A stretch of 64,000 nucleotides of DNA from Thraustochytrium sp. TN22 (taxonomy: Eukaryota > Sar > Bigyra > Thraustochytrida > Thraustochytriidae): positions 1 through 64,000 of the forward strand of contig JABLUY010000079.1 in the NCBI GenBank assembly GCA_013306675.1, given 5' to 3'. The notes under the pieces were generated by a model. The model was not told where the DNA came from and did not search any database. It saw only the letters and a program-made list of their open reading frames with translations. Both the position numbers and the translations under genes were made by a program. How positions within the stretch are numbered: position 1 is the first letter of the stretch; the number at the start of each line of letters is the position of its first letter. Below, piece by piece: positions 1-64,000 of the stretch.

Positions 1-143
1 CCATCCTGCCGCGCGCGAGACTCCTGCCCGCGCCGCGCGCGGGTTGGGTGGATGCCGCGCCCCGCCCCGGCGCGCCATGGACGGCCGGCCAGCCAAACCC
101 GCTTCGCTGCGCTGCGCGAGGGCGAGCTGCGCGCGGGCCGGGC

Positions 144-147
<4 letters not shown>

Positions 148-174
<27 letters not shown>

Positions 175-230
175 GCGGCGGCGGCGGCGGCGGAGGAGGA
201 GGAGGCGGCGGCGGCGGCGGCGCGCTCCGC
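148..230. repeat. GGC/GGA triplet repeat in RPB8 leader
   Basis: An almost pure run of GGC with a short GGA interruption lies about 70-150 bases upstream of the RPB8 start codon. It opens long poly-Gly, poly-Ala and poly-Arg frames, which I read as repeat artefacts and not an N-terminal extension, because RPB8 homology begins at the ATG at 302. Confidence 0.85.
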
Positions 231-301
231 GCAGCGGCAGCGGCAGCGGCGCGAGAGCGCAGGACGGCGGAGCGAAGCTCGCCGGCCAGTTAGCAGCCGC
301 C

Positions 302-769
302 ATGGCGGACGACGACCGCAGCGGCGTGCTCTTCGAGGACACCTTTGAGGTGACCGACGTGAACCCCAAGGGGAAGAGCTCCACGCAGTTTAAGAACGTC
401 TCGCGCATTGTCGCGCGCGGCAACACCTTTGAGATGGACCTCATGGTGGACATCCAGAGTGAGCTCTTCCCGCTCAAGCACAAGGAGCGCTTCACGCTCG
501 CGCTCGCCAGCACGCTCGACATGGACGGCAAGCCCGACGACGGCACCTTTAACCAGTCCGGCGCCCCCACCCTCCTCGATAAGTTCGATTACGGCATGCA
601 CGGCCGCGTCTTCAACTATGAGTACGTCGGCGAGGGCGAGCACCGCGTCGCCATTTATGCTTCCTACGGTGGCCTGCTCATGAAGCTCGTGGGCGAGCAG
701 CGCAAGCTGGCCAACATCGACCTTGATTCGCGCATCTACTGCCTTCTCAAGCGCAGCGAGAGCGAGTAA
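302..769 (+). CDS. RPB8: RNA polymerases I/II/III shared subunit RPB8 (ABC3)
   Basis: This 155-residue protein is the small subunit common to nuclear RNA polymerases I, II and III, an OB-fold protein on the side of the catalytic core. Family-typical stretches run from the N-terminus (VLFEDTFEVTDVNPKGKS) through FEMDLMVDIQSELFPLK and end with an aromatic/basic tail (SRIYCLLKRSE). The length fits the family norm of about 145-150 residues. I chose the ATG at 302 because homology begins a few residues later; the open frame continues upstream only through the GGC repeat. The downstream neighbour is an unrelated duplicated array. No intron is needed. Confidence 0.93.
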   Translation: MADDDRSGVLFEDTFEVTDVNPKGKSSTQFKNVSRIVARGNTFEMDLMVDIQSELFPLKHKERFTLALASTLDMDGKPDDGTFNQSGAPTLLDKFDYGMHGRVFNYEYVGEGEHRVAIYASYGGLLMKLVGEQRKLANIDLDSRIYCLLKRSESE

Positions 770-962
770 CCCAAGCAAGCAAACAAACAAGCAAACAATC
801 GTGTCTATTATCCAGTTCAGCAAGAGCCGTCCACTGCTCCCTCCAAGGAAGGTTTGATGCTGAGCAGCAGTTCGCTGCCGCAGCAGATTCTGTTGTCCAG
901 GTCAGCAAGCGGTCACTGTGCCGCCTGACTGTGAGTGCGGTTTTCTAGCGAGATGCCGAGTC

Positions 963-1125
963 GTAGCGTTGACTGCAACAGAGCTTCGTGTGTTGCAACT
1001 TGCTCGTCGTAGCGCCAACGCGGAGATTGCAACAGAGCTTCGCGTGCTGCAACTTGATTGTCGTAGCGCCTCCGCTCACCGCAAGCCATGAGCGCGTCAG
1101 ACGAGAAAAGAAGCACGACGCCGCT
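963..1125. repeat. Direct repeat module A, copy 1
   Basis: About 163 bases that recur nearly unchanged at 2341-2503. On the minus strand both copies encode a short frame with an internal two-fold peptide repeat (RYDNQVAAREALLQ then RYDEQVATHEALLQ). Each copy lies just downstream, on the minus strand, of a copy of the unknown gene at 1135 or 2512. The module may be a 3' untranslated part or a second exon of that gene. Confidence 0.8.
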
Positions 1126-1134
1126 GAACGGTGC

Positions 1135-1809
1135 TTAGTCGTCTTGGCAACGCTCGATCATGAACATCCACGCAAAAATAAGGACGGTGGAGGGCCGCGA
1201 CGCGAAAGGATAGATCCCGAGAGTATCCTTGCTGTAGTCTCCCTCGGCAACGACCATGTCACCATCGAGAACAAAGAAGCGAAGACCAGACCACGATGGT
1301 CTCTTGCGGATGGACAGCTCACCACCTGCCGTGGCCGCAATCGCCAAGACGTCGCGTGGCGCGCCCTTAGGCCGACCGTAGTACATCGCTAGCATGATCT
1401 CGCCTCGCAGAGCGCCAAGTGTGAGATGTTGCTCGTGCTTGTGAATGAAGCGTTCCGGACTTCGGCGCCATGGCACATAGAGGAGGCGACGCTCACCGTC
1501 CGCGAAGTAGCGCCCAAACTTCGAGTCCGACTCGCAGCAAGGGACGCACGAATCAGGTCGCTCGATGCCAGTGGTGTACAGCCGCTCTTTCCCTGCACCC
1601 GCCGCCAGCGCGACGTAGGAGTTCAGCTTGACCTTGTACATCTGGCCTGCCTGTATTCGTGGCAAAATCTCCTCAAGCGGTAGAGCACAAAGCCCGCGCG
1701 GTTCACCTTCACCATCACGGCTGGGCGCGGGCTCCTGCATGACCACCGCCACGGGCAGCTTGCCATGCACCTCCTCGCTGTCGCTGGACCGCATGACCGG
1801 CGCCATCAT
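1135..1809 (-). CDS. Unrecognised protein, array family copy 1
   Basis: I do not recognise this protein. From the first ATG it has 224 residues. It contains the family block KVKLNSYVALAAGAGKERLY, a CVPCCESDSKFGRYF segment, and ends with LIFAWMFMIERCQDD. No signal peptide, membrane helix or known catalytic motif is evident. The same frame stays open and conserved for 34 codons upstream of the ATG (to about 1911) in all three copies, but without an ATG, so the true 5' end may lie in an upstream exon. Copies at 2512 and 3787 differ by scattered substitutions and in-frame codon insertions, which suggests the frame is or was under selection. It could be a lineage-specific host gene or a gene carried by a mobile element. 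Confidence 0.55.
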   Translation of the reverse strand: MMAPVMRSSDSEEVHGKLPVAVVMQEPAPSRDGEGEPRGLCALPLEEILPRIQAGQMYKVKLNSYVALAAGAGKERLYTTGIERPDSCVPCCESDSKFGRYFADGERRLLYVPWRRSPERFIHKHEQHLTLGALRGEIMLAMYYGRPKGAPRDVLAIAATAGGELSIRKRPSWSGLRFFVLDGDMVVAEGDYSKDTLGIYPFASRPSTVLIFAWMFMIERCQDD

Positions 1810-1911
1810 GGCGAGATCCTCGAATGTGAAGTCGGCGGAGTCCTTCCTCTCCTTGCGGCACCGTAGCGCGCTGGCACGTCGTGGCACTGCGTGACTCGCG
1901 TAAGAGTTCAA

Positions 1912-2511
1912 GTTCTGCTCGCGCGCGGCTGGTCTTCAAGCAAGCCCCGGTCTTCAGGCGAATCTTCTGTCGCATCTGCGATGCTCAAGAATGTACGATG
2001 GCCCAGCGGGCCAAGCGAGGCGCATGGCCCAGCGGATCAAGCGATGGCGAGGCGGTGGTTGCTGGCAGAGTGGAGTCAGTGACGGTGCTAACTTAGTTAT
2101 GATAGTCTCGGGCACGGCGGAGTAAGCCGGCCTAAATGTAGTATCTGTGCGGTCGGTGAGCCGCTTAACCACCTCGAAGGGAGCCAATGACCGCCCTTCG
2201 AGCTTCGCGGCGTCCTTGGCGGTCTTGTCCTCGCGCTGCGACCTTGCCCTGCCGGGCTCGCAGGCCGGGCACCAGGCGACGCGTGCAGAGGAGCCGCGAA
2301 CGGCTTGGCAATGGAAAGAGAGATAGCGCTCTCGCGGCGCTAGCGTTGACTGCAACAGAGCTTCGTGTGTTGCAACTTGCTCGTCGTAGCGCCAACGCGG
2401 AGATTGTAACAGAGCTTCGCGTGCTGCAACTTGATTGTCGTAGCGCCTCCGCTCACCGCAAGCCATGAGCGCGTCAGACGAGAAAAGAAGCACGACGCCG
2501 CTGAACGATGC
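1912..2511. repeat. Spacer of duplicated modules between copies 1 and 2
   Basis: No gene was supported here. The stretch holds module C (about 1979-2090, GGCCCAGCGGGCCAAGCGA-type sequence, found again around 3440-3690 in both orientations), module D (about 2120-2335, found again at about 4486-4700), and the second copy of module A (2341-2503). A minus-strand open frame crosses it, but it has no early ATG and no recognisable domain. Confidence 0.7.
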
Positions 2512-3195
2512 TTAGTCGTCTTCGCAATGCTCGAGCATGAACATCCACGCAAAAATAAGGACGGTGGAGGGCCGCGACGCGAAAGGATAGATCCCGAGAG
2601 TATCCTTGCTGTAGTCTCCCTCGGCAACGACCATGTCGCCATCGAGAACGAAGAAGCGAAGACCACCAAACCACGACGACGACGGTCTCTTGCGGATGGA
2701 CAGCTCACCACCTGCCGTGGCCGCAATCGCCAAGACGTCGCGTGGCGCGCCCTTAGGCCGACCGTAGTACATCGCTAGCATGATCTCGCCTCGCACAGCG
2801 CCAAGAGTGAGATGTCGCTCGTACTTGTGAATGAAGCGTTCCGGACTTCGGCGCCATGGCACATAGAGGAGGCGACGCTCACCGTCCGCGAAGTAGCGCC
2901 CAAACTTCGAGTCCGACTCGCAGCAAGGGACGCACGAATCAGGTCGCTCGATGCCAGTGGTGTACAGCCGCTCTTTCCCTGCACCCGCCGCCAGCGCGAC
3001 GTAGGAGTTCAGCTTGACCTTGTACAACTGGCCTGCCTGTATTCCTGGCAAAACCTCCTCAATCGGTAGAGCACAAAGCCCACGCGGTTCACCTTCACCA
3101 TCACGGCTGGGCGCAGGCTCCTGCATGACCACCGCCACGGGCAGCTTGCCATGCACCTCCTCGCTGTCGCTGGACCGCATGACCGGCGCCATCAT
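2512..3195 (-). CDS. Unrecognised protein, array family copy 2
   Basis: This is the second copy of the gene at 1135, 227 residues from the first ATG and about 1.38 kb away in direct orientation. Compared with copy 1 it carries three extra codons around RKRPSSSWFGGLRFF, so the length change keeps the frame, plus scattered substitutions such as IEEVLPGI for LEEILPRI. The open frame again runs upstream of the ATG (to about 3297) without an ATG. It ends LIFAWMFMLEHCEDD. Function is unknown. With copy 3 it forms the arms of a large inverted repeat. Confidence 0.55.
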   Translation of the reverse strand: MMAPVMRSSDSEEVHGKLPVAVVMQEPAPSRDGEGEPRGLCALPIEEVLPGIQAGQLYKVKLNSYVALAAGAGKERLYTTGIERPDSCVPCCESDSKFGRYFADGERRLLYVPWRRSPERFIHKYERHLTLGAVRGEIMLAMYYGRPKGAPRDVLAIAATAGGELSIRKRPSSSWFGGLRFFVLDGDMVVAEGDYSKDTLGIYPFASRPSTVLIFAWMFMLEHCEDD

Positions 3196-4436
3196 GGCGA
3201 GATCCTCGAATGTGAAGTCGGCGGAGTCCTTCCTCTCCTTGCGGCGCCGTAGCGCGCTGACACGCCGTGGCACTGCGTGACTCACGTAAGAGTTCAAGTT
3301 CTGCTCGCCGGCCGCGCGCGGCTGGTCTGGTCTTCGCTGTCAGGCGCACCTGCGCCCCCCCAGCCTCTAGCTAGTAGAGCTAGGCCTACCTAGTAGACAA
3401 GATGCTCACTCACTGATCTCACTCTCAGTGAGTCACGCCAAGAATGTACTGCCACTGGCAGGCGGCGGGCAAGGCCTGCCATGGCCCAGCTGGCCTAGCG
3501 AGGCCTGGCCCAGCGGGCCAAGCGAGGCGCACGGCCCAGCGGGCCAAGCGATGGCGAGGCGGTGACGTCGGTGACGTCGGTGACATCGGTGAGGTCACTG
3601 GCAGGGGCCAAGGCTTGCAGAGTGGCGGAGTCAGTAGGCCATGCGCCTCGCTTGGCCCGCTGGGCCATCGTACATTCTTGAGCATCTCTTACTTACGTGA
3701 GTCACGCAGTGCCACGGCGCGTCAGCGCGCTACGGCGCCGCAAGGAGAGGAAGGACTCCGCCGACTTCACATTCGAGGATCTCGCCATGATGGCGCCGGT
3801 CATGCGGTCCAGCGACAGCGAGGAGGTGCATGGCAAGCTGCCCGTGGCGGTGGTCATGCAGGAGCCTGCGCCCAGCCGTGATGGTGAAGGTGAACCGCGC
3901 GGGCTTTGTGCTCTACCGATTGAGGAGGTTTTGCCAGGAATACAGGCAGGCCAGTTGTACAAGGTCAAGCTGAACTCCTACGTCGCGCTGGCGGCGGGTG
4001 CAGGGAAAGAGCGGCTGTACACCACTGGCATCGAGCGACCTGATTCGTGCGTCCCTTGCTGCGAGTCGGACTCGAAGTTTGGGCGCTACTTCGCGGACGG
4101 TGAGCGTCGCCTCCTCTATGTGCCATGGCAACGAAGTCCGGAACGCTTCATTCACAAGCGCGAGCGACATCTCACACTTGGCGCTCTGCGAGGCGAGATC
4201 ATGCTAGCGATGTACTACGGTCGGCCTAAGGGCGCGCCACGCGACGTCTTGGCGATTGCGGCCACGGCAGGTGGTGAGCTGTCCATCCGCAAGAGACCAT
4301 CGTGGTTTGGTCTTCGCTTCTTTGTTCTCGATGGTGACATGGTCGTTGCCGAGGGAGACTACAGCATGGATACTCTCGGGATCTATCCTTTCGCGTCGCG
4401 GCGCTCCTCCCCTCCTTATTTTTGCGTGGAGCTTTA
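2557..4436. repeat. Large inverted repeat (arms about 740 bp, spacer about 390 bp)
   Basis: The left arm, about 2557-3300, contains copy 2 on the minus strand. The right arm, about 3690-4436, contains copy 3 on the plus strand. By eye the arms are nearly identical. The right arm diverges just before the copy 1/2 stop codon. A transcript across both arms could fold into a long double-stranded RNA. Confidence 0.85.
3298..3696. other. Inverted-repeat spacer, no gene
   Basis: This loop holds fragments of module C in opposite orientations (GGCCCAGCGGGCCAAGCGA near 3480-3550, and its reverse complement near 3640-3690) and a short tandem run of GTGACGTCG-like units at about 3564-3600. I see no supported coding region. 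Confidence 0.7.
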
Positions 4437-4848
4437 CCAAGCGGGCCAAGCGATGGCGAGGCCGAGGTTACTGGCAGAGTGGAGCGGAGTAGGCCTAAAT
4501 GTAGTATCTGTGCGGTCGGTGAGCTCAGCCAATGACCGCCCTTCGAGCTTCGCGGCGTCCTTGGCGGTCTCGTCCTCGCGCTGCGACCTTGCCCTGCCGT
4601 GCTCGCAGGCCGGGCGCCAGGCGACGCGTGCAGAGGGAGATAGATGTGGGGATACCATGGTACTTCTGATTGTGCTCAGCAGGCCGAGCGCGCTCTCGCG
4701 GCGCTGGCCGGGGAGGAGAAAAGCATCCTCTGATTCCTCCCACGATGACGGAGGTTGGTTCGCCAGCGAGGTCGTGTGCGCGCGCGTGCAATGCGCGGTC
4801 CTGTGCACGGTATGCACGCTGATGTTATCGTTTCAAGTGGGCCACTAA
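3787..4848 (+). CDS. Unrecognised protein, array family copy 3 (inverted, new C-terminus)
   Basis: This inverted third copy shares the family sequence up to about residue 205 (GIYPFASR) and then leaves it. Homology breaks near 4436, and the frame runs on into module D sequence for another 130 or so codons, giving 353 residues from the first ATG. The extra tail (for example SLAVSSSRCDLALPCSQ) resembles no known domain, and its DNA also occurs as non-coding spacer between copies 1 and 2. I therefore read it as a truncated copy fused to flanking sequence. Conserved frame upstream of the ATG begins near 3697. Function unknown. Confidence 0.45.
   Translation: MMAPVMRSSDSEEVHGKLPVAVVMQEPAPSRDGEGEPRGLCALPIEEVLPGIQAGQLYKVKLNSYVALAAGAGKERLYTTGIERPDSCVPCCESDSKFGRYFADGERRLLYVPWQRSPERFIHKRERHLTLGALRGEIMLAMYYGRPKGAPRDVLAIAATAGGELSIRKRPSWFGLRFFVLDGDMVVAEGDYSMDTLGIYPFASRRSSPPYFCVELYQAGQAMARPRLLAEWSGVGLNVVSVRSVSSANDRPSSFAASLAVSSSRCDLALPCSQAGRQATRAEGDRCGDTMVLLIVLSRPSALSRRWPGRRKASSDSSHDDGGWFASEVVCARVQCAVLCTVCTLMLSFQVGH
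4486..4700. repeat. Module D, second copy
   Basis: This segment matches about 2120-2335, beginning near CCTAAATGTAGTATCTGTG and ending near CTCTCGCGGCGCT, with a few indels. It shows that the array arose by several duplication and inversion steps involving gene plus flanks. Confidence 0.75.
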
Positions 4849-6083
4849 CAGTAACAGTAACAGGAAGAGTGCCCCCAAGGGTGGCCCCGGGCCCGGCCTG
4901 GGCCCACTTCGGGTCATCCTGGTCGTCGTTGTCGCTCTCGCTGTCGAGGCCGTAGCGGCTCGCTGCGCGCGACAGTAGCAGCAGCACGCGCCCCCGATCA
5001 CGCGAAAGGACCTCAGGAGGCACTTGCAAAAGGCGTAGAGCTCGCACACGCCGCAGATGAACGTGGCGCACGCCAGGAGGACCACGACGATGCCCACGAT
5101 GAGCATGATGCCGTTCACCGAGGTGAATCAGTCCGTGACATTCTCGATGGCGTCATCCTGGCAGCAAGAGAGAACCTAACCCTCAACAGGCACCCACTCG
5201 AGCCTCATGGATGAACGGGCGTGGCCAGCCAGTGGCGCCGGCGGACATGGTGCCGGCGCAGAGAGCGCGCAACGCTCATCGCTTTGCATCCAAGGCGGCG
5301 CCCACGTCGCAGTTGAAGGGCACCAGGAAGATGTCCCAGAGCAGGAACGTGAGCAGCACCTTGGTGCGCCGGTACTCCCGAAGCACCTCGATGGAGGACT
5401 TCTGGAAGTTCTTATGTACGGTGTAGGCGCGCGGCGTTGGCATTCTCGGCTACGGTCAGGTTCGCCAGGAGCGCGCGGCCCAGCTGGCCCAGCAGGCAGG
5501 TCTCGCCGTCCAGCGAGACCGTGTCCATGAGGTAGCCGCTGCATTTGTGGATCGCGCTGCACGCGGCGGCAGCGCTTGTGCGCGTGCCGAGGTCGCCGAG
5601 GAAGAGGCAGTGCGCTTGTCCGGGACGAGCCAATCGTCCGGCACCTGGACAGGCTCGGCGTACGGCGTCTGCTCGAGCTGGAAACGGGACAGCAGCCAGT
5701 CCTGACCGGATCTTCTCCAGATAGGTTCGTCCGGTGAGCGAGTTATTCATGCGCCCCAAGTAGCTTCCGGCCTTCCTGGCCAGCAGGTACTCGACGTAGA
5801 AGTTCTCCGCCGCGAATGCGCTCGCGCTCGATTCGAGAAGAGAGCCAAGGTGCTACGGTCGTCGTGACAGGACAACCTCAGCCCTCGCCCCACCAGGGAG
5901 CTTGCACCCGAGCTTCTTCTGTGCCAATCTGGCGGTATGCCTAGCGATGATCGCGGGCGGTGCGCCTGTGGCCGTTGCCGCAGCCGGCTTGGCCTCGGGA
6001 CTTGGCGTCTTTTCATCCGCGCCCGATTGTAGCTCGCCCGCGCCCGACTCCAGCTCGTCCGTCCCCCAAGCGCCTACTGACAT
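4825..6083 (-). pseudogene. Broken membrane-protein gene
   Basis: Several short minus-strand frames in the same order look like parts of one protein. They begin with an ATG frame at 6083 (MSVGAWGTDELESGAGELQ), pass through FYVEYLLARKAGSYLGRMNN at about 5740-5810, CSGYLMDTVSLDGETCLLGQ near 5500-5550, and EVLREYRRTKVLLTFLLWDI near 5340-5410. They end in a hydrophobic helix (MLIVGIVVVLLACATFICGV, about 5050-5110) followed by an acidic tail. Shifts between frames and internal stops separate the parts, so I call it a decayed host gene; a multi-exon gene cannot be excluded. I do not recognise the family. Confidence 0.5.
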
Positions 6084-6171
6084 GTCAGCGAAGACACAAA
6101 GCAGATCGTGTCCAAAGTTTTGCCGCCCCAGATCGAAGAACCACAGATCAAATCACCTACAAATTCAAAGC

Positions 6172-7122
6172 TCACCAGTCCCCAGGAACAGCCGCCAAGG
6201 CTGGCACGTTGGAGAGGTGACGATCCAAAAATGCACGAGCAATCTCGTACACGGGGAGGACGATGGAAGCCACAGGCGCAGCTCGCACCAATGAAAATGG
6301 CAAGCCACGGTAGAAGCGCGCGAGGCCTCCCTCACGCCACGTCGACACAGCTGAGGTCCACAGCGTCGGAAAGTGCTTGCCGGAGGCGTCCTGCATCATG
6401 CGCACCTTGACCGTGTCCACAGGGTACACGCTCACCCAGCCCGTGATGCCCGCACACGAAGCAGCCACCATCTTCATGCGCATGGTCGTCTCGGGCCGCT
6501 CCCCGCGACGCGCACGCTCCGCCTGCACCGGGTCCAGCTGCATGAGCTTCACCGTCTCATACGTTGTCATGTACACGCCGCGTCCCAAGCCTTCCATGAT
6601 GAGACCGCCAAAGCCACCACGGTAGAATACGCGCGGCCCGAACTGAGCGTGCAAGTCGCGAGCGCACGCCAATAGACCCTTGCGTGTGCGGATCTGCTGC
6701 TGCGTCTTGAGCACACCGACGGGCGTGGTGATGAGCGAGATGAGCGCCCCGGCGCATGCGCTCGACAGGTACACGCGACCCAGGTACGTGGACACCGGCT
6801 CGCTGCCGCTCAGGTCCTCCATGAACACGCGCTTGAAACCCTCAAACAGCGAGAAGTTCACCGACTGCACCAGCCCCGTCGTCAGCAGCGGCGGCAGGAT
6901 GCCGCGGTACAGGTTGCGCACGGTCTCCACCCTGCCCATGCTCCCGCCCGCCTCGTACAGAGGCTTGCCCACCTGCCATCGCGTCTTGAGCGTGTCGAAC
7001 GGGTGGCCCACCAGCACGCTGCTGCCGCCCGCAAACAGCCCCGCGCCCACGGGCGCCAGCAGCTTGGCCCACGCGCGGGGCTCGTCCAGCTCGCGCCGCG
7101 CGCCTGCCCTGGCCTCGCTCAT
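6172..7122 (-). CDS. Mitochondrial carrier family protein, paralog 1
   Basis: This is an SLC25-type transporter of 316 residues, the usual size, expected in the mitochondrial inner membrane. Three tandem repeats each carry a signature: HPFDTLKTR, TPVGVLKTQQ and YPVDTVKVR. The second has Gly where the family usually has Asp or Glu, so one of the three matrix-side salt-bridge acids is missing. Substrate is uncertain; the general pattern recalls the carnitine/basic amino acid branch. I chose the ATG at 7122 because the frame above it is repeat-driven (Arg/Ala/Glu) and the next gene downstream, a close paralog, begins at the equivalent point. It forms a tandem pair with 7668-8624. Confidence 0.88.
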   Translation of the reverse strand: MSEARAGARRELDEPRAWAKLLAPVGAGLFAGGSSVLVGHPFDTLKTRWQVGKPLYEAGGSMGRVETVRNLYRGILPPLLTTGLVQSVNFSLFEGFKRVFMEDLSGSEPVSTYLGRVYLSSACAGALISLITTPVGVLKTQQQIRTRKGLLACARDLHAQFGPRVFYRGGFGGLIMEGLGRGVYMTTYETVKLMQLDPVQAERARRGERPETTMRMKMVAASCAGITGWVSVYPVDTVKVRMMQDASGKHFPTLWTSAVSTWREGGLARFYRGLPFSLVRAAPVASIVLPVYEIARAFLDRHLSNVPALAAVPGDW

Positions 7123-7667
7123 GACTGACAGTGCCACTGACGCCTGCCCGCCGCGGGCCGTGAGTGCCGTCTGTCTGCCGGCGAGGCCCAGCGCGCGCCC
7201 TCTTCGCCTCGCCTCGCCTCGCCTCGCCTCGCCTCGCGCGCGCGCGCGCTCGCGCCCGCGCTCGCGCTCTGCCGCCAGAGCATCGTCAAGCTCACCAGGC
7301 ACAGCTTGATGACGCAGCTGTGCTGCGTATTGTACGCTAGGCCTGTCTCGATACTCGCCTGCGAGGCCCCAGCCAGAGATGAGGAGGCTCGACGCGAGGC
7401 TTGGCTTGGCATCCTTATCCTTGCGCAGACGCAGCTCGCCTTCTCCTGCTCCTGCTCCTGCTCCTCTTCCTTGTCCCTGTTTAGCCTAGTTGCGTCTCAA
7501 ATGATGCGCGCCTCGAGTCACGGATCGTGAGCTCACGTGCGGAGTGCGGCCGCGCTCGTGAACTTGTTTCAGACGCCACGGAGGGGATGGAACGTGAAGT
7601 CGATTTGTAATAACTTAGTTTGCACAAGTCATGAGTGTCACTGACTCACCAAAAGTCATGAGCATCA
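7123..7667. other. Intergenic region between the carrier paralogs
   Basis: No gene is supported. It contains a CCTCG pentamer tract (about 7203-7240) followed by a CG dinucleotide run 80-130 bases upstream of the start of paralog 1, and a short TCCTGC repeat near 7443-7470. Confidence 0.7.
7203..7250. repeat. GAGGC pentamer tract in carrier 1 leader/promoter
   Basis: Six to seven head-to-tail CCTCG units (GAGGC on the gene strand) run into a CG dinucleotide tract. Related GC-rich pentamer tracts precede other genes in this window. Confidence 0.85.
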
Positions 7668-8548
7668 TCACCAAGGTACCGTGGCGACGGCAGCAAAGGC
7701 CGGTACGCTGGAGAGCTGCAGGTCTAGAAACTCGCGTGCGACCTCGTAAATTGGGAGAACAATTGAAGCGACCGGAGCCGCTCGCACGAGCGAAAAGGGA
7801 AGCCCCCGGTAAAACCGAGCGACGCCACCCTCGCGCCACGTCGAGACGGCCGACGCCCACAGGGTGGGGAAATGCGTGCCCGAGGCATCCTGCATCATGC
7901 GCACCTTGACCGTGTCGACAGGGTACACGCTTAGCCAGCTCGTAATGCCCGCGCACGAGGCCGCAATGATCTTCATGCGCATGGACGTCTCGGGCCGCTC
8001 CCCGCGCCGCGCGCGGTCCGCCTGCACCTCGTCCAGCTGCGCCAGCTTGACCAGCTCGTACGTGGTCAGGTGCACGCCGCGACCCAGGCCCTCCACGATG
8101 AGCCCGCCCATGCCGCCGCGGTAAAAGACACCCGGGCCGAACTGGGCATGCAGGTCTCGTGCGCACGCCACCAGCCCCTTGCGCGTGCGGATCTGCTGCT
8201 GCGTCTTGATGACGCCCACCGGCGTCGTGATGAGCGAGATGAAGCCCCCGGCACACGCCGCCGACACGTAGACGCGTCCCAGGTACGCCAGGACATGCTC
8301 TGTGCCGGTCAAGTCCGCCATGAAAATGCGCTTGCACCCTTCAAAGACCGAGAAGTTCACCGATTGCACGAGGCCATTCGTCAGCAGCGGCGGCAAGACC
8401 CCTCGATACAGGCTCCGTGCCACGTCCAGCCTGCTGCCCAGCTCCTTGACCTGCACGCCCACCTGCAATCTCGTCTTAACCGTGTCGAAGGGATGCCCGA
8501 CCAGCACGCCGCTGCCGCCTGCGAACATGCCGGCGCCCACGGGCGCCA

Positions 8549-8809
<261 letters not shown>

Positions 8810-9368
8810 TCGTGGTTTGCTCGCCGGCCAGCCCGGCCTCGAAGCCGGAGCCCTCCTGCTTTGACAGTGCAGCGAGTCTGCTCGCGCGGTGCCGCGCCGT
8901 GCCGCCGCACGCCGCAGCAATTTGGGATCTCCGTTCGCGGCGCGAAGTCACGCTCACCTGGGAGCGCCCGCGTCCGGAAGGGGTTCCGGACGGCGTCTCG
9001 TCCGGAAGCGCGTTTGGGACGGCGTCTCGTCCGGAACCGGCGGCGACGGCGTCCGCGACGGTCGGCGACGGTCGGCGACGGTCGGCGACGGCGCCTGCCG
9101 CAGCGGCCGGCGGGCAGAGCCCTTGCCGCGCGCGCGTCCGACGCGGCGGCGGGCGGGCGCGGGCGGGCGGCGGCGGCGGCGGCGCGCGGCGGCACGCGGC
9201 GCGCGGTCGCTGCGCGCAGCGGTCCGTCCCGCGCGGGCGCTCGCGGGAGGCCTGCGCCGCGGGGCGAGGCCAGCCAACCACACAAGGCGAACGAACTAAC
9301 ATCGTTTTCAAACCAAAGCAAAGCAAAGCAAACCAACCGCCGCGCCCCGCGCGCGCGTCCGGCGCGCG
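8810..9368. promoter_or_regulatory. Divergent intergenic region upstream of Bre1-like gene
   Basis: No gene is supported. The region separates two divergent genes and probably holds both promoters. It has repeated GTTCCGGACGGCGTCTCGTC-like blocks at about 8984-9050, tandem GGCGACGGTC units at about 9054-9095, and a CAAAG-type repeat at about 9310-9335 close to the Bre1-like start. Confidence 0.5.
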
Positions 9369-11822
9369 ATGAAGCGCAAGCTGGAGGGCGAGGCGGCGCA
9401 GGAGGCGCAGCGGTCGAAGCGAGAGAAGCTGCGCCCCATCGGCAAGCTGCCGGACAGCCAGTCGACCAAGGAGCAGCTGCTGCACAAGAACCGCGAGCTG
9501 GCCGTCAAGGCGCGCCGCCTGCGCGAGAAGCTGCGCCGGGCGCAGCGCCACGAGAGGGAATGCGACCAGAGCAAGCAGGCGCTGGACTCCTCGCTCAGCT
9601 GTGTGACGCGCGCCTTGGACACGCTCGTCGCCGAGGCCATGGGTATCCTGGGCGGCCCCCACGTGGACGAGGACAAGCTCGCCGACCAGGACGCCGCCAG
9701 TGTCAAGGCCATCACCAAGGGCGCCTCGCCCGAGAACTTCGCGCGCTTGCTCCTTGGCCGCGACACGCACCGTCTGCTGGCGCGCCAGGTCGCGCAGACC
9801 GTGCCGGACCTGAAAGATGAGGACGATGACGACGATGACGACAATGAAAACGCGGGCACGCTCGCGCTGCCGGACCTCGTCAACAAGAGCGTCTCGCACA
9901 AGACAAAGGTGGTGCTCGGTCTCATGCGCACCGTGGTGGAGAGGCTCCTGGGGGTGGGGGCCAATCCGGACCGCGAGCGCGCCGTGCGCGCCGTGCTGGG
10001 CACCGACAACGGCGCGGCCGCCGCCGACCTGCGCGTCAAGCTGCGCGCCGCCGAAGACCGCTTCCGCCTCGTGGCGGACCGCCTTTTACACGTGGAGACG
10101 CAGGCGCGCCGCTTTCAGAACGAGGCCGAGGACGCCGACCTCGAGCAGCGCACCTGGATGCACCGCCTCGCCGCTGTCTGTACCGAGGCCATGTCCGACG
10201 GCGCGCTCGTCGGCACCGTAGAGACGCTCAAGGAGAAGGGTGCCATGGCCGCCACTGCCGCAAATGCTTCCTCTTCTTCGTCCTCTTCTTCCGCGCCGTC
10301 CTCGTCAGCCGCGCCCGGCGACGCCAAGGACCGCGCGGGCGCCGACACGGGCGAGACCGCCGAGCGCTCTGCCGAGGACGCCAGCGAGACCGAGCGCCTC
10401 GCCGAGGAGCGTCTCAAAGAGCTTGAAAAGGTGCTCCAGGAGAAGAAGGACCTCATCGACGAGCTCGAGCGCCTCCGCGCCGCGCAGGCCAATCCCGAGC
10501 ACCAGGCCCCTAATCACTACGCTCGCAACGGGACCGCCGCGACGCAGGAGCTCCAGGCCGAGCTCAATCTGACCAAATCCCAGCTCGACCAGGTCACCGA
10601 GGCGCTCGACAAGGAGCGCGAAGTCACGCGCACCGTGCAGGAGCGCGTGCAGGCGCTAGAGGCCGAGACCGCTGCCACGCTCGCGCAGCGCGCCGAGGAG
10701 CACGCCGCCAAAATCAGGAAACTAGAGACCGCACACGAGGAGCAGCGTGTCAAGCTAGACGAGGCGCAGCACTCTCGCGAGTTCGTCGACACTCTCGAGA
10801 CGCAGCTTCAGGAGTTCAGGCTCATCGCGCAGACGCGCCAGACGGAGCGCGATGTCGCCCAAAACGAGCTCAACCAGCTCAAGGACTCGCCCGCCCACAA
10901 GCACGACGAGGCCCTGCGGACCCGCCTCGAGGAGGCTGCCAAGGCCCAGTGGCCCAATGACGAAGAGAAGCGCACCGCCGCGCAGCTCAGCGCCGAACTG
11001 GAGGCCGTGCGCGCCGAGCTCAAGGCCACCAAGGACAACCTTGCCACCGTACTCCAGGACCTCGAGGCCACCACCAGCGCTTTCCCCGAGATCGAGGCCC
11101 AGAAGGAGCGCATCCTAGACCAGATCCGCATCGAGCAGGAGAAGGCAGCCGAAAAGAGCCGCCGCTTCATCCGCCTCGACCAGGACTTTCAGCGCGCCAA
11201 GAAGGACCTGCGCACCGTTGTCCGCGAACGCGATGTCCTGCGCGAGGAGCTCGCGCAGGTTGACCAGCACTACGCGATCCTTCAGGCGCAGTATACCGCC
11301 ACCGAGGAGGCGCGTGTGCGCTCCGACGAGCACTCGCGCACCACATACGCCTCCTATCAGGAGCTCGCCAGGGACCGAGACGCCATCAAGGCCCGCCTCG
11401 ACGAAGTTGAGCAGACCATTGAAGGCTATCGCACCAAGGCCAACGACCTCGAGCATGCCAACGCCGACTTTCGCAAGACGAAGGAAGACGCGGAGCACAA
11501 CGTGCGCCGTCTCACTGAGCAGCTGCGCAAGACCAAGGCAAAGCTCGCCCGCGCTCCCACCTCCGTCGCAGGGCCCGGCGACGACGCCTCTGCGCTCGAG
11601 CTTCGCGTGCACGCCATGGAGACCGCCCTGCGCTGTCCTCTCAGACCCGAGTACTGGCGCGACGCTGTCATCGTCAAGTGCGGCCATTTGTTCTCGCGCA
11701 AGGCTCTCTACGACAATCTCGAGAAGCGCAACCGCAAGTGTCCGCATTGCAAGGCTCTTTACAACAAGCAGGACGTCCTCGACCTCATCCCGCCCTACCA
11801 GAAGAACGACTATGAGGACTAA
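9369..11822 (+). CDS. Bre1-type E3 ligase with SP-RING-like finger
   Basis: This 817-residue protein is mostly coiled coil (roughly residues 340-725), with a basic N-terminus and a C-terminal zinc finger at about 755-800. The finger resembles Bre1/RNF20-40, the ligase that monoubiquitinates histone H2B: RDAVIVKCGHLFSRK then RNRKCPHC. Of the eight RING ligands only the first Cys, the CxH pair and the final CxxC are visible; the second, fifth and sixth are absent. Zinc site II is thus complete and site I is lost, as in SP-RING fingers. Length lies between yeast Bre1 (about 700) and human RNF20 (about 975). Another coiled-coil SP-RING SUMO ligase is an alternative. Confidence 0.65.
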   Translation: MKRKLEGEAAQEAQRSKREKLRPIGKLPDSQSTKEQLLHKNRELAVKARRLREKLRRAQRHERECDQSKQALDSSLSCVTRALDTLVAEAMGILGGPHVDEDKLADQDAASVKAITKGASPENFARLLLGRDTHRLLARQVAQTVPDLKDEDDDDDDDNENAGTLALPDLVNKSVSHKTKVVLGLMRTVVERLLGVGANPDRERAVRAVLGTDNGAAAADLRVKLRAAEDRFRLVADRLLHVETQARRFQNEAEDADLEQRTWMHRLAAVCTEAMSDGALVGTVETLKEKGAMAATAANASSSSSSSSAPSSSAAPGDAKDRAGADTGETAERSAEDASETERLAEERLKELEKVLQEKKDLIDELERLRAAQANPEHQAPNHYARNGTAATQELQAELNLTKSQLDQVTEALDKEREVTRTVQERVQALEAETAATLAQRAEEHAAKIRKLETAHEEQRVKLDEAQHSREFVDTLETQLQEFRLIAQTRQTERDVAQNELNQLKDSPAHKHDEALRTRLEEAAKAQWPNDEEKRTAAQLSAELEAVRAELKATKDNLATVLQDLEATTSAFPEIEAQKERILDQIRIEQEKAAEKSRRFIRLDQDFQRAKKDLRTVVRERDVLREELAQVDQHYAILQAQYTATEEARVRSDEHSRTTYASYQELARDRDAIKARLDEVEQTIEGYRTKANDLEHANADFRKTKEDAEHNVRRLTEQLRKTKAKLARAPTSVAGPGDDASALELRVHAMETALRCPLRPEYWRDAVIVKCGHLFSRKALYDNLEKRNRKCPHCKALYNKQDVLDLIPPYQKNDYED

Positions 11823-11894
11823 AATAATGGAACAAAACACACCTTGTATTCCCCCTTTTTTGGTTTGCTGTCTGCTGCTCACATTTCTTCGTCC

Positions 11895-14800
11895 TCAATC
11901 CTCCTCGCTCTCGGCTTCAAAGGTCTCTGCCATGGGCGCCGCACCTGCCAACAGTTGGGCGAGTTCGCCCATTACAGCGAAGGCTGAAGCAGGTGGAGGT
12001 GGTGGTGGTGGCATTGTCGCTCCAGACGAAGGATTTGCATTCTGGGCACCCTTCTCCTCCTCTTCCTCAGGCTTCTTCTTCTTCTTCTTCTTCTCCTCCT
12101 CCTCCACTGGCGGTTCTTGTCCCTGATTTCGTACAACGCGCTCTGGTGCCAGCGCGGGACGACGGCTGCCCAGAACGTTGTCCAGCTCACCAAGCATACT
12201 CATCGCTGCCGCAGCCATGGCCTCTGCGCGCGCGTCCTTTTCCAAGTCGTACGCCTCGCGCTTGCGCTGCGGAGGCTTCGTGTCGTCCACGAAGCCTTGA
12301 TACACGGATGTGAATGCCGCCTCCTCTTCCTTGGCGTGCGCATCTGCTTTTGCGTTCGCATCATCCTCATCCTCATCCTCATCCTCATCTCCTTCGTCCT
12401 CGTCGCATGCGCCAAGATCAGCTGGATCCTCCTGCCAAGCGATCGTGCCAGACGTCGCGCCACCACTCACTGCACGCTCTCCTCTGCATGCGGCGACCGC
12501 TCGCTTTACAGATGAAGTCCCCTCGTCGTGCAGAGCGCGCAGACTCGAAAGAAGCTCTTGCAGACGCACTGCACCGTCGTCCAAACCGTCTGCCAAAGAC
12601 TGCTCGCACGACCACAAGCAGGAGTCTATTGCGCTTACCAGCTGCCGCACGTGGGCCAGCTCCAAGCCCACGCTGCGCGATGCATCGCGCCCGTGACCTG
12701 GGCGAGTCTGAAGTCGCTCATCAGCCTCCTCTTCCTGCACCACCACCACCATACCCTGTCGCTGAAGCCGTGCTGCCTCGTCACGAAGCGCGTCAGCCGC
12801 ACGGAGGCAAGGCTCCGTCGCGGCTGTGCTGCAAAAGGCAACGCGCGCCTCGTAATACGTACGCAGCATCCAGTCAATCTCCGCGAGTAGTGGGATGGCC
12901 TGCGAGCGGTCAGGCGCCGCATTGCTCGAAACGCCCAAGGCCGCAGACGCGGCCTGCAAACTCGCGTACAACGCGCGACGCAGAGTCTGGCCCTCCAGGC
13001 TGCTCCGCGCCGCAGGCTCGCGCAGACACTCGTTGCGCTCGATGCGGGACACAGGCGGCATGCGGCCCTGCAGCGCGAACCCTCGCCTCTGCAGCTCGCG
13101 GCGCTTGACGGCACGGAGGTGGCCCACCACCTCGAGCTCAAACGCCTCGCAGGCCAAGGCGAGACGCGCCGCAGGCTCGCTTGCCCACCACTGCAACGCC
13201 TTGCCCACTTGCAAGCCCGAGCCGTCCACGACCGAGGCTGCCAAGACCAAAGCGCAGAGCGCAGCGAGGAGGTCCGCCTGCTGCGCGAGCCGAAGCGCTA
13301 TCGTGCACAAAACCCAGCGACACAGCATGAGCGGCATATGCATCTCCGCACGCTTCACAGGAGCCCTGCGCGCGGCGTCACAAGCACGAGGCTCCAGCAT
13401 CCAAGCAGGGACTCTGACCTCGCATCGCGCCGGTCCACTCGGTCCACTCACCGCCGCAGCAGCTGACTGGGGCGGCGATGGGGCCAGCTCGTCCTGGAGC
13501 GGCGCGACCTGCGCATGGTCAAGCTCGCTGGCCAGGGACGCGTACACCACGCCGTCATCCTCGCCGGTCTCCTGCAGGTGCTGCGCCAGGGGCGACCACG
13601 GCAAGACGACGCCATCCAGCGCCTCGGTCTCTTGCTGCGCGCAGCCAAAAACGACTGCGTTGCGCCCTGCAAAGCCGAGCGCATCGCGGCGCACACGGGC
13701 TGAATCCAGCGCGACCAAGTAGCGCACGAAGGGCTCATGCTTGCGGACATGCGAACGCGCCGGAAAGAGGTTCGGGAAGACGCAGCACGGCACCGTCGCG
13801 AAAGGCTTGCCAAGGTGCAGTCCCCACTGCACGATGGCCTCCGTCGCCTGGTCCGAGTGCATGCCGACGATGGCAGAACACGTCGCCAGCGCCTCCTCGA
13901 GTCCGCTGTGCTCCACAGGAACCGGCTGCAAGGGATCGTCCACGTAGGTGGCTGGCTGCGCAAGCACCTCGCGCTGCAGTGGGTACCAGAACCACGTACG
14001 AATGTGCTTTGGGAGCGGCACTTGGATGATTCTGCCCTCCTGCCGCCGCGCGAGCCGGTGCACCAGCGCGCGCGTCAAGTACCGCAGCATGTTGGCCACG
14101 TCCATGGGCCGCGGGTCAACGATGGTGGTTGGGATACCAGCGTGCACGAGCAGCTTGAATGCGAGGTCGCCCTTGCCGCCCGCCACGTCCAGCACGCCGC
14201 TGCCGGCCTTGAGCCGTTCGCGCCCAAAGGTATCTTCCAGCCATTCGCGGAACACCGTGAACCGTTCCGCGGTCTTGGTGCGCGATGACCCGCCCCACCC
14301 AGTTCGTTCCGAGCGTGCTGGCCGCTTTGGGCGCTGCTGAGCCTGATCCTGGGATTGGCGCAGACATCCTTGCTGTGCTGGCTGCTGTGTGTCTGGCTGT
14401 GCCCGGTGCGGGTCTTGCAAATGGGCATCTATCGGCTGATGGGCTTGCTGCTGCCTTCTTGGCTGGCTTTGTTGCCGATCCTCTGGGTCCACAGCAATCT
14501 CAACGTCGGTGGCCTCACGGCCGAGATCGATGCGGGTCACACGACCTGCACGCCGCAGCGCTTTCACAAGGCTCCACGCAGCCTGGAGCTGCGCGAGGTC
14601 GTCGTCCCGCACGTCGCCCGCGAAGACCTCGAGCGCCGGGACGCGCAGCACGTACAGGGAGGCCGGCTCGCGACGTGCGTCACGCGACGGCGGCGCCCAG
14701 CCGTCCTGCGGCACCACGATCACGGCCTCGTCGGCCGCGACGAGCTCGTCCTCGTCCTCGTCCTTGTCCTCGTCCTTGTCCTCGTTTTGCAGGAGCGCGA

Positions 14801-14930
14801 CGCCGCAGAAGCCCGCGCCCTGCACGAAGCGCCCGCCGCCTGCAGAGCCTGGGCATGCCGCGTGGTCGTCGAGGGCTGCGCGGCAGCGCGCGAGCCGCCA
14901 CGCGCGGCCGCGCGCCGGCGCGTCGGGCAT
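11895..14930 (-). CDS. Methyltransferase-like plus vezatin-like fusion protein
   Basis: This 1,011-residue protein has two parts. Residues about 220-450 resemble a Rossmann SAM-dependent methyltransferase, with DVAGGKGDLAFKL as glycine motif I, IVDPRPMD as the following acidic strand, and VGMHSDQATEAIVQWGL then PFATVPCCVFPNLFP. This block recalls an uncharacterised family in oomycetes, algae and fungi. From about residue 530 hydrophobic segments are followed by QRRGFALQGRMPPVSRIE, reminiscent of the vezatin/Inp2 family of myosin-linked membrane proteins, then acidic, Lys/Glu and poly-Pro tracts. A Gln-rich linker precedes the methyltransferase. I chose the ATG at 14930 because it avoids overlap with the divergent AAA gene. 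Two fused or misjoined genes remain possible; the vezatin call is tentative. Confidence 0.5.
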   Translation of the reverse strand: MPDAPARGRAWRLARCRAALDDHAACPGSAGGGRFVQGAGFCGVALLQNEDKDEDKDEDEDELVAADEAVIVVPQDGWAPPSRDARREPASLYVLRVPALEVFAGDVRDDDLAQLQAAWSLVKALRRAGRVTRIDLGREATDVEIAVDPEDRQQSQPRRQQQAHQPIDAHLQDPHRAQPDTQQPAQQGCLRQSQDQAQQRPKRPARSERTGWGGSSRTKTAERFTVFREWLEDTFGRERLKAGSGVLDVAGGKGDLAFKLLVHAGIPTTIVDPRPMDVANMLRYLTRALVHRLARRQEGRIIQVPLPKHIRTWFWYPLQREVLAQPATYVDDPLQPVPVEHSGLEEALATCSAIVGMHSDQATEAIVQWGLHLGKPFATVPCCVFPNLFPARSHVRKHEPFVRYLVALDSARVRRDALGFAGRNAVVFGCAQQETEALDGVVLPWSPLAQHLQETGEDDGVVYASLASELDHAQVAPLQDELAPSPPQSAAAAVSGPSGPARCEVRVPAWMLEPRACDAARRAPVKRAEMHMPLMLCRWVLCTIALRLAQQADLLAALCALVLAASVVDGSGLQVGKALQWWASEPAARLALACEAFELEVVGHLRAVKRRELQRRGFALQGRMPPVSRIERNECLREPAARSSLEGQTLRRALYASLQAASAALGVSSNAAPDRSQAIPLLAEIDWMLRTYYEARVAFCSTAATEPCLRAADALRDEAARLQRQGMVVVVQEEEADERLQTRPGHGRDASRSVGLELAHVRQLVSAIDSCLWSCEQSLADGLDDGAVRLQELLSSLRALHDEGTSSVKRAVAACRGERAVSGGATSGTIAWQEDPADLGACDEDEGDEDEDEDEDDANAKADAHAKEEEAAFTSVYQGFVDDTKPPQRKREAYDLEKDARAEAMAAAAMSMLGELDNVLGSRRPALAPERVVRNQGQEPPVEEEEKKKKKKKPEEEEEKGAQNANPSSGATMPPPPPPPASAFAVMGELAQLLAGAAPMAETFEAESEED

Positions 14931-14988
14931 GGCGGGATGCAGGACTGCAGGTGGGTGGTGGCCATGCGCCCCGTCTCGGCAGAGCGCC
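14931..14988. promoter_or_regulatory. Short bidirectional promoter region
   Basis: Only 58 bases separate the chosen start codons of the divergent methyltransferase-like and AAA genes, so the 5' leaders or promoters must overlap each other or the coding regions. Confidence 0.45.
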
Positions 14989-16443
14989 ATGGCGCACGGC
15001 GCCGTCGCCAGGGCGCGCGCGGCGGCGCAACGCGGCGACGCCGCGTGCAATGTGGCCGTGCAGGGCCCGCGCGGCGCCGGCAAGTCCCGCGCGGCGCGGC
15101 TGGCGCTCGAGGAGGTGGTGGGCGGGCACGGCGTCGTGCGCGTGGACCTGGCCGCGGCGCGCGAGCAGGCCGCGCGCGCCACGGGCGGCGCAGGCGCCTT
15201 CGAGGAGGACCATGCGCTGCGGGACATGCTAGACCAGGCCGCCGACGCCGTGCTTGTGGACGACGCCGATCTGTGGTTCTCGCCGCGCGCAGAGGCGCGA
15301 CTGGTGCTGACGCTGGTGCGCGCGCTGCGCGCGCCGCTGCTCGTCGTGCTCGTCGTGCAGGACCTCGCCGGCCTCCACCCGCTCGTGCGCAAGGCCGTCT
15401 CGCACGTGCATGAGGTGCCCGTGCCGACGCCGCACGAACGCGCCGACATCTGGCTCGCAGCGCTCGCGAACCTCGGCGCGCCCCGCGCCGAGCTGGAGCG
15501 CGCGGTGCACGCCGTCAACACGCGTTGCCACGGCTGGGTGGCCGGCGATATTGTCGACGTCTGCCACGAGGTCGAGGCGCTCCGCGAGCTGGACGCCGCC
15601 GTTGACGCCTACACGCCGGCGCTCTTTCGCGCCGACGCCGGAGCCGACACGCCCTACACCGTCGTGGCGGCCGACCGCGTCTCCACGACGTGGGACGACA
15701 TTGGCGGCCTCGAAGACACCAAGCAGGCGCTGCGCGAGATGATCGTGTGGCCCACGCTCTACGCCGACACGTTTGCGTCGCTCGGCGTTTCGCCGCCCGG
15801 CGGCGTCCTGCTCTATGGCCCGCCCGGCACGGGCAAGACGCTGCTCGCGAGCGCTGTTGCCAAGGAGACTCGCGCCAGCCTGCTTTCCGTCTCCATCAGC
15901 GACGTCGTGCGCGGCCATGTCGGCGAGAGCGAGCGCATGATTGCGCTCATCTTCGCCATGGCGCGCCGCGCCGCGCCCTGCGTGCTTTTCTTTGACGAGT
16001 TCCAGGCCATGTTCGGCTCGCGCGCCTCCTCGGGCGAGCACGGGCGCAAGATGATCGCACAGTTTCTCCAGGAGACCGACGCGCGCGTCCCCGGCCTCGT
16101 CATCATGGCCTCCACCAACGTACCCGAGGCCATCGACCCGGCGCTGCTGCGGCCGGGCCGTTTCGACCGCAAGCTGCACGTGCCCCTGCCCGATGACGCC
16201 GGCCGCGCCCTCATTCTCGCGCGCCGCCGCGACGCCATGGCCTCTTGGGCGCCGGAGGTTGATCTCGACGCCCTCGTGCAACGCACCGAGGGCTGGAGCG
16301 GCGCCGAGCTCGCTTCGCTCACAGAAAAGGCGGCGCTGGAGGCCTTGCGTAGAGGCGCGAGCCGTGTCGAATCGGCAGACTTTGATCTCGCGCTGCACGA
16401 GGCGAGCGCCACGGAGCGCCTCTTCTCTGCTACCACCCTGTAA
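14989..16443 (+). CDS. Tandem AAA ATPase of the CDC48/AFG2 type
   Basis: This 484-residue protein has two AAA modules. D1 begins almost at the N-terminus: GPRGAGKS (about residue 26) is its Walker A and VLVDDAD (about 88) a variant Walker B with Asp in place of Glu, so D1 may bind but poorly hydrolyse ATP. D2 is canonical: WDDIGGLED, GPPGTGKT (about 277), VLFFDEF (about 333) and the arginine-finger region ALLRPGRFDRK (about 385). The order is that of CDC48, AFG2/SPATA5 and SPATA5L1 unfoldases, but there is no separate substrate-binding N-domain, making it shorter than those proteins. The ATG at 14989 is the start nearest the first Walker motif. Likely role: ATP-driven remodelling of a protein complex. 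Confidence 0.72.
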   Translation: MAHGAVARARAAAQRGDAACNVAVQGPRGAGKSRAARLALEEVVGGHGVVRVDLAAAREQAARATGGAGAFEEDHALRDMLDQAADAVLVDDADLWFSPRAEARLVLTLVRALRAPLLVVLVVQDLAGLHPLVRKAVSHVHEVPVPTPHERADIWLAALANLGAPRAELERAVHAVNTRCHGWVAGDIVDVCHEVEALRELDAAVDAYTPALFRADAGADTPYTVVAADRVSTTWDDIGGLEDTKQALREMIVWPTLYADTFASLGVSPPGGVLLYGPPGTGKTLLASAVAKETRASLLSVSISDVVRGHVGESERMIALIFAMARRAAPCVLFFDEFQAMFGSRASSGEHGRKMIAQFLQETDARVPGLVIMASTNVPEAIDPALLRPGRFDRKLHVPLPDDAGRALILARRRDAMASWAPEVDLDALVQRTEGWSGAELASLTEKAALEALRRGASRVESADFDLALHEASATERLFSATTL

Positions 16444-16452
16444 AGTAAAAAC

Positions 16453-16500
16453 CAGCACGTGCCACTCACACAGACAGCACGTGCCACTCACACAGACAGC
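16453..16500. repeat. Two tandem 22-24 bp units with CACGTG
   Basis: The unit CAGCACGTGCCACTCACACA occurs twice, head to tail, in the 60-base gap between two convergent genes. Each unit holds a CACGTG palindrome. Confidence 0.85.
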
Positions 16501-16503
16501 TGC

Positions 16504-17946
16504 CTATTTTGTTGCATCTACCATCGAAGGCTCAAGACCCTGCGGTCGGGTGCTCTTCTCGTCCGCCTGGTCGTCTTTGCTGTACCCAAATTCCTCAAAG
16601 GAGGCGGCCCAGCGGCGTGAGAGGTAGTTGCGCATATCCTCCGGGACTGGCACTAGCTTGTTCTTGGGAAAGGTGCCGAGCGAGGCAATGTATTCGCGGA
16701 GGCGAGGCTCCGCAGTTGCCCAGGTGTCCCAGCCAAAGTGCTTGTAGATGCGGCGCAAGGTGCCGATCGTGTCCCCATCCAGCTCGTCAAAGGACACGAC
16801 CATGAAGCGGTCCTTTGGAATGGCCGCGCGCGCCGCACGGTACTCGGCGAAGAGCACCTCGTACTGTTTCAAGATGAACTCTGTGACTTGCGCGTCGGTG
16901 GGCCGCGCCAAGTACGTGTGCCAGTACATGGTGTCGGCCATGTGAGCGGCGCTCTTCCAGACCTTGTAGGGGTTGCGGTGAATGTAGACAAACTGCGCGC
17001 GCGGGAATAGCTGGTTGAGCAGGCGCGCGCGCGCGACATGGCACGGGCTCTTGAGCAGCAATCGCCGCGCCGCTGCGCCGCGAGCGGCGGCCGTGGCGGT
17101 GACGCGGCGCAAAAACTCCAAAAATCCGCCCACCCAGCGGCTGCGCTCCGCCGGCGTCGCCTCCTCGAAGGTGAAGAATCGTCGGAACTCCGGCTCGCGC
17201 GTCATGAAGATGAGTGGCATGTACGGCGAGGTGCCGGCCGTGAGCACGTTGGTGGCGAGCTCGTCCTCCTGCGGCTGGTCAAAGCTCAGCTTCATGTTGT
17301 CCATGGGTCGCGTCTCGGAGAGCGTCCCGGCGAAGAGAAAGGTCACGCCGCCCAGCAGCCGGCTCGCGTTGGAGAACCCGCACTGGAAGGTGTCGGGGAA
17401 GATGAATTGCTCCTTGTCCAGCGCCAGCAGGTTGAAGAGGTGTGTCGTGCCGGTGCGCGGGTGGCCCAGCACGAAGACCGGCCGCTCGTCCAGCTCGGTG
17501 CGCGCAACGCTGCGGCCGTACAGCGCCTGCTCGAAGACGGACAGGGCCGACGTGAGCGTTGCCATGACCGTCACGAACAGCACTCGGGGCGTGTACAGCC
17601 ACCAGTCCACGTGCCGCCACCGCTTGCCCAGGAGCTCCAGCCATGCGCCCAGCGTGATGCCGGACAGGATGTTGTACTGCGTCGAGTACTGCGCCTTGAA
17701 GGCGAACTTGTGCGTCACCTCGGGCGCCGGGTCGGGCGTCAGCGCCTGCCCGCCGGCGGCCGCCACCGCGCAGTACGCGACCACCAGGCACGCCAGCGAC
17801 ACGCGCCACGGAGCCAGGGCCACCACGGCGACCGCCGCTGCGAGGCAGGCCACCGCGCCCAGCGGCGGCTTGGCGCCCTCGAACGGGGTGTCCAAGCTCA
17901 CGTCGGCGGCGGGCGGCGCCGCGGCGTTCATTGCCGCCGCGCTCAT
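16504..17946 (-). CDS. Membrane-anchored sulfotransferase family protein
   Basis: This 480-residue protein transfers sulfate from PAPS to an unknown acceptor. The 5'-phosphosulfate loop is visible as LGHPRTGTTHL (about residues 157-167) and the 3'-phosphate motif as HRNPYKVWKSA (about 322-332). The N-terminal 20-75 region has two hydrophobic stretches (AVACLAAAVAVVALAPW, SLACLVVAYCAVAAA) suggesting a membrane anchor, probably in the Golgi. Homologues in the Sulfotransfer_3-type group are common in stramenopiles and other protists. I chose the ATG at 17946; the upstream frame is rich in repeat-like residues and lacks homology. It converges with the AAA gene. Confidence 0.82.
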   Translation of the reverse strand: MSAAAMNAAAPPAADVSLDTPFEGAKPPLGAVACLAAAVAVVALAPWRVSLACLVVAYCAVAAAGGQALTPDPAPEVTHKFAFKAQYSTQYNILSGITLGAWLELLGKRWRHVDWWLYTPRVLFVTVMATLTSALSVFEQALYGRSVARTELDERPVFVLGHPRTGTTHLFNLLALDKEQFIFPDTFQCGFSNASRLLGGVTFLFAGTLSETRPMDNMKLSFDQPQEDELATNVLTAGTSPYMPLIFMTREPEFRRFFTFEEATPAERSRWVGGFLEFLRRVTATAAARGAAARRLLLKSPCHVARARLLNQLFPRAQFVYIHRNPYKVWKSAAHMADTMYWHTYLARPTDAQVTEFILKQYEVLFAEYRAARAAIPKDRFMVVSFDELDGDTIGTLRRIYKHFGWDTWATAEPRLREYIASLGTFPKNKLVPVPEDMRNYLSRRWAASFEEFGYSKDDQADEKSTRPQGLEPSMVDATK

Positions 17947-18357
17947 CGCCGGGGCCGAGGCCGCAGCGCAAGGCCGCGGAGCCCGGCGCAGCGACGCGAG
18001 CCCTCTCGCGCCAACGCCCGAGGCCGCGCGGACGACTGAGACGAGGACGGACGATTCGGGTTTGGTTGTGACGCAGGCAGTGCCGCCAGTGCTAGCTAGG
18101 CCTTCGTGCTTGCGCAAGCACAGCTGCCAGGCTTGGGCAAAAAATCACATTGCAGTGCAGCGCCCACAGACAGGCCAAGAAGTTGCGGTGGCAGAGACGT
18201 GGCAGAAGGCAAAAGGTTCTGGACCGCTGGAGGCAGAGAGCACAGAGAGGCCGCCAAGCTCGCGACGAGCAAGGCACAGCAGCAGCAGCTGCATCAACAA
18301 CAAGGTTCTTTTGACCATCAGGATCATCTCATCAGTCTTTCACTGCGTGGTGCCACT
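17947..18357. other. Intergenic, no gene seen
   Basis: This 411-base gap lies between two minus-strand genes. I found no coding region, RNA gene or clear repeat beyond a short CAGCAG run near 18280. Confidence 0.6.
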
Positions 18358-19944
18358 TTAGTTGAAGACGCCTTCCTCGCTTGGCGAGGTCGGCGAGACG
18401 ACCTGAGCGCCAGCCGCGGAGCCAGTGTCCAGCGTCGGCACCTGCGATGCAGGCGGGTGCTGCTGCTGCGGCTGCATGTGCGATGCTGGAGGCGGCTGCA
18501 CCTGGCGCTGCATGTGCGGCGGAACCTGCTGTGCAGGTTGGTGCATGGGCTGCTGCTGCATAGACTGCTGCTGCATGGGCTGCTGCTGCATAGGCTGCTG
18601 CTGCATAGGTTGTGAGCGCTGGCTCGGATTAAAGGGCTGCACATTGCTGGCCGGCGAAAAGACCTGCACGTTAGTCCCGCCAAAGGACGAGGGCGGCGCG
18701 GTCGAGGATGGAACGCTACCAGGCGCAGAGCCAAGGGCGGCGCCGTAGGGGACAGGCTGGCCGCCCGTGTTGGTGGCGGCGTTGTACGAAACGTAGCGGC
18801 CTTGCGCGAAGGGGTTTGTCTTGGCAAGGCCGGGGTTATACGTGGGCGGCGCGACAGGTGCCGACGCGGAGGGTCCGCTGGAGCCCACGTCCATGTACGA
18901 GGACTTGTTGCCATACTTGGCTGCGAGCGTCGGGTTGCCCACGGTGGTGACAAAGCCGTCGTCGTGCAGCACAAAGGAGCGGCCCGAGTCCGCCCGGCGG
19001 TTCGGGTCCACGTACGAGGAGTGAACCCCGGTCGGCGGCGCCGACTGCGTCGTCGGTGGCGCGGAAGGCGGCGCTGACTGCGCAGGCTGAAAGGTCGGCT
19101 GCGCCGGCGCCGCAGGCGAAGGTGCCGGCGCGGGAGCTGGCGTAGGGGCAGGCGACTGCGTCTGGTGCGCCGAGGGCGAGTTGACCGCGCTCGGATTAAA
19201 GGGCTTGAACGAGGCGGGCGCCACCGACGGGGAAGGCGGCGCCTGTGGGCCGCCGGACGGCGAGGATGGCGGCGGCGGCGCCGCTGCTGCCGCCGCGGAC
19301 GGCGAGGGCGGGGCGCCTGCTGGCGCCGAGCCGGGCGGGCGCATCATGGCCTGCATTTGCGCGTCCGCGCCGGCAGCCTGCGGCGCAGGCGGACCCGAGT
19401 ACGCCTCGCCCACCTTGGGCGGTGGGGCGATGTTGGCGAGGCGCGCCTGGTGCGCAGCCGGGTCGATGGTGGCGCCCACAATCTGCGGCGCCGTGCCCGT
19501 GCGCTGCTCCTCCTCGAACATGATGGGCATGAGGTACTGGCGCAGCCCAAAGCCCTGCGCCACGTCGTACACGTTCTTGCCCTTGTCGTTGCGCTCGAGG
19601 ATGCTAATGCCGTAGCCCAGGAAGCGCTTGACCAGCTCCGTGTGGCCCTTGGCCGCGGCAAAGTGCAGGCACGTGTTGCCGCCCTGGCCGCGCGCCTGGA
19701 TATCCGCGCCGCGGCCCAGCAAGTAGTCCACGACGTGCGGCTGCCCGTTGAAGCAGGCCACGTGCAGCGGCGTGTTGCCATTGCCGTTGCGCCAGTTCAC
19801 GTCATACCCGCGGCGCTCCACGAAGTCCTGCACGCCAGCCAGGTCGCCTGCCGCCAGCGCGCCCAGGAACCTCTCCTCGTCCGTCGGCTCGGGCGCCAGC
19901 ACCTTGTACAGCTCGTTCACCTTGTCCTCAAAGAAGCCGAACAT
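18358..19944 (-). CDS. Ankyrin-repeat protein with Pro/Gln-rich tail
   Basis: This 528-residue protein has ankyrin repeats at about residues 20-135 (NTPLHVACFNGQPHVVDYLL and NTCLHFAAAKGHTELVKRFL are clear units), which mediate protein binding. The rest is low complexity: Pro/Ala/Ser-rich, with a short conserved-looking segment FVLHDDGFVTTVGNPTLAAK near 330-350 and a tandem PMQQQ repeat near 445-470, then a Gln/Pro-rich end. The tail resembles adaptor or trafficking proteins with disordered arms. The start at 19944 begins just before the ankyrin unit (MFGFFEDKVNELYKVL); the frame upstream is GC-repeat driven. Specific function is unknown. Confidence 0.75.
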   Translation of the reverse strand: MFGFFEDKVNELYKVLAPEPTDEERFLGALAAGDLAGVQDFVERRGYDVNWRNGNGNTPLHVACFNGQPHVVDYLLGRGADIQARGQGGNTCLHFAAAKGHTELVKRFLGYGISILERNDKGKNVYDVAQGFGLRQYLMPIMFEEEQRTGTAPQIVGATIDPAAHQARLANIAPPPKVGEAYSGPPAPQAAGADAQMQAMMRPPGSAPAGAPPSPSAAAAAAPPPPSSPSGGPQAPPSPSVAPASFKPFNPSAVNSPSAHQTQSPAPTPAPAPAPSPAAPAQPTFQPAQSAPPSAPPTTQSAPPTGVHSSYVDPNRRADSGRSFVLHDDGFVTTVGNPTLAAKYGNKSSYMDVGSSGPSASAPVAPPTYNPGLAKTNPFAQGRYVSYNAATNTGGQPVPYGAALGSAPGSVPSSTAPPSSFGGTNVQVFSPASNVQPFNPSQRSQPMQQQPMQQQPMQQQSMQQQPMHQPAQQVPPHMQRQVQPPPASHMQPQQQHPPASQVPTLDTGSAAGAQVVSPTSPSEEGVFN

Positions 19945-20148
19945 GGTTGGGTCTCCCTCGTCGCAACGGCCGCGCAGCGCACCAGCCGCCGCGCGCGGTG
20001 GGCGACCGGGCCGCGCCGCGCCGCTCCGCCGCCGCCGCCGACCGCGCGACCGACGCCGGCCGGAGCGCGCCGGAGCGGAGTCTGCTGGCCTGCCTGCCTG
20101 CACTGCGCCTCGCCTCAAGCGGCGCGCCCAGGTTGGCGCTCCGGGCGT

Positions 20149-21040
20149 TGCAAGTGCGCTATGCGGGCCGCGCCACTGGCGCTCTCGCCGGCCGCAAGTG
20201 GGGCGCCAGGGCCCCCTCTATTGGCTACAAGTAGAGCATTGCGCAGCCTAGCGGGCTGGAGCTGGAGCTGGAGGAGGTCGCGCCCGGCGCGCGCAAGCTG
20301 GCCGCCGGCGAGCAGGCGCCGCGGGACTCGCGTCCACAGGCAGCCAGCGGAGGCGGCGCGGAGTTTGCGGCGACGAGCGGGAGAGGAAGAGCGCAGGAGC
20401 AGGGCGGGGCAAGACGCAGAAGAACGAGGACGGGAAGAATTGACTTGAGGCATGAATTCTACCTCGAGAGAGATCAGGGCCGAGGCCGCCGGGCGCAGGG
20501 CGCCGCGGCGGACGCGGAGGAGCGCAGCTCCGCGTGCTGCTGCGTCGGGTCCTGCCGGCAGGCTCACTCCGAGTCGAGCTCGCCCGGAATCACAAGGCGC
20601 GCCATCACCAGCGAGCCGGGACGGGAGCCGCGGGACGAAGACCCAGTGTCCCAGCGAGTGAGGGTCTGCGGGTTGGGCGGCAGCGCGAGCGGCGAGGCGC
20701 CCGCCACGGCGACGTCCAGCCCGGCGGCGTCCGCAGGCGGGCCCTCCGGCGCCGACGCCAGCAGCAGCAGCAGCAGCGGCAGCAGCTGCTGCGTGTCGGC
20801 GTCTCCGGCGAAGGGGCTTGCATCGATCGTGCCTGGGTTGGGCCGCGCATGGCGGTGATGGCCAACCGCACGCGAGGACTCGAGCTTGCGCTTCATCGCG
20901 GTGGGCGCGGGCCTGGGCGTGGACGTCGGCGCGGGCGTCTGCTTCGCTCGTCTCGCGCCGTGCGCTCCTTGCCGTGCGCTCCCGATCAGTGGATTGTATG
21001 TCTGCCGCCCAGGTTGCGGGTGGAATACCCAGGGTCGGCC
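20149..21040. repeat. Segmental duplication, copy 1 (5' flank of ankyrin gene)
   Basis: This block matches 21713-22700 in the same orientation, about 1.6 kb apart. Long stretches are nearly identical (for example around GACCCAGTGTCCCAGCGAGT and GGGTTGGGCGGCAGCGCGAG), separated by small indels and diverged patches. It begins about 200 bases upstream of the ankyrin start codon, so the promoter area was probably included in the duplicated unit. Confidence 0.8.
20564..20896 (-). CDS. Hypothetical 110-residue protein, duplicated copy 1
   Basis: An ATG-started frame of 110 codons begins MKRKLESSRAVGHHRH, has a run of leucines (QLLPLLLLLLASAPEG, from a CAG/CTG repeat) and ends RLVIPGELDSE. Its partner at 22211-22552 keeps the whole frame, with a nine-base length difference near the end that preserves frame. 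Other frames also stay open, so coding status is uncertain. No domain recognised. Confidence 0.25.
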   Translation of the reverse strand: MKRKLESSRAVGHHRHARPNPGTIDASPFAGDADTQQLLPLLLLLLASAPEGPPADAAGLDVAVAGASPLALPPNPQTLTRWDTGSSSRGSRPGSLVMARLVIPGELDSE

Positions 21041-21712
21041 GCGGCTTTTGGCCTGCAAAGGAAGAGGCGCCGGCACTGCCCGGCAGTAGTGGCCCGCACA
21101 GATCAGGAGCTGAGGGAAGATGACCACGTACGCGCGCACACGCAGCGCTGGGCCGGCCGCTGCCCTGACGCAGGCAAGAGTCCAAGACAACCCACTGAGG
21201 GGGGGTGGGTCACCATTCTAGTCGGCCTAAGTAACTCCTACGGGCTGGCGTGGCAGACTCTGTCGCGCCTTTGTCGCTCGCGTCGCTCGCGTCGCTCGAG
21301 CTTGGCCGTGCTCAGCAGAGTCGAGACAGTCACGGTCAGACAGTTCGGCTGGAGGGTGTAGCGGTTCACCGGTTCACCGCCAGGAGGTGCATACATCCTC
21401 GTCTCCGCTTGCCATAGGTTGCTGTGCGCGGCGGCGCGCGTGAGCTGACAGGGACGCGGAGAGTCATCAGGCTTACACCAGAGTGCAGGTGAGCGGGGGG
21501 CAGCGCGCGCAGGCTCGAGCGGCAGGACCAGGGCGCGGGGTTGCAGGAGGCCCAGGAGGCAGGACTTGGAGAGGGCAGGCGAGGTAGCGGAGGCGGTGAG
21601 CCTGCGATCACAGAGGTGCCCGGGCATGCCAGAGTGGGAGACAGCCGGGGCGAGCGGCCACGGCCTACGGTGCGGACCAGCCAAGCCCAAGTTGGTTGAC
21701 CCTGTTCGCGCG
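21041..21712. other. Spacer between duplicated blocks
   Basis: I see no supported gene. It includes a short tandem run GTCGCTCGC near 21276-21300 and GGGCACCTCC-type units at the right border (about 21745-21775). Open frames here are GC-driven. Confidence 0.55.
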
Positions 21713-22700
21713 TGCAAGTGCGCTACGCCGGCCGTGCTACTTGCGCTCCGGGCACCTCCGGGCACCTCCGGGCGCCTCCATGCGGCCCCGCGTGCGTTTT
21801 TGCGGCGATCAGCATCCTGTTGACTTTTCCTAGCGTTGACCAGTGCAGCAGCCAGTGCGGTTTTAACTTGTATCCTTGTATCTTCTAGTTGCTCGGCCTG
21901 AGGTCGCGCCGCGCGAGCGCGAGCTGGCTGGTTGGCCCGGGCCGGCAAGTCGGGCTCGCGGCGCCGCGGGACTCGCGTCAACAGGCAACCAACGAAGGCG
22001 GATCTGCGTACGGTGACAACGACAGGAGAGAAACCAGGGCCGAGACGTGGCAAGGCGTGGCAAGGCGCAGCGAATGAGACGTGAAGAATTGGCTTGAAGC
22101 ACGAGTTCTACCTCGAGAGATCAGGGCCGAGGCCGCCGGGCGCAGGGCGCCGCGGCAGACGCGGAGGAGCGCAGCTCCGCGTGATGCTGCCTCGGGTCCA
22201 GCAAGCAGGCTCACTCCGAGTCGAGCTCGCCCGGAACGGTTGGAACCACAAGGCGCACCATCACCAGCGAGCCGAGGCGGGAGCCGCGGGACGGAGACCC
22301 AGTGTCCCAGCGAGTGAGGGTCTGCGGGTTGGGCGGCAGCGCGAGCGGCGAGGCGCCCGCCACGGCGATGTCCAGCCCGGCGGCGCCGGCAGGCGCACCC
22401 TCCGGCGCCGACGCCAGCAGCAGCAGCAGCAGCGGCAGCAGCTGCTGCGTGTCGGCGTCTCCGGCGAAGGGGCTTGCATCGATCGTGCCTGGGTTGGGCC
22501 GCGCATGGCGGTGATGGCCAACCCCACGCGAGGACTCGAGCTTGCGCTTCATCGCGGTGGGCGCGGGCCTGGGCGTGGACGTCGGCGCGGGCGTCTGCTT
22601 CGCTCGGCCTCGCGTCGTGCGCTCCTTGCTGTGCGCTCCCGATCAGTTGATTGTATGTCTGCCGCCCAGGTTGCGGGTGGAATTGGTCGGCCGCCGGCAT
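21713..22700. repeat. Segmental duplication, copy 2
   Basis: This is the second copy of 20149-21040, starting at GCAAGTGCGCTACGCCGGCC and ending soon after TGTATGTCTGCCGCCCAGG. A third fragment with that last sequence lies at about 23200-23224. Confidence 0.8.
22211..22552 (-). CDS. Hypothetical 113-residue protein, duplicated copy 2
   Basis: This is the counterpart of 20564-20896 with three extra residues (PTV) near the C-terminus and about a dozen substitutions. No domain recognised. It may be a chance frame in a duplicated non-coding region. Confidence 0.25.
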   Translation of the reverse strand: MKRKLESSRGVGHHRHARPNPGTIDASPFAGDADTQQLLPLLLLLLASAPEGAPAGAAGLDIAVAGASPLALPPNPQTLTRWDTGSPSRGSRLGSLVMVRLVVPTVPGELDSE

Positions 22701-24156
22701 CTGCGGCCACCTCGTGACCTCGTGGCTGGACCGCGCGGCGCCGGCAAGCCGTCGACTCCCACTCCCATGATGCCCACTCCCATGATGCCCCCCAAAATGA
22801 AGCGCCTCTCAGCCTGCTTCGGGCTTCGTGGCGCACACACCAGGGCATGTCACGAGGCTGAAGCGGCGTTCGCCGGCCGGCCGCGCCGGCCGCAGAGCTG
22901 AAGAGCCGGGAGGAGCCTTGGCCGAGCCTTGTCCGAGTCCGCAACCCGCAACCGTCACGGTGACAGGGGCTGATTAGACCGGTTCGCCGGCGAACCCGGT
23001 CTATTTTCATGACCATGTTACGGTAGCTTGTAATCCACATCCTCTCGAGAGCAATGCTCTAGCTCGACATAATTCAATTGCTTCGTGCTCCGCTTCCTGA
23101 AATTTTGATGATTGCTGGTTCTTTTTTGGTGCTGATGACACCTTCATGACCATCTGTAGATCAAGCATTCCAGTTCCAGAGGAGCCTCAAGACAGTGTGA
23201 TTGTATGTCTGCCGCCCAGGTTGCAGCTGCTTCCCTGATTAGAAATTAGTGATAGAACACCGCGCGGCCTTTTGCGCCTGGGCTAGCGTACTTGCCGAAG
23301 TCGCCGCGCCCCGCGCCCTGTTCTCCAAGTTGCCAGCAAGGCCAGCCGTGGCGGCAACAGACTGCCGACGACCCCCAGTGACCGCAACGGGAGAGCGCTC
23401 TCCCCGGGCCCCCTCTCCCCCTCTCCCCTCTGCCCCCGTAGCTGTCCCTCAAGAGTCAGTCACAGGGAGGCTCGCAGGCAGACTGACTGTGAGCAGCCAG
23501 GCATGCGGTCATTGGCACCGGCACTGGCAGGGCACTCAGGTCAGGCCAACCAGACTCGGCCCGGGATGAACGAACGAGAACATTGACAGCGACTTCGACT
23601 CGCGAAGGAAGTCGCCTCCTTCTGCACCAAGGGTTTCATGTCCATGGAGAGCCGACGCTCAGCGCTCCTGCCGTGGTGCTCCTTGCAGAGCTTCTCCGAT
23701 GGAGTGAGACTCTACGGAAGGCGATGTTCTGGTCAAGGCAGCCCGTGAGGAGCTTGAGGCTTAACTCACGGACAGCAAGGACTCAGTGCGGGAGAGTGCG
23801 AATTGAAGGACACTGACAGGTGGCTTTCTTATGCCTGGGAAGCGTCTCGAACAGCAAATGGCAAAGCTGCTTCCAGCAACCCCAAGAGGCGATGAAAAGG
23901 AAAGTAAAATACGGAAGCCGAAGGCCCTGTTGTTGTGCAACGACCGCAAAACGCGCTTGCGCGCTGCGTTCTGTCAGCGAAAATTCTGCGCCGCGCGACT
24001 CTGCAACCGTCTTGCGTCGCTCGCGCGAAGGCGCCTCCCCAAATCAACTCTGGGCTGCGCTTCCCACGAAGGCGAGCAAACCTCGGATGCCAGACCAAAA
24101 GATGAATTTTTACAGTGGTCACGTGTCGCACCCATGCGACACGCCACTTGCAGACG
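22701..24156. other. Gene-poor, AT-richer stretch
   Basis: Composition here, particularly about 23000-23200 and 23600-24150, is less GC-rich than the rest of the window. Short frames such as 23831-24160 plus (MPGKRLEQQMAKLLPATPRG at its start) show no recognisable domain. It may be old inserted or decayed sequence. Confidence 0.45.
22976..23003. other. Perfect-bar-one-base hairpin
   Basis: The sequence AGACCGGTTCGCC is followed directly by its reverse complement with one extra G, then ATTTT. The 13-14 base stem has almost no loop. Biological role is unknown; in a eukaryote I would not call it a terminator. Confidence 0.6.
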
Positions 24157-24438
24157 CTAACAATGGGTGGATCGCCTGGGATCGTCGTGGAGCCAGGGCT
24201 CTGATACCGCAATGTCCATGCTGGTGTAGCGCGAAGTGCTGTTGCTCGTTCGGATGGCTTGGGTGAGCAGCTGTATGTCGAAGTCGCCCTCCTCATCGGC
24301 TGCGAGCGAATCGTCCAATGCGATGCTCGTCGTGGAGACAGAAAATGAGTCGCGCGAGGAGTTCTTCATGGCGGTGTCAGCGGATACGCTGCTTGCAGCA
24401 GTCTCAATCAGGGTTGCCGCTCTCTTCGGGCGGGGCAT
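24157..24438 (-). CDS. Hypothetical 93-residue protein
   Basis: An ATG frame begins MPRPKRAATLIETAASSV and includes LDDSLAADEEGDFDIQLLTQ. Unlike most chance frames here it is not a low-complexity Arg/Ala/Pro string, and its DNA is less GC-biased. The frame also extends upstream without an ATG into the tandem repeat at 24460-24990. It may be an exon of a larger gene or a remnant. No family recognised. Confidence 0.3.
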   Translation of the reverse strand: MPRPKRAATLIETAASSVSADTAMKNSSRDSFSVSTTSIALDDSLAADEEGDFDIQLLTQAIRTSNSTSRYTSMDIAVSEPWLHDDPRRSTHC

Positions 24439-24459
24439 GGGAATAAGATCGGCAAGGCT

Positions 24460-24990
24460 TTGCCGGCGGTGGCGCTTGGCGTGCTTGCAGAACTCGTCCT
24501 GGTCTGCTCGGCCGCCGTGCTCTCGCCTCGACGTGGGCGAGGAGGCGGGAGGAGGAGGAAGGAGACCAGACTTCTCTGCCGAGCGCCCCCAGACCTGGTA
24601 CAATCATTCTTTGAGCTCTCTTCAGCCACGGGCGGTGGCGCTTGGCGCGCTTGTAGAACTCGTCCTGGTCTGATCGGCAGCCATGCTCGCCTCGACGTGG
24701 GGGAGGAGACGCGAGGAAGAGGAAGGAGACCTAACTTCTCTGCCGCCCCCAGACCTGGTTCAATCATTCTTTGACTAGGCCTAGGCCTTCTACTTCTCTG
24801 CCAAGCGCCCCCAGACCTGGTTCAATCATTCTTTGAGCATTCTTCGGCCTCGGGCGGTGGGGCTTGGCGTGCTTGCAGAACTCGTCCTGGTCTGCTCGGC
24901 CGCCGTGGTCGCCTCGACGTGGGCGATGAGGCGCGAGCACTGAGCAGGGATTTCCTCCTCAGGAGAACTATCTTCGGACAGACCTGGTTC
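24460..24990. repeat. Three degenerate tandem units of about 160-220 bp
   Basis: Units start near 24465, 24630 and 24853 with GGCGTGCTTGCAGAACTCGT or a close variant, pass through CTCGACGTGGG and end with CAGACCTGGTTCAATCATTC (near 24590, 24750, 24813, with a last partial at about 24982). On the minus strand they encode repeated DQDEFCKHAKRHR-like peptides. The array runs up to the Rab3GAP2 start and may contain its promoter. Confidence 0.8.
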
Positions 24991-25048
24991 GATCAAACGC
25001 CGCGCGCGGCGGCCGCTCGAGCAGCGGCGGCGGCGCGCGCGCGCGCAG

Positions 25049-28000
25049 ATGCTGGCCGCGCGCGGCGTCGCTGTGGTCCCGCGCGAGACGCGGCGCGGCC
25101 GGGCAGGAGGGCATGGCGAAGAAGAAGATGGTGGCGGCGGGCGCGAGGGCCTGCTGCGCGCGGGCTCGCCGCGGTGCCTGACGGCGGCCGCGGGCCTGCG
25201 CGGCGCGACGTGGGTGGCGCTCGCGGTGGACGCGCGGTCCGTGCACGTGTGCGAGCTGGCGGCCGCAGGCGAGCAGGAGGAGGAGCCGCAGGAGCTGCGG
25301 CAGGTGCCGGTGTGGCGCGTGGCGAACCTGCAGGGCCTGCGCGCGCTGCGCTTCGCGGGCGAGGGCACGGCCACGTGCCTGGTGGCGGGGTACGCGAACG
25401 GGCTCCTGCGCGTCTTGCCCGTGAGCGAAGAGGCAGAGGTGACCTCGCGCGAGTTCGTGCTGCACGGCGCGCCCGTGCAGGAGCTGGCCTGCGTGGCGAG
25501 CGTGGTCTGGGTGCTGTACGAGGACCGGTCCGTGGTGAGCGTGGCGCTGGAGGAGCTGCAGACCTCGGCGAGCTGGACCGAGCCGGCGTCCATGCGCGTG
25601 TGGAAGCTGCGCAACCAGCGCCAGGTGGACGGCTTCGCTCCGTTGGCGTGGCAGCCCGCGTACTACGCGCCGGAGGCGCTGCTCTATGACGAGGCCGACC
25701 TGGCGGCCAGCGGCCCGGCGCACGCGCTCCTGACGGTCGGTGTGCGCCCGGCCTGGGCGATTCACGTCACGGCGGACACCGGGACGGACCGCAGCGCGGC
25801 CGCGGGCGGCTCCGCGCTCGTGCGCGAGATGGTCACGTCGGTGGCGACCTCGGTCGGGAGCCGCGTGTTCTCCATGGCGCGAGCCTGGTACAGCGGATCG
25901 TCAGCCTCCTCCAGTGCAGGCGCGGAGCCTGCGAGCGCCAGCACGGCAGCGGAGGAGGAGGAGGAGGAGGAGGAGGAGGAGGAGGAGGAAGACGCCGGCG
26001 ACGAGAGAGAGGACGGGGACGGCGCCGGGAGCGGGGACGAGGAAGACGCAGAGGGCGCCGAGGGCAAGGTGTTGGTCAAGGAGGCGGCAGACGCGCACTC
26101 GCGGCGCGGTGTGGTAAGCCTCGCGAGCCGGCACGCCATCTTCGACTCGGTGAACCGCGAGGTGAATGGACACCTGAACGGCGCAGACCCGTCTCAACGG
26201 TACGCCGTGAGTGTCGATTCGCTGGGGCGCGTTGTGCTCCTGGACGCGGCCGGCCTGCGCCTCTTGCGCACGTGGAAGGGCTACCGCGATGCGCAGACCG
26301 GGTGGATCACCAGCGCTGAGAACTGGGACGAAGGCGAGACGAAGACCAAGGACCCGGTGCAGGAGCGCCGCGGGCAGTACCTGGTCATCCTCGCGCCGTG
26401 GCGCGAGACGCTCCAGGTGTGGCGCGTGCCAGGTTGCGTGCTGGTGGCGAGCGTGCTGGTGCCGGACTGCCAGGTGGGCGCCGTGCGGCTCGTGACGCAG
26501 GTGAGCTGGTCGAGCGGCGAGGCTCGGTGTTTCCTGCTTCGCGAGGCGGCTTCGGACCAGATCGCCATGCACGAGGTGCGCACGACGCGGCGCAGCCTGG
26601 AGCGCCTCATGACGCACCTGAGCAAGGGCAAGAACCAGCAGGCGGGCTTCATGGCGCACCAGTTCCGCCAGGCGCTCGCGAGCGGGCGCGCGCGCCAGGC
26701 GGAGGCCATCTTTTTCGCCACGACGCAGGCGGACGTGGTGTGGCGCCTGCTGCACGCCATGGACGCCGACCTGAGCGGCGCCCTGCTGCCGCCACAAGCC
26801 ACGCACCTGCGCCTCGTAGACCACGCGCTGGAGGTTCTGGACCGCATGAAGCAGGACGCCGCCTGCGAGCGGCTAGCACTTTTGCTCCGCGCGCGCGCCG
26901 CTGCGCTGCGCTGCATCGCGGCGCTTGCTGCACCCGACGCGAACGCGGACGATCAGCCCGCTTCGCTGGCTGATGTGGACGTCGACCCGGCGCTCGTGCC
27001 GGTCCCGTCGGAGGCCTTGGCGGTCTTTGACGCGGACCACGCCGACGCCGACGCCGACGCCAACGCCGCTGCGTCGCCGATCGGTACGCGCGAGCTCCTC
27101 GCCGGTCTCGACGCGCTCGTGACGCGAGACATGGACGACCCGCTGTGGACCGACCCGTCGTACGAGCAAATCAGCGCCCCGGACGCCTGGGCCCGCCGCC
27201 TGAGCGCGGACGCCCGCGCGCGTGTGGCGGCGCGCATCTTCGAACCGCTGCTCGTGGACGTTTTCTTGTTCAGCCGCGTCACCGAGGCACTCGCCTTCTT
27301 CGGGCTCGACCAGGCCGCGGCGCTGCCCGCCATGCTGGCGTGGTGGTTCGCGCAGCCGCTCGTGCGCGTGCTGGAGGTCGCCAGCCACTCGCGCAGCGCT
27401 TTGGTGCGCATGCTCGAGCGCCTGGCGTCTGCGGAGCGCGCCGATGACCTCGTCGCGGCCGCGCGCGCCACGCCGCGCGTCTGCCACGCGCTCGTGCTCG
27501 TGCGGCTGGCGCTCGGCGGCCGCGGCGCGGCCGACGCCCTCCGCGAGGCGGCCGCCCGCCTCGAGGACACGCTCGTGGTGTGCTGTAGCACCGGCCGCGG
27601 CGACCTGAGCTGGGCGGCCCTGGCGGACCGGAGCGCAGCGCCCTTCGCGGCGGCGGTGGCCCGCGCGAGGCTCGAGAACCGGGACCTGGCCGCGCTGGAG
27701 AGGGCGCTTCCAGAGCGCCTGGCGGCCGCTGCCGACCTCGTCGCCGTGCACGAAGCGCTGTTCTTGTGCGAGTCGGCGCGAGACGGCGGCCCGGACGCCG
27801 ATGCCGACCTCTCGCGGGCGCTCGCGGCGACACGCCGTGTCGAGGACCGCGCTGTGCGGCGCGGGCTCGCCGTTCGCGTCCGCAACGCGGCCCTCGTGCC
27901 GCGCGTACAGGCGGGCCGCGTGTCCCAGCTCATGTGTGAGGTGGGGTTGGAAATTTTGGAGGTGGCCAAGGCGGCCGGACCAGACTCACGAGGCGCGACG

Positions 28001-28921
28001 AATGACGAGGACAGGGAGCCTGCGCAGGACTCGCAGCAGCACAAGCAAATATTATTTCCGCCCCTGGACGAGGACCTGGCTCGGACACTGCGCGAGGAGG
28101 CCTCGAGCGTGGACGCGCGTCGCGTGGCGCGCGCCGCGCAGGCGCTGCAGGCGCTCAAGGGGCTCGTCGAGATCGGCGCGGACGCCAGCGCGGGCTCGGT
28201 GGCCGCCTACTTTACCGCTGCGGACGGCGCGCCGTGGGCAGATGCGCTTTCGGGGAAAGCTTTGCAAGTCGACGGTGGCGGCCGTGGTGACGATAGGAAG
28301 GGTGATGGCGGGGTCGAAGCGCGCGCTGTGGAGGCGCGACGGTTGGAGCTCGTGCAGCGAGTGGCGCGCGCTCAGGCAGACGCGCCGAGTTTCGCGCTGA
28401 CGTTGGCGCGCGTCTTGGCTGTCCCGGAGGACAAGGTTTACATTGAGCTGGCGCATGCGCTTTACGCACGCGGCCAGGACGAGGAAGCGGCTCGCCTCGC
28501 GGCTCGTGTCAAGGACAAGGAGGCGCTGGCCCTCGTGCTGCTGGCTGTGGCCAGGCAGCGCATGGCCTCGGTGCTGCGCGTGCTGGAGGAGCTGCCGCAA
28601 TACCGGCACCTTCTCGCCGTGATTTCGGCTGATACAGCCCGCTGGGTCCGTGCTGGCGCCGTGCAACAACCCGCAGAGGGGGGAGTGGGTGGCGTTCTCG
28701 GCGGCCTGGCTGGCGAACCGGCCAGCAGCTCCAGCAGCTCCAGCAGCACCAGCAGCGATGCTGCGGTAGGTGCGCAGGGTGTCAAGCTCTCTGCTACACT
28801 TGTGCTCTTGCACGAAATCACGGCCGGCCTCCCTGAATCGAGCTCCGCGCGCCGGCGCGCTACGCAAATGGCCACGGCGGCGGACGCGCTCTTCCGCCGT
28901 GTCCAGGACGCCGTGCGGTAA
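25049..28921 (+). CDS. RAB3GAP2: Rab3 GTPase-activating protein non-catalytic subunit
   Basis: This 1,290-residue protein corresponds to the regulatory subunit of the Rab3GAP complex, which acts on Rab3 and activates Rab18 at the ER and autophagic membranes. The diagnostic stretch is RTWKGYRDAQTGWI (about residue 415), preceded by RYAVSVDSLGRVVLLD and followed by YLVILAPWRETLQVWRVPG, in the N-terminal beta-propeller-like half. The remainder is helical. Length is close to the human protein (1,393). A poly-Glu run (about 305-318) and an Ala/Asp repeat (about 665-680) are lineage additions. The catalytic partner is not in this window. The upstream tandem repeat ends within 60 bases of the start. 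No intron is needed. Confidence 0.82.
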   Translation: MLAARGVAVVPRETRRGRAGGHGEEEDGGGGREGLLRAGSPRCLTAAAGLRGATWVALAVDARSVHVCELAAAGEQEEEPQELRQVPVWRVANLQGLRALRFAGEGTATCLVAGYANGLLRVLPVSEEAEVTSREFVLHGAPVQELACVASVVWVLYEDRSVVSVALEELQTSASWTEPASMRVWKLRNQRQVDGFAPLAWQPAYYAPEALLYDEADLAASGPAHALLTVGVRPAWAIHVTADTGTDRSAAAGGSALVREMVTSVATSVGSRVFSMARAWYSGSSASSSAGAEPASASTAAEEEEEEEEEEEEEDAGDEREDGDGAGSGDEEDAEGAEGKVLVKEAADAHSRRGVVSLASRHAIFDSVNREVNGHLNGADPSQRYAVSVDSLGRVVLLDAAGLRLLRTWKGYRDAQTGWITSAENWDEGETKTKDPVQERRGQYLVILAPWRETLQVWRVPGCVLVASVLVPDCQVGAVRLVTQVSWSSGEARCFLLREAASDQIAMHEVRTTRRSLERLMTHLSKGKNQQAGFMAHQFRQALASGRARQAEAIFFATTQADVVWRLLHAMDADLSGALLPPQATHLRLVDHALEVLDRMKQDAACERLALLLRARAAALRCIAALAAPDANADDQPASLADVDVDPALVPVPSEALAVFDADHADADADANAAASPIGTRELLAGLDALVTRDMDDPLWTDPSYEQISAPDAWARRLSADARARVAARIFEPLLVDVFLFSRVTEALAFFGLDQAAALPAMLAWWFAQPLVRVLEVASHSRSALVRMLERLASAERADDLVAAARATPRVCHALVLVRLALGGRGAADALREAAARLEDTLVVCCSTGRGDLSWAALADRSAAPFAAAVARARLENRDLAALERALPERLAAAADLVAVHEALFLCESARDGGPDADADLSRALAATRRVEDRAVRRGLAVRVRNAALVPRVQAGRVSQLMCEVGLEILEVAKAAGPDSRGATNDEDREPAQDSQQHKQILFPPLDEDLARTLREEASSVDARRVARAAQALQALKGLVEIGADASAGSVAAYFTAADGAPWADALSGKALQVDGGGRGDDRKGDGGVEARAVEARRLELVQRVARAQADAPSFALTLARVLAVPEDKVYIELAHALYARGQDEEAARLAARVKDKEALALVLLAVARQRMASVLRVLEELPQYRHLLAVISADTARWVRAGAVQQPAEGGVGGVLGGLAGEPASSSSSSSSTSSDAAVGAQGVKLSATLVLLHEITAGLPESSSARRRATQMATAADALFRRVQDAVR

Positions 28922-30221
28922 ACCCGTGCTGGCTGGCTGGCTGCCGCCGGCCTGGACCACCCGCCCGGAGAGCGAATTTTGGCCGCGAGCCGGCAGTCAG
29001 CAGCCCCCTCTTGTAAAGCGACCAACTCTGAGTAAGGCTACAACAACTCACTGGACACTTACTATCAATCTCCCTCCGAGTCCGAGCCGCCCGCCGGCTG
29101 GCCGCTTGCTTGCCGCTCGCGCCTCGCGCCGCGCCGCGGACCGCCCGCGCAGCGGCCCCCCCGCGCAGCGGCCCCCCCAGCGGCGCCTCGCGCGAGGCCC
29201 CGCCCGGCGCCAGCGCCGCCCACCGCCAGATAAGCCTCGCTGCTTCGCGATGGCGCGCCTGCCAGGTTCCGGTGAGCTTCTTGAGGCCGGCTGCTTGACG
29301 CTGCCTGCCTTGCGCCGGGTTCCCAAGAGCTTGAGCCGCCCCGGCCGCCCCGGCGCCTCCGCCGGCGCGGCCTGCGCCGCCGCCTTGAGCCCGGCCCGCG
29401 GCGCGTCCCAGGCCCGCGCGCGGCGTATCGCAGGCTGGGCTTTGAGCGTCAGGGCGGCCGAACGAACGCGCGCGCGCAGGCCACGTCGAGCTGGAGCAGG
29501 TCTTGACCGCGGCCAGGCGGCTTGTACACAGCCAGGCGAGGCGGCGGGGCGGCGAGGCGGCAATCTGGACGCGGCAGGCAGGCTGGCTGGCCGGCCCGGA
29601 GCTTGGCTGCTACCACTGCCCGCGCGGGCAGCGGCAGGCGGCGCGGCGAGCGCGGGCAGGCGCGACGCGGACTCGGACTCGGACTCGGACTCGGGGAGGC
29701 AGGCGGGTTTCCGTGAACTTTCGAAGTTTTCCGTCCCAGTGCGCAGAAGCTTCTAGCCTCCACGGCGGAAGCAGCTTGGAAAGTCGGCGAGAAGCTGCAG
29801 CTCGGTGCAAGAAGCTGGCGCCGCGCCTGGCCCGTCCTAGCTCCAGCCTAGCTCCAGGATGCGAGCTGGCACCTTGGTCTGGCATGCGTTCGTCGAACCT
29901 GCACCGCGCATCCCACCGCGCGAACGCCTGACTCGGGAAGCCCGGGGCCTCGTTGGGCCCCGGAGGCGAGCTGGTGGGGGGGGGGCAAAGGAGGCGTGCT
30001 GGCGAACAGCGGCCCCGCAGCGAGTACCGTGGACCACAGCGGAGGGGCACCCGTCGGGCGCGGCGGAAAAGGTGTTGGGAGCAGCAATCAAGGTGCTGCA
30101 CGGCGCGCGGACCATCGATCATAGCTGCGCCCAGCTGCAGCTGCAGCGCGGCAGTCAGGATCGGCGGCGCGGCGGCGCGGCGGCGGCGGCGGCGTGCGGC
30201 GGCTGCCGGCGTGCTCGCGCC
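28922..30221. other. Intergenic, GC-rich, no gene supported
   Basis: This 1.3 kb has long frames on both strands made of Arg, Ala, Gly and Pro, which I read as composition artefacts. It holds a GGACTC hexamer tandem at about 29668-29695, a CAGCGGCCCCCC repeat near 29150-29180, and a poly-G run near 29972-29980. Confidence 0.6.
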
Positions 30222-30923
30222 ATGCACGGGCGGCGGGCGGGCATGCTGGGCGCGGCGCAAGGCCGACGCTGGGCCTCGCGGTGGACGGGCCGCGGCGGCG
30301 GCGAGGAGGAGGACGAGGACGCGAACTGGTACAACGTGCTGGGCGTGGAGGCGGACGCCGACACGGCGGCCATCAAGAGGGCGTACCGCGAGCGGTGCAA
30401 GGAGTGCCACCCGGACGTGAGCGCCAGCGAGGGCGCCGCCGCGAGCTTCAGACGCGTGCAGAGGGCGTACGAGGTGCTGTCGAGCCCGGCGCGACGCAGC
30501 GCCTTTGATGCGCGCACGAGCTACAGGTACAAGTATGCAACGGTAACAGCTGCTGAGAGCGCGCAGCGCGACGCCGCCCGAAGAGGCGCGCACGAGCGCT
30601 ACGGGCCGCACCGCTTCGCGAACGCAGCGGAGGTCTTCTTGAGCAAGAACATGCGCTGGGCGATCTTTGGCCTCTTGCCGCTGTGGGCCGTCCTCTATGT
30701 GGGTCTTTCCACTACCGTGTACAAGGACGATCCGAAGCGCTTTGACGGCGATGCTGCCAAGCCCGGTACGGAGCGAAAGGTCCGCGCTGGCTATTGCGAG
30801 CGAACGGGCGAGTGGCTCGAGCCAACCTACGAAAACCTACGCAAGCTTGGTCCCAACAAGCAGCTGCGCATGGTGCCTGAATCATGGCTCACCTCGCCGC
30901 CCAAGCCGGGTGCGGCCACGTGA
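30222..30923 (+). CDS. Membrane-anchored J-domain (DnaJ/HSP40) protein
   Basis: This 233-residue co-chaperone has a J-domain at about residues 38-100: NWYNVLGVEADADTAAIKRA, the HPD tripeptide at about 64-66, and FRRVQRAYEVLSSPARR. A single hydrophobic helix (WAIFGLLPLWAVLYVGLS, about 146-163) follows, and the rest is soluble. No Gly/Phe or zinc-finger region is present, so it is class C. The Arg-rich N-terminus could be a mitochondrial targeting signal; ER placement is also possible. I took the ATG at 30222 as the nearest good start. The frame extends upstream through non-homologous sequence. Its last 90 bases are repeated twice downstream. Confidence 0.75.
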   Translation: MHGRRAGMLGAAQGRRWASRWTGRGGGEEEDEDANWYNVLGVEADADTAAIKRAYRERCKECHPDVSASEGAAASFRRVQRAYEVLSSPARRSAFDARTSYRYKYATVTAAESAQRDAARRGAHERYGPHRFANAAEVFLSKNMRWAIFGLLPLWAVLYVGLSTTVYKDDPKRFDGDAAKPGTERKVRAGYCERTGEWLEPTYENLRKLGPNKQLRMVPESWLTSPPKPGAAT

Positions 30924-31500
30924 TGGCGCCACTCGCAGTGTCGCTAGAACCTGCGCAAGCTTGGTCCCAACAAGCAACTGGGAGCATACATGGCTCTTGT
31001 CGCCACCCAAGCTGGGCGCGGCCGCGTGATGGCGCCACATCCTTCTTTTAGTCTCAGAGGATTGGTCTCAATCACCGCCAGTGCTCGGCGCCGAGAGAGG
31101 CTGAGAAGGGAAAGGACGGCCTTGCTGGCTGATGTGAACCACCACACAGCTTCGCTCACTTCCGTGGGCGCGTCAAAGGTCGCTCAAAGCTGGACTGTAA
31201 ATTACTCCAACCGCAGCGAGAGAGCCTGGGAAGAGAAATGGCGGCCAGGCTTCCTGCTTTGAAGATCACCACGAACCTACGCACGCAAGCTTGGTCCCAA
31301 CAAGCAACTGCAACTGCGCAAGGTTCCCTGGAGCATGCATGCATGGCTCTCGTCGCCACCCAAGCTGGGCGCGGCCGCGTGATGGCGCCACAGAGGATTG
31401 CGGTCTCACTCAATCACCGCCAGGGAAAGGACGGCCCGGCTGGCTGATTTGAATCACCACTACCGTGGGCGCGTCACAGGTCGCTCAACGCTGGACTGAT
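30832..31500. repeat. Tandem repeats derived from the J-protein 3' end
   Basis: The gene's end (CGCAAGCTTGGTCCCAACAA to GTGATGGCGCCAC, about 30838-30934) recurs at about 30953-31039 and 31284-31392. The two downstream units also share AATCACCGCCAG, GGAAAGGACGGCC and GTGGGCGCGTCA blocks, giving a unit of roughly 330 bases. The duplicates contain small length changes and are probably non-coding. Confidence 0.85.
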
Positions 31501-33191
31501 GATTGATCTCCTGAACCCCCCAAAAATCTTGCCCTTCATGTCGTCGTGCTGTGCAGAAGACGACAACCGGAAGTCCTGGTTGGCCGTTCACGCGCCTTCG
31601 CCTGTACTCACGCGGCGTGGAATGGATTCGTTGAGCCGCTCTCCACAGTGCGATTGCACGTCACGTCTCTGCCTGTACTGCAATTCGTCCACTGTGGTCC
31701 TCGCAGCACGTACCTTGTCAGCTGATGGACAGCACTGCACTCACTAGCTCGCTAGCTGGCGACGCCAGGACGCAGCCAGGCCAGGACGCTTCGCCTCGTC
31801 CACGCCGCGTCCTCGCTCTGTGCGCTCGCGCAAGTTTCCCGGCCGACTCCTGCCCGGCCAGGCCAGCCTGAGGTCCGCGGGCGGTTGCAGGCAGGCACGT
31901 CGCGCGTGCGAGGGAGGGAGGAGGCAAGCCGCCGAAAAGCTGCTGAAGCGAAGCTGCTGGCGGAGACAGCCGTTCAGTCTCCTCTCCCCAGGCTGCCAGG
32001 CTTGAAAGAGACGAGGCACGACAGCCTCGCAGCCGGCCAGGCCAGCTCGCCTGCGCGCTCGCTGCTCGGCTGGCAGGCAGCCTCCAAGTCGTAAGTTGGA
32101 CGAGTCGCGGCGCGCAGGCAAGACCGCGGCGCGGCGCCTGATTCTCCCCGCGCGCCCCCGCCCAGGTGTCGGATAGACGCGGCGCGCACCCCCGAGTCGC
32201 AAGAAAAAATGGAGAGTCAGGTGACCGCGCGGGCGGCCGCGCGCACACGGGGGCAGCCGGCGCGGGCGCGGGAGCGTTACACGGGCGCGGCGCAGGCCGC
32301 CTGCCTGCGCAGACTCGCGGCGCCAGGACCTCGCCCGGGGCGGTGCGGCAGACTGCGCGGCGCGGTGCGAGGCGAGGCGAGGCGAGGCGAGGCGAGGCGA
32401 GGCAGGCAGGCAGGCAGACCCAGCGGCGGCTCCAGCGGCGGCGGCTCCAGCGGCGCTGCGGCGGCGCGACTCGCGAGCGGCGCGGCGCATTGACGCACGC
32501 CGGGGCGCCTGCCCGCCCGCCCAGGCGCCAGGCCGCCTTCCTGGCCGCCCGCCCGCCTGCTCGGCGCAGCTCGGCGCGGCGGACGGCGGCGAGCTCCCGC
32601 CCGCACAGGCTGCCACTGGTCTTCGCCCGGTCGAGGCGGCGGCGCTCGGCTCGGCACAGCACGGCACGGCGAGCGAGCACGGCGGCCAAGTCAAGGCGCC
32701 GCGCGAGGCGAGGCGAGGCGAGCAAAGCAAAGCCAAAGTCAAAGCCAAAGCCCAAAGCGAGCTAGCCAGCCAACCGGAGCGCGTCCTCGGCCGAGGACGC
32801 AGCAGCGGTTTCGTGCGCGGCGGCGCCTGCAAGTCGGCGCGCAGCGGCGAGGCGGTGGGCAAGGGAGCGCGGTGCCGCGGCGGCAGTCGCCTGAGGCGAG
32901 CTCGTCGTGTCCGGCGACGTGCAGCTGCAGCAGCTGGAGCGTAGCTGCAGCAGGAGCGGCGGCGGCGGCGGCGGCGGGTGTCCGCTCGCGCACTTGGTCT
33001 CCGCACGCCTTTCAGGCAGCGTGAGCGAGCGAGCGAGCGAGCGAGCTCCTGTGGCGACTGCGAGGGCGGGACCTGGGGCGCGGGACGCGCGGGGAGGCAC
33101 GAGGGGAGAAGGGCGGCGTGGGAGGGAGCTGGCGACGGGCAGAGGCGGGCGCGGGCGGGCAGTGGAGTGAGTCAGCCGTGAAGCGAGCAAG
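31501..33191. other. Intergenic, GC-rich, no gene supported
   Basis: This 1.7 kb upstream of the PP2C fusion has several long frames on both strands, all low-complexity. It contains a GCGAG/GGCGA pentamer tract with CAGG tetramers (about 32368-32417), a second short GAGGC run (32702-32722), AAAGC-type repeats (32720-32755), and a GAGC tetramer run (about 33021-33045). Confidence 0.6.
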
Positions 33192-35051
33192 ATGGCGTCC
33201 TTCGTGCCGAGGCTGGGCGACATTGTGTATGTGCAGCAGACCAAGGGCGAGGCAAGCCGCGCCGTGGTCAAGTTCCAAGGCTCGACCTCCTTCAAGCCTG
33301 GCAAGTGGGTCGGCCTGGAGCTGGAGCGGCCGACAGGAAAGAACGACGGCTGCGTGGACGGCATCACGTACTTTAGGTGCAAGGCTGGCCACGGGCTCTT
33401 CGTGCGGCCGAGCATGCTTATGACGGAGACCGAGGCCCTGCAGCGGCGCACGGAGAAGCTGTCGATGCGCGATATGGCGGGCGACGACGAGGAGCACAAG
33501 CTGGGCGACCGGCCGTCGAACGCGACCTGGTTCGAACTGGACGCGCGCGCCTTCATCTTCAACAAGAGCAACCAGGAGTGGATCGAGCTCGGCTCCGGCC
33601 CCGCCGTCTTCGGCTGGGTCACCGCCTCGCGCAAGGTCAGCCTCAGGCTCTGCGACGAGGATTGCGGCCGCACGTGCATCGAGCACCTGGTCGATCCGCA
33701 CACCAAGCTCGACCAGGCCAGTATCGTGTCGCAGCAGAGCTGGGTCTTCCGCGCCGCGCGCCAGATGGACCCGTCCACCAAGGACGTGCTCTGTTTGCAG
33801 TTCGCCACGATCGATTCGGCCACCGACTTCGCCGAGACCTTCGACGTCAAGCGCAGGGAATTTGTCGATATCAACGATGAGGCCAACAGCGGCCGCAAGA
33901 AGCGCGCCGATAAGAAGAGCGAGGCCGAGGCGCACCAGGGCGAGGAGGCCGAGGAGGGCGACAACACTCGCGTCATGCGCCGGAGGCTCACCGTCGCAGG
34001 CAGCAACCGCAACCTGGACGGCCACGAAAAGGGCGCCGGTTTGGACAAGACCTCGCCGCGGCCCAGCTCGCCCAAGTCGCTGCGCCCTGGCGAGATCGGC
34101 TCGTGGAACAGCGCCGCGGCCTCCAGCGCGCGCGCCGGTGAGCCCATCGAGATTGTCGCCTACTCGGGCGTCTCGCGCAAGGGCCTGGCGCCCTACAACC
34201 CGGACAAGCAGAACCAGGACTCTATGATCATGCAGCAGCTGCCGCAGAATGGCTACTGCAATGGTGAGCTCCTGCTTTGCGTCTTCGACGGCCACGGCGA
34301 GAACGGCCATCACGTGTCCCGCCACTTCGCCAAGCGCCTCTCCGCCTTGCTCTCCTCGGCGCCCAAGTTCGCCCAGGACGAGTTCACCGGCAAGGTTCTG
34401 GCTGACTCTCTCATTACCATCGAGAACGAGCTCATCCAGGACCGCAACCTCGACACGACGCTCTCTGGCACCACGGCCGTCGTTACCATCATGCGCGGCA
34501 ACAAGCTCTTCGTCGCCAACGTCGGCGACTCGCGCGTCGCCAAGGGCATCGTGCACCCCGACAAGAACGGGAACTACGCGCAGACTGGTCGCGGCCGCAT
34601 CTTCTGCGAGGACCTCTCCGAGGACCACAAGCCGGACCTGGAGCACGAGCGCAAGCGCATCAACCAGGTTGGCGGCCGCGTCTTCGCCATGAAGTACGAG
34701 GACGGCATCGACGGCCCCGCGCGCGTCTGGCTCTCCTACGCGGACATGCCCGGTCTCGCCATGTCGCGCTCCCTGTGCGACACCATCGGCAAGGAGGCGG
34801 GCGTCATCTCCAACGCCGAGCTCTTCACGCACGAGCTCGTGTCCGGCCGCGACAAGTTCATCGTCCTGGCTACTGACGGCCTTTGGGAGTTTATGAGCAC
34901 CCAGGACGTTTGCGACATCGTCTCCAGGTACGTCGAGGCCGCCGACGCGCGCTCCGCCATCTCGGAGCTTGTGCGCGAGTCCAACAAGCGCTGGCAGATG
35001 GAGGAGCCCGTCATTGACGACACCACCATCATCGTCGCCTTCATCAAGTAG
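33192..35051 (+). CDS. CAP-Gly / RanBP1-like / PP2C phosphatase fusion
   Basis: This 619-residue protein joins three domains. Residues about 8-75 are a CAP-Gly microtubule- or EB-binding domain with the defining PTGKNDG and YFRCKAGHGLFV. Residues about 112-235 resemble a Ran-binding PH-like domain: WFELDARAFIFNKSNQEWIE, a Ser/Lys strand and a C-terminal LCLQFATIDSATDFAETF. A linker rich in Lys, Glu and Ser follows. Residues about 325-619 are a PP2C Ser/Thr phosphatase with metal-binding NQDSM, VFDGHGENG (about 363), SGTTAVVTI, ATDGLWEFM (about 560) and the closing DDTTIIVAF. It could dephosphorylate targets on microtubules or near Ran-GTP, by inference from the domains. The ATG at 33192 starts just before CAP-Gly. 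Confidence 0.82.
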   Translation: MASFVPRLGDIVYVQQTKGEASRAVVKFQGSTSFKPGKWVGLELERPTGKNDGCVDGITYFRCKAGHGLFVRPSMLMTETEALQRRTEKLSMRDMAGDDEEHKLGDRPSNATWFELDARAFIFNKSNQEWIELGSGPAVFGWVTASRKVSLRLCDEDCGRTCIEHLVDPHTKLDQASIVSQQSWVFRAARQMDPSTKDVLCLQFATIDSATDFAETFDVKRREFVDINDEANSGRKKRADKKSEAEAHQGEEAEEGDNTRVMRRRLTVAGSNRNLDGHEKGAGLDKTSPRPSSPKSLRPGEIGSWNSAAASSARAGEPIEIVAYSGVSRKGLAPYNPDKQNQDSMIMQQLPQNGYCNGELLLCVFDGHGENGHHVSRHFAKRLSALLSSAPKFAQDEFTGKVLADSLITIENELIQDRNLDTTLSGTTAVVTIMRGNKLFVANVGDSRVAKGIVHPDKNGNYAQTGRGRIFCEDLSEDHKPDLEHERKRINQVGGRVFAMKYEDGIDGPARVWLSYADMPGLAMSRSLCDTIGKEAGVISNAELFTHELVSGRDKFIVLATDGLWEFMSTQDVCDIVSRYVEAADARSAISELVRESNKRWQMEEPVIDDTTIIVAFIK

Positions 35052-35782
35052 ACACATCAGTCCAAACCCGGTAGCATAGCAGCGTTGCACGCAAGCAAAG
35101 CGAGCGTGTGAGGGCATCTCGGCGATAGCTACGACCGCCAGAGCCGCGGTTGGTTCATGAATGCCTCACGTCGCTTCCTCAATCCTACGTGCGTGAACAT
35201 CTGTCCTCTCCCCCCCACCCACTCTTTTCTTCTTCTCATAAAACCTCCATCTGGAAAATGAAACCATGCTTTTGTCGCAATCGTCTGTTCCACTGCACGC
35301 CACCGATCACGACTCGGACGGGCAGCAAGCTGTCGCCAAGACCTGCCGGCGGAAGGAGCCCCACGAGCGCACATACGAGCACACAGAGACATACTTTGCA
35401 TGTGCAGGCCAGGCCAATCATACGAAGGCTCGCACATTCTCAGGCTATTCCACAAGCACCGGCACTGCACTCACAGCAGTCAGGCTGCCTGCAGTACAGG
35501 CACTTCGTTTGACGCCCGGGCCGGGCCGTGCTTTTCTGCCACTCGTGATCGGCGTCGTGGCGGCGATCGCGACCATGAGTGTGTACTTGGCGCACACCTG
35601 CGGCATCTTCGGGGACAGCTGTCCCCGCCGCAGTGGCGCCGGGGGTCTCGGCGGCGGGCAGCCAGAACCTGTCAGTCGTGGCCAGCAGCGGGGCGCGTCG
35701 CTTGCGCGTTGGCGGCTGGAGAAGGCGCCGCGGCTCGGCTCCGCTCCGTCCGGCTCGGCCCGGCTCGGCTCGGCTCGGCATC
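35052..35782. other. Intergenic, with GGCTC pentamers before the next start
   Basis: No gene is supported. The right end (about 35733-35780) is an imperfect CGGCT pentamer tract that finishes three bases before the G-patch gene ATG. Confidence 0.6.
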
Positions 35783-36838
35783 ATGGTCCACAACGGCGCG
35801 ATCGTGCAGAAGAAGACGCTGCGGAAGCTGGCCGGGCGCAGCAACGAGACCGCGGCGGCGCCGCCCTCCGAGTTCGCCAGCAACTTCCTCAAGCGGCTGG
35901 GCTGGCGCGAGGGCGACGGCCTGGGCAAGGACCGCGGCGGTCGCACCTCACACGTGCGCGTCGAGCACAAGGACGACGTGCGCGGCATTGGGCACAAGGA
36001 TGAGGCCAAGGAGGACTTCACCAAGGCGTGGTGGACAACGGGCTTTAGCGCCGCGTTGGCCAATCTGCAGGTGCCGGGCGGCGCCAAGGATGACTCCGAC
36101 TCCGACTCCGACTCCGACTCGGACAGTGACGACAGCGATCTCGAGGAGGATGCCAAGCTCTCCATCAAGCTGCGCGACATGTCCACGTACTCTGAGGAGG
36201 ACCGCAAGCTCTTCATCGCGTGTGGCGGGCGCCGTCCCGGCCAGCGCGCGGGTCGCCTGCAGACTGGCAAGATCATCCGCGAGCACATGGCGGACTCGTC
36301 CTTTCGGGCCAAGCTCGGTGCCATCGACGCCGCCAAGGCGCGTGAGGAGTTTCACAAGATTGCCCAGAGCACCATTGTCACGCTCAAGGCGGACAGCACT
36401 ACCGCCGAGGTTCAGGCGGTTCTCGAGGAGGTCAAGAAGAAGACCATCGCGCAGGTTGAGGAGGTGAGGTCTGCCAAGAAGGACAAGTCCAAGAAGAAGG
36501 ACAAGGCTGCCAAGAAGGACAAAAAGGACAAAAAGGACAAAAAGGACAAGGCCGATGAAAAGGACACGGCCAAGAACCGCAAGCGTGCCCGCCCCGAGGA
36601 CGACACGGACGCCGACGCCGACGCCGACGCCGATGCAGACGCCGCAAAGATCTCTGTTACCGCGCCAAAGGCGAAAAAGGCCAAGAAGGATAAGACCAAG
36701 AAGACCAAGACCAAGGAGGAGAAGCCGTCTGCGAAGGAGAAAAAGGACAAGAAGAAGGACAAGAAGGCGAAGAAGGCCAAGTCTGCCGAGAAGGACGCCT
36801 CCAAGAAGAGCAAAAAGAGCAAGAAGGCCGAGGTGTAA
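35783..36838 (+). CDS. G-patch protein, GPATCH4-like
   Basis: This 351-residue protein has an N-terminal G-patch (about residues 28-75: ASNFLKRLGWREGDGLGKDR then VRGIGHK), which activates DEAH helicases. A second conserved segment, EEDRKLFIACGGRRPGQRA, resembles the region after the G-patch in GPATCH4, a nucleolar protein. The C-terminal third is almost all Lys with Asp, Ala and Ser (tandem KKDK units) and holds a DADADA run and a poly-SD tract near 110-120, as in nucleolar proteins. Likely role: ribosomal RNA modification or ribosome assembly. The ATG at 35783 lies directly before the conserved start. The PINX1 group is the main alternative. Confidence 0.75.
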   Translation: MVHNGAIVQKKTLRKLAGRSNETAAAPPSEFASNFLKRLGWREGDGLGKDRGGRTSHVRVEHKDDVRGIGHKDEAKEDFTKAWWTTGFSAALANLQVPGGAKDDSDSDSDSDSDSDDSDLEEDAKLSIKLRDMSTYSEEDRKLFIACGGRRPGQRAGRLQTGKIIREHMADSSFRAKLGAIDAAKAREEFHKIAQSTIVTLKADSTTAEVQAVLEEVKKKTIAQVEEVRSAKKDKSKKKDKAAKKDKKDKKDKKDKADEKDTAKNRKRARPEDDTDADADADADADAAKISVTAPKAKKAKKDKTKKTKTKEEKPSAKEKKDKKKDKKAKKAKSAEKDASKKSKKSKKAEV

Positions 36839-37050
36839 GTGTCAGTGTATTTCAACAGCAAAGCGATGTGGCGACGGTGTGTTGCGCTTTCAAACAACGT
36901 CTCGAGTGTGAATGAGGACAAGCAAAACATGAGTGCAAAGCAGACCAGGAAAAGTCACAGCGTATGTGTTGAGAAGCGGGAAAACTGCGAACGGTCGCAG
37001 TAGTGCGCAGGCAGCCAGGCAGCCCAGCCCCTGCAGCCTCTAACGAGATT
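36839..37050. other. Convergent 3' gap
   Basis: This short gap separates the convergent G-patch and PA2G4 genes. No feature was seen. Confidence 0.5.
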
Positions 37051-38790
37051 TTAGTCCTCCATGGGGGCGGCAGGGGGGTCAGCGGCATCCTGGGCAGCGC
37101 CGCCGCTCTTCTTCTTCTTCTTCTTGTCCTTCTTGGCCTTGAGCGGCTGGGCGAGGATGGTGTTGACCTCGTCGCGCACCTTCTTGTCGGTCTGCAGGGC
37201 GGAGACGTCGAGCTCCAGGCCGGAGGCCTTGGCAGGGCCGGTGGAGAAGAGCATTACAGTGAACTTGAAGTGCGCCACGAACTCCTCGGGCTTCTCGAAG
37301 AGCACCGGGTAGGAGTGCAGCAGGTTGTGGTTGATGCACTCGACCACGCCCATGCGCGCCGTCTTCTCGTCCTCAAAGGAGGAGATGCTGAACGGGAAGG
37401 TCGTGTAGTTCTTGTCGATGATGCCCATGACCTGGCGCGACGCCTTCATCTTGAGCATGTACTTCTGGTCCGCCGCGCGCTTGAAGATGGTCGTGCGCGC
37501 CTCCTTCTGGGTGGGCTTGCCCTCGCCGGTGCTCATCACCACATCCACAGTGTACACCTGCCCGGCCTCGAACTCGAAGGACTCCACCTTCTGGTCGAGC
37601 TCCTCACGGCCGATGATGACCTCGTTGCCATCAATCACGAACCTGTGCACCGGAAGTCATGTCATGCCATGCCATGTCAGTCAGTCTTGCTTGCTCTCGG
37701 CCGTCCATTGTGCGCCTCTACAAGCCTCCCACGTCTCATCCGGACGCCCGCATGTTGGTCTGTCCACTCATCCGTTCAAGCATCCACCCACCCACGGCCG
37801 TGACATGTCGTGTCGTATCTGTCATGTCGTGTTTGTGCCGCCTTCTCCGAACCCTGGCGCCAGGAATGGTGACGCAAAGGTATGATCATGAAGGCAACAT
37901 GGTATTCTGCGCTCCATAGGAAGCCTCGCGCGCGCACACGGGGACCCCTGTCGAGGCCCTCCGCACCAGCACAGCGAGGGGCAAAGGAGCGGTTCTCATG
38001 GTTCAATCGCGTAGCCAGCCAAGCAGCGCGGGCAAGAAAGTTGAGCCCGACTGCCAAGCCACCGCCACACCACCCCTTTCCCATTCTCTCTCTCTTTCCC
38101 CTCTCTCTCTCTTTCCCCTCTCTCGCTCTTCTCTCTTCTCTCTTCTCTCGTCTCTTGCCTGCCCTTTTCGGCCTCAACATACCTCTTCATGTGGTGCATC
38201 AGAACGCCCTGCACCGCGTTGACGCCGTAGTCCTCCGCGACCATCTTGATGGCCTTGGTAACGTCCTGGTTGGTGTTGCCCACGCGGATGCTGCGCAGCG
38301 CCGCCTCGGCACCGACGTAAGCGGCAGCGAGCACATCGGCCTTCTTGCCAGAAGGAGCCACGGGCTCGCCCTCGGCAGGCGCGACCACGAAAGTGTGGGC
38401 CGCGACGACCGGGAAGCCGTCCATGTGCACGCCGAGGTCCACCTTGACCACGTCGCCGGCCTTCAGCACCGGCACATCCTTCTCCGAGGCGAGCGGGGTG
38501 TAGTGGCAGACGCAGTTGTTCACCGACACGCTGGTCGGGAAGGCAATGCCCTTCTCAATCTTCTTGGACTTGAACACGAGGCTGCACTGCTGCGCGATGA
38601 GCGCGTCGCCAAACTTGCAGATCTCGCTCACCGACCGGCCCTCCGTGGAGTACACCATCAGGCCCTGCAGCGTCTTGTTCGCGATCTCCGCCGCCGTCTG
38701 GTACTTGGTCACGGCGTCCGGGTTCGACAGGTCCTCCACCACCTCGTCCTCCTCCTCCTCAATGTCCATGTCCACGTCCTGCTCCGTCAT
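37051..38790 (-). CDS. PA2G4: PA2G4/EBP1-like protein, two exons
   Basis: This is a 399-residue homologue of proliferation-associated 2G4 (EBP1, 394 residues in human), a catalytically inactive relative of methionine aminopeptidase that binds ribosomes and RNA. Exon 1 is 38183-38790 and exon 2 is 37051-37642. The intron (37643-38182, 540 bases) begins GTATGT and ends GCACAG. Joining gives HMKRFVIDGNEV, where human has a matching HQLKQHVIDGE-type junction. Family blocks include YQTAAEIANKTLQGLM, VVKVDLGVHMDGF, HTFVV and DEKTARMGVVECINHNLL. The C-terminus is Lys-rich (KAKKDKKKKKKS), as in EBP1, for nucleic acid binding. The N-terminus is acidic. Confidence 0.92.
37643..38182 (-). other. Intron of the PA2G4-like gene
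   Basis: A 540-base GT..AG intron. Its gene-strand donor is GTATGTTG; the acceptor is GGTGCACAG. It carries a purine-rich AGAG/GAGAGG stretch (about 38075-38155) and CATGT-type short repeats near the acceptor (37650-37680, 37800-37830). Confidence 0.85.
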
Positions 38791-40507
38791 CCTGCCTGCC
38801 TGCCGGCCTCTTCGCCTGCGGACCCGACGCGACCTGCAGCCGGAGGCTGCCGCGGCTGCGCTGCGCTGCGCTGCGCTGCCTCCTCTCGCCGCCCTCGCGC
38901 CCGACCGCCGCCGCCGCCGCCCGCTCGCTGCAGGATTGGTTGGGTCTCGCCGCGCCGCTATCCAGCCACCAATGATCGCCGCGGCCTATCAACGGGCCCA
39001 ATCCGTGCGGTCGCGCCGGCGGCCGCAGTGGAGCAGGACCTGGCCCCGGTCGACTCGGAGGCCGCCGTCTTCAAGTTCGCCTCGCTCGCCAGCCTCAGCT
39101 CGCCGAGCAAAACCTGTGTGAGTGACTGCAGCCACTGGCAGGCCGGGGCATCCTTGACACTGTTGACAGTCACAGGGACTGTCTGACTGACAGAGAGAGG
39201 CTGCAGGCGGGCAGACATTCGTGCTATAAGATAGGGTGGTACCGACCAGGTGCCAGGTGCCATACTCCGGTACAACTTCGGCACGCCTTCGCCACGGCAG
39301 GGGCTTCAAGTTCGGCCTCGGACCCGGAGTCTGATGACTCTGCAGAGGCCAAGCGTGAACAGACGCAGCTGAGCGCCGCGAGCAGGCGCGAGCCGCACAG
39401 GCACAAGTCCGCCGTGTCTGCTGCTGGCTCTCGCCTAGCTAGATCCGCGTTGAAATCGTGATCATCCTCATCCTCCAGGGAAAGACCCAGCCTGATGAGA
39501 AAGGAGAAGATCGGGCCCGTCCGTGCTGCGCAGTGCCGCAGCCCTGCAGGTCCATCGTCATCATCGCGACTCGGAAGCGAGCGAGCGAATGAGCGAACGA
39601 GCAACCACGGCAAGCAGCGCCCGGCCAGCTCTGACAGTGAGCTCTGTGCTCCGTCTGCTCCGTGGCGCTTGGCGGCGCTTGGCCAGGTCCGTGGTCGTGG
39701 CGTCTTGCGTGGCACCCATACGCAAGCACGCCACGCAAGCAGGCGCGCGTACGAACTAAGCCTAGTCCGGTCCAGCCGGCCGGCCGCGTTCACGACGAAA
39801 AACACAGCCACCAAGCTTGATGTCTCCAGATCAGAAACAACTGCAGCGGCTGGCAAGTGCTTCGACCTGGCGACGGCTGACCTGCCGCCACGATTTGACC
39901 TGACTTGCTCCAAGATCCGCGCTCCGACGCGGGCTTGCCGATCTCGCCTGGCGACTCGGCGGCCACGGCTTGAGGCGTCGAGCATCGATCGTCGAGGTGA
40001 GCATCGTCCTCCGTCGTCTTCCCGCGCCGTCGCGCTCGCGAGAAGGGCGCGGAAGGGCCATAACCAAGCCCAAGCCGCGACAAAGCGGCAAAGGAAAGCG
40101 GCAGGCGGGCGGGCAGGCACGCAGGCACGCAGGCACGCAGGCAGCGGCGGCGGCGGCGGCACGGCAGCGCGCGTGGATCGGATTCCACGCGGCGCAGTTC
40201 TGTCTGTGCGCGGCGGAGCGAGCGGGAGGATCGATTCTGCGGTTCGCGGCCGCCGCTGCGCGCGCCGGCCTGCGCGGCGCGCGGCGCCCGGCTGCCGGAG
40301 GCGCGCACACGCGGCTGCGCCGCGGCGAGGCGCCGCGAGGCGCGCCGCGAGGAGGAGGCGAGCCAAGGCGGCCGCAAGGAGGAGCGGCGGAAGCGAGCAT
40401 CCGGGCGCGATCAGACTAGGCTCGCCGCGCTGGTCTTGAACTCCCGCCACGTGCAGCCGGCACGCTGCGCGCGTGCGCAGCGGGGGGAGGAAGGAAGCGA
40501 GAGCAGC
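38791..40507. other. Intergenic, no gene supported
   Basis: This 1.7 kb lies between divergent genes. It holds a GCGCT pentamer run (about 38856-38880) 70 bases upstream of the PA2G4 start, a CACGCAGG run (about 40118-40145) and GAGCGA repeats (about 39575-39600). Long frames on both strands lack complexity. Confidence 0.6.
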
Positions 40508-41449
40508 ATGGAGAACCCAGGCGACCTTGCCGTGCTGCGCGCGCTCGTATGGTAAGTGCGACTAGGAATGAGAAAGGGACCTCTGGGCGAGTCGAATGCT
40601 GACACGGACGGAGCACGGCTTTTTCGCAGGCATGACTACCACTGGGGCCTCACAGTAACGATCCTCTTCGCGCTGACCTGGCCCCTCTACATTTGGATGA
40701 CGCTGCCGCTGTGTGTGAACATCCTGCTGAACACGCCGTTTTCGAGCCTTGCGGACGCACGCTTCGAGCCGTGCAGCTTCGACGCCCTGTACGCGTTGCA
40801 CTGGATCATGCTCGCCACCACAACCTTCACGCAGATTCTGCACGTTGCCTTCACCGTGCCCTTCCTCGTCGAAGGCGTGAGGATCATTGTGGAGTGCACC
40901 GACCCGCTCGAGCTGGTCCGTTTCATTGCGCGCACCCTGTCGAACCGACTCTGGCACTTCAACATTCAGCTCAACCGCATCATGTACATGATCCCGATGC
41001 TCGGCTTCGTCATCGTCTGCTTCGCAGGCGAGTATAGCACCGCACGACCATGCGGGAAGGCTGGGCCTTTCGAAGTGACGCCGGCGTCCGCCTGGAGCTC
41101 GCTTGCCTTGCCCTTCATCACCAAGATCGTCGCCTACGCGTCTCTCACCATGTACTTGCGGCGCATTGCGCGCCCCAACGCGGACGCCGAGACTGGCGGG
41201 GCCCCGGATTGGATGCTTCGCGGGCTCCAAATCATCGAGTTTCGCTTGAGCCCGCTCGCCAACAGCCTGCAAGTCGAGGAGTGCCGCATCTGTATCTGCG
41301 AGTTTCAACCCACCGAGAACGTCGTTTGCCTGCCCTGTCACCGCACGCACGTTTTCCACCGCGACTGCATCGTCGCCTGGCTCCGCATAGACAACTCATG
41401 CCCACTTTGCCGTCACGTGGTGGGCTTCCAACACCACCATCATCCATGA
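40508..41449 (+). CDS. Membrane RING-H2 protein, two exons
   Basis: Exon 1 (40508-40551) encodes MENPGDLAVLRALV, and exon 2 (40630-41449) continues with HDYHWGLTVTILF, giving 287 residues. The 78-base intron starts GTAAGT and ends CGCAG; a CTGAC branch-like site sits about 30 bases before the acceptor. Several hydrophobic helices (about 20-45, 70-95, 145-160, 175-200) precede a C-terminal C3H2C3 RING (about 238-275): CRICICEF, LPCHRTHVFHRDC, NSCPLC. It is probably a membrane E3 ubiquitin ligase. The exact pathway is unknown. Without exon 1 the frame could only begin within the intron. Confidence 0.82.
40552..40629 (+). other. Intron of the RING-H2 gene
   Basis: A 78-base intron with GTAAGT donor, a possible CTGAC branch site near 40598 and TTTTTCGCAG acceptor. 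It keeps the frame with a split Trp codon. Confidence 0.8.
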
Positions 41450-41609
41450 CCGACGCCAAGTAGGGCCGGCCTTGGTCGCGTGTACATACACACTGTGACA
41501 ACTGAATCCTAGCTTACTGTCTATTTTTTTTGTCCAAATGAACTGGTGTTCGTCACGCCTACTTGTACAATGTTAAGTTATCTCATTTCTTCTGGGGCTA
41601 CTCAGCAGG

Positions 41610-42723
41610 TCAAAACATCTCGAGCTGGTCCCACAGGCGCGCCAATAATGTCTGGGCTAGCGTTGTCAGGAAGAGGCGCGCATCTTGCAGTGCGCGCCGC
41701 GGGATGACCGGCTTCGGGAACCGCAGCGTGAAGTCCGCAATGGCGCCCGGCCCCGCCACATGCACGTGAATCACAAAGACGAACGCTAAGCCGGGCGGTG
41801 GGAGGATCACCACGTCCGTGTACTTGTCCGCGCCCCGCCCGTGCAGTGCGAGGGGGCGATGATGGCGGATCAGGTACTCGATGAGCCCGGTCGAAGGAAT
41901 CTGCGGTAGCAGAGCGCGGATCTCCGCGTCAACCCGCTCCAGGGGGCACGAGAAGGAGAGCCGGACCAGCTCATTGATGTTCACGGCGTGCCGCGCCTCC
42001 TGGTTGTCCTCCACGGACCGCGCCGGCGGCACGCCCACGAGAGGCGGCATGGGGTCCGACCAGTGCTGCGCGGCATGCTCCGGGCTCCCGGCAGTCGCCA
42101 CCGCCGCAGAAGCGCCGCGGCCGGCTCCTCCTGTGCTCCCTGCACCTCCCCCCGCAGCGCCCGTGCCGCCGCCGCTCGTAGTGGATGCGTCCACGCCCAC
42201 CGCACTCGAGCCGCCGGCGTTCATTGGACTGTTGGTGTGGTTCTGACCAGCGGCTCGCGAGATCTTGCGCAGGCGCCGCCAGATCAGCTTGCGTTGAAAA
42301 CGCAGAATCGCATGCGAAAAAACACGCTTCAGGAATTCGCTGAGGTTCTCCGTCGCGTCGTCCATGTCGAGGACGATCCCGGCGTCGCTTCTCGCGTCGC
42401 TGGACGCAGATATCGGCTCGTGCACCTGCAGCGAGCCAAGCGGACGCCTGCCAGCACGCGCGAGTTCCGCTGCCGAGCTAGGCTCCGCGCCCTGACCGCT
42501 GAAGGCGATAAAGGGAGCGAATTCCGCCTCGGTGTCGTTGTCCATAAAGTCCAGGCCTTCCTCCTCATAGGGACTAATCATGGCACGCTCAAAGTTCACC
42601 ATCTCGTCGTCGTCGTCGTCGTCGTCCTCATCCTCGTCCTCCCCTCCCTCGCCCTCGTGATCGTCGCCGTTCGAGGTGCGCGAGGTGCTCCGCAGAGCGC
42701 CAGCCTGGTCGCCCGCCTGCAAA

Positions 42724-42779
<56 letters not shown>

Positions 42780-45700
42780 TGCGGGGTGCTGCTGCGCCGG
42801 CGCCTGTGCGCCAGCGGCCGGCTTCACCGTTGGAAGGACCCCCGCCCGAGGCGTGCTGCTGCCCTGCATGTGCGAGATGGGGTCCTGGTCCTCGTGGTCC
42901 AGAATGGACCTCATCTTGAGGTCGTCGCTGCGGATGAGGCAGACGTCCAGCTGAATGATAGCGTTGCGCTCGTCCTCCGCCGCGCGCGGTCCGTGCAAGC
43001 CGGTTCCGCCAAAGCCCGCCGCGACGCTGCCCCCGCTACTCGAGCGTGCATCGGCGCCGCTCTCGTCCACACCCATGGCCTCGCCGTCCTCGTCGCGCCG
43101 ACAACCGATGACCACGGCGTATGTGACCCCTTGCGTCAAAATGACGAGCGGCGACGAGAAGCTGCCGTCGTTCGAGGTCAGGAACAGGTACGAGCTACCC
43201 GCACCGGGCTTGGGCGGCTTGATGCCAACCAAACCATAGCGCTCGGCTCGGCTTACCACGTAGTTGAAGATGCTGCGCACGTGCACCTTCTCAATGTCCT
43301 CGCGCACCATGTACTGAAACTGAAGCGAGCGAAGCGCCGACTGCGCGTCAGGCGGCGGCTCCGGGTAGTGCTTGGCGAATGCAAAGACCTGGCATGCCAC
43401 TCCGGTCGGCTCGGCCATGAAGTTCTGCAGCGTGCGCTTGAACAGGTAGATATGAAAGTCGTAGATCAGGCTGCGCACATGCAGCGCCGCGCGCAGGCGG
43501 CCCAGCTCACTCGTGTATGACGGGCCACGCGACCGCGCCTGCATCGAGTGCACAAAGAGCCCAGTGGGCTCTACGGGCTCCGTGAGGCCTGCGCTGTCGT
43601 GGTGGTCCGGCTCCAGGAGCCGCAGCAGGGCGAGGAAAACGCCATTCTCTACCTTCACCTCCACAACGACCACCGCGCCCCGAAGCTGCTTCTGCGCGAA
43701 CGCGTCGTGCAAGTCCGGAGAATCTTTGGCCTGGGTTGAGCCCGCCGGCGGAACCAGCACCTGCCGCATCTGCAGGTCGCGCACGAGGTGGTGCATGTAC
43801 ACATGAATCATCTCCTCAATGGCGAAGGGCGTGAAGTCGGACGAGGTTTGCTTCCTCGTGTGCGAATGCTCTGTGATGAAGACTCGCGCACGAAGCGTGT
43901 GCAGCACGCGTGAGTAGCTCAGAAGCAGCCGCAGCTCCGTCCGCGAAGCCATGCACACCTCGCGCGCGTCCTCGTCCTCGTGGAACGAGTCATCGCCCAG
44001 CGTGCCATACGGGAACGCAGCCTGCATCATCTCCTTGCGCCACGTGCCCACGAGCGCTCTGAGGGCCTCCTTCTGCCGCTCCTGCTTGAGCCGCCGTTGT
44101 GCAGACGTCAGGATATCCTCGCCGAGGCCTCTCACCAGCTCATCCGCCGCCATCCTCTTCGCCGACCCCGCGCCGGACGGCTTCGCTTCGGCCTCCGACT
44201 CGCCCGAGGTCCTGCCTCGGAGTTGCATCTCAAACGAGGTACGAGGCTGCCCACGCCACCTGGGCAACGTGCCAGAGCTGCTCGCACGCGAGGCTTTCGT
44301 GCCGCGGCCGTGCCGTGCCGGGCTCGCTGCGTCCCAGTCCACCTCGGCCTTCGCCTGACGCGGGCTTTCAAGCACAAAGCTCGTCTGAAGGCCCGGCGAC
44401 AACGCCCGCTGCGGCGCGGGCTCCGGCGCACCGGGTGCCCTTGATACCGCCATGGTGTCGCCCGGCGCCACCCCACCGGATGTACCGCCGCCCGGGACGG
44501 GCCCCGACGCAGTGGCACCGATCTTGTAAAAGAGTTTCAGGTCTATCGGCTGGCCCGTGCTGAAACCTCTGTGCGACCCCACGGCGGCCTGCTTCATCAA
44601 TAGTTTCCGGTTCATGCCGGGCCGTGGGGGTATGCGGGCATCGACGCTCACAGAACTAGTGTTCCGCTGCGCCTCGGACCGCCGCACTAGCGGTTCCATG
44701 CAGCTCTCCGGCGGCACTTGATTTTGGAGCAAGATGCGCAGCTCCGTCTCCGAGAGTGCAACTCTGGCGATGTTCCGAAGTGCCCCGTTTTGCTGCATGG
44801 CGATCGCCTCCCGCCCCTTGCCGCCCAGAGCATAATGCACGTCCGACAGGTAGCGCACCATGGGCGCTGGCAGAGCCGCATGCATGAAGACTCCCATGCG
44901 TTGGTGCAAAATGCTACGCAGCAGGTTGCCGCGCACTGAGACCCACGACACGAGAAAGTGAAGGCTACGCACCACACGCTCCCGGGCGTGCGGTGCCCAG
45001 TTGTACAGCTTGAGCACCAAGCGCTCGCCGGTCAGCACCAACGTCGCGCAGCAGGACCGCTTCTTTACGCACTCGCGGCGGCTTGCGTCCACCGTGCTCG
45101 CAGCTCCGCTCAGGTCGCCGGAAGATGACGAGGCGGCCACACTGCCGCCCATCACAGACTGGGCAGGTGGCGGGGGTGGGGGCCTTGGCGGCAGGTTTGA
45201 GATCGTCGACGACACCGTGGACTCGTTCACAGCATCGCGCGGCGACCCGCCCTTGTCGACGTTTGCGGTCCCGCCCCTCGCTGCGCTCTGTCCTCCACTG
45301 CCTGCCTGGCCACTGGTGAGGTTTGCGGTGCGCTTGCTTTCTTGTGGCACTGACTGTGTCGGCCTGGACGAGACCGGCGGCATGCTCGTCGACTCGTCAA
45401 GGCCAGCGCGCTGCGATCCGCTTTTGCTGGCTTCCGCGGGGGCCGTGCTTGAATTCGGCCCGGCTGCGCCAGCAGGGTGGGGGTTGAAGGTCCAGGTGTT
45501 GCTACCGAGCGCTTGCATGCGAATGTGCTCCCAGAACAAGAGGTCCTTCCTCACAAAGCCCCAATTTGGCCCGCGAAGCTCCACCTCATTCGCCGTACGG
45601 ACATCACCAGGAGACAAGGTGGCGCCTCGCGTTGCACCATGCAGCGCGCTGCGTGCGGCTTCCACTATGCGCGTGGGCTCCAGTCTTTCCGCGTCGTCCG

Positions 45701-46066
45701 CGTCCGCAGGCAGTACTTCGTCGCGAACGACTTCGAGATTGAGGTGATCCGCGGCAACGAGCAAATATCGGTCGTTCGGGGAAACCACCTGCGTCTCCGC
45801 AGACTCACGTGAGGTCCGCAGCCGGTCGGACCTGGCTCTTGCTTTCTCTTCCTCCACGCTCTGTACGGATTCTGCATCGCTGTCGAAATTCTGCAGCGCC
45901 GCACGCGCACGCTGGGGGCCGGTCTCCTTCTCATGCGCAGGCCTGCCGCTACCGCTCCTACTCGTGCTCTGAGCACTCTCGTTGACGCTGCTCATACTGC
46001 CGCCGTTGCCACTACTACTGCCGCTGCTGCTGCTGCTACTTTTGCTGCTGCTGCTGCTGCTGCTAC

Positions 46067-46137
<71 letters not shown>

Positions 46138-49100
46138 CCGTCGACCCCGACTGAGGCCTCGGTGGACGCTTGATTGAAGAATCCAGTGGCGGATGGGCCG
46201 GTGCACGCGTCGACCTCACTTACGCCGCGAGCCATGTCAAGCGGCTCAGCAGCCTGCGAGATGTTGCCATGGATGACCGCCGCGAGCTGGCACAGGTCTG
46301 GGTGAACCTTGGCAAGGATTTTTGAGGCCTCGACCATAAGAATGTGCATCTCCCAGGAAAACAGGCCGGGGCTCATGTCCAGCGTAAAGGTATCGAACGC
46401 ACGAGACCACGCCTTGTTGCGCTGCAATCGCTGTTGCTGCTGCTGCGACTGACGCCGATCCAAGCCTGGCACAGAGGTTGCAGACGGAGGCGAGCTTCCG
46501 CTCCCATTCGTAAGGGAGAGCGGGTCTTCAAAAATGTCGAGGCCGCTCGCGCGCAACGTTGCAGGTCTGCCTGGGGTGGCTGGCAGACGAAGTTGTAGCG
46601 GTCGCTCCAAGCAGCGTACCTCGAAGTTGTACTCATGCAAGCTGTGCGCGTACGCGGCCTCGAAGCAGTCGCGCAGCCGGTCCAGGCGGATTCCGCCCGC
46701 CGTCCAAAAATGTAGCACAATGGTCCTCGACACAGTCGTGGCTTGGGCGCGCGCGTCGAGGTCCCTGCGACGGCCAGGGATCGGGTCCGTGGTGTCTCTC
46801 TCCACATGCGGGACCGCCCCCGCGGATGACCCACGGCGGTGCTGGTGCTGGGGGGGCACGCCGGACTCACTCTTCGAGTTGTCCACGCCGTCAAGCGAGT
46901 GGCCGCGGTACAGCTTGTGGATGGGCAATGTGGGAGGGGGGGGCGGCTGCTGCGATGCGGAGGCAGTGCCGACGGGGACTCCGGTAGCAGCACCAGCAGC
47001 GCTAAGCGCTGGGGTTTCGTCCCTCGTCTCCAACGAGAAGACCTGCTTGCCGTCTTCGAGCAGGTACAAAAACGCGACCGCGATGCCTTCCGAGCCCAGC
47101 TCACTAGGTTCGAGCGGAACGGGCAGCCGAATGGATGCGCCATCCTCTTTGGAGAAGCGAGTAAAGGCAAAGACGAAGTTTCCCCGGTCGAGCTCCAGCG
47201 TGCGCAGGCCTAGATCAACGTCCAAGTCCGCGCGAGACGATCTGGGCGTCTCCGGTGCTGGCACACGACCGGGCAAGGAAGCCGCGTCCTTTGCATCCAA
47301 AGGAGAGGAGCGCGCGACACTGTCGTTTGCGTGCTGCTCCAAGGTTGCATCGTGTGTTGGCGCAGGAGGCGTGGAACTTCGGCCGCTAACGTTTTCGTGC
47401 AGCAAGGAATCGCCATCTCCGCCGTCGCCGTCCCCGTCGCCGCCACGGTTGACACCATCGTTGCCACCATCGTTGCCGCCCTCTGGAGCGCTGCCGCCGC
47501 CGATCGTGAAGACCTCATCGCCGAGGTCCTCCTCGCCCGCTGCAAGTGGGTCCCTGTACATGCGCGGATCTGGGATGTAGGAAAAGTTGAGAGCGCTCGT
47601 GAAGCACAGGAGGTTCTGCTTGAAGATGGCCAGGAGGTGCGCAACGTCTTCCACTGTGGACGGGACGGTCATTTCGTGTTGCAGCTGGGGTGGCTGGGAA
47701 ACTCCACCCTGGATAAACTTGAGGTCGCCCGGCTGCACCTTATAGGCGGTAGTATAGTGCATGGACCGGGCCAGTGTGGCGAGCGTTGCGGCGGTGATTC
47801 TACTTGTGATGGTCTGGCGAAAGTATGTAAGCATGTCCAGGGTCGGCTCGTCCACGCCGTAAATGTCCAAGATGATCGAGTTGGCCTCGCTGGCGCTCGT
47901 CGCGCTTGCCATCGAGGCCACGTGCTGGAGCTTGCTGTGTTCACCTGGGACACTCACCTGGCTCGGACGCCGGCTGCGCGCCTGCGAGACGGTCGAGGCG
48001 TGCGCAGTGGCTGGTACGGACGAGGTCGCAACGTCACTGCCCTCCGCCCTCAACTTGAGGTAAAAGATCTCGCCGGTGCCCGCACGGAACACGTACGTGT
48101 TCTCGCGATTTAACACCTCGAACATGCGAAGTGCCTTGGAGCGCAGGTCAACCATGGCACTGCGAGTGACGCGCTCGGGCACCTCGAACCGCTCCTCCAT
48201 GAGGCGCTTGCATGCGTACGCACCGTCCGAAAGGGGGTTCGCGGCGCCCGAAGGGTCCCGTGGGCGCCGACCTGCGCTAACGCCGGGCCCGACTCCGCGC
48301 AGGAGTGATCCATGCGATGGGTTGTGCCCGGCGTCGGCAGGGAACTCGTCCGGCTTGATGAGCAAAGGCGACGCGTGTCGCGTTTCGTCGAGCATCTGCA
48401 GCAGGAGCAGCCTGTTGACGCGGTCCACGTGCCTGCGGATTCTGCGCCGCAGATCGGCCACGATGTCCTTGTGGCGCTCCATCTGATCCTTGTGCAGACT
48501 CGGGTCGTAGAACTGTAAGGTGACCGAGGGGCCGGCGACCGTGAATAGCGCCCAATACGGCACAGTGTACTCGCGCATGACCCACTCGCTGCGCACAGTG
48601 CTGGTTGGCGGGGCGCTAATGGTCAAGGAAGACTGCGCGCCGGTGCCGATTCCGGCGCCATCCTCACCGGTCTCGCTAGCCTCGCCGTTCTCGCCGGTCT
48701 CGCCGAGCACGGTCGTACTGGCGTCGTCTAATAAGCCGTCGCCCGGTGCACTCGTGGCTATCGTGGCCGTCTCGTCGACGGACGGCGACGGGTCCCCGCT
48801 TCGCGTCACAGGCTCCACGTAGAAGAAAGTGTCGCTTTTGCTGCTCACGCGACGGAGTGTGAGGTAGGGCGAGCTTTCGAGCGTCTCGCAGAATATCGCT
48901 GCACCGCGATCCTGATCGCTCCGGTGCGGACGCCCTGAGCCCGAGCCCGGTCCCGTGTCCGCATCGACAAAGTTCAGCGGTATGGTCTCCCGCGAGATCA
49001 CACTGGACGGGAGGCTACCGCGATCCAGCAATCGCTGCACGAGGTCGATATTCTGTTTCAAAATGGGCCAAACCCGCTGCAGCGCGGCCAAGACGGTCGA

Positions 49101-52100
49101 GGAGACCATGGCGTTGACGCGGTTGCGGATTTTGCGGTGCACCTTGCGGACGCGAGCCTCGAGTGCCGCGTCGCTTCCGCCCTTGCCGCTTGCTGAGCCA
49201 GCGCGGCTCGACTTGGGCTGTGGTGGGAGTTTGCTAAAGATGAGGCTGATGTCGACGCTGCTGCCCGGGCCGTTCTGAAGTGTCCGCATGATGGTCTCAC
49301 AGACCTTGCCCTTTTCGATGTCGTGGTTTGCCTCCTCGCGGTCGTCGTTATTGACAAGGCTAGTCAGCGGCACGGGCCGCGCGTCCAGGCTATCGGCGTT
49401 TGCCCGCGGCGCGCGCGTCGTGCAGCAGATGCGGAAGAAAATCGGCGGCACGTACAACTTTCGCTTCGCCGCGACCGTGGTGAGGCCTTCGGCCCCGTTG
49501 GCGGGCATCGCGTCTTCCGCCCCGGCGTGCTCGTCTTCCGCCTTGGCGCGGGATGCGCCAGAGTGGGGGAGTGCGAGCTCCGGCTCGTGGTCCACAAGCG
49601 GCGAAGGCTGGGTCGAGTGGGAGGTGCTGCGGCCCGGGTTGCGCCTGTCGCCCCCGCGCCCCACGTTCTGACCGCCGCGCTCATCGTCGTCTTCGTCTTC
49701 GCCTTGCCCCTCGTCTTCGTCCTCATCCTCGTCGTCCTCCACATCGTCGTCATGGACAATGTCGGTGTCGCCAAAGTAGAAGGACGTGTTCTGGATCGGC
49801 TGGAAGAATTCGTTGAGGATGGAGCTGAAGCGCGCGTCCACCTCGGCGAGCGTCTGCTCGGACGAGCCAGAGCCGCCGTCTGGTCCGAGGCCTTCATACG
49901 GACTCGAGGAGGCCTGGTTTAGTGTGATGTGAAGAATGGAGCGCAGCAGCGAGGCGTCCACGTCCTCGCGATCGAATGGGCAGCGGCGAAGCGCATGCTC
50001 GATGTCACTGGTGTGCAGCAGCTGAACGCGCTCCTCCGGAGAGACGGCGCGAGAACCGAAGACGCGATGCACGGTGCAGGCCATGTTGAAGATGTGCGCC
50101 TCGCGAAGCTGCTCAAGAAAGCGTGACGCTTCCTGGGATGCGAGAGGCGAGCGCGGCACCGAGAGGGAACGTGCTTTGTCCTCCTCGTCATACTTGAGGT
50201 AGTTGCGCAGCTCGGGCTGCACAAGCGAGCCGGGGAAGGCAAGCTGCCTGTGGTCGACCTGGTAAAAGGCGATCTCGAAGCTCTGCTGCTTCCAGCCGTC
50301 CTGCGCCACGGCGTCGTTGCCGGCGCCTGGGTCGATGCCGGTCGCCTCGGCTGGCGTCGGGCCTAGATCGTAGGCCTGCGAGAGCAGTGCTGGGAGCGAC
50401 ATGACGAGCACGTTGTTGCCGGTGAGCACCTTGGCAAAGAAAAGGTGGGCGGGCGCGCTGCCCGAGGCCACGCCGCTGTTCTCCGGGGTCGAAGGCGCGT
50501 CCAAGAGCCGCGCGTCTGCCATACGCGCCACGGACGAGAGCATGAGGCGGAAACACTCGTCGTTGGCCAGCGAATTCTCCTTGACGCGGAACACCTGGAA
50601 GGACTGCCTGGCCTCGGGCGCGAACTGCAGCAACGATTGCACGCCATTTTGCACCTCGACCTGGTCCACGTCCCAGGTATGTTGTGGATCGGTCGAGGCG
50701 GCGATGCGGTGCGCCGCGGTAGAGTCCGCGCGAGCGCGGTCTAGAAATGGAAGGAGCAGCTCGTTTGCGGCGCACGCCTGAATGGCGAGGAAGGCGAGAG
50801 AGGTGGATACGAAGTACGAGTCGACATGGTCGTAGTGTGCGCGCAAGACGTCACGGAGCTCCTCGCCGCGCGTCACGTCAAACCCGTGCGGCTTGAACCG
50901 CGCATCGATACCTTGAATGATGACTTCGGTGCGCACTTGCTGCGCACTGGAAAAGGAGATCTTGTACTGCAGCAAGCTGCTCTCGCGCGAGGAGACGCGC
51001 ATGTCGCGCAAGTCGTAGAGCGGGATGCGCGCGCAGAAGCTAGCGTGACCCGAGGAGTCGAGCGTCGCCGAGGCATCGTTGACGTCGAGGCGGCCGTCCT
51101 CGCCGCGAATGAGTGGGAAGGTGCACGCGGTCACGTCGAATCCCTCGCGCACGCGCGCGCGGAAGAGCGAGCGCATCACGTAGTGGGCCGCGGCGAGGTC
51201 CGGCACGGTCCAGGTGCGCGAGTCGGAGTGCACCAAGAGAGGCGCAAGCGGGCGCGTGAGGGGCAGCAAAAGGCCGCGCTGCGCCGCGAGCTGGCTCGAC
51301 TGTGCGGGGAGCGCGATCCGGCACAGCTCCGCGAAGCCGCGCTGCCCGTTGTGAAGGGTCGCCTCCTGCGAGAGCGTCGCCTCAAAGTGGCCCACGAGCT
51401 GCTTCAGCAGCTGAAAACGTACGGCAGGCACGGTGCCGAGCGGGAAAGCAACGTGCACCGTACCGAGGAAATCTGAGAGCTTGACAAAGCGGCAGAGCAG
51501 CGCGAGCGGCGCGTAGGACGGCGCAAGCCGCGCGTGTTCCGACATCGAACTCCTGTCGCTGTTCTCCGTTTCATGGGGCGGCACTGCCTTGGACGCGTTC
51601 ACAACGTCGCCGGTGACGCCGATGAAGGAGGCCCATTTGCGCAGGACGAGATCAACGACAGCCTGCGTGGTGCATGGCGGCGCGAGGAGAACATCGACCG
51701 ACTCGACGAGGAACCAGCGGTGCCAGCGCGCGAGCGGCTCGTGCGCAAAGGCCTGGAGGAGACGCAGCGGGCCGTTTTGAGGGTCGCGCAGCGCCGTGGC
51801 AATATGCACGAGCGCGCGATCGCCCTCAATGATGGCGTTCACGAAGTGATGCAGGCGAAGCTCTTGCGAGCCGTGGAGGTAGGCCCGCTCCTGTTCGTCC
51901 AGGGATGAGTCAAGACGCTCGCGTAGGCGGGCAATGCGGCCTTGAAAAGTCTCGCCAGCCACGAGACGCACCTGAACCAGAGCGACGCTCTGGTGGCCAT
52001 CCGGTGGCAGCAGGTCCCGTCGCGCCTTGAGCACGTAGCCAAGCGTAACATGAGGCGCGAAGTTAAGCGCGAGTCGCACACACATGACGTTCGAGTTGCG

Positions 52101-54935
52101 CATCACCTGCTTGATGACGAAGCCATCGTTGAGGCGGCATGCGAGGAGTTCCGTGGCGCGCACATTGGACATACGGTATTCGGCGAGGTCATGCACAAGA
52201 ACGGGCGCTGCCGGAGGCGGGCCGGTCCAGGGAAATGGGTGACTGATAGCCTTGAGGGCGCGCGCGGTCTGCAGCTTCGCCGTGCGCGGTTCCGAGGCGG
52301 TCTCCAGGTCGGCGTCCGTAAAAAATGGGACGAGCGTCGCAGCAGGAACGCCGGCGCCGGCGCCCCTGGCGCCGCCAGAGCTGGAGTTGTCGCGCCAGCC
52401 CAGCGTGCTCGCGGCGCTGCTGCTGCCAACGCTCGCAGCGCTGCTTGGTGCGCCGGGAAACGGGCTGACGGGGCCGTGGAATCCAAGCAAGCTTCCCAAT
52501 GAGCCCGCGCTCGGCGGCCGCAGCCCACTGTTTCCGTCGTACGGCTGCTGCTGCTGCTGCTGCTGCTGTTCCTGCTGCTGCTGTTGGGAGGATAGAGCCA
52601 AATCGGTCTCGATCACCTGCTGCATAAGCGCGTGGTCGGAGTCCGGGTCCGGGCTGGCGAGTGCCGAGAGAGAAGAGTGCGAAGAAAAGACGCCGCCGGC
52701 CTGGCGCTGGCGGACGAGCGAATCGGTGTGTGCTCTGACCTGCTGCTGCGGCTCGTTATCTTCAAAAAGGGCCATGAGCGCTTCGGCGCCGATGATTTTG
52801 GCGCCCTGGTTGGCGCCATTGCTGAATGTATGGCTTCCGTGGAGTCCGCGCAGCGGCACAGACGGGGCAGGCCGCGGGATGGATGTCCGTCCGGGCAGCT
52901 CAGAGAAGGAGAAGCGTCGCTGACCGAGGCCGCGAGCCCCGGCGCTGCCGGCTCGGGAAGCCGCGTCCGTCGCTGTGGAGCCGTGCATCGTGTCGGTGAG
53001 CTGGTGGAAGCGGCAAAGCAAGGCAACGACTAGCTTCCCGACATTCGCCGTAGGGAGGAGGCGATGCGCCATGGATGAGGTGAGCTCTTCGGCAAAACCG
53101 TCGGTTGCGATGGTGCCGGACACCGAGCGGTTCTTGGCCTTGCGGCGCACGCGCGCGGCCCTGCGCGCGGCACGGCTTGCCCCGAGCGCGCCGATGCCGT
53201 CCGCCTCATTCTGCACGAGCTCGTTCCGGACGCAGCGCAAGAAGGTCATGTCGTAGCAGACGCCCCCGGTGTGCGCCGCCGCGAAGAGCAGCTCCGAGAC
53301 GTCCGGGATGGTCCCGAGCGCACTGCTGATGCGCTCCGTGGGCGTGAGGAGCGCAAAGTGCACCGGGACGTCGAGGCGGCGCAGAAACGGGAGGCCGGCC
53401 ACGCCCTCGGAGTCGTCGCCCGGCGTCAGCGGGGATGGCAGGCCGCCGTCGGAGATAACCACCATGCACGGGCAGGCGCTCACCTCGAGCAGCTGCACGG
53501 CTGCAATGGCGTCCGCCAAAAAGTCCAACAAGGACGGCGGCTGCTCCACGGCGGCGTCGTCTGCGCCGGGAAGCAAGGACCCGTTGAGGGAGAAAACGGA
53601 TGGCGCGTACGAGTTTGCTCGCGCGCGTCCGGCCATGGGCGGCGGCAGCGGCAGCGGCGGCGGCGCCATAAGGCGAAGATGCGAAGCCGACGGCGTGCCG
53701 AAGGTGCCCAAGGTGGGCGTTCCCGTGGTGCTCTCCAGCGCGTCGCGGTAGGTGTGCGGCAGGTCGGAGGCCGATCCATAGGAGTCGAGTGAGTCAAAGT
53801 GCGGCCGACTCGGGCCCGTGCCTGCGGACGCGCGCATCATGTTGGAAGGGTGTGGCAGGGAGGAGCCTGACGAGCTCGACGAGGCGCGCGCCGAGCGCCG
53901 CCAGTCAGCCGATTGGCGCGCCTGTGGCTCCGGCGTGGGCCGCACGAGCGCGTCGAGACCCACGCGCACCTTGTCCACGATCTCACGCAGCGACTCGCGC
54001 GTCAACAAGGCGGCGCTTACCAGCACAGACCCGCCCGTCATTTTGCGCGCTGGCACGATCTTTTTGCGCGCGACCACCGAAACCTTGATGCAGGGCCGCA
54101 GCAGCGTGCTGCAGCTCACGAGCGGCACGGGCTGCAAGAGCGACTGCAGGAGCACGGTCAGCACGGGCACCACTTGCGCCCCAGCCAGCGCGTAGACGGG
54201 CTCCTCCGTTCGCAAGGAGCCCATCAGAGCGACCGAATACATGGACGGTGTTGCGTCAACGGCCACCACCACGTGGTAGCGCCTGTACACGAAACAGAGC
54301 CGAGTCGACTCGAGGATGATGGCCTGTGCCATGTGGCTCGAGCTGCTGGCGAGCTTGCCGCCGCCCTGCAGAGTTACGGCCAGCACGTGCATGTTGCCTT
54401 CGCGCTCAATGTGTCCGCACGGCTCGTTCAGGTACCGCAGCTGAATGAGTGCGCGAGAGGCCGCCTCGCTCGCCTTGTACTCCTCCATCACAATGAGCAC
54501 CTCGCGCGCTTGGAGCAAGCTGCTGGCAGCGCTCTTGTTGCGGCCTCTGCGGGACGAGAACGAGCCCCCGGTCGACGTCGCATCCTGCGGCGGCCGCATG
54601 GGCCGCAGCTGCGGCGACTGTCTCGAGGAGGTCTCCTCACGCTGCTGCTGTGTCGACCCCGTCCTCTGTCTCTCCGGATCCTTGGGATCCTGATCGACCC
54701 GCGCATCGTCTCCTCCGCGCGACGCCGCCTGCTCTGTCTCAGTCCGCTGCTGCTGTTGCTGCGGCACTGCTTCGTGCTGCGGCTGTTGCTGCTGTTCTTG
54801 CTGCTGCTGCTGCTGTTGCTGCCGCTCCGCCTCGCCCTGCTGCGAGCTCGCCGCGGCGAGCTCGCCCGTCGCCCGCCGCCGCCGTCGCACCGCTCGCTCG
54901 CCATCGCGTGAGGATGCCACGCTGCGCGCGTCCAT
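41610..54935 (-). CDS. Giant SZT2-like protein, single exon
   Basis: One uninterrupted frame of 4,441 codons. I assign it tentatively to SZT2, the scaffold that tethers GATOR1 to lysosomes and lets amino acid lack shut off TORC1 (KICSTOR in animals). Support is the great size (human about 3,400), the N-terminal VWA-like fold with DATPS (about residue 227) and VVISDGG (about 490), family-like blocks such as LHQRMGVF, and a conserved C-terminus (ADFTLRFPKPVIPRRALQDA). Low-complexity inserts explain the extra length: poly-Gln near 55-90, poly-Ser near 2935-2975, Ala-Ser near 4053-4071 and several Asp/Glu runs. The ATG at 54935 precedes a basic, Gln-rich start; the frame above it is Arg/Ala repeat. 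The SZT2 assignment rests on pattern memory only. Confidence 0.65.
42722..42780. repeat. GACGCC hexamer run inside SZT2-like gene
   Basis: About nine GACGCC units encode an Ala-Ser alternating tract on the gene strand. Confidence 0.9.
46010..46137. repeat. CTG/CAG tract read as poly-Ser in SZT2-like gene
   Basis: An interrupted then pure CTG run encodes more than 20 consecutive Ser codons plus flanking Ser/Gly/Lys on the gene strand (AGC register). Confidence 0.9.
54745..54840. repeat. CTG/CAG tract read as poly-Gln in SZT2-like gene
   Basis: Interrupted CTG/TTG units encode the Gln-rich N-terminal region (QQQQQQQQEQQQQPQH and neighbours) of the SZT2-like protein. Confidence 0.9.
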
Positions 54936-56280
54936 CGCGCCAGCGCGCGAGCGCGCGAGCGCGCCAGCGGCCGGCCAGCGGCCCCAGCGCCGCTCTCGCC
55001 GCCCTCGCCGCCCTCGCCCTCGCCCTCGCCGCGCCGCGCCGCGCCGCGCGCGCGCAGCTGCGCTCAGGCTCCTAGCCTGTCTGGTCGTCGCGCGGCCGTC
55101 TTTCGAGGTTCCACTGCAAGCGCCCTTCACGTTCAAAATTCGAATCCTCTCCGGTTGGCCGCGCAAATCCTCGCGCGCTCCGGCCCGCGCGGCTCTTCTG
55201 GCGAGGGCCTCGGCGTCCTGCGCGACTCAATGCCCTCTTCGACGCCCGTCCGGGCCCGGCGCTCAGGCTGGGCTCAGAGAGTCCTAGCCGCTTGCTGCGC
55301 TGCGGCGGCAGCGGCGCGAGCTCTCACAGTCAATGCGAGGGGCCCGGTGCGTCCCGAACGTTCTTTTATTGGCCTTCGTTCCGGAACGTCGTTCTTTTCC
55401 AGGCACCCCGTGCCCAGCTCAAGGCTTGAGGCTTCAAGTTCGCACAGTCGACTTCTGAGGCGAAGTCGACAGTCGACCTCTACTAAGTTAAGTACTAACG
55501 TTACAGCTCGCTCTGCTGGCTGCCAGGCAGTGCGCCAAGACCCGGGTCTCGCTGCGGCGGCTGCGCAGCGAAGACGGCGGCGCCACCAGCCGTGCCAATC
55601 CTGTCGGCCCTCATCTGGCTGTCGTGCGCCGCCCTTGGCACTGTAAGTCACGGCCAAGTCCTGCAAAACCTAAGTTAGCGACCTGAAGGCTAACGTCAAG
55701 TTAGGCCTAAGTTAGTAGTGCAAGCCTTGAGTCGCGGCAAGTCACGGTCGCCACGCGGCGCACGTCACAGCACCCTGTCGCACCCAGTCGAAGTTCAAGT
55801 TGTTCTTCTTCGAGTCACCTCGCGGGCGAGGGGGCCCGCGCATCGTGCAGAGTGCAAGTACCCGCGCCAAGAGCCCCCTCCGGCCGCGGCGCGTGGCCGG
55901 GGCGGCGCCGAGGCTCTGCGGAAAGTCTTCCCCGCCGCCCCCGTGCGCGCGGCTTCTGAGGCCGGGTGGGCACGCGCCGTGCACAGCTGCTCTGATGATG
56001 ACTGAAGGCGCGCGCGCGCCCGCGACGGTCTAGCAGAACGAATCGCCGGGCTCGCCGCGTCGCGCCGCCGCCTTCGCCGCGCCGCGCCGCGCCGCGCCGC
56101 GCCGCGCCGCGCCGCGCCGAGGCGCGCTCGCGCTCGCGCTCGCGCTCGCGCTCGCGCTCGCCGCGCCGCGCCGCGCCGCGCCGCGCCGCGTGCGTCGCGA
56201 GGGAGGGAGGGCGTCCATCTCGGCACGTCGGGCCCGCGAAAGAGGGCGCCGAACAGGTGGCGCGCGCCGCGCACAGGAGG
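54936..56280. promoter_or_regulatory. Divergent region between SZT2-like and MLO-like genes
   Basis: No gene is supported in this 1.35 kb. Its left end carries CCTCGC/GCCGC pentamer-like repeats (about 55003-55052) upstream of the SZT2-like start. Its right end carries long CGCCG and CGCTCG tracts (56074-56190) upstream of the MLO-like start. An AAGTTAGG-type short repeat occurs near 55670-55715. Confidence 0.55.
56074..56190. repeat. CGCCG pentamer and CGCTCG hexamer tracts
   Basis: About eight CGCCG units, then six CGCTCG units, then about five more CGCCG units, ending about 90 bases before the MLO-like start codon. Confidence 0.95.
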
Positions 56281-58506
56281 ATGGAGCCCCCCCGCGCGCT
56301 GGCGGGCGGCGAGAACAGCACGTCCGAGTATGACATCTCGATCTGCCAGTTCGAGCTGTCGCACGTGCTCTTCGGGTGGGAGTTCCTGCTGCAGTGGATG
56401 GCCATCCTCGGGGCGCTGAGCGCCGTGACCGAGTACACGCTGGGCTTCCTGGAGTGGTTCTTCCGCGAGCAGCGGACGAACATCAAGTTTCTGCGGCGCA
56501 TGTACCGCGAGCTGACGGTGCTGGGCATCATCTCGTTCATCATCATCCTGGTGCGCGACATGAACGTGCTGGAATCCCTGAACGACCTGCACCTGATTGA
56601 GCTCGCGCACCTGTGGCTGTTCACCGTTGGCATCACCTTTATCGTGACGAACGTGACGGTGGCATCGATCCTGCGCTCGTCCAAGAAGCGGTGGGACAAC
56701 GCATTTGCATACGGGCTCAAGAACATCTCGCAGCGGTACGGGGAGCTCCGCAAGGAGGAGTCGTGGTGGCACCGGCTGCTGCGGATCGTGCTGCCGTTCT
56801 ACCGGTACGAGGTGTACGTGCTGGTTCAAAAGGTGCATATCTGGGTGCTGCGGCGCGAGTTCATCGACCGCAACAACCTCCCAGAGTCCTTCCACTTCAG
56901 CAAGTACATGCGCCGCAGTCTGACGCAAAAGGTTCTGCGTGAGCTGAAGCTGGGCTGGGATGCATGGATCCTGGTCGGCGCCTGCTTCTTGGTCGGCTTC
57001 GGTGTCGCCACGGTGCAGGAGTGGACGCCAAAGGAGCTCAATCTAGACTCGACGCTGCAGCTGTTGCTGGGCATTGACTTGATCCTCTTGTGCACGTGCC
57101 TGACTCTTTTCAAGCTCGTCGAGTGGGGTCTGTACCGCTTCCTACGCATCGTGGCTGGCGCTCCGAACCCGAACGCGCTGAACCAGCTCATCGAGTACGC
57201 CAAGGAGATCCACGACCAGGAGCACGGCAGCATCCTGGACCCGACGGGCCAGCTCACTGCGGACGAGGTGCGCCTGGACGATATCTTTCGGGAGTGCCTG
57301 GGCCACGACAAGCTGCGTTACTCCACCGAGTATGCTGCACGCTACCTCATCCTGGACATGATCAAGCTCAAGACGTACCGCGTGCCCAATATTCTTCCTC
57401 TGGCCGGAAGCTTTGGATTCTCGCTAATCTTCCGCACTGTCCTGCTCGCGCAGGCCTATGCTGTGGGTTTCACCATCATCGCCATAGCGCAGTTCCAGCT
57501 GCACATCTTTGACATGGAGAGGATCGGCTTTATCGTGGCCATCATTGCCATCCACGCCGTTCAGGTCTTCCGCCTCCTCCCGCTGACACTCCGCGACTAC
57601 GCAGTGCTTAGTTCGGTGGCGGCAGTGGACAAAGAGGCGCTGCAGCTCATCGAGAGCACCTTTCTGTACCAGAAGGAGACGAACGACTCCATCTACGTGC
57701 TCTCTCGCATTCTGTACAACGCCACGACGATGCTGCTCACCGGCCAGTGGGAGAGCCCCGGCATCCCGCGGCCTCGCCATCGCTCCCAGGCCATCGAAAT
57801 TGTCTTTCGCCTGCTCGACAAGAAGAATCGGGGCCGCGTCCCCCCGATGGAGATGCAAATCGCCCTCGGCAAGCAGCCCTTCCGACGGCACCTGAAAACG
57901 GCGCGCCTGCGCGGCGTGAACCGCTCGCTCAACTGTGTTTCTGGCTTCACTTTCGAGGCCTGCCGCTTCTTGGTGCGCGGCATCGAACGTCTCGAGTGGC
58001 ACAACCGCCGCTCCATGACGCACTTGAACAAGTGCTTTCCGGGCTTGGCGGTGCGCTGCGCGCACTGCGGGCGTTCCGTTTCCGTCATCGAGGTCGAGTC
58101 GCATGCCCAGACCTGCACCGGTCCGCAGCGCCCCGTTGGCAGGGAGAAGATCACGGATCGCGTGCCTGCCGACGATCGCTTCGCGGACGGCCTCGAAGGT
58201 TTCGAAGAGGCGCGCGACCTGGAGCCCGTCACCAAGCTCCCCGACGTTGGCGACGAGGAAGATGACGAGGATGACGACCGTGAGATGGAGGAGGAGGACT
58301 ATGACGAGGCCACACCGGACTCGGATGAAGTCGAGGTCCGCGTGGGTTCGCGCAAGGTCGCTGTCGCCAGCAGCTTTGGTCTCAGCGAGTCTGGCGGCGT
58401 CTCCGACGCGCCCTCCTATCGTCCGGATCGTGCCTCCGTCGCTCGCGATGCCAAGTTCGGCCTCCTGCTCCCCTTTGGTCTCCAGCGCCCTTCTAAGAAC
58501 ACCTGA
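56281..58506 (+). CDS. MLO-family seven-transmembrane protein
   Basis: This 741-residue protein resembles plant MLO, a seven-helix calcium-channel/calmodulin-linked family also found in protists. An N-terminal helix is followed by MYRELTVLGIISFIIIL, matching the MLO pattern in the second helix, and the long loop has VLRREFIDRNN and FHFSKYMRRSLTQKVLREL, like the MLO FIxxH and FDFxxYLxRSL signatures. Further helices lie near 230-255, 262-285, 378-400 and 408-428. The cytosolic C-terminus holds a degenerate EF-hand-like loop (DKKNRGRVPPME, about 512), a CxxC-x11-H-x3-C zinc-finger-like motif (CAHCGRSV, about 590) and acidic runs. The start at 56281 is the first ATG after the CGCCG tract. Confidence 0.65.
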   Translation: MEPPRALAGGENSTSEYDISICQFELSHVLFGWEFLLQWMAILGALSAVTEYTLGFLEWFFREQRTNIKFLRRMYRELTVLGIISFIIILVRDMNVLESLNDLHLIELAHLWLFTVGITFIVTNVTVASILRSSKKRWDNAFAYGLKNISQRYGELRKEESWWHRLLRIVLPFYRYEVYVLVQKVHIWVLRREFIDRNNLPESFHFSKYMRRSLTQKVLRELKLGWDAWILVGACFLVGFGVATVQEWTPKELNLDSTLQLLLGIDLILLCTCLTLFKLVEWGLYRFLRIVAGAPNPNALNQLIEYAKEIHDQEHGSILDPTGQLTADEVRLDDIFRECLGHDKLRYSTEYAARYLILDMIKLKTYRVPNILPLAGSFGFSLIFRTVLLAQAYAVGFTIIAIAQFQLHIFDMERIGFIVAIIAIHAVQVFRLLPLTLRDYAVLSSVAAVDKEALQLIESTFLYQKETNDSIYVLSRILYNATTMLLTGQWESPGIPRPRHRSQAIEIVFRLLDKKNRGRVPPMEMQIALGKQPFRRHLKTARLRGVNRSLNCVSGFTFEACRFLVRGIERLEWHNRRSMTHLNKCFPGLAVRCAHCGRSVSVIEVESHAQTCTGPQRPVGREKITDRVPADDRFADGLEGFEEARDLEPVTKLPDVGDEEDDEDDDREMEEEDYDEATPDSDEVEVRVGSRKVAVASSFGLSESGGVSDAPSYRPDRASVARDAKFGLLLPFGLQRPSKNT

Positions 58507-58910
58507 TCGCGTGAGCATCTTCTCATCCAAGAACACCCGATCGCGTGAACTTCGAGGCGCACCTAGCTCTTTATCTGTCTGTTTCTGTGTGCTCATCCCC
58601 TTCATGCGTGATGAAGGGAAACGATGGTTACTACCTGTTTCCACTGATTCTGAAAGCCTTGCTGCGCGGGCAGTCAAGACTGTGCATTCCCGAACCATGA
58701 GCGGTCCAACCCCTCCCCCCCCCCGCGACAAATCGGTCCAGGCTACAGAGAGTGGGCTCCTTGCCTCCCTCCTCAAGCCAGTTGCGCGGAGGGAAGCTGA
58801 CACGGACTGCTCACTGACTTTACATTCCTCGGCCATCGTGCTTTTTCTGCTTGCGGCATTTTCCCTCTCCCGTTCGGACTCGGACCGTCGCTACGTTGTT
58901 GATGCGACGA
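58507..58910. other. Convergent 3' gap, no gene
   Basis: This 404-base gap separates the convergent MLO-like and ABC genes. CACCTGATCGCGTGA and CACCCGATCGCGTGA occur near 58499 and 58535, a small local duplication. No other feature was seen. Confidence 0.5.
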
Positions 58911-61286
58911 TCAGTGCATCTGCCGCTGGACAAGCGTGGCGTAGAGGCCAGACTTGTCGCGCAGGAGTTCTTCATGGGTGCCACGTTCGGCAATGGTGCC
59001 ATCGGAAATGACGAGGATGGTGGCGGCGGAGCGAATGGTGGAGAGGCGGTGGGCGATGGTGATGGAGGTGCGACCGACCATGGCCCGATCAAGGGCCTCC
59101 TGCACGAGGTGCTCGCTCTCGGCGTCCAGGGCCGAGGTGGCCTCGTCGAGCAGGATGACGTTGGGGCGCGCGAGGAGGGCGCGCGCGATGGCAATGCGCT
59201 GGTTCTGGCCTCCGGAGAGCGTGACGCCGCGCTCGCCAACCTGGGTGTCGAAGCCGTTTGGGAAGCCGGAGATGAAGTTGTAGGCGTTGGCTTCCTTGGC
59301 AGCCTGGATGATCTCGTCCTCGGAGACCTTGCGGTGCACGCCATAGGTGATATTATCGCGGATGGACATGGCGAAGAGAGTAGGCTGCTGCGAGACGGCG
59401 CCAACGTTGCGGTGCAGCTTGACCGTGCTCATTTGGCGCAGATCCTGACCTGCGATGGAGATCGACCCGGTGTCCGGGTCGTAGAAGCGCTGCAGCAGAT
59501 TGATGATGGTGCTCTTGCCGCCGCCGCTCGCGCCGACGAGCGCCGTGACCTGGCCCTGCTTGCACGTGAAAGTGACATCGCGCAGCACCTGGACGTCGCG
59601 GCGTGACGGGTAGGAGAAGCTGACGTCCTTGAAGACGACGTCGCCGCGCAAGTCATCGTCAAAGTCCGAGGTGCGCGCAGCGTCTGAGGCGTGCACGAGG
59701 GTGTTTGCAGCCTCGCCCGGGAGCTGCGTGTCAGCGGCGTCGAGGTCGGCAACGTCCGGAGCGCGGTCGGTGTGAATCTCGGGCTGGCGGTCGATGATGG
59801 CGAACATGCGGTCCGAACTCCCGACCGCAGACATGAGCTGCGAGTACAACCCGGAGAGGCCGCCGAGCGCGGCCGCCAGGTAGATGGTATAAATGAGGAA
59901 GGAGAGCAGCGAGGCCGCCGTGAGTTCAGAGCCGCCACGAATGACGAGGCGGCCGCCGTACCAGAGGACGAGCGCGACCGCGAGGTAGGCGCCGAGCCCG
60001 ATGACGCCCAGAAAGACGCCGTAGGCCCAGGCGAGACGCACACCGAAGTGATACGAGTTCTTGATGCGCGCGCGGTAGCGCGCGACCTCGTGCGACTCCT
60101 TGGAGAAGGAGCGCACGGTGCGGATGGAGCTGATGGCCTGCTCGGCCGCCTCGCCGGCGCTGCCGAGTGCGTCCTGATAGCTCTTGGACATGCCGCGCAC
60201 GAAACCGCCGTACATGCGGGCGCCGATGGCGAGCGCCGGCACGACCGAGAGCATGATGAGCGTGAGCTTCCAGCTGAGCACGAAGAGAATGACAAGGCCC
60301 ACAACGACCTGCGCGAGCCAGCGCAGCGACATGGACACGGTTGCCGTGACGGTGTCCTGGATGACGCGCGTGTCGCTGCTGAGGCGCGACTGCAGCTCGC
60401 CGCTGTTGCTCTCGTCAAAGAAGCTGATGGACTGGCGCAAGATGGCCTCAAACACGCGTACGCGGAAGCGGGCCACGAGTCGCTCCCCGCTCATGTTGAA
60501 GAGCGCGCCGCGGAACATGCTGAAGACGCTGGAGATGACAAAGACCACCACCATGAGGATCACTGTGCGGTCCAGGTCTTCCTCTGAGCGCGACTCGAGG
60601 ATCTGGTTAATGAGCTTGCTGAAGAGCGCGGGCACGATCATGGTCGACGCCGAGCTCACCATGAGGCACACAAGCGCCGTGGCCAGTAGGTAGCGCTCTG
60701 GCCAGGCGAGTGCCACCACGCGCCGGAAGCTCGTGCCCGTGCCGTGCAGGTGGTCGTCGCCCTGGCCAAGGCGCGCGTAATCAAAGGCATTGCCCCTGCG
60801 GCCGTCCTCCGCCTCGTCGGAGGCGACGTCCTCCACGCCGACGCCCGCGGCCGCCTTGGCCGACCCAAAGCGTGCCAGAAAAAAGAGTCCGAGCTCTGCG
60901 AGGGGCAGCAGGAGGCCCAGCCAGAGCGCCGCGTGCACGGCAGCGCTCGCTCCGTGCAATTCGTGCGCCGTCGCGAACTTGGCCACGCTCACCAGGCTGC
61001 TTGCCACGAGCAGCACGGCCACGAAGCCGACGCCCACCGCTGTGCAGACGCCGCCCGCTGCCAACGCCGTCGCCGTCGCCGCGCCGCTCGAGCTTTCCGC
61101 GGAACCGCACCAACAGGCTGCGGCTACGAGCACGAGCAGGCGGGCCCAAGACAGGGTCACCACGTCCAGGACCGAGGTCTCCCACGCGTACTTTTCCGCG
61201 TCAACGTCGCCGCTGCGCCCTAGCAGGCTCACGAGGCCGGCATCCACGACCGCGGCGCCCAGCAGGGCTAGTGTCGTGCGCGTCAT
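58911..61286 (-). CDS. ABC half-transporter, TAP-L/ABCB9-like
   Basis: This 791-residue ABCB-type half-transporter probably works as a dimer exporting peptides or similar substrates across an organelle membrane. An N-terminal extra domain of about four helices (residues 1-155) precedes the six-helix core (about 205-495), the layout of TAP and ABCB9 (766 residues in human). The core has the ABCB pattern FFDESNSGELQSRLSSDTR. The nucleotide-binding domain has Walker A VGASGGGKST (about 583), signature LSGGQNQR (about 688), Walker B VILLDEATSALD (about 707) and a switch His in ITIAHRLST. The ATG at 61286 directly follows a CAG tract. Another ABCB subgroup cannot be excluded. Confidence 0.85.
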   Translation of the reverse strand: MTRTTLALLGAAVVDAGLVSLLGRSGDVDAEKYAWETSVLDVVTLSWARLLVLVAAACWCGSAESSSGAATATALAAGGVCTAVGVGFVAVLLVASSLVSVAKFATAHELHGASAAVHAALWLGLLLPLAELGLFFLARFGSAKAAAGVGVEDVASDEAEDGRRGNAFDYARLGQGDDHLHGTGTSFRRVVALAWPERYLLATALVCLMVSSASTMIVPALFSKLINQILESRSEEDLDRTVILMVVVFVISSVFSMFRGALFNMSGERLVARFRVRVFEAILRQSISFFDESNSGELQSRLSSDTRVIQDTVTATVSMSLRWLAQVVVGLVILFVLSWKLTLIMLSVVPALAIGARMYGGFVRGMSKSYQDALGSAGEAAEQAISSIRTVRSFSKESHEVARYRARIKNSYHFGVRLAWAYGVFLGVIGLGAYLAVALVLWYGGRLVIRGGSELTAASLLSFLIYTIYLAAALGGLSGLYSQLMSAVGSSDRMFAIIDRQPEIHTDRAPDVADLDAADTQLPGEAANTLVHASDAARTSDFDDDLRGDVVFKDVSFSYPSRRDVQVLRDVTFTCKQGQVTALVGASGGGKSTIINLLQRFYDPDTGSISIAGQDLRQMSTVKLHRNVGAVSQQPTLFAMSIRDNITYGVHRKVSEDEIIQAAKEANAYNFISGFPNGFDTQVGERGVTLSGGQNQRIAIARALLARPNVILLDEATSALDAESEHLVQEALDRAMVGRTSITIAHRLSTIRSAATILVISDGTIAERGTHEELLRDKSGLYATLVQRQMH

Positions 61287-61287
61287 G

Positions 61288-61320
<33 letters not shown>
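61288..61320. repeat. CTG/CAG tract just before the ABC start codon
   Basis: About eleven CTG units (CAG on the gene strand) end two to three bases upstream of the ABC transporter ATG. Confidence 0.9.
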
Positions 61321-61321
<1 letters not shown>

Positions 61322-61710
61322 GTTCGTGCTGCCGTTTGTGCTGCGGCTGCTGTTGTTCGTGCCGCGGCTGATGCTGGGGCGCCCGCGCTGCACCGCTAGC
61401 TCGCGCGCGCAGCGGCCTGGGTCGGATGTTGATTTGTCGTCGAGTTAGTTGTTATGAGTGGTACCAGTACCAGCCAGGCAAGCTGAGGCGAACAGGGAAG
61501 GGAGGCTCTTCTGCGTTCCTCATTCAGGCTCAACACGACTCGGACCCGACCTTCAACTTGAACAAGATGCCGAGACGGGCAGAACGCGCGGAACGTGCAA
61601 CAATCGTGTGGTGGTGGTACCAGTACTACGTACGTGGTAGCTGCTGCTTTGACTAAACTGTAAAGTAGTTGGCCGGCGCGAAGACTCGTCAACGCTAACT
61701 GAACCGATGT
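61321..61710. other. Intergenic between ABC and NDK-like genes
   Basis: No gene was found. Two GGTACCAGTAC-containing segments (near 61460 and 61617) form a short inverted/direct repeat pair. Confidence 0.5.
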
Positions 61711-62976
61711 TTACTTGCTCTGGGCGAGGACGGTCTCGAGCTTGTCGAGGACGTCGGCGGTGTCGAGGTCCTCGAGGAGGTCGAAGATGCTCTGAGACTT
61801 GCCGTCGTAGGAGACCTGAGCGTCCTGCATCCAGTCAGCGAGGGTCTCGGGCTTGATGCCCAGGGCAAGCGCGGCCTTGGCGAAGCGGTCGGTGGCGGGG
61901 TCGGCCTTGAGCCAGTTGATGCGCTCGGCGGAGGCCTCGAAGGGCGAGGCGCTGGCGTGCACGCCGTTGTCGCCGACGTTGGGCTCCTCGGTGAGGCCAA
62001 GGGACTCCCACTTCTCGAAGATGACGCGGCGCAGGCTGCCATCGGCGGCGTCCTTGGGGTCGGTGCCGCCGAGCACCTTGCCGCGGAAGTCCTCCCAGGA
62101 GAGCTTGGACGGGGCCCACTCGACAACGAAGTAGTGGATCTTGGCGGGCGGGTTGGTGTACTTGCCGCGCATGGCCAGGTAGAAGCCGTTCATGACGTAC
62201 ATGTCGTCGGCGAGCTTGCCGCAGTAAAAGCCGCCGCCGAACTTGATGAGGTCCTCGCCGCGCTTGAGGCCGGCCCACTTCGCCTCGAGGTCGTCGCCGC
62301 TGATGCCGAGCTTAGCGCAGGCGTCCGAGGCGTTGTACACCTTGCCAGCCTTGAGCGCCTCCTCCCAGTCCTCGTTAAACATCTTCTTGAAGCCCGCCTT
62401 GCCCTTGTCCGGCACGTTGAGCTCGTCCGGCTTGAGGATGACGGCCTTGCTGGCAATGGCGCCGTAGTGGGTGTCGATCAGGCGCTCCTTGTCAATGGTC
62501 TCGTGCTCCAGCTCGCCCTCCTGCGAGATCTTGATGCCGGCCTTGGCGAAGTTCTCGCGCACCAGGTCCACCACCTTGTCGGTCACCGCGTGCGGCTTGA
62601 TGAAGACGAAGGCCTCGTCCTTGCCGGCGGCCGCCAGCAGCGCCACCTCCTTCTCCAGGTACGCCACGCGCTCGCCCAGCGAGCTCTCCTCGGGCGCCGG
62701 CGTCTCGGTCGCGGCCGGCGCCTCGGCCGCCTCGGTCTCCACCTCGGCCGCCACCACGGGCGTCGCAGCCTCGGCGTGCGACTTGCCCTTGCCCGACCCG
62801 CCGCTCAGGCCCACGGACAGCAGCACCAGCACGCCGGCGGCTGCCGCGCCGGCCGCCGTCGGCGACACCTTGCCGGGCAGCTGCGCCGCATCGGCCTTGC
62901 CGCTCAGCGACCGCGCGCCGCGCCGCGCCGCCGGCGCCGCGGCCAGCGCCGCGCGCCGCAGGCCCAGGCCCAGCAT
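61711..62976 (-). CDS. Mitochondrial NDK-like protein with large insert
   Basis: This 421-residue protein begins with a likely mitochondrial presequence (MLGLGLRRAALAAAPAARRG) and a hydrophobic segment (about 40-58), then an Ala/Glu-rich linker. From about 115 it resembles nucleoside diphosphate kinase: DEAFVFIKPHAVTDKVVDLV at the start, and NGVHASASPFEASAERINWL holding the phosphorylated-His motif (about residue 336). Between these parts lies about 150 extra residues (including FGGGFYCGKLADDMYVMNGF), and the DFRGKVLGGTDPKDA segment replaces the usual GxTxP loop. Normal kinases have about 150 residues in all. This longer family appears in several protist lineages (recalled, not searched). It may make NTPs in mitochondria or have another phosphotransfer role. 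The ATG at 62976 opens the presequence. Confidence 0.68.
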   Translation of the reverse strand: MLGLGLRRAALAAAPAARRGARSLSGKADAAQLPGKVSPTAAGAAAAGVLVLLSVGLSGGSGKGKSHAEAATPVVAAEVETEAAEAPAATETPAPEESSLGERVAYLEKEVALLAAAGKDEAFVFIKPHAVTDKVVDLVRENFAKAGIKISQEGELEHETIDKERLIDTHYGAIASKAVILKPDELNVPDKGKAGFKKMFNEDWEEALKAGKVYNASDACAKLGISGDDLEAKWAGLKRGEDLIKFGGGFYCGKLADDMYVMNGFYLAMRGKYTNPPAKIHYFVVEWAPSKLSWEDFRGKVLGGTDPKDAADGSLRRVIFEKWESLGLTEEPNVGDNGVHASASPFEASAERINWLKADPATDRFAKAALALGIKPETLADWMQDAQVSYDGKSQSIFDLLEDLDTADVLDKLETVLAQSK

Positions 62977-63772
62977 CCTCCCGCTCGCTCCTCCGCTCCA
63001 CTCCGCGCCGCTCCGCTCCGCTGCGCCGCTGCCTGCCGCTCTTCCCGCTCTGCCGCGCCGCCGCCAGTCGAGTCGCCGAGGCACGCTGGATCCAAGCGCG
63101 ACGACGCCATCGCCGCATCGCCATCGATGCTGCAGTGCAGTGCAGTGCAGTGCTGCGGCGCTCATGATGAAGATGCAGTGGCGGCGAGAGACAGGCAGGC
63201 GTCAGCACTGCCAGTGCAACTTGACAGAAGGCAACTTGAAGGACAGACACGACCTGACTGTGAGTGACTCACCTGAGAGCGCACCGTGACCAGGCCTAGC
63301 ATACAGTGACTGCACTGCAGGAAGCGTGGACGAGGACTCGAGTGCAGTGCAGAGCACTGCGCAGTGCAGTGCGGTGCAGCAGGCAGTGCAGTGAGGCTAC
63401 CTGGCTACCAGCCTGCGTCGTGTCGTCATCATGGTTGACCTCACATCGCAGTCCTCTTTCAAGTTCGAGTCACACAGTCGCAGTGACGAACGCATCCGGC
63501 CGGGCTGCGGCAATGCAGTGCGCTGCAGTGCACATCAGAGATATCGCCGAGGGATCGCCGAGGCATCGCCGAGAGGTCGCCGAGATGCGTGCTGCGTTGA
63601 ATTGACTGACAGTGAGCGTGAGGCGTTGAAGCTTGATCGATTGCAACTTCGTAGCTGCGGCGGCGCACAGGAAAGTTTCAGAGTTTAAAAAAATGCTGGG
63701 TGCTTAATTTTGCAGCCAGAGATTCACATTCACATCAGTGCTTCGACGCTTGCTCACGACGCTTGCTCAATG
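62977..63772. other. Intergenic with GCAGT pentamer repeats
   Basis: No gene is supported. CTCCG-type pentamers (62990-63020) precede the NDK-like start. GCAGT tandem runs occur at about 63129-63156 and in broken form at 63335-63395, 63515-63530. ATCGCCGAG units repeat near 63541-63585. Confidence 0.6.
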
Positions 63773-64000
63773 TCAATGCTCAAGCTCGAGGAGGGCAAAG
63801 TAGCGGCCCACGACGCGTGGCGCCCAGGCGTCAGGAGCAGCGCCGAGACGGAAGATGGGCCAGTCGAGACTGTGGCCGCCAGAGGCCGTGCGCAGTTGGA
63901 TGAGGCGGGCGCTGCGCTCAAAGTCCTCCTTGTGCACATACGAGGCGGAGGCGATGGGGTCGTTCTGAGCAGAGATAAAGAGCGTAGGGCGGGCGATCTG
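63773..64000 (-). CDS. Partial alpha/beta hydrolase, C-terminal end
   Basis: The last 75 codons of a gene run off the right edge on the minus strand, in one open frame. They read IARPTLFISAQNDPIASASY, then LRTASGGHSLDWP and APRVVGRYFALLELEH before a stop. The pattern matches the C-terminal part of alpha/beta hydrolases of the ABHD1/ABHD3/YheT (EMB8-like) group: the NDP segment holds the catalytic Asp and GGH the catalytic His. Substrate is probably a lipid ester. The 5' part lies outside the window. Confidence 0.68.
   Translation of the reverse strand, partial: QIARPTLFISAQNDPIASASYVHKEDFERSARLIQLRTASGGHSLDWPIFRLGAAPDAWAPRVVGRYFALLELEH

Follow-up and report, generated by a model that had tools for sequence, protein, structure and literature searches.

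This study analyzed the window, that is, the whole stretch of 64,000 nucleotides from Thraustochytrium sp. TN22, and identified a single reading frame that we take to encode one protein with three domains: a CAP-Gly domain, a divergent RanBP1-type domain, and a PP2C catalytic region. The reading that we favor, with a probability of roughly 0.6, is that one polypeptide chain forms a PP2C (PPM) Ser/Thr phosphatase that was made microtubule-tethered by a swap of its targeting module. The features of the frame are listed below.

33192..35051, + strand: coding sequence in a single frame, CAP-Gly / RanBP1-like / PP2C, 619 aa (ORF list, Pfam, coding signal)
33243..33416, + strand: CAP-Gly domain, aa 18-75, with GKNDG at aa 49-53 (Pfam E 5.3e-22; phmmer alignments)
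33528..33848, + strand: divergent RanBP1-type domain, aa 113-219, with EWIEL at aa 129-133 (Pfam E 2.6e-6; PDB matches; shuffles; residue table)
33849..34166, + strand: charged linker, aa 220-325, coding (GC3 0.895 for aa 226-282 and 0.929 for aa 283-338)
34167..35048, + strand: PP2C/PPM catalytic region, aa 326-619, Pfam match 350-597 (Pfam E 1e-38; column check)

The 619-codon frame begins with the ATG at 33192 and closes with a TAG stop codon that ends at 35051. An in-frame stop occupies the eighth codon 5' of the ATG, and the N-terminus is therefore complete and the CAP-Gly domain whole. A sequence-only reading of this DNA had described the frame as free of introns and had proposed CAP-Gly, Ran_BP1, and PP2C in this order; the ORF coordinates agree with that description, and the Pfam search of the 619-aa product placed PF01302, PF00638, and PF00481 above their curated cut-offs in the same order. 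It is extremely improbable that the frame is a gene-model or assembly artefact in which the genes are in truth separate or a linker holds an intron. The fusion is known from a single assembly, and two donor-like GT[AG]AG words occur in the coding sequence (codons 316 and 358), the former of which is a GTGAG in linker 2. Against such an artefact, the stretch remains open for 626 codons without a stop, with the upstream in-frame stop close by; GC3 is 0.875-0.969 across the six segments of the coding sequence, both linkers counted, and 0.895-0.969 in the linker segments; and a scan of the coding sequence with a strict acceptor pattern only (at least eight pyrimidines, any nucleotide, and CAG) found no acceptor. 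An intron within a linker was rejected because the coding signal is unbroken and the strict acceptor was not found. The antisense ORF of 701 codons across the same stretch yielded no Pfam match at E <= 0.01; it was rejected as a gene and taken as a GC-driven shadow frame. Elsewhere in the window, a RAB3GAP2-like frame of 1325 codons lies at 24944-28918 (+), and another frame, which runs for 4538 codons without a stop at a GC3 of 0.79, lies at 41613-55226 (-). The latter exhibited no Pfam match except SLIDE (E 0.2, below the cut-off), and it may encode an SZT2-like giant protein.

The CAP-Gly signatures noted in the earlier reading were borne out. PF01302 scored 78.0 bits against a curated cut-off of 26.5, and GKNDG, the ligand-groove motif of CAP-Gly domains, is intact and was aligned by phmmer with structures of CLIP-4, KIF13B, CLIP-115, and restin/CLIP-170; the nearest structures were those of the CLIP family, KIF13B, and dynactin. 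CLIP-170, CLIP-115, CLIP-4, and KIF13B possess a GKNDG-type CAP-Gly domain, as does the window protein, but unlike the window protein they are not known to carry it joined to a phosphatase. The usual CAP-Gly ligand is a C-terminal EEY/F, and we read the corresponding ends in the same genome. EB1 (L069) ends in AEEY. Among the tubulins, whose ends were read at eight Tubulin_C places and whose alpha and beta labels are our own reading, the alpha-like L061 and L062 end in EEY and EEF, respectively, and the four beta-like L064-L067 end in EEEY; L063 and L068 have other endings. Judged from its residues, the CAP-Gly domain looks functional.

The proposal that the middle segment is RanBP1-like also held. 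PF00638 matched at 28.1 bits (curated cut-off, 23.2), and the comparison of the segment with the PDB revealed matches to RanBP2/Nup358 (E 2.6e-11 at best, a sum across several of its domains), Yrb1 (best E 1.1e-6), and the RanBP1 chain 1k5d (E 0.0058). All PDB matches below E 0.1 were RanBP2/Nup358, RanBP1-type (Ran-specific GTPase-activating protein), or Yrb1 chains, and the first match not named for Ran was PP4R3 at E 0.59. An HMM was built from five Ran-binding domains, four of them from RanBP2 and one from the RanBP1 of this genome, with the window segment left out; it scored the segment at 39.5 bits, compared with a best score of 6.5 bits in 1000 shuffles, 849 of which scored. The PDB matches and the shuffle control ruled out a non-homologous middle segment, and the findings show the segment to be RanBP1-related by homology. 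Close kinship to RanBP1 proper is disfavored, the segment having matched chain 1k5d only at the value given above and the genome's own RanBP1 only at E 1.2e-4. The Pfam family PH_35 scored 14.7 bits on the window protein, below its cut-off of 28, and a single-sequence AlphaFold2 model of the middle domain had a mean pLDDT of 37.9 and was unusable.

The middle domain is homologous to the Ran-binding domains of RanBP1 and RanBP2, whereas most of the Ran-contact features that we examined are gone from it. In the available portion of PMC3045386, the EWKER motif is described as forming salt bridges with the Ran effector loop, basic residues including Arg1284 are described as serving the DEDDDL tail of Ran, and such losses in RanBP3 are tied to weak Ran binding. 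That source numbers EWKER at 1154 and names Q1248, neither of which agrees with the RanBP2 numbering of the PDB match, where EWKER begins with residue 1210 and an I stands at 1248; its Arg1284 fits the PDB numbering, and only two motifs and Arg1284 were used from it. In the window domain, the EWKER site reads EWIEL: the K and R, invariant across the five Ran-binding domains compared, are lost, and the E, W, and E are retained. The Arg1284 position is a Q. Between RanBP2 residues 1206 and 1299, nine columns (1212, 1214, 1220, 1231, 1235, 1241, 1277, 1284, and 1295 in RanBP2 numbering) are basic in each of RanBP2 domains 1-4 as well as in the RanBP1 of this genome, and the window domain keeps a basic residue at two of these nine (1241 and 1277), counted whether or not a column touches the Ran tail. 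The N-terminal extension HFEPVV is absent before the window domain, but the genome's own RanBP1 itself shows only a partial EFTPKY there. A separate, typical RanBP1 is present in the genome (L001).

On the basis of EWIEL, the Q at 1284, and the two basic columns, the domain was rejected as a working Ran-binding domain. It most likely has weak or absent Ran binding, and the protein probably no longer answers to Ran; the link to the Ran gradient suggested in the sequence-only reading is doubtful after the residue comparison. A Ran-regulated microtubule phosphatase, which would still bind RanGTP and whose release or activity would track the Ran gradient in the vicinity of chromatin or of nuclear pores, is very unlikely. 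Such regulation would agree with the significant Ran_BP1 match, with the exclusively RanBP2/Nup358, RanBP1-type, or Yrb1 identity of the structures matched below E 0.1, with the retained E, W, and E, and with one Arg that sits two columns off the lost 1235 Arg. Three other RanBP1-type domains of the genome are divergent as well (L002, L003, and L005 keep five, six, and three of the nine basic columns, respectively), so divergence by itself is no proof of lost Ran binding. Nevertheless, the window domain keeps the fewest basic columns among the five RanBP1-type domains of the genome, the K and R of EWKER and the arginine at 1284 are gone, and the comparable losses in RanBP3 go with weak Ran binding in the source cited above.

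The PP2C region appears well preserved at its metal site. PF00481 scored 133.9 bits against a curated cut-off of 20.3, and the metal-site and catalytic-motif residues D343, D366, G367, D446, D562, and D609 are intact, in keeping with the PP2C metal motifs reported previously for this frame. When these columns were compared with 22 further PP2C stretches from this genome, the same residue was present in 22/22, except for two columns with 20/22 and two gaps. The R33-like position is a D in the window protein, an R in 16 of the 22 others, and without R in six (one of them a gap); an R33-type Arg is found in 14/29 Phytophthora sojae PPMs according to the portion of PMC10925823 available. The E37-like position is a Q, as in five of the 22 others. 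The only NCBIfam match was the Stp1 PP2C family at 46.2 bits, far below its cut-off of 230, and Pfam SpoIIE scored 15.3 bits, below its cut-off of 25.

We then placed the PP2C region in a tree of 23 rows comprising the window protein and 22 of the remaining 43 PF00481 matches, namely those that have a locus and cover the greater part of the profile. The midpoint-rooted tree exhibited a split with support of 100/99 that separated seven rows from 16. The window PP2C fell on the seven-row side with L051, L053, L054, L055, L059, and L010; L054, L059, and L010 were flagged as long branches, and their placement is unsure. Two of these rows, L053 and L055, come from proteins that combine PP2C, cNMP-binding, and protein kinase domains in single frames (L074:325-3696, +, and L075:1325-4804, -, respectively) and resemble PPMs reported in oomycetes. 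A Met-Gly-Cys start is an acylation anchor. A candidate start of this type was found in four of the six group mates (L051, L053, L054, and L059; in L054, the motif begins at the frame's second Met) and in none of the 16 others (Fisher p 0.002, for a contrast picked after the data were seen). Outside the group, the frame ran past the locus end in five of the 16 PP2Cs, and Met-Gly without Cys at position 3 was found upstream of PP2C in eight of the 16; one start there, MGLCCG (L041), is itself a plausible anchor. The candidate Met-Gly-Cys starts of the group mates are likely membrane (acyl) anchors.

Profile searches over the 37.9-Mb assembly (453 contigs, with the window on contig C430) revealed PF00638 at five places, PF01302 at 10 places, and at least 44 PF00481 matches, some genes giving several. 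Only the C430 frame appeared in all three lists, although the search was read exon by exon and an intron-rich fusion could escape it. Contig C396 appeared in two lists, with its CAP-Gly and PP2C places approximately 31 kb apart. At eight of the other CAP-Gly places, the partners were RCC1-like, zinc finger, ubiquitin-like (two), ankyrin/TPR, WD40, LRR, and none (CAP-Gly alone); neither PP2C nor Ran_BP1 was found beside CAP-Gly in any of these eight frames, three of which (L021, L026, and L029) are cut by the locus end. L021:421-3204 (-, C403) joins CAP-Gly and RCC1-like repeats in one frame, another unusual CAP-Gly combination. The ninth place, L073:495-3965 (+, C396), is a 1157-codon frame with CAP-Gly, a PPP phosphatase, and EF hands and is PP7-like by its domains. 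A peptide-pattern search for whole-protein relatives in virus and prokaryote contig collections, which say little on eukaryotes, matched 3 and 27 stretches, respectively, and tblastn confirmed none of them. Its tubulins and EB1 mark the genome as eukaryotic. It also harbors a PfaA-type PUFA synthase (one 3044-codon frame; 2539.7 bits with its frame neighbors against a cut-off of 1010.1), an enzyme type associated with thraustochytrids, which fits the labyrinthulomycete origin implied by the sequence-only reading.

CAP-Gly partners vary in general, and the domain occurs in many contexts of this genome. These observations would fit a protein whose CAP-Gly and middle domains target it away from microtubule ends and lattice, to the centriole or flagellar base, to vesicles, or to a partner without EEY/F, where the phosphatase would act. 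We regard such targeting as possible but unlikely; the intact GKNDG motif and the EEY/F ends in the genome argue against it.

The sequence-only reading had also held that this domain order is undescribed. No fusion of CAP-Gly with PP2C/PPM or of PP2C with RanBP1 was found among the papers listed from the open-licence PMC literature, mostly at the level of titles and abstract starts; nevertheless, CAP-Gly joined to a phosphatase of another superfamily, PP7, is already in print. PP7 carries an N-terminal CAP-Gly domain, with Toxoplasma PP7 as an example, in the available portion of PMC8785970 (citing Andreeva and Kutuzov 2009); the accessible part of PMC8949495 mentions PP7 without CAP-Gly. The CAP-Gly PP7 proteins (Toxoplasma PP7 and L073) resemble the window protein in bearing an N-terminal CAP-Gly on a Ser/Thr phosphatase within one polypeptide. 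Their catalytic domain, in contrast, is PPP/Metallophos and unrelated to PP2C; L073 has EF hands and no RanBP1-type domain was found in it, whereas the window protein shows the reverse, with no PPP/Metallophos or EF-hand match in Pfam up to E 1. L074 and L075 are multidomain PPM phosphatases whose PP2Cs share the seven-row side of the 100/99 split with that of the window protein; unlike the window protein, they place cNMP and kinase modules C-terminal to PP2C and have no CAP-Gly.

The part of PMC10925823 available reports accessory STKc, CAP (cyclic-nucleotide), PH, CBS, and FHA domains in 8/29 P. sojae PPMs, and CAP-Gly is not named among them there. Those P. sojae PPMs that bear CAP and STKc domains are multidomain PPMs, as is the window protein. 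P. sojae PPM1 likewise has an extra domain in front of PP2C, an N-terminal PH domain, and was shown to be active (PMC10925823); this domain is PH by annotation and not of the RanBP1 type, and CAP-Gly is not named for PPM1. Targeted phosphatases and CAP-Gly phosphatases are already known as a kind, and the version with PP2C and a RanBP1-type domain is new as far as checked.

PP2C enzymes have no separate regulatory subunits and act as one polypeptide each (PMC8785970 and PMC10925823, each in part), so built-in modules are an obvious route to their placement. Starting from what is observed, namely one frame with three domains, the PP2C and GKNDG motifs, the EEY/EEF ends, and the candidate Met-Gly-Cys starts of four of the six group mates, we infer that the CAP-Gly domain would dock the enzyme onto EB1 or tubulin tails. 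The RanBP1-type domain, with most Ran contacts lost, would work as a partner or substrate adaptor, and the phosphatase would locally dephosphorylate proteins associated with microtubules. The fusion probably arose in evolution when the acyl-anchor N-terminus of a membrane-anchored type of PP2C was exchanged for a microtubule-targeting module. The unusual combination probably places a phosphatase on microtubules. Of the microtubule-end phosphatase with a Ran link envisaged in the sequence-only reading, the CAP-Gly and phosphatase in one protein and the RanBP1-related middle are well supported, and the link to the Ran gradient is not. L073 of this genome has the same design with a phosphatase of a different superfamily; as a counterpoint, CAP-Gly occurs in 10 places of the genome, and the combination could be just one product among many shufflings.

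A bolder version, which we consider unlikely, is that the protein represents a second class of CAP-Gly phosphatases that was assembled independently of the first, a plus-end-tracking PP2C whose RanBP1-type domain couples local dephosphorylation at the ends of microtubules to Ran or to a new GTPase or peptide ligand. If true, such coupling would be a direct physical link from nuclear-transport-type signalling to the phosphoregulation of microtubules. A Ran connection would make the protein more striking, but it is the weakest step of the account. Under the favored reading of a microtubule-tethered PP2C, the protein would provide a compact, testable example of dephosphorylation targeted to microtubules, and it suggests that a PP2C lineage gave up a probable membrane anchor in return for a microtubule-targeting module, a design shared with the CAP-Gly PP7 proteins of another superfamily.
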